From a virus: DNA of 20,182 nt. Position 1 is the first letter of the stretch; each line of letters begins with the position of its first letter. The stretch covers positions 1 through 20,182 of the IMG/VR virus record IMGVR_UViG_3300031227_000562; one strand, 5' to 3'. Both the position numbers and the translations under genes were made by a program. Below the pieces are notes generated by a model, which was not told where the DNA came from, ran no database searches, and saw only the letters and a list, made by a program, of their open reading frames with translations. Positions 1 to 20,182 of this stretch are shown here, piece by piece.

Positions 1-1109
1 GGCGTGATATACAGAATGAGATACCGCGAGAATGGATAGCCAAGAAGAACGAGGTTGAGTTATCGTTCACATTAAAGAATGGATCTATTATTGAGTTAAA
101 GGGTGCTGAGAACCCTGATTCGTTAAGAGGTGTTAAGTTACGCGGGTTGGTAGTTGATGAGATAGCCAGCATCCGTAATTGGGATTGGTTGTGGGATGAA
201 GTGTTACGGGCAACGTTAACAGACTATGCAGCGCCTGTGATATTCATATCGACACCTAAAGGTTATAATCATTTTCACGAGTTATATTTAAAAGGGCAGA
301 ACGAAGGGGATTACAAGTCATGGCGGTTTACGAGTTACGACAATCCTTATATATCTGCGAAGGAGATAGACAATGCTAAGAAGGATCTTACCGAAGACAC
401 GTTTGCGCAGGAGTATATGGCAGATTTTAGGAAGTATACGGGGTTGGTGTACAAGGAGTTTGAAAGAGACATACACGTTATTAAGCCATTCGATATACCA
501 GAGACGTGGTCGATTTATAGAGCATTTGATTTTGGTAGTACCAATCCTACTGTATGCATTTGGGTGGCTATTGATACGGATGATAATTGTTTTATTGTGG
601 ATGAGCACTACAGATCGGGGGAAACAATTGATTTTCACGCTGGTGTGGTTAACGCTAACCCTCTTAGTAATAAAGTGGTGGCGACTTATGGGGATCCTTC
701 AGGAGCGCAATGGATACAAGAATTCGCTAAAAGAGGCATATATATTACTCCAGCGAATAAGGAAACGGGTACAAGCCTTAGTAATTGGGTAAGGTTTAAG
801 ATAGAAAAGGTTGCAGAACGCATCAGGCCAATACCTGGCCATGTTGTCGAGCATGTTCCGCCTCGTGAGAGCCTTCCTAGGCTATTTGTTTTTGATAGAT
901 GTACTGAGGGGATACGGGAATTCGAGACTTACCGATGGCAAGAGAAATCAGTAACAAGGGCGCAAGATCTTAACGAACCCGACGTACCAGAGAAAGCCAA
1001 TGATCATTTGATGGACGCTTTATCGTATTTCATGGTAAGTTATAAGAAGCAGGAGGTTATAGATGTACCACCTCAATGGAGTGACAAGCAATGGAACATC
1101 GGAAATTAA
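1..1109 (+). CDS. terL: Terminase large subunit (C-terminal part)
   Basis: This is the packaging motor ATPase and nuclease that pumps DNA into the prohead through the portal and cuts the concatemer. The gene enters from the left edge; the first full codon is at position 3 and the frame is open, so the TTG at 147 is only an internal Leu codon. Visible parts in order are a Walker B-like LVVDEIA (147-167, Asp at 156, Glu at 159), an STPKG coupling motif (about 249-263), then an RNase H-fold nuclease with FDFGSTNP (first Asp 528), YGDPSG (Asp 693) and NDHLMDAL near the end (Asp 1014). The Walker A region lies outside the window. Its position just before the portal gene is the usual order. The family is clear; the packaging type (cos, pac) cannot be told. 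Confidence 0.93.
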   Translation, partial: RDIQNEIPREWIAKKNEVELSFTLKNGSIIELKGAENPDSLRGVKLRGLVVDEIASIRNWDWLWDEVLRATLTDYAAPVIFISTPKGYNHFHELYLKGQNEGDYKSWRFTSYDNPYISAKEIDNAKKDLTEDTFAQEYMADFRKYTGLVYKEFERDIHVIKPFDIPETWSIYRAFDFGSTNPTVCIWVAIDTDDNCFIVDEHYRSGETIDFHAGVVNANPLSNKVVATYGDPSGAQWIQEFAKRGIYITPANKETGTSLSNWVRFKIEKVAERIRPIPGHVVEHVPPRESLPRLFVFDRCTEGIREFETYRWQEKSVTRAQDLNEPDVPEKANDHLMDALSYFMVSYKKQEVIDVPPQWSDKQWNIGN

Positions 1110-1112
1110 AAC

Positions 1113-1373
1113 ATGACTGAAACTGAAAGCAACATTGCAAAGTATATGGCGTTAGTTAAGAGTCTTGATCCTGATTTATACATGATTAAGATTGCATTGC
1201 AGGAGACAAGGGTAAACCCTGATGTTATTCCAGCGATAATACGCAACATAGGAAACATTGCACATGGCACAGGATTTGGTAATGTTAAGATATCAATATC
1301 TGATAGAATTATTGAGCAGATATCAGCGGTGGAGTCTGAACTTGTCAAAGAGCCAGCTTTACTGTTAGAATGA
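1113..1373 (+). CDS. Small hypothetical protein between terminase and portal
   Basis: An 86-residue protein starting 4 nt after the terminase stop. The ATG is preceded by only a weak GGA about 11 nt upstream, so it may depend partly on ribosomes finishing terminase. The sequence is mixed alpha-helical in character, ends in an acidic Glu-rich tail, and has no signal peptide, membrane segment or cysteine motif. I do not recognise the family. The position between terminase and portal fits a small head-related or packaging accessory protein, but that is inference from order only. Downstream lies terminator element A, which separates it from the portal gene. Confidence 0.7.
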   Translation: MTETESNIAKYMALVKSLDPDLYMIKIALQETRVNPDVIPAIIRNIGNIAHGTGFGNVKISISDRIIEQISAVESELVKEPALLLE

Positions 1374-1393
1374 GATAGAAGAGGACTCTACAA

Positions 1394-1406
1394 AAGTTAA
1401 AAACTA
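1394..1406 (+). repeat. 13-mer AAGTTARARACTA, copy A
   Basis: The sequence AAGTTAAAAACTA is one of three near-identical copies (others at 13551 and 14539). Each lies 1-3 nt before a hairpin that begins AGCCAC. The 13-mer contains a short inverted repeat (AGTT...AACT), so it could be a protein operator or a small RNA stem. Its function is unknown. Confidence 0.7.
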
Positions 1407-1409
1407 TTG

Positions 1410-1437
1410 AGCCACGACCAACACTCGTGGCTTTTTT
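1410..1437 (+). terminator. Rho-independent terminator hairpin (element A)
   Basis: The stem AGCCACGA (1410-1417) pairs with TCGTGGCT (1425-1432), 8 bp, with loop CCAACAC, followed by a run of six T (1432-1437). It sits between the small gene and the portal gene. The portal ATG is only 7 nt past the T-run, so the hairpin occupies the place where a ribosome site would be expected. The stem is identical in sequence to that of element C (14553-14574), while the loop differs. Confidence 0.8.
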
Positions 1438-1444
1438 AATTGTT

Positions 1445-3472
1445 ATGGCAGAATTAAAACCGGTAGGAACAACAAAAGAGCGAGAATTATTTACTGAGGT
1501 TATCAGACACTACGAGGTAGCCAAAGAAGATTTAGAGAAACGTATTATTGATTTTGATAAAGCTGACGTGTTGTTCAGATCACACATAGAAGAGTCAGGA
1601 TGGCCATACGGTTCCACAATTTTTGATCCAAGAATATTCACAGCTATATTTGAGAAGTCGGCCAGACTGTTTGCCAAGAAGCCAAGAGGCAGGATGGTAC
1701 CACGTGAAGGTGGCGACACAATAGGCGCACAGATAAACAATGAGTTGCTTTCATTCCAATGGGATGATAACGAGCGGTCAGGTGCTGAACCCATGTTAGC
1801 TAAGTGGGCTACTATGGATATGAACGCACGCAAGTATGGAGCATCTTTTGCTATTGCCAAATGGAAATATGAGACAAGGGTCAAGCGTGATAAAAAAGAT
1901 GATCAAAAAGGTAAGAAGCAAGTATTCTTTGATGGCCCTGATTTCACACCGATAGTCAACAGAGATTGTCTACCCAATCCATCATATTCAACTATAAAGA
2001 ATTGGTTTCAGTACAGGGATTACACAACGGTGCAAGAACTCAAAGAGGTTAATGATGCAGCGAGGTCAAAGCCTGTATACAAAAACCTTGATATATTAAG
2101 GCAGAAGGTTAAAGAAGATAAAGGTGGTGGAGATACAAGAGAATCAAATTATCTATCAAAGAACAAGTCTATCAGCAATCTCACAGATTACTTAGGGCGT
2201 GACGAGGTGTTTAAGACGTTTGAAATAATTACTGAGTATCGTAATGATAGGTGGATTACGTTTGCACCTAAGCATGGTGTAATAATTAGGGACATACCTA
2301 ATCCGTATGACCACGGACAGATACCAGTTATATTACTCAAGTATTACCCAATAGATGATGACTTATATGGATTATCCGAGATTGAACCAGTAGCGAAGTT
2401 ACAAAGGGCTACTAACGCACTATGGTCTCAGTATGTAGATGCAATCAACATGAGTTTATATGCACCGTTAAAGGTGCGCACAACTGGGGTACAGATGCAC
2501 ACATTGGAATTTGGGCCTGGCAAGAAGTGGCTAATGAATGATCCAAGCTCTGATGTAATGACTCACGATCAAAGTCCTACAGGGGTTACTGAATTCTCAA
2601 CCACATACAGATTGCTTGTAAGTGCAATGCAAGAAGGGCTAGGTGAAACTAGCGCTATTACTTCTGGTGCATTACCTGGTGCGTCTGATAAGACAGCTAC
2701 AGAGGTAAAGGACACAGCCACGCAAAGGTTAGCGAGGGATAACTTCAATCAGATATTCTTATCAGAGTCCATGAAGAAGCAGATGATGTTCTGGCACAAG
2801 ATGAACCAACAGTTCCTTTTCAAGGATGAAGACGAGCATGTAAAGGTGATAAGGATAGTAGGCAAAGACGCTATCAGGTATTTTGAGAAGGCTGGCTTAG
2901 GTGGTAAGACGATTGATGACCAGTTGCTGGCTGATTTCTCTTCTGAGGAGTTAGATGGATTAAACCTAAACCCCGAAGAGTTTGCCACTGATAGATTCCC
3001 AGTTGAAGTTGAAGGAGAGATATTGCCTAAATTTGCAGTTGATGAGCTAGGAGAGATGGGGCATTTGCTAGTAGAGAAAGAAGACTTATCAGGTTCATAT
3101 GATTACATACCAGACGTACAGAGTATGTCTATACCAGATGAAGCACAGATGCTTGGCATTAAGAGGCAATTAGTTGAGATAGTACAGAACCCAGTAGTAC
3201 AAGGTTCGTTGGCTCAAGAAGGATACAGAATCAACATGAAAGAGTTGATGGAAGATTTCTTTGAATCAGCGGGGCTTAAAGATGCAGATAAATATTTTGA
3301 AAGGAGCGAACAAAATGGAGCTAACCAAGGAGGAGGAGCTGGCATTGGAGGAGTCCAACCTGGTGTTGGAGGTGGCGCAGAGCAGGGGATGGCAGGAAGT
3401 GTTCAAGCCAATGTTGGAGCGCAAGGCCCACAACAGTTGGGTGGACCCCAGGGAGTCCAGCAACAAAGATGA
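1445..3472 (+). CDS. Portal protein
   Basis: This is the dodecameric head vertex protein through which DNA enters and leaves, and the partner of terminase and the neck. The ATG at 1445 gives 675 residues. An in-frame GTG at 1427 lies inside the terminator hairpin and is less likely. Portal signatures are an N-terminal helical region with SGWPYGSTIFDPR, a mid-protein clip/stem segment around LQRATNALWSQYVDA, and GALPGASDKTATEVKD before a long helix. The length fits large podovirus-type portals. The last 50 or so residues are Gly/Gln-rich and low complexity, and this part is also coded in another frame by the next gene. There is no SD site; the sequence before the ATG is a terminator stem and T-run. 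Confidence 0.88.
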   Translation: MAELKPVGTTKERELFTEVIRHYEVAKEDLEKRIIDFDKADVLFRSHIEESGWPYGSTIFDPRIFTAIFEKSARLFAKKPRGRMVPREGGDTIGAQINNELLSFQWDDNERSGAEPMLAKWATMDMNARKYGASFAIAKWKYETRVKRDKKDDQKGKKQVFFDGPDFTPIVNRDCLPNPSYSTIKNWFQYRDYTTVQELKEVNDAARSKPVYKNLDILRQKVKEDKGGGDTRESNYLSKNKSISNLTDYLGRDEVFKTFEIITEYRNDRWITFAPKHGVIIRDIPNPYDHGQIPVILLKYYPIDDDLYGLSEIEPVAKLQRATNALWSQYVDAINMSLYAPLKVRTTGVQMHTLEFGPGKKWLMNDPSSDVMTHDQSPTGVTEFSTTYRLLVSAMQEGLGETSAITSGALPGASDKTATEVKDTATQRLARDNFNQIFLSESMKKQMMFWHKMNQQFLFKDEDEHVKVIRIVGKDAIRYFEKAGLGGKTIDDQLLADFSSEELDGLNLNPEEFATDRFPVEVEGEILPKFAVDELGEMGHLLVEKEDLSGSYDYIPDVQSMSIPDEAQMLGIKRQLVEIVQNPVVQGSLAQEGYRINMKELMEDFFESAGLKDADKYFERSEQNGANQGGGAGIGGVQPGVGGGAEQGMAGSVQANVGAQGPQQLGGPQGVQQQR

Positions 3473-3620
3473 TTTCCTGTACCAGTACACAGTTGGCTGG
3501 GGCTGGTCAACAGCTTGCAAGGAGCTACTAGGATTCGTTCAGGAGATGGAAGATAGGAGAGCGGCGCTTATTAAGAAGAAGGAGAGTGCAGATATCGATC
3601 CGTTTGATATAGGAAAGTAA
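3315..3620 (+). CDS. Small acidic hypothetical protein overlapping portal 3' end
   Basis: A 101-residue protein starting at ATG 3315, preceded by a good AAAGGAG (3300-3306, about 8 nt spacing), which favours this over upstream in-frame starts. It begins MELTKEEELALEE, is charged and helical, and has a Trp-rich centre (YTVGWGWSTACKELL). The first 158 nt overlap the portal gene in another frame. Codons in the overlap are unusually rich in GAG, CTG and GTG compared with the A/T-ending codons of the neighbours, which fits two frames constraining the same bases. Family unknown. It may be a small head protein, by position only. Confidence 0.75.
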   Translation: MELTKEEELALEESNLVLEVAQSRGWQEVFKPMLERKAHNSWVDPRESSNKDDFLYQYTVGWGWSTACKELLGFVQEMEDRRAALIKKKESADIDPFDIGK

Positions 3621-3642
3621 TTAATTAGATGAAAGGACATAT

Positions 3643-3885
3643 ATGTCAGTAAGAATAAGAAACGTACCACAAGATGGTAAAGATACTGATCTCGAGAACA
3701 AGACGGTATACGATGTTGACGGGTACAAATACCATTTAGGACCCAACGAGCATATGAGCAGTATGGATGATGGGAGATTTGCACCTATGGCAAGTAACGC
3801 TACTGTTTACATGGGATCTGACACACAGCAGACACAATCACCTGACATACAGGTTGATCTGGATCCTGGTGAATACAGGTCTTAA
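3643..3885 (+). CDS. Small hypothetical head-region protein
   Basis: An 80-residue protein with a well placed AAAGGA about 7 nt before ATG 3643. It has no transmembrane or cysteine motif and is rich in Asp, Gly and Met, with a short YDVDGYKYHLGPNEH segment. I do not recognise the family. Its stop codon overlaps the next start (TAATG), so the two genes are probably translated together. It sits between portal and scaffold, where phages often carry small virion or chaperone genes. Confidence 0.72.
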   Translation: MSVRIRNVPQDGKDTDLENKTVYDVDGYKYHLGPNEHMSSMDDGRFAPMASNATVYMGSDTQQTQSPDIQVDLDPGEYRS

Positions 3886-4115
3886 TGGATAGCAAGAAGA
3901 AGCTTGATAGTTTGCCACCAACGAGTGATGACTATTGGAAGGATGCAAAGGTTGACATGCACTCTGAGAAGTTCAGCAAGGTTTGTAAACATCACTTTGT
4001 GCATAGAACATCGCAAGAGGTTGAGTGTCAATTATGCAACATAGGTTACTTCCTTGATCCTGATAGTGTCGTTAAAGAGGGACACATATACAGGAATGGG
4101 AAACTAGTTATCTGA
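3885..4115 (+). CDS. Small Cys/His-rich (putative zinc-binding) protein
   Basis: A 76-residue protein whose ATG overlaps the previous stop by one base (TAATG), indicating translational coupling. The centre carries a Cys-His cluster: a CKHH segment, then CQLC about 15 residues on. This is the spacing of a small treble-clef or zinc-ribbon site, so metal binding is a reasonable inference. The N-terminus is charged and the C-terminus ends in a short hydrophobic strand. I do not recognise a named family. It is the last gene before a hairpin-rich gap upstream of the scaffold gene. Confidence 0.72.
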   Translation: MDSKKKLDSLPPTSDDYWKDAKVDMHSEKFSKVCKHHFVHRTSQEVECQLCNIGYFLDPDSVVKEGHIYRNGKLVI

Positions 4116-4116
4116 T

Positions 4117-4184
4117 TTCCATTATCTTTTAGATAGTGGAAGCCAGCTAAATAGCTGGATTAGTTGCCACCGGTATGCACCGGT
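4117..4184 (+). promoter_or_regulatory. Three consecutive hairpins upstream of scaffold gene
   Basis: Stem 1 is TTCCATTATCT (4117-4127) with AGATAGTGGAA (4131-4141), 11 pairs including one G.U, with a 3-nt loop. Stem 2 is CCAGCT (4143-4148) with AGCTGG (4153-4158), loop AAAT. Stem 3 is ACCGGT (4169-4174) with ACCGGT (4179-4184), loop ATGC; it is also a direct CACCGGT repeat around an ATG. None is followed by a T-run, so they do not look like ordinary terminators. RNA processing, mRNA protection or translation control of the scaffold-capsid transcript are possible roles. Confidence 0.6.
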
Positions 4185-4213
4185 TTAACAAGTGCAAAAG
4201 AAAGGAGTTTGAT

Positions 4214-5020
4214 ATGGCAGATCAGACACAGGCACAACAAGACGTTGTAGAGGAACAACAATCGCCAATGCCTAGCGAAGAACAAAACCTTAACGAAACA
4301 CCTCAAGGTGAAGAGGCCGGTCCCGAAGTGGAAGTATCCGAATCACCAGATACTGAGGAAGAGTTATCGTTATCAGACGGTGTTTCAAGCCGTACTGCAG
4401 AACAGTTTGACAAGCTGAGAGAACAACTCGGCGATGAACGTATGGCGAGACAAAGGCTCGAAAGTACGTTTAATAGCTTGAGTCAACGGCCCAAGGAAAG
4501 TACACCTTTGTATAATCCTGATACTGGGTATGTTGATGTGAATCAGCTAGAACAGATGCAAAAGGCCACAACGGAAGCCAACAAAAAGGCTACGTTAGCC
4601 GAGCAGAGGTTCGAGAAGTATGTTCAACAGCAACAGGAGCGGGAAGCTTATGAAGCGTTCCCAGAGCTTGATCCTAATGCTAAGAACCACGACAAGGAGT
4701 TGCACAAGATGACTCGTGCAATAATCACTGATTCTTTAATGAATCCGGATGATTATGGTGGCGAGTTGCCAGCAAAGCAAGCTGCTGAACTGGCAAGAAG
4801 TCAGCAAAGCAAGACTGTGGAGAAAGCAAAGAAGCAAGCAGCGACAGATGCAGTTGAACAGTTAGGGCCTAAAGAACAGGCAAGTTTAGAGGTTACGGGC
4901 AGATCTGATAGACGTGATGATGTTGCTAATCAAAGCGACTTAATCGAAAGAACAAGACGTGGAGACGCGGCGGCTATCATGGAACGGTTTAGTAGGATCG
5001 CACCTGTATCTGGAAGTTAA
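4214..5020 (+). CDS. Scaffolding protein (probable)
   Basis: A 268-residue protein placed directly before the major capsid gene, the classic place for a scaffold. The ATG at 4214 has AAAGGAG about 7 nt upstream; an in-frame ATG at 4175 lies in a hairpin loop and is rejected. The N-terminus is low complexity and strongly acidic (Gln/Glu/Pro-rich, about 60 residues). It is followed by long helical, coiled-coil-like segments rich in Gln, Glu, Lys and Ala, and a basic Arg-rich C-terminus (GRSDRRDD, ERTRRGD). That acidic-helical-basic layout is typical of scaffolds, whose C-terminus contacts the coat protein. Assignment rests on composition and order, since scaffolds diverge quickly. Confidence 0.78.
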   Translation: MADQTQAQQDVVEEQQSPMPSEEQNLNETPQGEEAGPEVEVSESPDTEEELSLSDGVSSRTAEQFDKLREQLGDERMARQRLESTFNSLSQRPKESTPLYNPDTGYVDVNQLEQMQKATTEANKKATLAEQRFEKYVQQQQEREAYEAFPELDPNAKNHDKELHKMTRAIITDSLMNPDDYGGELPAKQAAELARSQQSKTVEKAKKQAATDAVEQLGPKEQASLEVTGRSDRRDDVANQSDLIERTRRGDAAAIMERFSRIAPVSGS

Positions 5021-5049
5021 AGACAAAAACAAGGAGGTGAATATTTAAT

Positions 5050-5097
5050 ATGGCATATGGATTACAAACCTATCAGGATGGTGCAAGGAGAGAGGAT
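5050..5097 (+). CDS. Major capsid protein, exon 1 (16 codons)
   Basis: This is the first exon of the capsid gene. It has the strongest SD site in the window, AAGGAGGTGA (5031-5040), 9 nt before ATG 5050. It codes for a short N-terminal arm ending ...GARRED. The last six exon bases GAGGAT pair with the intron guide sequence, and the terminal T forms the U.G pair expected at a group I 5' splice site. Without splicing, the frame runs 13 codons into the intron and stops at TGA 5137-5139. Confidence 0.88.
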
Positions 5098-6031
5098 CAA
5101 CTTTACCGCGTCATACACTATGATAAAATTAGTGAATGATAAAAAGTTGTAATCTATGTGGGAAGGAATATGAAACAGATAATAACAAACGAAAATTTTG
5201 TTCTAGGGAATGTTTCAATTTATTCCAAGATAAGAAGAAGATCGTCGCATGTGATACATGTGGCAAGCACATTAAAAGACAGTTAAGTAGTATAGGGAAA
5301 ACTAACTTTTGCAGCGAAAATTGCTTACATAAATGGCAAGCAAAGAATTGGCAAAGGTATCCTGAACTTTTGGATAAAGAATGGTGTATAGAGCAGTATG
5401 GCACTAAGAGTCTACTGGAAATTGCTGAACTTCTAGGTTGTGGAGAAACAACTGTTTGGAAGTATTTTAATCGACATGGGATCAAGCGAGATAGGTCCAG
5501 GTCATTAATGGGTAAGGCTAAGTCTAAGGAGCATCGCAATAATTTATCGTTAAGCAGGATGGGTAAGTTTTTAGGAGAAGACAATCCAAACTGGAAGGGT
5601 GGGATTACCGAATTAGGTTTACATATACGATCACTTAAACAATACGATAGGTGGAGAAAAGCAGTGATGAGATCTAGCGCAGTATGCTGCTTCTGTGGAA
5701 CAGACAAGAATTTGGAAGCTGACCATATAAAGAAATTTGCTCACATACTCAGGGATAATGACATTACCTCGGCACAAAAAGCGAGGGAATGTAAAGAGCT
5801 TTGGGATGTAGCTAATGGTCGGGTTTTGTGCAGAAGTTGTAATATTGGACGCGAGGTCCTCGATAAACTCAGCTAATTCGGCGAATGGAAGAACTCTTAA
5901 CGCCGAGCTAAATTTAAAAAGTCTAAGTGTAAATATGATTTTTTAATAAATGTGTAGAGACTATATACTGGGCTTCTGGAAACAGAATGATGACATAGTC
6001 CGATCCTTCTAGGGATAGAAGTAAAACAAAG
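5098..6031 (+). ncRNA. Group I intron in the capsid gene
   Basis: A self-splicing ribozyme of 934 nt interrupting the capsid gene. P1: exon GAGGAT (5092-5097) with GTCCTC (5856-5861), U.G at the cut. P10: 3' exon CTC (6032-6034) with GAG (5853-5855). P3: CTCAG (5868-5872) with CTGGG (5968-5972). P4: TCGGCG (5878-5883) with CGCCGA (5901-5906). P6 is probably an A/T-rich stem near 5914-5946. P7: GACTAT (5959-5964) with ATAGTC (5995-6000), containing the conserved GACATAGTCC-type S element. P8: TTCTG-GAAA-CAGAA (5974-5987). P9: CTTCTA-GGGA-TAGAAG (6006-6021). The last base is the expected G (6031). No P2 or P7.1/7.2 is evident; I leave the subtype open. The HNH gene fills the P1 loop. Confidence 0.92.
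5136..5876 (+). CDS. Intron-encoded HNH homing endonuclease
   Basis: A 246-residue site-specific nuclease expected to cut intronless capsid alleles and so spread the intron. Visible in order: zinc-knuckle 1 (Cys5, 8, 22, 26); zinc-knuckle 2 (Cys39, 42, 59, 63); a helix-turn-helix region (about 82-115); a NUMOD3-like DNA-binding segment ending NPNWKGG (about 127-156); and the HNH domain with Cys184/187, Asp196-His197, Asn227 and Cys232/235. All key catalytic positions appear intact. There is no clear SD site; ATG 5136 overlaps the TGA that ends read-through of capsid exon 1, suggesting termination-reinitiation. The start lies within a weak stem (CAACTTT 5098-5104 with AAAGTTG 5143-5149). The last nine codons double as the guide sequence and P3. 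Confidence 0.93.
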   Translation: MIKSCNLCGKEYETDNNKRKFCSRECFNLFQDKKKIVACDTCGKHIKRQLSSIGKTNFCSENCLHKWQAKNWQRYPELLDKEWCIEQYGTKSLLEIAELLGCGETTVWKYFNRHGIKRDRSRSLMGKAKSKEHRNNLSLSRMGKFLGEDNPNWKGGITELGLHIRSLKQYDRWRKAVMRSSAVCCFCGTDKNLEADHIKKFAHILRDNDITSAQKARECKELWDVANGRVLCRSCNIGREVLDKLS

Positions 6032-6898
6032 CTCTTAGATCTTATCGCTGATGTATCACCTGACGAAAATCCGTTAGCTACAATGCTTGGGCAAACAACT
6101 GCTTCACAGACATTACACGAATGGGTCGAGGATTACATTTCAAGACCTTCAAGTGTTTCATCGTCTGCTGAAGGTGCAGCGGCAACCTACAGTGACCTTA
6201 CCCAACCTGCAAGACGCAACAACATTACTCAAATCATTTCACAGACATACAGAGTGTCTGGAACAGAGAGAGCAGTATCAGTTGCTGGAATGGGCGATCC
6301 TATGGATTACCAGGCAAGCAAGGCATTGAAGAACTGGAAGAACAATCTGGAATACGCGTTATTGAACGCAACAGTAGCTTCTGGAGATTCTGGTGTTGGT
6401 AGACAGATGGCTGGTATACAAGCAATTGTAACCACTCACTACACAGCTAGAAACTCTGGAACGTCATTATCCGAGACTGAATTTAACAATATGGTCAAAG
6501 ATGTATGGGAAGATGTTGGACATAGCGATGTGTTTGATCTTGTATTAGTTCCTATGGGGCTAAAACAGAAAATCTCCACATTCACTGCTGGATCAACTAG
6601 ATATGTTGATGCAAGTGACAAGAGACTAACCAGACCTATCCAGGTATACGAATCCGACGGTGGAGTACATAGAATTATGTCTCACAAGGATGTATACAGT
6701 TCCACGACTACACCAGGACCTACTTTCTTAGGGCTTAAAGAGGATAAGTACAAGATTGCTTATCTCAGAAAACCATCTAGAGAGTTACTGGCAAAAGATG
6801 GAGATAGGGATAACGGACAGATAGTTGGAGAGGCCACTTTAGAGTACCTCGCAGAGCGAAGTTCCGTACGTAGAAGCGGTTATAACAGTAACGGCTAA
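6032..6898 (+). CDS. Major capsid protein, exon 2 (SU10-like HK97 fold)
   Basis: This is the shell-forming protein, 304 residues when exon 2 (288 residues) is joined to exon 1 (16 residues). The splice restores ...GARRED-LLDLIADVSPDENPL, the conserved N-terminal pattern of SU10-type (DUF5309) capsid proteins, where an acidic 'RED' arm precedes a 'disP..tPf' helix. Further family-like segments are RRNNITQIISQTYRVSGTE, a long helix LKNWKNNLEYALLNA, and a C-terminal YLRKPSRELLAKDGD. The first in-frame ATG at 6083 would give a protein lacking the N-arm and has no SD site, so it is not the real start. The gene ends 6 nt before a strong promoter and 36 nt before a terminator hairpin. Confidence 0.9.
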   Translation, partial: LLDLIADVSPDENPLATMLGQTTASQTLHEWVEDYISRPSSVSSSAEGAAATYSDLTQPARRNNITQIISQTYRVSGTERAVSVAGMGDPMDYQASKALKNWKNNLEYALLNATVASGDSGVGRQMAGIQAIVTTHYTARNSGTSLSETEFNNMVKDVWEDVGHSDVFDLVLVPMGLKQKISTFTAGSTRYVDASDKRLTRPIQVYESDGGVHRIMSHKDVYSSTTTPGPTFLGLKEDKYKIAYLRKPSRELLAKDGDRDNGQIVGEATLEYLAERSSVRRSGYNSNG

Positions 6899-6903
6899 GC
6901 GTG

Positions 6904-6932
6904 TTGACATGGTTTAACAACCATTGCATAAT
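6904..6932 (+). promoter_or_regulatory. Sigma70-type promoter TTGACA-N17-CATAAT
   Basis: A perfect -35 (TTGACA, 6904-6909), a 17-nt spacer, and a -10 differing at one base (CATAAT, 6927-6932) lie just after the capsid stop. Transcription would start near 6939, inside the 5' arm of the following terminator hairpin. It would drive the downstream gene and the glycan cassette. This is the best promoter match in the window. Confidence 0.72.
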
Positions 6933-6934
6933 TG

Positions 6935-6958
6935 GGGCGATCGAAAGGTCGCCCTTTT
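6935..6958 (+). terminator. Terminator hairpin after capsid gene
   Basis: The stem GGGCGA (6935-6940) pairs with TCGCCC (6949-6954), loop TCGAAAGG, followed by TTTT. The loop's GAAAGG is also the only SD-like site for ATG 6959. The stem sequence is unrelated to elements A, B and C, but the hairpin/T-run/ATG arrangement is the same. Confidence 0.72.
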
Positions 6959-7390
6959 ATGTCAAACGGTATAGTAATTAAAACATCACCTATAGACGAC
7001 ACCTTCTACTCTTTAGAAGATGTATCAGAAGTAAACAGGCTAATAGAACTCAAGAAAAACAACACAGCAGATGAAAGCGATACTCAGCGCAGTTTCTGGG
7101 TTGTAGTTGATGCGGTAATAGAGCTATGGAAGAAAAGAAACCCCACAGAATATAGTTCAATGATATATGAGATTAATGTTGATAGAAAAGAGCAAGGCAC
7201 AATGTTTGGTACAAAGAAAGACCCCAAGAGTACAAACAAGGCACAGTTAAGAAAGAAGCTAGAGATACCCCTTTTTGTTGGGTGTGCCATAAGGATGTTG
7301 TACTCACATGACGAGTTACCAGCAGACAAAGAATTCTTTAATGCTATATGGAAAAGATACCCCATGTTTAGAATCGCTTCAAAGATTTGA
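6959..7390 (+). CDS. Hypothetical protein downstream of capsid
   Basis: A 143-residue protein. ATG 6959 directly follows the T-run of a terminator; GAAAGG (6943-6948), within the hairpin loop, is a usable SD site at about 10 nt. The upstream in-frame TTG at 6932 lies in the promoter -10 and is rejected. The protein is soluble, mixed charge, with a helical stretch around VVVDAVIELWKKRNP and a C-terminal segment ending in basic and aromatic residues. No known motif is recognised. Its position after the capsid gene fits a head-completion or small head protein, but the promoter could equally make it the first gene of the glycan cassette. It ends 23 nt before the next gene. Confidence 0.72.
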   Translation: MSNGIVIKTSPIDDTFYSLEDVSEVNRLIELKKNNTADESDTQRSFWVVVDAVIELWKKRNPTEYSSMIYEINVDRKEQGTMFGTKKDPKSTNKAQLRKKLEIPLFVGCAIRMLYSHDELPADKEFFNAIWKRYPMFRIASKI

Positions 7391-7413
7391 CTTCAGTGAT
7401 AGAATAAGAAGGT

Positions 7414-9273
7414 ATGCCAAACAATAGCAAAATCGCACTAGCGATGATATTAAAAGGCAATGAGCCCACAGAGGCAGTAGACAGATGTCTTTCAACAATA
7501 GCGAAGTGGGTAGACGGAATATTTTTAACAATCACAACCCCAGATGAAGGTGTAGCAGATATAGCAAAGAAATATGGCGCACACTACGAGATACTTCCAT
7601 ATAAATTTCACAAGAAGATAGACAAGAAGACACACAAGTGGCTCAAAGATTCATTCAAGTATGAACCCAAGGTTAAAGTGGGTGATCGTATTTTCCTGTT
7701 TGATAAAGCACGCAACTACAACTGGTCTAAAGTTGGTTCTGAGTATGAATGGATACTATGGATTGATGCAGATGATGTATTTAGGGTTGGAGAAGAGCTA
7801 AGAAATATAGTAGCCACAGCAGAAGAGAACAAAGCCGAGTCAGTATTTCTAAAATACATATACCAAGCGGTAATAGAGGATGGAAAGATAAAGGATATTG
7901 TCATTGAGCATTTAAGGGAACGCATAGTCAAGAACAACGGTGCATACAAATGGGTAGCACCTATACATGAAACGCTTATCGAGCAAAGACCGACCAAGAA
8001 GATACACGATAAGAGGTGCGATATATTACATTTAACAACTGACAGCAAGATGCGCAAAGCGATAGAGCGCAACATGAAGACTCTGGAATATTCTATTTAC
8101 GATACAAAAGCCAAAGACCCAAGACCAATATATTATTTAGGCAAAGCATACTATGATTTAAGAGGTAAAGGGGACTTTGAAAAGGCACTTGGGCTATTCA
8201 AGATATACCTATATGGTGCAGATGAATATGATAACAACAACAAATCAGGATGGGGTGAAGAGCGATCACAATGCTGGGAATATGTAGCTGAGATATACAG
8301 GGCGCAAGGTAAAGTGGACTATGCTATATCAGCATGTATGAACGCCTTGAAAGAGAGTTATAGATTCCCTTCGATATATTTGAATTTAGGATTGTGTTAT
8401 TTGGTAAAGAAGGATTGGGAAGCTGCATTACATTGGGTTAAACAGGCATTGAATGTCCCGCCACCTGATACATCGTTAGTTAATAACCCAAGAGATTTAA
8501 GGGCAAGAGCGCTAGAGGTTACTTATCACGCGTCATTAAACTTATCTTTACTAGACGAGGCAAGGGCGGCTGCTGATAAGCTACTTGAAACCTTCCCTGG
8601 TGACGAAGAGATGACAAAGAGATCGCAACTAACTCACACGCTAACACAGGAACGTGAAGCCACAAGGAGCATTGTGTTGTTATCAAAATATTTAGAAGCT
8701 ATTGGCGAGGGCAATAAGCTCCGTATGTTGATAGGATCAGCACCATCTCCAATAGCCAACAATCCATTTTTAGTAGATTTACAGAAGAGGGTGTTCCCGC
8801 CAAAAGAGTGGGGAAATAACGAGATAGCAATATTATGTGGGCAAGGGTTCACTACCTGGAGTCCTAAGCTATTAGAGATGCCAGATCAATCATTTATAGG
8901 TGGAAGCGAAGAGGCGGTTATCTACCTGTCTAAGGAGCTAGCTGATTTAGGGTGGAAGGTTACAGTATATGCTGATCCTGGTGAAGACGAGGGCGAGCAT
9001 GAGGGAGTGACCTACTTACCATATTACAAGTTCAATCCTCTTGACAGCTTTAACGTACTGGTTGCATGGAGAAACCCTCAGTTTGTTGATGGTGATATAA
9101 AGGCCAAGCAGGTGTACCTATGGGCACACGATATTTTAAATGCTTTAGATTTTACTGAAGAGAGGGTAGCGAAATGGACAAAGATATTTGTATTAAGCCC
9201 ATGGCATAGAGAGAACATACCGAGCGTACCAGACGATAAAATAGTTATATCGGGGAATGGAATAACATTATGA
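7414..9273 (+). CDS. Fused GT2 glycosyltransferase - TPR - GT-B N-domain
   Basis: A 619-residue multidomain enzyme, probably moving sugars from nucleotide donors to a virion or host surface glycan. ATG 7414 has AAGAAGG close upstream. The N-terminus is a GT-A fold of family GT2: KIALAMILKGNE, then WIDADD (Asp118, Asp120, Asp121) as the metal/donor-binding DxD motif, and APIHE near 190. Residues about 225-400 look like TPR helical repeats. From about 468 the Rossmann-like N-domain of a GT-B (GT4-type) enzyme begins, with IGGSEEAV near 495 and SGNGIT at the very end. The protein stops exactly where GT-B linkers lead to the C-domain, which is found in the next gene in another frame. See the split-gene finding. 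Confidence 0.85.
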   Translation: MPNNSKIALAMILKGNEPTEAVDRCLSTIAKWVDGIFLTITTPDEGVADIAKKYGAHYEILPYKFHKKIDKKTHKWLKDSFKYEPKVKVGDRIFLFDKARNYNWSKVGSEYEWILWIDADDVFRVGEELRNIVATAEENKAESVFLKYIYQAVIEDGKIKDIVIEHLRERIVKNNGAYKWVAPIHETLIEQRPTKKIHDKRCDILHLTTDSKMRKAIERNMKTLEYSIYDTKAKDPRPIYYLGKAYYDLRGKGDFEKALGLFKIYLYGADEYDNNNKSGWGEERSQCWEYVAEIYRAQGKVDYAISACMNALKESYRFPSIYLNLGLCYLVKKDWEAALHWVKQALNVPPPDTSLVNNPRDLRARALEVTYHASLNLSLLDEARAAADKLLETFPGDEEMTKRSQLTHTLTQEREATRSIVLLSKYLEAIGEGNKLRMLIGSAPSPIANNPFLVDLQKRVFPPKEWGNNEIAILCGQGFTTWSPKLLEMPDQSFIGGSEEAVIYLSKELADLGWKVTVYADPGEDEGEHEGVTYLPYYKFNPLDSFNVLVAWRNPQFVDGDIKAKQVYLWAHDILNALDFTEERVAKWTKIFVLSPWHRENIPSVPDDKIVISGNGITL

Positions 9274-9872
9274 GAAATCCATACAGATGCATATACACGT
9301 CAAGTTATGATAGAGGTTTAGAACACCTTTTAAAGATATGGCCTGATGTAAAGAAGGCAGTACCAAAAGCTGAGTTACATGTGTTTTATGGATGGATGCT
9401 GTTTGAGAGGTTTTACGGAGATAACCCAGAGCGTATGGCATGGATGAAGAAGATGAATGAGTTAATGGAGCAAGACGGTATAACGCATCATGGCAGGGTA
9501 TCACAATCTGATGTAGCCAAAGAGATGGAAAAGAGCGGTGTATGGGCATATCCTACACATTTTGGTGAGATATCCTGTATAACTGCAATGAAGGCACAGG
9601 CATTGGGTTCTATACCAGTAATAATTGATTATGCAGCCTTAGAGACTACTGTAAAGTTTGGTGTAAAGGTCAAGGGTGATATATATGATAAAGAGACAAA
9701 GAAAAAATACACAGAAGAGCTGGTAGCAATATTAAAAAACCACAAGAAGCAAGAAGAGATACGCAAACCCATGATGAAATGGGCAAGGGAATATTACAAA
9801 TGGTCAAATATAGCGAAACAATGGAGCGATTTATTTAAATCAGAAGATGGAAACAAACAGACCAAGGGATAA
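9270..9872 (+). CDS. GT4-type glycosyltransferase C-domain (split half)
   Basis: A 200-residue protein consisting only of a GT-B C-terminal domain, which normally binds the nucleotide-sugar donor. It opens with RNPYRCIYTSSYDRGLEHLL, the first strand and helix of the domain, and has the GEISCITAMKAQALGSIPV donor-site motif (an E-x7-E-like region). It has no N-domain of its own. ATG 9270 overlaps the stop of the previous gene (ATGA), so it is probably translated by reinitiation and may work in trans with the upstream N-domain. Compared with intact GT4 proteins, about ten linker residues after 'NGI' are missing. It could be a functional split enzyme or a recent break. Confidence 0.8.
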   Translation: MRNPYRCIYTSSYDRGLEHLLKIWPDVKKAVPKAELHVFYGWMLFERFYGDNPERMAWMKKMNELMEQDGITHHGRVSQSDVAKEMEKSGVWAYPTHFGEISCITAMKAQALGSIPVIIDYAALETTVKFGVKVKGDIYDKETKKKYTEELVAILKNHKKQEEIRKPMMKWAREYYKWSNIAKQWSDLFKSEDGNKQTKG

Positions 9873-10074
9873 CCAAGGAAGATTCACCGCAGACAGCAAG
9901 GATGAACGCAATATAACCAGATGTCCTGAGTGTGGCAAGATTATACCCATTGAAGACATAAGAGGAACTCACTTTTGTTCAAGGATATGTGAGACTAATT
10001 ACAGGTACAGGATGAAGCACATGGACCCGATGACGGGCAATTTGCCTAACCCTAAAGATGTTAAGAAATGGTAA
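9847..10074 (+). CDS. Small zinc-ribbon protein
   Basis: A 75-residue protein starting 26 nt inside the previous gene in another frame. It has a polar N-terminus, then CPEC and, 18 residues on, a CSRIC knuckle, giving a four-cysteine zinc site, followed by a basic RYRMKH stretch. The second knuckle (FCSRxC) resembles the zinc knuckles of the HNH endonuclease (FCSREC), which may reflect a shared ancestry or just a common motif. Nucleic-acid binding is plausible but not shown. No SD site is strong (CAGAAG just before the ATG), so coupling to the upstream gene is likely. Confidence 0.7.
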   Translation: METNRPRDNQGRFTADSKDERNITRCPECGKIIPIEDIRGTHFCSRICETNYRYRMKHMDPMTGNLPNPKDVKKW

Positions 10075-10325
10075 GGCTCAAGTTCAGGTTCAGGGGACAA
10101 CAATACATATTATATTTGTTACCAACTATATCTAGGTACAACTGGGATCAATTTAGGCGAGGCATAAAATATTCTACTATAATATGGAAGGACTACGTTT
10201 ATTGTGAGTATGATGGGAAGTTACGTTCCTTTTGGTTGTTCAATCTTGAACAGGGATATATAGGCAAAGATAGTTTATCTAGATCTGTAAACGTATGGAA
10301 AATAAAAAAGGTCTGGATGATATAA
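10068..10325 (+). CDS. Small basic hypothetical protein
   Basis: An 85-residue protein overlapping the previous gene by 7 nt (ATGGTAA) and the next by 31 nt. It is basic and rich in aromatic residues (Tyr, Trp, Phe), with an early hydrophobic stretch YILYLLPTIS that is too short for a confident membrane helix. I do not recognise the family. It fills the only gap between the zinc-ribbon gene and the methyltransferase, and the tight overlaps on both sides support a real gene, but evidence is otherwise thin. Confidence 0.55.
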   Translation: MVRLKFRFRGQQYILYLLPTISRYNWDQFRRGIKYSTIIWKDYVYCEYDGKLRSFWLFNLEQGYIGKDSLSRSVNVWKIKKVWMI

Positions 10326-10900
10326 TCAACGCTGCTTTCAAAGAACTTGAAACGCTAAGTATTGAGACAATACTATCTGACTTAAAAGACTGTAGCGAAG
10401 GTGGTTTGCGAGATGTGCTTGACACTAAGAACAGTCAATATTATCAGTGGTTAGCAGCATTAATGCGTACATATAAGCCGCGACAAATTGTCGAATTAGG
10501 TGGAGCGATGGGAGTATCAGCGTTGTGTATGCTGAGCCAGTTACCAGTAGATGCTAAGTTGTACAGCATAACACTAGAAGAGGAAAGCAAAGAATTCTCA
10601 TTTATCAAGACAGAATATCCACAACTAACAAAAATAATAGGCGATGATAGCGATTTGAGTCTATGGCCTAAAGATTTAGACTGGAGTAAGACCGACTTGC
10701 TGTTCATAGACGGAGAGCATACATCAGAGGCTGTGAGACGCGAGCTAAAGGATTATTTACCGAAAGTGGGTAAAGACACGCTAGTGCTACTAGATGACAT
10801 TAAAATGCCTGAGATTTGGCCTGTGTGGCTTGAGATAGAAAACGATAAAATAGACATAAGTGTATTGCATCATAGTGGATTTGGTTGTTTAGTAACATGA
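10295..10900 (+). CDS. SAM-dependent methyltransferase (class I)
   Basis: A 201-residue methyltransferase of the Methyltransf_24 type. The Rossmann motif I is IVELGGAMGVSA (Glu67), where S-adenosylmethionine binds. LLFIDGEHTSEAVRREL (Asp139, His142) is the family's characteristic strand-4 region. VLLDDIKMPEIWP follows, with a possible metal-binding Asp pair. Such enzymes in glycan clusters O-methylate sugars, often capping a chain. It begins 31 nt inside the previous gene, and its TGA overlaps an ATG (ATGA, 10897) that opens the damaged small gene. The substrate cannot be read from sequence; sugar methylation is inferred from its neighbours. Confidence 0.82.
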   Translation: MENKKGLDDIINAAFKELETLSIETILSDLKDCSEGGLRDVLDTKNSQYYQWLAALMRTYKPRQIVELGGAMGVSALCMLSQLPVDAKLYSITLEEESKEFSFIKTEYPQLTKIIGDDSDLSLWPKDLDWSKTDLLFIDGEHTSEAVRRELKDYLPKVGKDTLVLLDDIKMPEIWPVWLEIENDKIDISVLHHSGFGCLVT

Positions 10901-11102
10901 TATACATATCAAGAACATTATTACCGACGATGAGTCTAGGGGTATAGCCAATACGGGATTATATTTGGTACACTTAAAACATGCTGACATGACAGCACAG
11001 AGGCACTTCGGGCCATACCTACGCGACTTTGATACTGGGTTGCTTGAAGTTGGCATAGGAGAGAAGGAATTAATACCGGCAGAAATAAGGGGGGAATTAT
11101 GA
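10897..11102 (+). pseudogene. Frameshifted small gene between methyltransferase and GT4
   Basis: ATG 10897 overlaps the methyltransferase stop, but its frame runs only 16 codons to a TAG. One base off, a 65-codon frame is open from 10899 to TGA 11100-11102, which overlaps the next gene's ATG. Joined at about codon 5, the protein would read MIYIS-KNIITDDESRGIA..., ending GEKELIPAEIRGEL, a compact natural-looking sequence of about 69 residues. This implies loss of one base near 10908-10912. Alternatives are a sequence error, a -1 frameshift, or a shorter gene starting at TTG 10968 (SD GGGA). Function unknown. Confidence 0.55.
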
Positions 11103-11923
11103 AGCTAGATTTGATTTGGTACTTCGATCAAGCTAAAGAGATATGGCCTAACTATCGTGATGGTGTTAGAGCAGCGATGGAAGAGCTTGAAAGACGCGGA
11201 CACACTGTAAGGTGGCATTTAGGCACTGATGTAAAGATAGAGGATGATTCAGACTTCATATTAAATTGGGACAACTCCACAAGCCAATTCATTGGTGAAT
11301 TTCACAAGTACCCTAACATCCGCAAAGGATTGATATTAACAACAGAGCTAGGGCTAAACATAGAGAGTTTAAAGAACTATGATGTTGTGTTTGCTGAATC
11401 AGATTATGTGGCAAGTCTCATAAAGCCACATGGCGTAAGGGTTATAACAGCATTTGGAACTGATACTAATTTCTTTTCCCCGCATAGCATAAAAACACCC
11501 AAAGATTACAAGGCTTTTTACCCTTCAACATTTAGCCCATGGAAAAGGCAAGACGTTTTTGCTGATCTGTATGGTGATAAAGGATTATGTTTAGGTACTA
11601 TCCAGCCAGACGGTTGGGATATATTAAGGCATACAGTCGAGAAAGGCACAAATGTATATATCGGATATCTACCAGTTGAAAGGGTGCGGGAATTCTACAG
11701 GAATTGTGAGATGGTACATATAACGGGATATGAAGGAAGCGGGCGCACGGTAATTGAAGCTTTAAGCATGGATATGCCTGTAGAGGCCTCACCTGACAAT
11801 CAGAAATGCCAATGCTATTTAGCAGAGTTTAAAGCGTCTGGTATGGGAGCTAGGGAGTTTGCAATAGCTTATTACAGCGCGCAAGGGTACGCAGATAGTT
11901 TAATGAAAGGAATAGATGGTTAA
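11099..11923 (+). CDS. GT4-type glycosyltransferase
   Basis: A 274-residue GT-B fold enzyme, short for the family but with both halves visible. ATG 11099 has a G-rich SD (AAGGGGGG) 5 nt upstream and overlaps the preceding frame's stop. The N-domain has ELERRGHTV and an inter-domain stretch FAESDYVASLIKPHG followed by AFGTDTNFFSP, where retaining GT4 enzymes have 'xNGID...F'. The C-domain has FYPSTFSPWKRQD and EGSGRTVIEALSMDMPVEA, the E-x7-E-like donor-binding segment. It would transfer a sugar, with retention, from a nucleotide donor. It overlaps the next GT2 gene by 8 nt. Confidence 0.82.
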   Translation: MKLDLIWYFDQAKEIWPNYRDGVRAAMEELERRGHTVRWHLGTDVKIEDDSDFILNWDNSTSQFIGEFHKYPNIRKGLILTTELGLNIESLKNYDVVFAESDYVASLIKPHGVRVITAFGTDTNFFSPHSIKTPKDYKAFYPSTFSPWKRQDVFADLYGDKGLCLGTIQPDGWDILRHTVEKGTNVYIGYLPVERVREFYRNCEMVHITGYEGSGRTVIEALSMDMPVEASPDNQKCQCYLAEFKASGMGAREFAIAYYSAQGYADSLMKGIDG

Positions 11924-12650
11924 GTTATCAGTAGTAATACCGTGCTATTTAATCAAGCCAGAGCTAGTTGATTTAACAAAGAGTGCGATATACTCATTTA
12001 GGCAGGCGGAGTTACCTGAATGGGAGTTGGTACTCGTTGATGATGGGTCGTTGTTAGGGTCGGGGTATCTAAAAGAAGAGGCCGACACATACATACATCA
12101 CAAAAAGAATCAGGGGTTTATCAAGACGGTTAATGATGGGATAAACCTAGCGAGGGGTGAGTTGGTTGCAGTAGCAAATAATGATATACGGGTAGCACCA
12201 AATTTTTATGATGTTGCGAGAGATATTTTAGAAGACCCACAAATTGTATCGGTACATCCAAGAATGTTATTTTACGATGACCCCATCGAATATGGTATAG
12301 ACACTCATGCAACGGGTAAAGAGCGTTGGTGTCAATCGTCATTTTTTATATTAAAAGGCAAGCACTTATTCCCTGAAAATTATCAGGGTACAGGTGGGGC
12401 ATACGAAGATTGGCGATACTGGACTGATTTGAGGGATAACGAGGGGTATAAAACGGCGTACACAACAAAGACATGTTTCCAGCACAAAGATTCTTCTACA
12501 ACGCAGATAGTTGGTGAAAAGACAAAACATCATAAAGATAACGCCGAGGTATTCAAAGATGAGTTTGGGGATTACCCAGAGAATTATTTTGCTAAGAGAT
12601 ATCCCGAGCAGATGAGGGTTAATTGGCGTGACGAGTTTATGAAAATATGA
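11916..12650 (+). CDS. GT2 family glycosyltransferase
   Basis: A 244-residue GT-A enzyme of the rhamnosyltransferase-like GT2 group. Motifs: KLSVVIPCY at the N-terminus, VLVDDGS (Asp42, Asp43) binding the nucleotide, KNQGFIKTVNDGI, and AVANNDIRV (residues 88-90), the NND form of the metal-binding DxD motif. The region around GGAYEDWRYWTD may supply the acceptor base (Glu/Asp). AAGGA lies close to the start, and the gene overlaps the upstream GT4 gene by 8 nt. Its stop overlaps the ATG of the truncated sulfotransferase (ATGA). The donor and acceptor sugars cannot be deduced. Confidence 0.87.
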   Translation: MVKLSVVIPCYLIKPELVDLTKSAIYSFRQAELPEWELVLVDDGSLLGSGYLKEEADTYIHHKKNQGFIKTVNDGINLARGELVAVANNDIRVAPNFYDVARDILEDPQIVSVHPRMLFYDDPIEYGIDTHATGKERWCQSSFFILKGKHLFPENYQGTGGAYEDWRYWTDLRDNEGYKTAYTTKTCFQHKDSSTTQIVGEKTKHHKDNAEVFKDEFGDYPENYFAKRYPEQMRVNWRDEFMKI

Positions 12651-12805
12651 TAATACTTAATAATAGTGTGTTTTACGATATGCCCAAAACAGGTGGGTCG
12701 TGGGTATCAGAGGGACTCATGGCTTATGCCAATGGTGAGTTTATAGTTGGAACATCTCACCAGCCGCCTGATAACCTTGCAGTTTATTCTTTTACGTTCA
12801 TTTGA
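12647..12805 (+). pseudogene. Truncated sulfotransferase (N-terminal remnant)
   Basis: A 52-residue reading frame starting at an ATGA overlap with the GT2 gene. It begins MIILNNSVFYDMPKTGGSWV. PKTGGSW (residues 13-19) is the 5'-phosphosulfate loop that binds the PAPS donor in sulfotransferases. It ends VYSFTFI-stop, just where the family continues into the RxP...S motif that binds the 3'-phosphate. The rest of the enzyme (normally 150 or more residues) is missing, and the next gene begins 8 nt later, so a deletion has removed it. The remnant cannot be catalytic alone. Sugar sulfation was probably once part of this cassette. Confidence 0.65.
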
Positions 12806-12813
12806 AAGGTTTT

Positions 12814-13524
12814 ATGCAGATATCAGTAATAACGCCTAGTATCAGGCACGAAGGATTGCCTATTGTTGAGAAAGCGCTCAAACGTCAAGGCACGGAGTTT
12901 GAATGGCTCGTAGGGTCTCCTGAGCGACCGGAGAACCTTACAATGCCGTTTACATGGGTACAAGACCCTCCCAGGCTTAAAACCGACTATTGGGGTCTTT
13001 TTAAGTCATATAATGCATTATTAAAAGAGTGTAAGGGCGAGTTGGTGGTATCAATCCAAGATCACACGTTTTTTGATCCTGATGCACTAGGCAAGTTTTG
13101 GTATCACTATCAAGAAGAACCCAAGACATTGGTTACGGGTGTAGGGAATAAATATTCTAGTGATACATGGGCGACTAAAACGTGGCAGGATCCCCGCGAG
13201 AGAGATGATAGTGGATCATATTATCAGTGTTCGCATAGGGATATGGAGTTTAATTTTTGCTCGGTGCCACTAAAGGCATTTTATGCTGTAGGTGGATTTG
13301 ACGAATATCTTGACAGGTTTTCGTCGATATGCGGGTTAGATGTAGTAACGAGACTAGAAGCGATAGGCGGGTGGGATTTCAAGATCGACCAGACAAACAA
13401 GAGCTATAGCACGGAACACGGAAGGCCAGACGGATGGGAAGAAAACAACGCAATAAATGGGCCGTGGGGTGAGCGGTTAAAGCATTATATTGAGCATGGA
13501 CCGGTACTGGATTATTTAAAGTAA
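12814..13524 (+). CDS. GT2-like glycosyltransferase
   Basis: A 236-residue GT-A type enzyme. ATG 12814 has AAAGG 4 nt upstream and is preferred to the in-frame TTG at 12802, which overlaps the sulfotransferase remnant. Segments: MQISVITPSIRHEGLP at the start, WLVGSPERP as the nucleotide-binding strand, KSYNALLKECKGELVVSIQDHTFF with QDH (Asp83) in place of DxD, and NFCSVPLKAFYAVGGFDEYLD, the typical acceptor-side 'GGFDE' of GT2 enzymes. It is the last gene of the glycan cassette and ends 27 nt before the 13-mer of element B. GT2 membership is confident; the specific sugar is not. Confidence 0.82.
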   Translation: MQISVITPSIRHEGLPIVEKALKRQGTEFEWLVGSPERPENLTMPFTWVQDPPRLKTDYWGLFKSYNALLKECKGELVVSIQDHTFFDPDALGKFWYHYQEEPKTLVTGVGNKYSSDTWATKTWQDPRERDDSGSYYQCSHRDMEFNFCSVPLKAFYAVGGFDEYLDRFSSICGLDVVTRLEAIGGWDFKIDQTNKSYSTEHGRPDGWEENNAINGPWGERLKHYIEHGPVLDYLK

Positions 13525-13550
13525 ATAGTATACAATCGAGTTAAGCTAAG

Positions 13551-13563
13551 AAGTTAGAGACTA
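13551..13563 (+). repeat. 13-mer AAGTTARARACTA, copy B
   Basis: The sequence AAGTTAGAGACTA lies 2 nt before the element B hairpin. With flanking bases it forms GTTAG-AGA-CTAAC, a perfect 5-bp inverted repeat. It marks the border between the glycan cassette and the tail-side genes. Confidence 0.7.
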
Positions 13564-13565
13564 AC

Positions 13566-13593
13566 AGCCACCTTGCAATGGGTGGCTTTTTTT
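13566..13593 (+). terminator. Terminator hairpin (element B)
   Basis: The stem AGCCACC (13566-13572) pairs with GGTGGCT (13581-13587), loop TTGCAATG, followed by seven T (13587-13593). The next start codon, ATG 13594, follows the last T with no gap. It would end transcription of the glycan cassette unless antitermination occurs. Confidence 0.78.
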
Positions 13594-13956
13594 ATGGCAG
13601 ACAGAGTACCGTTAGAACAAACACAAGATGTACCAGTACAGCAAGACGCTCCAAGTGAGTCTAGGACTGATTTTGTTGACAAGAAGGGCATTACAGAAAT
13701 GCAAGACTTAAAGACATTATCATTGGTGCTTGGATTTGACGGACACGGATTTAATGGTGACGATTCAAAAGCTGAAAGGATATATGCTTGGGCTAAGGAT
13801 CGCGACGGAGATCCTCTAACATTTCTTAGCGATATTGTCAGGAAGCTTGGCATAACATCAACAAAAGGCAATTTGCTTAACAAGTTGCATGAATGGACAA
13901 GCCTTGATACAAGCATAAAATCTTTGACGCAAAGGAAATTAGTTTTGGAGAAATAG
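13594..13956 (+). CDS. Hypothetical protein at start of tail-side block
   Basis: A 120-residue protein. ATG 13594 directly follows the T-run of element B; a TTG at 13573, inside the hairpin loop, is in frame but would add residues translated from the terminator and is rejected. The only SD-like bases are GGGTGG in the hairpin's 3' arm, 8 nt upstream. The N-terminal 35 or so residues are polar and Gln/Pro-rich, probably unstructured, followed by a helical part (LKTLSLVLGFDGHGFNGDD). No family is recognised. Its position suggests a virion or assembly accessory protein. Confidence 0.7.
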   Translation: MADRVPLEQTQDVPVQQDAPSESRTDFVDKKGITEMQDLKTLSLVLGFDGHGFNGDDSKAERIYAWAKDRDGDPLTFLSDIVRKLGITSTKGNLLNKLHEWTSLDTSIKSLTQRKLVLEK

Positions 13957-13957
13957 G

Positions 13958-14299
13958 ATGTCGACGAATCATTTAGGAAACACGCAACCTGCAATAGATC
14001 AAGAAGAGCATACACATATAGGCGGGGTAGCGGGCAAGAAAACATTTGTAATAGATAATGCGGCTAACCAGATAACAGATTTCGGTGGTGAGAGGCCAAG
14101 GGCATTTTATCAGAACGTATCGCTAGTTTCAGGATATTCTTTTTATGGACTCGCGACACCAGGGAGCAACCCAACAACAAGCAATTTCAGAATATTAAGA
14201 TCAGACACATTCACTGGCGGTGTATTGTATGCCGATGGTAGCACTACTTTTACTCATGCTTGGTCGTCGGCTAGTTTAGCTAGTATAAGTTATTCATAA
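13958..14299 (+). CDS. Hypothetical structural-type protein
   Basis: A 113-residue protein whose start is 1 nt after the previous stop, with GGAGA about 7 nt upstream. The sequence is rich in Ser, Gly, Thr and Ala, with alternating hydrophobic residues typical of beta-structured virion proteins, for example FRILRSDTFTGGVLYADG. The segment FVIDNAANQITDFGGE resembles small proteins seen near neck genes of other phages, but I cannot name a family. No signal peptide, membrane helix or cysteine motif is visible. A minor virion or decoration protein is a guess. Confidence 0.7.
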   Translation: MSTNHLGNTQPAIDQEEHTHIGGVAGKKTFVIDNAANQITDFGGERPRAFYQNVSLVSGYSFYGLATPGSNPTTSNFRILRSDTFTGGVLYADGSTTFTHAWSSASLASISYS

Positions 14300-14300
14300 T

Positions 14301-14495
14301 ATGTCAATAGAAACAAAAACATTACAAGAAAAGATAATAGCTTTAGCGGCCGCAAACTCTGATACGTCCAAGTATTATTCAGGTCAATTAATGGCACAAT
14401 TTGGTACAACGCGGAAATCTGAGATACTAGGAATAATAGGAGATAATGGGCAACCATTTGAAAAACAGATCGATGATTATATTGACAGCTTGTAA
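14301..14495 (+). CDS. Small helical hypothetical protein
   Basis: A 64-residue protein starting 1 nt after the previous stop, with no good SD site, so it probably relies on coupling. It is helical and polar, with Gln, Lys and Ile spread in a pattern that could form a small helical bundle. No known family is recognised. It is followed by a 130-nt gap holding a candidate promoter and element C. Confidence 0.65.
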   Translation: MSIETKTLQEKIIALAAANSDTSKYYSGQLMAQFGTTRKSEILGIIGDNGQPFEKQIDDYIDSL

Positions 14496-14510
14496 GTAAC
14501 GGGCTGTACT
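14482..14510 (+). promoter_or_regulatory. Candidate promoter TTGACA-N17-TGTACT
   Basis: A perfect -35 (TTGACA, 14482-14487) overlaps the end of the upstream gene; after 17 nt comes a 4/6 -10 match (TGTACT, 14505-14510). A transcript from about 14517 would run through the element C terminator before reaching the next gene, making it an attenuated leader. The -10 is weak, so this is tentative. Confidence 0.4.
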
Positions 14511-14538
14511 GATAGAATCAGATAGTAAAAAGGCAAAC

Positions 14539-14551
14539 AAGTTAGAAACTA
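14539..14551 (+). repeat. 13-mer AAGTTARARACTA, copy C
   Basis: The sequence AAGTTAGAAACTA lies 1 nt before the element C hairpin. It differs from copy A at one base and from copy B at one base. Confidence 0.7.
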
Positions 14552-14552
14552 G

Positions 14553-14580
14553 AGCCACGATTTAGGTCGTGGCTTTTTTT
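14553..14580 (+). terminator. Terminator hairpin (element C)
   Basis: The stem AGCCACGA (14553-14560) pairs with TCGTGGCT (14567-14574), 8 bp, loop TTTAGG, then seven T. The stem is identical to that of element A. Unlike A and B, the next gene starts 46 nt downstream with its own SD site. Confidence 0.8.
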
Positions 14581-14626
14581 ATTGCCTGTATAAATGGTTA
14601 GATAATAATTGGAGATGATACATATT

Positions 14627-15022
14627 ATGTCAAATACTATTAATTTAGACGCAGAAATAGGAGCAAACTTTATTGGCGATGATGCACAACCATCAATAAC
14701 AATAAGTAATAGCTCAACAGGATCAGGTTTAGAGGTTCATAAACTAGCAGTAGCTTCATCAGCTTCAGTAGACAGCGTTAACATAGGAGGGCCTATATTA
14801 GCAGCATCAGCTACAGTAACTAACATGAACATTCACGGATCATCAGTAGCCAGTGGAGCGTTAATTGGACTCAAGGGGGATGCATTTATTTCCGCCTCAA
14901 CTATTAACACAACCACGTCGGCAGTAGCAGGATTAGGAGCGATAAGAGTTGCAAGGTCTGACGGAACATTTGGGTGGATCCCAGTGTATCCTGATGGAGC
15001 AGTAACTACAGCAGCAGTATAA
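14627..15022 (+). CDS. Putative minor structural protein (beta-rich)
   Basis: A 131-residue protein. ATG 14627 has GGAG 12 nt upstream; the in-frame TTG 14609 and ATG 14615 overlap that site and are less likely. The sequence is nearly free of Cys and aromatic residues and dominated by Ser, Ala, Thr, Ile and Val in alternating patterns (ASSASVDSVNIGG, ASATVTNMNIHGSS), as in beta-helical or beta-sandwich virion proteins. The C-terminus SDGTFGWIPVY resembles short turns found in phage fibre and head-decoration proteins. No specific family is identified. Confidence 0.7.
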   Translation: MSNTINLDAEIGANFIGDDAQPSITISNSSTGSGLEVHKLAVASSASVDSVNIGGPILAASATVTNMNIHGSSVASGALIGLKGDAFISASTINTTTSAVAGLGAIRVARSDGTFGWIPVYPDGAVTTAAV

Positions 15023-15026
15023 AAAC

Positions 15027-15722
15027 ATGGCAATTAATTTGACGGAAATACAAAAAAGAATAGCCAGTATCGTAGATCAGTCGCCTGACGCACCAACTGA
15101 GGGTGGAGACGACTGGAACCTACGTTTGCAATACATAAATCTCGCACAAAACAGGGCGTTTCAATTGTATGATTGGCAATTCCTGAACAAGGAATATAAC
15201 ACTCAGACAAGTACAAACACTGGCAACACGAGTATATCGTTACCAGGAGATTACCGTAAACTCGCTAGTTATCCGTACATATCTTATGACGGCACTAACA
15301 CGAACGAGTTTGCTGAGATACGCGTGCAAGAGAGATCCAAGAAACTTACGAGTGATAAATTTGTGTATTTTTTGGGTAATGAATCAGATGGGCAAACGAT
15401 GGTAATAAATTCAGGGAATAGCAATGGACAGTTGCCTAGTGGGGCAAGCATACGAATTCCATACTACTCGGCTGGATCATCACTAATAAGCGGGTGTGAT
15501 GTGTCAATGATACCTAACGCAGATTATTTAGTTACTAGCGGTGTAGCGACGTTATGGGAAGCCAGAGAAGATGAAAGGTTCCCACAAGCCAAAGCAGAAG
15601 CCGAGAGGATATTACAGCGATTACTTGAACGTGAGAATGTGTTTAGCGAGGCTAACAATGATGCTTCACAGGTAAGAACAGTAGAAGAAACTAAATATAA
15701 CTTTAGACTAGGGAGGAACTGA
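15027..15722 (+). CDS. Neck / head-tail adaptor protein (probable)
   Basis: A 231-residue protein starting 4 nt after the previous gene. The N-terminal helices (TEIQKRIASIVDQSP, then LQYINLAQNRAFQLYDWQFL) followed by a beta region with SISLPGDYRKLAS resemble adaptor proteins that join portal to tail in short-tailed phages (T7 gp11 / P22 gp4 type). The C-terminal helix has the typical FPQAKAEAERILQRLLER. Next comes the nozzle-like gene, which strengthens the call. Ordering and these segments support the role; the family assignment is from pattern, not search. Confidence 0.68.
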   Translation: MAINLTEIQKRIASIVDQSPDAPTEGGDDWNLRLQYINLAQNRAFQLYDWQFLNKEYNTQTSTNTGNTSISLPGDYRKLASYPYISYDGTNTNEFAEIRVQERSKKLTSDKFVYFLGNESDGQTMVINSGNSNGQLPSGASIRIPYYSAGSSLISGCDVSMIPNADYLVTSGVATLWEAREDERFPQAKAEAERILQRLLERENVFSEANNDASQVRTVEETKYNFRLGRN

Positions 15723-15723
15723 C

Positions 15724-17661
15724 ATGCCAACTTTTGATTTAAGAGTACCTAAGTATAAAAAATCAAAACCCGAAGTTGCTGACTGGAACAACTTTAGAAA
15801 AGGGCTTAACACTTTATTAAAGGATACTGAAATTGAGCCTGACGAATTATCACAAGCAGACAACATTGTATTAATAGGTAAAGGAGTTCCCACAAAAAGG
15901 TGGGGTTACAAAACATATTTTCAAGCAGGGGCAGCAGCACAGGTTAGAGGATTAGCTGGATACTACAAGGTTGATGGCACGAACGAACTATTATCAGTTA
16001 CTGATGCTGGTTTTTTAAATATTAAAAGTGGTGCAAGCTACGCAAGAAAAGCTGGGGTATCTTGGGCATCAGGATACAACATAGAGATGGCGCAACTAGA
16101 TGACCGGATGTATATAGTAGGCGGCAACAGGGAGATGGCACGATATTCCTCGCCAACACTTGTAGGGTTCCCAACAATAGCAACACCCACTAACTTGTTT
16201 GCAACACAAATAAGCGGGGCGAGTGGAACTAATGTATACAGTTATAGAGTAGCTGCAAAAACTGATGTAGGTGAAACACTAGCCAGCACAGCTTACGCAG
16301 TATCGAGCCAGCCACAAGATCTTGAGAGTGGAACAATTAGGCTAGGATGGAGTGGAGTAAGCACAGCCAGCATAATATTAAAAGGATACAGCATATATGG
16401 TCGTGACGAGGGCGATGAGAGGTTTTTAGGCTCAGTTGGAGCAAACACCAATGACTACTACGACGATGGCGCAGCGATCCCCTCAGAGTTCACATACACA
16501 CAAACAGCAGATTCAACTGGTGGGTTATCTGCAAAGTATATTAAAAGATTCCAAGACAGGTTAATTTTTGCTGGAATAGCAGGGGAGCCTAGCAAGGTTG
16601 TAATAGGTGGCAGGGTACCGTTACATGAAAGGCTTGACATTGCAAGTGGAGGTAACTTCATAAGGATTGAGCCTGACGCTGGGGATGACATAACAGGTAT
16701 ATCGACATTTGGTAGTAGGATAATAGTTTTCAAAGAACGTAGTATATGGGAAATAAATTTAAGCACGTTAAGCGTGGGAAACTACACAATAACCCATCCG
16801 GTAGCGAAACTTATTACGATGAGTCATGGATGTGTAGCACCAAGAAGCATAGTTGCAGTAGAGAATGACACGTTTTATTTAACAAGAGATGGGGTTTATG
16901 TATTAGGATACGAGCCTAACATTGCAATCGACATATTAAGAACGAATGAATTGAGTGCAAAGATAAGGCCATTCTTTGCAAACCTAAGTTATGCACAGCT
17001 ACAAGGTGCAACGGCTACATATCACGATTTCAAATATATAGTTAGTTTCCCTGGCAAAGATAAAACAATAGTATACGACAGAGAGAGATTGTCATGGATA
17101 GGCCCTTGGACATTTGATGCAACCGTCTATCACACTTATTACGAGAGTGACAACGATAGAGTATTGTTGTTTGGACAAGATGGAGCGTCAAACGTAATGG
17201 AGTTAGCCGATACTTTAGGAGATGACAACGGCACGGCAATAATGACTTCATTAAGGACACGCAAGGAAGATTTTGGGGACTGGACATTATATAAAACAAT
17301 CAAAGATGTTTACACTAACTGGCGCAATGTTACAGGCACAATAAGCGTGGATGTACAGCTAGAGGACAGGACGGGCAACACGGTAGCAGCCAAAGGGTTT
17401 GATTTATCAACAACCGAAGGTAACGCAGGATGGGGGGCTGACATGTGGGGAAGCACACAGTGGGGAGATTCAGAAGCAGAAGGTGGAGGAGCTGACACGG
17501 GAGATATTGTAAGTTGGGCTAATCTAAACAAGTTGGCAAGAAGGGTACAGCTGATTATCAAGACGAATAATCGCAATGACAATTATGAGTTTTTAGGGGT
17601 ACACATTGAAGCTAAAGGAGCTGGGCGTGGAATCAAGGGAGAAAATTGGCGGGTAACATAA
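15724..17661 (+). CDS. Tail nozzle / stabilisation-like protein
   Basis: A 645-residue protein with GGGAGG before ATG 15724. It opens with a WNNFRKGLNTL segment and 'DELSQADNI...GVPTKRWGYKTY', typical of the large tail-tube or stabilisation proteins of short-tailed phages (P22 gp10 / T7 gp12-like). The middle is beta-rich with repeated strand patterns (RDGVYVLGY, HDFKYIVSFPG, NDRVLLFGQDG), suggesting a propeller-like body. A fibronectin-like insert (about 155-260, with TNLFATQISGASGTNVYSYRV) and a Gly/Trp-rich patch (WGADMWGSTQWGDS) near the end are also seen. It would form the tail tip below the adaptor. Confidence 0.7.
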   Translation: MPTFDLRVPKYKKSKPEVADWNNFRKGLNTLLKDTEIEPDELSQADNIVLIGKGVPTKRWGYKTYFQAGAAAQVRGLAGYYKVDGTNELLSVTDAGFLNIKSGASYARKAGVSWASGYNIEMAQLDDRMYIVGGNREMARYSSPTLVGFPTIATPTNLFATQISGASGTNVYSYRVAAKTDVGETLASTAYAVSSQPQDLESGTIRLGWSGVSTASIILKGYSIYGRDEGDERFLGSVGANTNDYYDDGAAIPSEFTYTQTADSTGGLSAKYIKRFQDRLIFAGIAGEPSKVVIGGRVPLHERLDIASGGNFIRIEPDAGDDITGISTFGSRIIVFKERSIWEINLSTLSVGNYTITHPVAKLITMSHGCVAPRSIVAVENDTFYLTRDGVYVLGYEPNIAIDILRTNELSAKIRPFFANLSYAQLQGATATYHDFKYIVSFPGKDKTIVYDRERLSWIGPWTFDATVYHTYYESDNDRVLLFGQDGASNVMELADTLGDDNGTAIMTSLRTRKEDFGDWTLYKTIKDVYTNWRNVTGTISVDVQLEDRTGNTVAAKGFDLSTTEGNAGWGADMWGSTQWGDSEAEGGGADTGDIVSWANLNKLARRVQLIIKTNNRNDNYEFLGVHIEAKGAGRGIKGENWRVT

Positions 17662-17682
17662 TTTATTTAAAAGGAGAAAAAT

Positions 17683-18540
17683 ATGGCACTATACACAGCA
17701 CCAACATCTAACTTTTTCAGTACAACGCTGAATGGAGCGATAGATAACTCGGTAACGACGATAACTCTAAACTCTGTAACAGGATTACAAAGTCCTGGGA
17801 TATTGATTATTAACAGAGAAGATGGAAATGGCGTAGCTACACCAAATTCCAGAGAGTTCATATCCTACACAGGGATATCAGGAAGTGATTTAACTGGGGT
17901 GACAAGGGAAGTTGATGGTTCAACTGCTAGAGCACACAGCGATGGATCATTAGTTGAAGCAACGGTAGCGGTTGGGATGTGGAATGATTTAAGGACGTAT
18001 TTACTGGTAGGCCACGCAACCGATGGTACTCACGACATGACGAAGATCAATGATTCCAACGCGAACGAGGTCATACAGTTTGGAGAGACAGCATCAGCGG
18101 TTAACGATGTAACGGTAACCAATGCAGCTACAGGAGATGCACCAACGATAACAGCTACGGGGGGAGACACGAACATAGACCTGTCTTTAGGTGGAAAAGG
18201 TACTGGCAAAGTAAAGGTAAATTCTAAATACGGAGATATAACAGTAGGCTCAGACGGAGCTACAATAACCTTCAATTTAGCGACGACAAATTTACACACG
18301 GTAACACTTGAAGGCAATCGAACACTAGCTCTTTCTAACTGGTCTGTAGGACAAGCATTCATAATAAGGCTTGTACAGGATGGCACAGGGTCAAGGACAG
18401 TTACTTGGTTTTCGACAATAAAATGGGTTTATGGAACAGCGCCAACATTAACAACGACGGCTGATAAAACTGACGTGTTTGGATTCCTTTGCACAAGCGC
18501 AGGAAACTATGACGGATATATAGTTGGGCAAAATTTATAA
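17683..18540 (+). CDS. Tail fibre / receptor-binding-type protein
   Basis: A 285-residue protein with AAAAGGAG about 6 nt before ATG 17683. The N-terminus (ALYTAPTSNFFSTTLNGAI, then LNSVTGLQSPGILIINRED, then ISYTGISGSDLTGVTRE) is a pattern used in phage tail proteins to bind the baseplate or tail hub. The middle is repetitive and Thr/Ala/Gly-rich (VTNAATGDAPTITATGGDT), and the C-terminus (NRTLALSNWSVGQAFIIRLVQDG...TWFSTIKWVYG) is a beta-sandwich head domain known from fibre tips. It overlaps the next gene by one base (TAATG). It probably contacts the host surface. Confidence 0.72.
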   Translation: MALYTAPTSNFFSTTLNGAIDNSVTTITLNSVTGLQSPGILIINREDGNGVATPNSREFISYTGISGSDLTGVTREVDGSTARAHSDGSLVEATVAVGMWNDLRTYLLVGHATDGTHDMTKINDSNANEVIQFGETASAVNDVTVTNAATGDAPTITATGGDTNIDLSLGGKGTGKVKVNSKYGDITVGSDGATITFNLATTNLHTVTLEGNRTLALSNWSVGQAFIIRLVQDGTGSRTVTWFSTIKWVYGTAPTLTTTADKTDVFGFLCTSAGNYDGYIVGQNL

Positions 18541-19637
18541 TGGCACAATGGCTAAACAAAGAAAAATATGGAAATGGTGGTGCAGGAGCATGGACATTAA
18601 GTTCCTCAGCTACTGATACTCCTACTAAAACAACAGGAAATGGCACATCAGGGACTACATCATTATCTGTAGGGTCATCAGCAGGATTTTCTGTAGAGGA
18701 CGTTATTATTATTCACCAAAGTCGTGGTACCGGTGCGGGAAACTGGGAATTAAACACGGTTAAAAATACCTCGTCGGGGAACATAGCAACTAATTACAAT
18801 CTTAGCAATACCTATGTCAGCGGCGCACAAATACAAAAGATACCTCAATACACAACAGCCTCAATAACCAGTACCTTAACTAGTTCATGGGATTCAACGG
18901 CGGGAGGGATTGTTGCCATTATGGCTAATCAATCTATTATTGTAAGCGGTACCATTTTTTCTACTGGCAAAGGCTTTTTAGGTGGCGTTGGACATACAGG
19001 AGATGGCGGCCAAGCTAATCAGGGACAATCCTCAACGGGTGTGGGTACTGCAAGTACGGCTGCCAACGGATCAGGTGGCGGTGGTGGTAATTCGCCTTCG
19101 TTTGGTTCCCTTGGTGCTGGTGGTGGTGGTGGCGGTTATGCCGCAATTGGTACAGCGGGTGGATATGTTGAGTCAGGAACGGGCGGAACGGGTGGTGCTT
19201 CCGCAGGAATTGATACTTTGGCAACTATGTTTGTTTCAGGAGGTGGTGGAGGATCAGCTAATGACACACCATCGGAACCAGGTGGAAATGGCGGTAGCGG
19301 AGCAGGAATTGTTTTATTAATATCACCAGTTATTATAATAAGCGGTTCAGTTGTTTCTGATGGGAATCCTGGCGTACGTGGTTCACAGTCAGCAACAGGC
19401 GGAGGTGGTGCAGGAGGATCTGTTTTGGTAAAGGGTAATATTGTGACGCTTGGTAGTAATAACATCACGGCAATGGGTGGTACAGCGGTAGCGGTAGGTG
19501 GCGCAGGTTCTGTTGGCCGAATAGCCATATATTACGCATCGTCTTACTCAGGTACTACATCACCTACTTTGAAAGCTGTTCACGATAGTAGTTTAATACC
19601 AGCCAGCGGCGGAGCATTTTTATATAATTTCACGTAG
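18540..19637 (+). CDS. Glycine-rich tail fibre or adhesin
   Basis: A 365-residue protein starting in the stop codon of the previous fibre gene. The first 140 or so residues are beta-rich and Thr/Ser-rich. Residues about 140-300 contain several glycine islands (for example GSGGGGG, AGGGGGGY, GGGGGS, GNGGSGAG, GGGGAGG) separated by short hydrophobic strands. This layout matches glycine-island adhesins (T2/T4-like gp38 type), whose loops between islands determine receptor choice. The C-terminus returns to a beta pattern (GRIAIYYASSYSGTTSPTLKAVHDS). As no chaperone function is visible, I call it a fibre or adhesin. Confidence 0.7.
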   Translation: MAQWLNKEKYGNGGAGAWTLSSSATDTPTKTTGNGTSGTTSLSVGSSAGFSVEDVIIIHQSRGTGAGNWELNTVKNTSSGNIATNYNLSNTYVSGAQIQKIPQYTTASITSTLTSSWDSTAGGIVAIMANQSIIVSGTIFSTGKGFLGGVGHTGDGGQANQGQSSTGVGTASTAANGSGGGGGNSPSFGSLGAGGGGGGYAAIGTAGGYVESGTGGTGGASAGIDTLATMFVSGGGGGSANDTPSEPGGNGGSGAGIVLLISPVIIISGSVVSDGNPGVRGSQSATGGGGAGGSVLVKGNIVTLGSNNITAMGGTAVAVGGAGSVGRIAIYYASSYSGTTSPTLKAVHDSSLIPASGGAFLYNFT

Positions 19638-19651
19638 AGAAGGAGAACAAC

Positions 19652-19699
19652 ATGGACAACACGAAATACAAAACAGAGTTAATAGGGGGGGTGAAGTAA
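19652..19699 (+). CDS. 15-codon mini-ORF ending in a G7 run
   Basis: ATG 19652 has a strong SD (AGAAGGAGAACAAC). It codes for only 15 residues (MDNTKYKTELIGGVK) and stops 2 nt before ATG 19702. The frame crosses a run of seven G (19685-19691). One extra G, or a -1 shift there, would join this frame to the following gene with no stop between. It may be a leader peptide, the true N-terminus of the next protein, or a sequencing artefact. Confidence 0.45.
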   Translation: MDNTKYKTELIGGVK

Positions 19700-19701
19700 A
19701 T

Positions 19702-20182
19702 ATGGCAGGATTAGGATTATATGGTACTGGGAACTGGGGGTTGCCAGAGTTTGGATTAACAGAAAAATTTGGCGGCAACACAGGCAGTACACAGTACAGT
19801 AACCCAGTTGCTAGCTCACCACAAATAAGTACTGGTGGATCAGTATTAGGGACTACGTATGGCCCAGCTTATAGCGGACAACAACAACAGCCAGTAAGCA
19901 CAGGCTTATATAGTGGCGGTGGGTCATCAAGTGGTGGATCCTCAAACGATTACCGTAGTGTGCAAGAGAGTACACCAGAAGGGCCAAGCCAAAGAGAAGT
20001 AGATCAGGCATTTAGCCCAGCTATTGATGCACTAAAAAACTTCCAGCAAAGTCTACAGTCACAATTAAGTGGTGGATCTCCACTACAAGGTGAGTCGCGA
20101 TTAAGATCAGAAGCGGCAGGCACACAAGGCATTTTGGAAAGTGGATTACAAGAAAAGCAGGCTCAGTTTGGGCAACAGAGAA
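19702..20182 (+). CDS. Gly/Ser/Gln-rich virion protein (N-terminal part)
   Basis: Partial gene, cut by the right edge after 160 codons. It starts MAGLGLYGTGNWGLPEFG; the SD site would be the G-run/GGTGA region about 10 nt upstream. The first 100 residues are low complexity (Gly, Ser, Thr, Gln, with GGGSSSGGSS). From about 105, helices begin (SQREVDQAFSPAIDALKNFQQSLQSQL, and a Glu/Gln-rich amphipathic stretch at the edge). This resembles ejected or internal tail-tip proteins, where a flexible N-terminus precedes a long helical region, but I do not recognise the family. Confidence 0.7.
   Translation, partial: MAGLGLYGTGNWGLPEFGLTEKFGGNTGSTQYSNPVASSPQISTGGSVLGTTYGPAYSGQQQQPVSTGLYSGGGSSSGGSSNDYRSVQESTPEGPSQREVDQAFSPAIDALKNFQQSLQSQLSGGSPLQGESRLRSEAAGTQGILESGLQEKQAQFGQQR

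Follow-up and report, generated by a model that had tools for sequence, protein, structure and literature searches.

The closest described systems are the intron endonucleases of phage T4. I-TevI, I-TevII and I-TevIII have their own promoters, and their starts are hidden by a hairpin in the long pre-mRNA (PMC2988022). Transcripts begun inside the intron are the ones that get translated, translation threatens splicing, and T4 mutants without the I-TevI translational hairpin splice td more poorly (PMC2988022). Early in-frame stops are common in group I introns and have been interpreted as aiding splicing (PMC3984707). Two other lines of work bear on how such a gene can be started. Reinitiation can work without a Shine-Dalgarno sequence (SD) (PMC6728339), and coupling is almost abolished by a stop-start distance of ~20 nt (PMC10666635). 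Leaderless bacterial genes can be recognised by a TA-like box ~12 bp before the start codon (PMC3160421). In mycobacteriophages the ShiLan-type out-of-frame HNH insertions have no detectable ribosome site, and their authors propose leaderless initiation (PMC11855218).

An intron in the capsid gene

The window is the whole stretch of DNA that was analysed, a 20,182-base IMG/VR virus record. The gene at 5050 encodes an SU10-type major capsid protein and is interrupted after codon 16. Intronless alleles exist among its relatives. The protein reads continuously (MA.GL...RED-L(I/L)D...) in five close relatives and in most of 67 further loci, and the uninterrupted reading is ...RED-LIDIITDVSP with no gap. 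Since these relatives read RED-L unbroken, exon 1 is 5050-5097, the intron begins at 5098 and exon 2 begins at 6032. The features are as follows.

5031-5040, plus strand: SD AAGGAGGTGA of the capsid gene (-17.1 kcal/mol with the anti-SD, top among the window gene starts computed)
5050-5097, plus strand: exon 1 of the SU10-type major capsid gene, 16 codons, MAYGLQTYQDGARRED, with the ATG at 5050-5052 downstream of the SD (RED|L junction unbroken in most uninterrupted relatives)
5092-5097, plus strand: 5' strand of P1, GAGGAT, with the 5' splice site after T5097 (perfect pairing with 5856-5861; invariant in four orthologous introns)
5098-6031, plus strand: group I intron, 934 nt, last base G6031 (RF00028, 52.3 bits; covarying P3, P4, P5 and P9)
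5136-5876, plus strand: HNH endonuclease gene, product of 246 aa, start at 5136 predicted to be leaderless (matches to PHROG HNH families, E down to 1.9e-18; its M1 aligns with that of all three orthologues)
5855-5861, plus strand: internal guide sequence GGTCCTC, within the last HNH codons (TCCTC invariant in the four-intron alignment; full GGTCCTC in all four)
5868-5872, plus strand: 5' strand of P3, CTCAG, just before the HNH stop codon at 5874-5876 (pairs with CTGGG 5968-5972)
5959-6000, plus strand: P7, GACTAT (5959-5964) with ATAGTC (5995-6000) (invariant in alignments of the four introns)
6032-6898, plus strand: exon 2 of the major capsid protein gene (PF17236, E 1.3e-57)

The RF00028 match covers 5804-6022 at 52.3 bits (gathering 50), with E 3.9e-12 for the 1.2-kb stretch searched. 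A gathering scan of the whole window with Rfam listed nothing, and RF00028 emerged only with the short stretch. GTCCTC at 5856-5861 pairs perfectly with GAGGAT at 5092-5097 and places a U5097-G5856 pair at the splice site. RNAalifold on the four introns gives 24 pairs, 9 of which are changed on both sides, and P3 takes the form of three different helices. By its core, its splice-site pairing and this covariation the intron belongs to group I, and self-splicing is predicted. Since the guide sequence lies in the last HNH codons, the P1 loop holds the whole HNH gene, whose end extends into the ribozyme. A short stem nearer the splice site (5098-5104 with 5143-5149) was considered as P1 and rejected, as no nearby guide pairs with GAGGAT and GTCCTC at 5856 does so in all four introns.

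Three orthologous introns were found, L055 and L056 (both from one metagenome) by a capsid search and L176 by a guide-sequence pattern. They share the insertion site and guide sequence of the window, and their HNH proteins are 44-49% identical with M1 aligned. The HNH frame is intact in all four introns, with conserved Cys and HNH residues. A second contig (L006) has a 100% identical HNH in the same place. The family matches and these residues identify the product as a predicted HNH homing endonuclease. The Pfam HNH_2 match is 17.8 bits, under the cut-off of 21. No relatives of the intron HNH were found in INPHARED phages or GTDB genomes, and neither a sequence search nor a fold search of the PDB found any. 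The predicted structure is poor (pLDDT 64, pTM 0.29).

Several other insertions should be recorded. L176 (4366-5645) has a capsid gene with apparently two group I introns separated by an exon of ~50 nt, the second without an ORF. L073 (1880-3000) also has a capsid gene with apparently two, each near an HNH-like ORF; its second lies three codons downstream of the window's site, with GAT|TAA and with TATAAT 5 nt before an ATG. ORF-less intron-like insertions occur in the same capsid family at a site further upstream (L078, 2573-2970; L039, 2710-2970). A scan of genome contigs with the intron P4-P5 pattern gave 53 matches, none of which was judged by context to be this intron family. Within the window, a 75-aa zinc-ribbon ORF at 9847-10074 resembles part of HNH endonucleases (phrog_1271, E 2e-4); it starts inside the end of the preceding gene and is perhaps a remnant. 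Following the capsid gene, at 6904-6955, is a promoter-like TTGACA-17-CATAAT (11/12) and directly after it a strong terminator-like hairpin. Glycosyltransferase-like and other non-structural ORFs, most judged by eye, occupy 7414-13524 in a run between the capsid gene and later genes.

The stop-start overlap

The initial annotation was struck by what happens when the capsid gene is read without splicing:

5098-5139, plus strand: continuation of the exon 1 frame into the intron, 13 sense codons up to the TGA at 5137-5139 (from the sequence)

The codons are CAA CTT TAC CGC GTC ATA CAC TAT GAT AAA ATT AGT GAA TGA, and the stop overlaps the HNH ATG at 5136-5138 as ATGA. The coordinates are correct, and so are the observations that accompanied them. 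The HNH gene has no SD (-1.8 kcal/mol against a random median of -3.9), the capsid ribosome site is the strongest of the computed starts, and the weak stem at the HNH start is real as a 7-bp exact complement between 5098-5104 and 5143-5149. The minimum free energy fold is -15.4 kcal/mol (z -1.74), with 14 of 200 shuffles equally stable. In this fold the HNH AUG pairs with 5110-5114. The probability that it is unpaired is 0.03 in the pre-mRNA and 1.00 in an RNA starting at 5136, which is the leaderless form. We rejected an AUG-covering hairpin as a conserved feature, since neither L055 nor L176 has its AUG buried.

From this it had been argued that HNH is made only by termination and reinitiation. 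Ribosomes loaded at the capsid SD would translate exon 1 and 13 codons of the intron, opening the hairpin, then terminate at TGA 5137 and begin again at the overlapping AUG; splicing would take away the HNH reading and in that way set its dose. There are real points for this. The overlap is exact, there is no SD and none is strictly needed (PMC6728339), and the AUG is buried unless ribosomes open the stem. Several other SD-less genes in the window begin where the preceding gene stops or right beside that point. Half of the HNH genes that lack a leaderless promoter in related phages (12/24) begin between -22 and +4 nt from an upstream stop, and the UAAUGA overlap of mobE in phage Aeh1 suggests coupling (PMC2988022).

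The orthologues tell against it. In none of the three is the overlap present (0/3). The exon-1 stop lies upstream of the HNH ATG by 52 nt in L055, 54 nt in L056 and 12 nt in L176. For L055 and L056 that stop is the very first codon of the intron (GAT|TAA), and at such distances reinitiation should be nearly lost because ~20 nt almost abolishes coupling (PMC10666635). The read-through peptide is not conserved between the window and L176. An SD before HNH was not seen by eye in any of the three (pairing energies, where computed, are -4.0 for L055 and -3.8 for L056). What the orthologues keep instead is a promoter in the intron. There is also the problem of splicing. HNH translation on the pre-mRNA crosses the guide sequence and P3, and therefore should hinder splicing of the capsid mRNA. 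The simple switch that had been proposed for endonuclease dose omits the presence of these elements in the last HNH codons, and it could be a side route at best. We consider it quite unlikely that HNH is made only or mainly by reinitiation. The geometry (ATGA, -4), the dispensable SD and the other stop-adjacent starts leave some coupling plausible, and it is the word "only" that lacks support.

It must also be asked how surprising the overlap is. Among shuffled leaders in which ATGATAAA is kept, 26% have exactly the TGA 5137-5139 stop. Allowing for phase and for the base after ATG, we estimate that an ATGA overlap would arise by chance ~3-10% of the time, which makes the case for something above chance a weak one.

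A probable promoter at the start codon

The initial annotation had named an independent promoter and SD inside the intron as evidence that would count against its reading. The promoter is there in the sequence, and the SD is moot for a leaderless start.

5102-5107, plus strand: -35-like TTTACC (promoter scan; perfect TTGACA in L055 and L056)
5121-5129, plus strand: extended -10 TGaTAAAAT, 6 nt before the HNH ATG (promoter scan; shuffle P ~0.0013; position conserved in 4/4 introns)

Together they make a promoter-like site, TTTACC-16-TGaTAAAAT, at 5102-5129 (sigma-70 consensus). It is the weakest of the four (9/12 plus TG, spacer 16). L055 and L056 have a perfect TTGACA-17-TATAAT (12/12 matches) in the same place, and L176 has TGaTATAAT, 6 nt and then the ATG. 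The -10 box ends 6 nt before the ATG in the window, L055 and L176, and 9 nt before it in L056. Promoter-like sites as such are no more frequent in the region than expected (4 against 6.9), so the case for the promoter rests on position and conservation. Against dinucleotide shuffles the score at the HNH ATG has P 0.0013 in the window and 0.0006, 0.0008 and 0.0016 in the others (range 0.0006-0.0016), on a score that was defined after the first examples had been inspected. Only 2 of 451 ATGs in the window reach the HNH promoter score, and both are gene starts. T5124 lies 12 bp before A5136 and there is no SD, as in TA-led leaderless genes. A conserved -10 box this near an ATG without an SD is the signature of a leaderless mRNA, and it suggests a start at 5136. 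Elsewhere in the window a promoter-like TGaTAGAAT (7394-7416) stands 8 nt before the ATG, at 7414, of a 619-aa glycosyltransferase/TPR gene whose SD is weak.

The same arrangement was looked for in 13 contigs, the window and 12 relatives. The gap between a promoter-like site and an ORF ATG peaks at 6, 7 and 8 nt (12, 11 and 7 cases, against ~2 per gap elsewhere), and the ATGs of short ORFs in these contigs have no such peak. The pattern TGNTATAATN6ATG with one mismatch allowed has 38 matches in the 12 relatives and 11 in the reversed control. HNH genes, gathered by five family searches, are where it concentrates. A leaderless promoter stands at 13 of 37 HNH genes and at 15 of 613 others (Fisher 1.5e-10); with the six discovery cases removed it is still at 7 of 31 (P 3e-5). 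An SD without a leaderless promoter is found at 1/37 HNH genes versus 195/613 others. Leaving the window aside, none of the other 12 HNH genes with a leaderless promoter is at an upstream stop, against the 12 of 24 of the rest already mentioned (P 0.0025), which is a further point against reinitiation as the main route. The leaderless and stop-adjacent modes thus look like alternatives.

The mode is not general to introns, since introns at other capsid sites with LAGLIDADG-like ORFs (L021, 2287-2395; L038, 2249-2353; L065, 2060-2198) have their own SD sites and no promoter. In these three the exon reading likewise ends on the splice site or beside it. By eye, no obvious -10 box stands before the start in seven annotated HNH genes from cultured phages, several of which overlap the preceding gene. 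The leaderless HNH mode may be limited to this uncultured phage group.

One can imagine that all of this is chance and decay, with an endonuclease that is little used and a start-stop overlap and -10 box that are AT-rich accidents. The leader is indeed AT-rich and the overlap alone is not very unusual. This does not explain four introns with an unbroken HNH frame, 44-49% identity and conserved Cys and HNH residues, nor a promoter whose position is conserved and which is enriched at HNH genes. We regard it as very improbable.

We argue that a leaderless promoter is the main route to HNH, with a probability of roughly 60%. The HNH gene would be a self-contained cassette in the P1 loop of a mobile group I intron inserted behind codon 16 of the capsid gene. 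Transcription would start at or next to the A of the HNH ATG, directed by a host-type sigma-70 extended -10 that ends 6 nt before it, and would give a leaderless mRNA. An RNA from 5136 has no exon 1, no 5' splice site and no 5' half of P1, and therefore cannot splice; its AUG would be free. The HNH AUG on the long capsid pre-mRNA, without an SD and in a hairpin, would rarely be used for initiation, and the intron core would fold and splice. Endonuclease and capsid would then come mainly from separate RNAs. The exon-1 read-through ending on the HNH start may add some reinitiation from unspliced RNA, in the window intron only.

A more even division is conceivable, in which HNH is leaderless early in infection and later coupled to unspliced capsid RNA, with the coupled share rising when splicing fails. 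The window intron is the only case with both a leaderless promoter and an upstream-stop overlap at one AUG, and relatives show each singly. Yet the overlap, which by our estimate chance alone would give ~3-10% of the time, carries no sign of selection, and L176 does not conserve the read-through peptide. We find two roughly equal routes rather doubtful. Even so, the leaderless promoter as main route leaves room for a wider reading, which we offer tentatively and with the odds against it. The HNH homing genes of this uncultured phage group may be self-contained leaderless cassettes that spare the pre-mRNA from ribosomes inside the ribozyme loop, and the window AUG may also serve as a reinitiation site that reports unspliced capsid RNA. 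The choice between coupling and promoter is made testable by two point mutations.

Comparison with known systems

A literature search found no description of this combination, nor of leaderless-promoter enrichment at HNH genes in a phage group. The likeness to the T4 I-Tev genes is that a phage group I intron houses an endonuclease gene which has a promoter of its own and a hairpin-hidden start. In T4 the hairpin sequesters an SD and the promoters are phage middle or late ones, whereas here there is no SD to sequester and the -10 is of an extended host type. A further difference is that the start predicted here coincides with the AUG and that HNH occupies the P1 loop. Lambda cI is leaderless likewise, with a -10 box ~12 bp upstream of its start codon and no SD; unlike HNH here, it is not in an intron. 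TA-led leaderless bacterial genes share the -10 ~12 bp upstream and the missing SD (PMC3160421), and what differs is that this one is a mobile endonuclease gene in a self-splicing intron.

ATGA reinitiation pairs (PMC6728339, PMC10666635) and Aeh1 mobE (PMC2988022) share the overlap, the want of a strong SD and the structured start. Here an unspliced exon supplies the upstream frame, the orthologous introns do not keep the overlap, and there is an independent promoter-like element. The ShiLan-type insertions also place HNH inside another phage gene; there no intron was found and no promoter appears to be described (PMC11855218), whereas the HNH gene here has a group I intron around it and a conserved -10 before it. 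The comparison suggests how an endonuclease gene can inhabit a capsid-gene intron without spoiling splicing, through a message that starts on its first codon, the long transcript being difficult to translate at that point. An SD-free leaderless cassette would be a style of mobile gene that makes no demands on the place where it lands, unlike the free-standing endonucleases of T4, which lack promoters.
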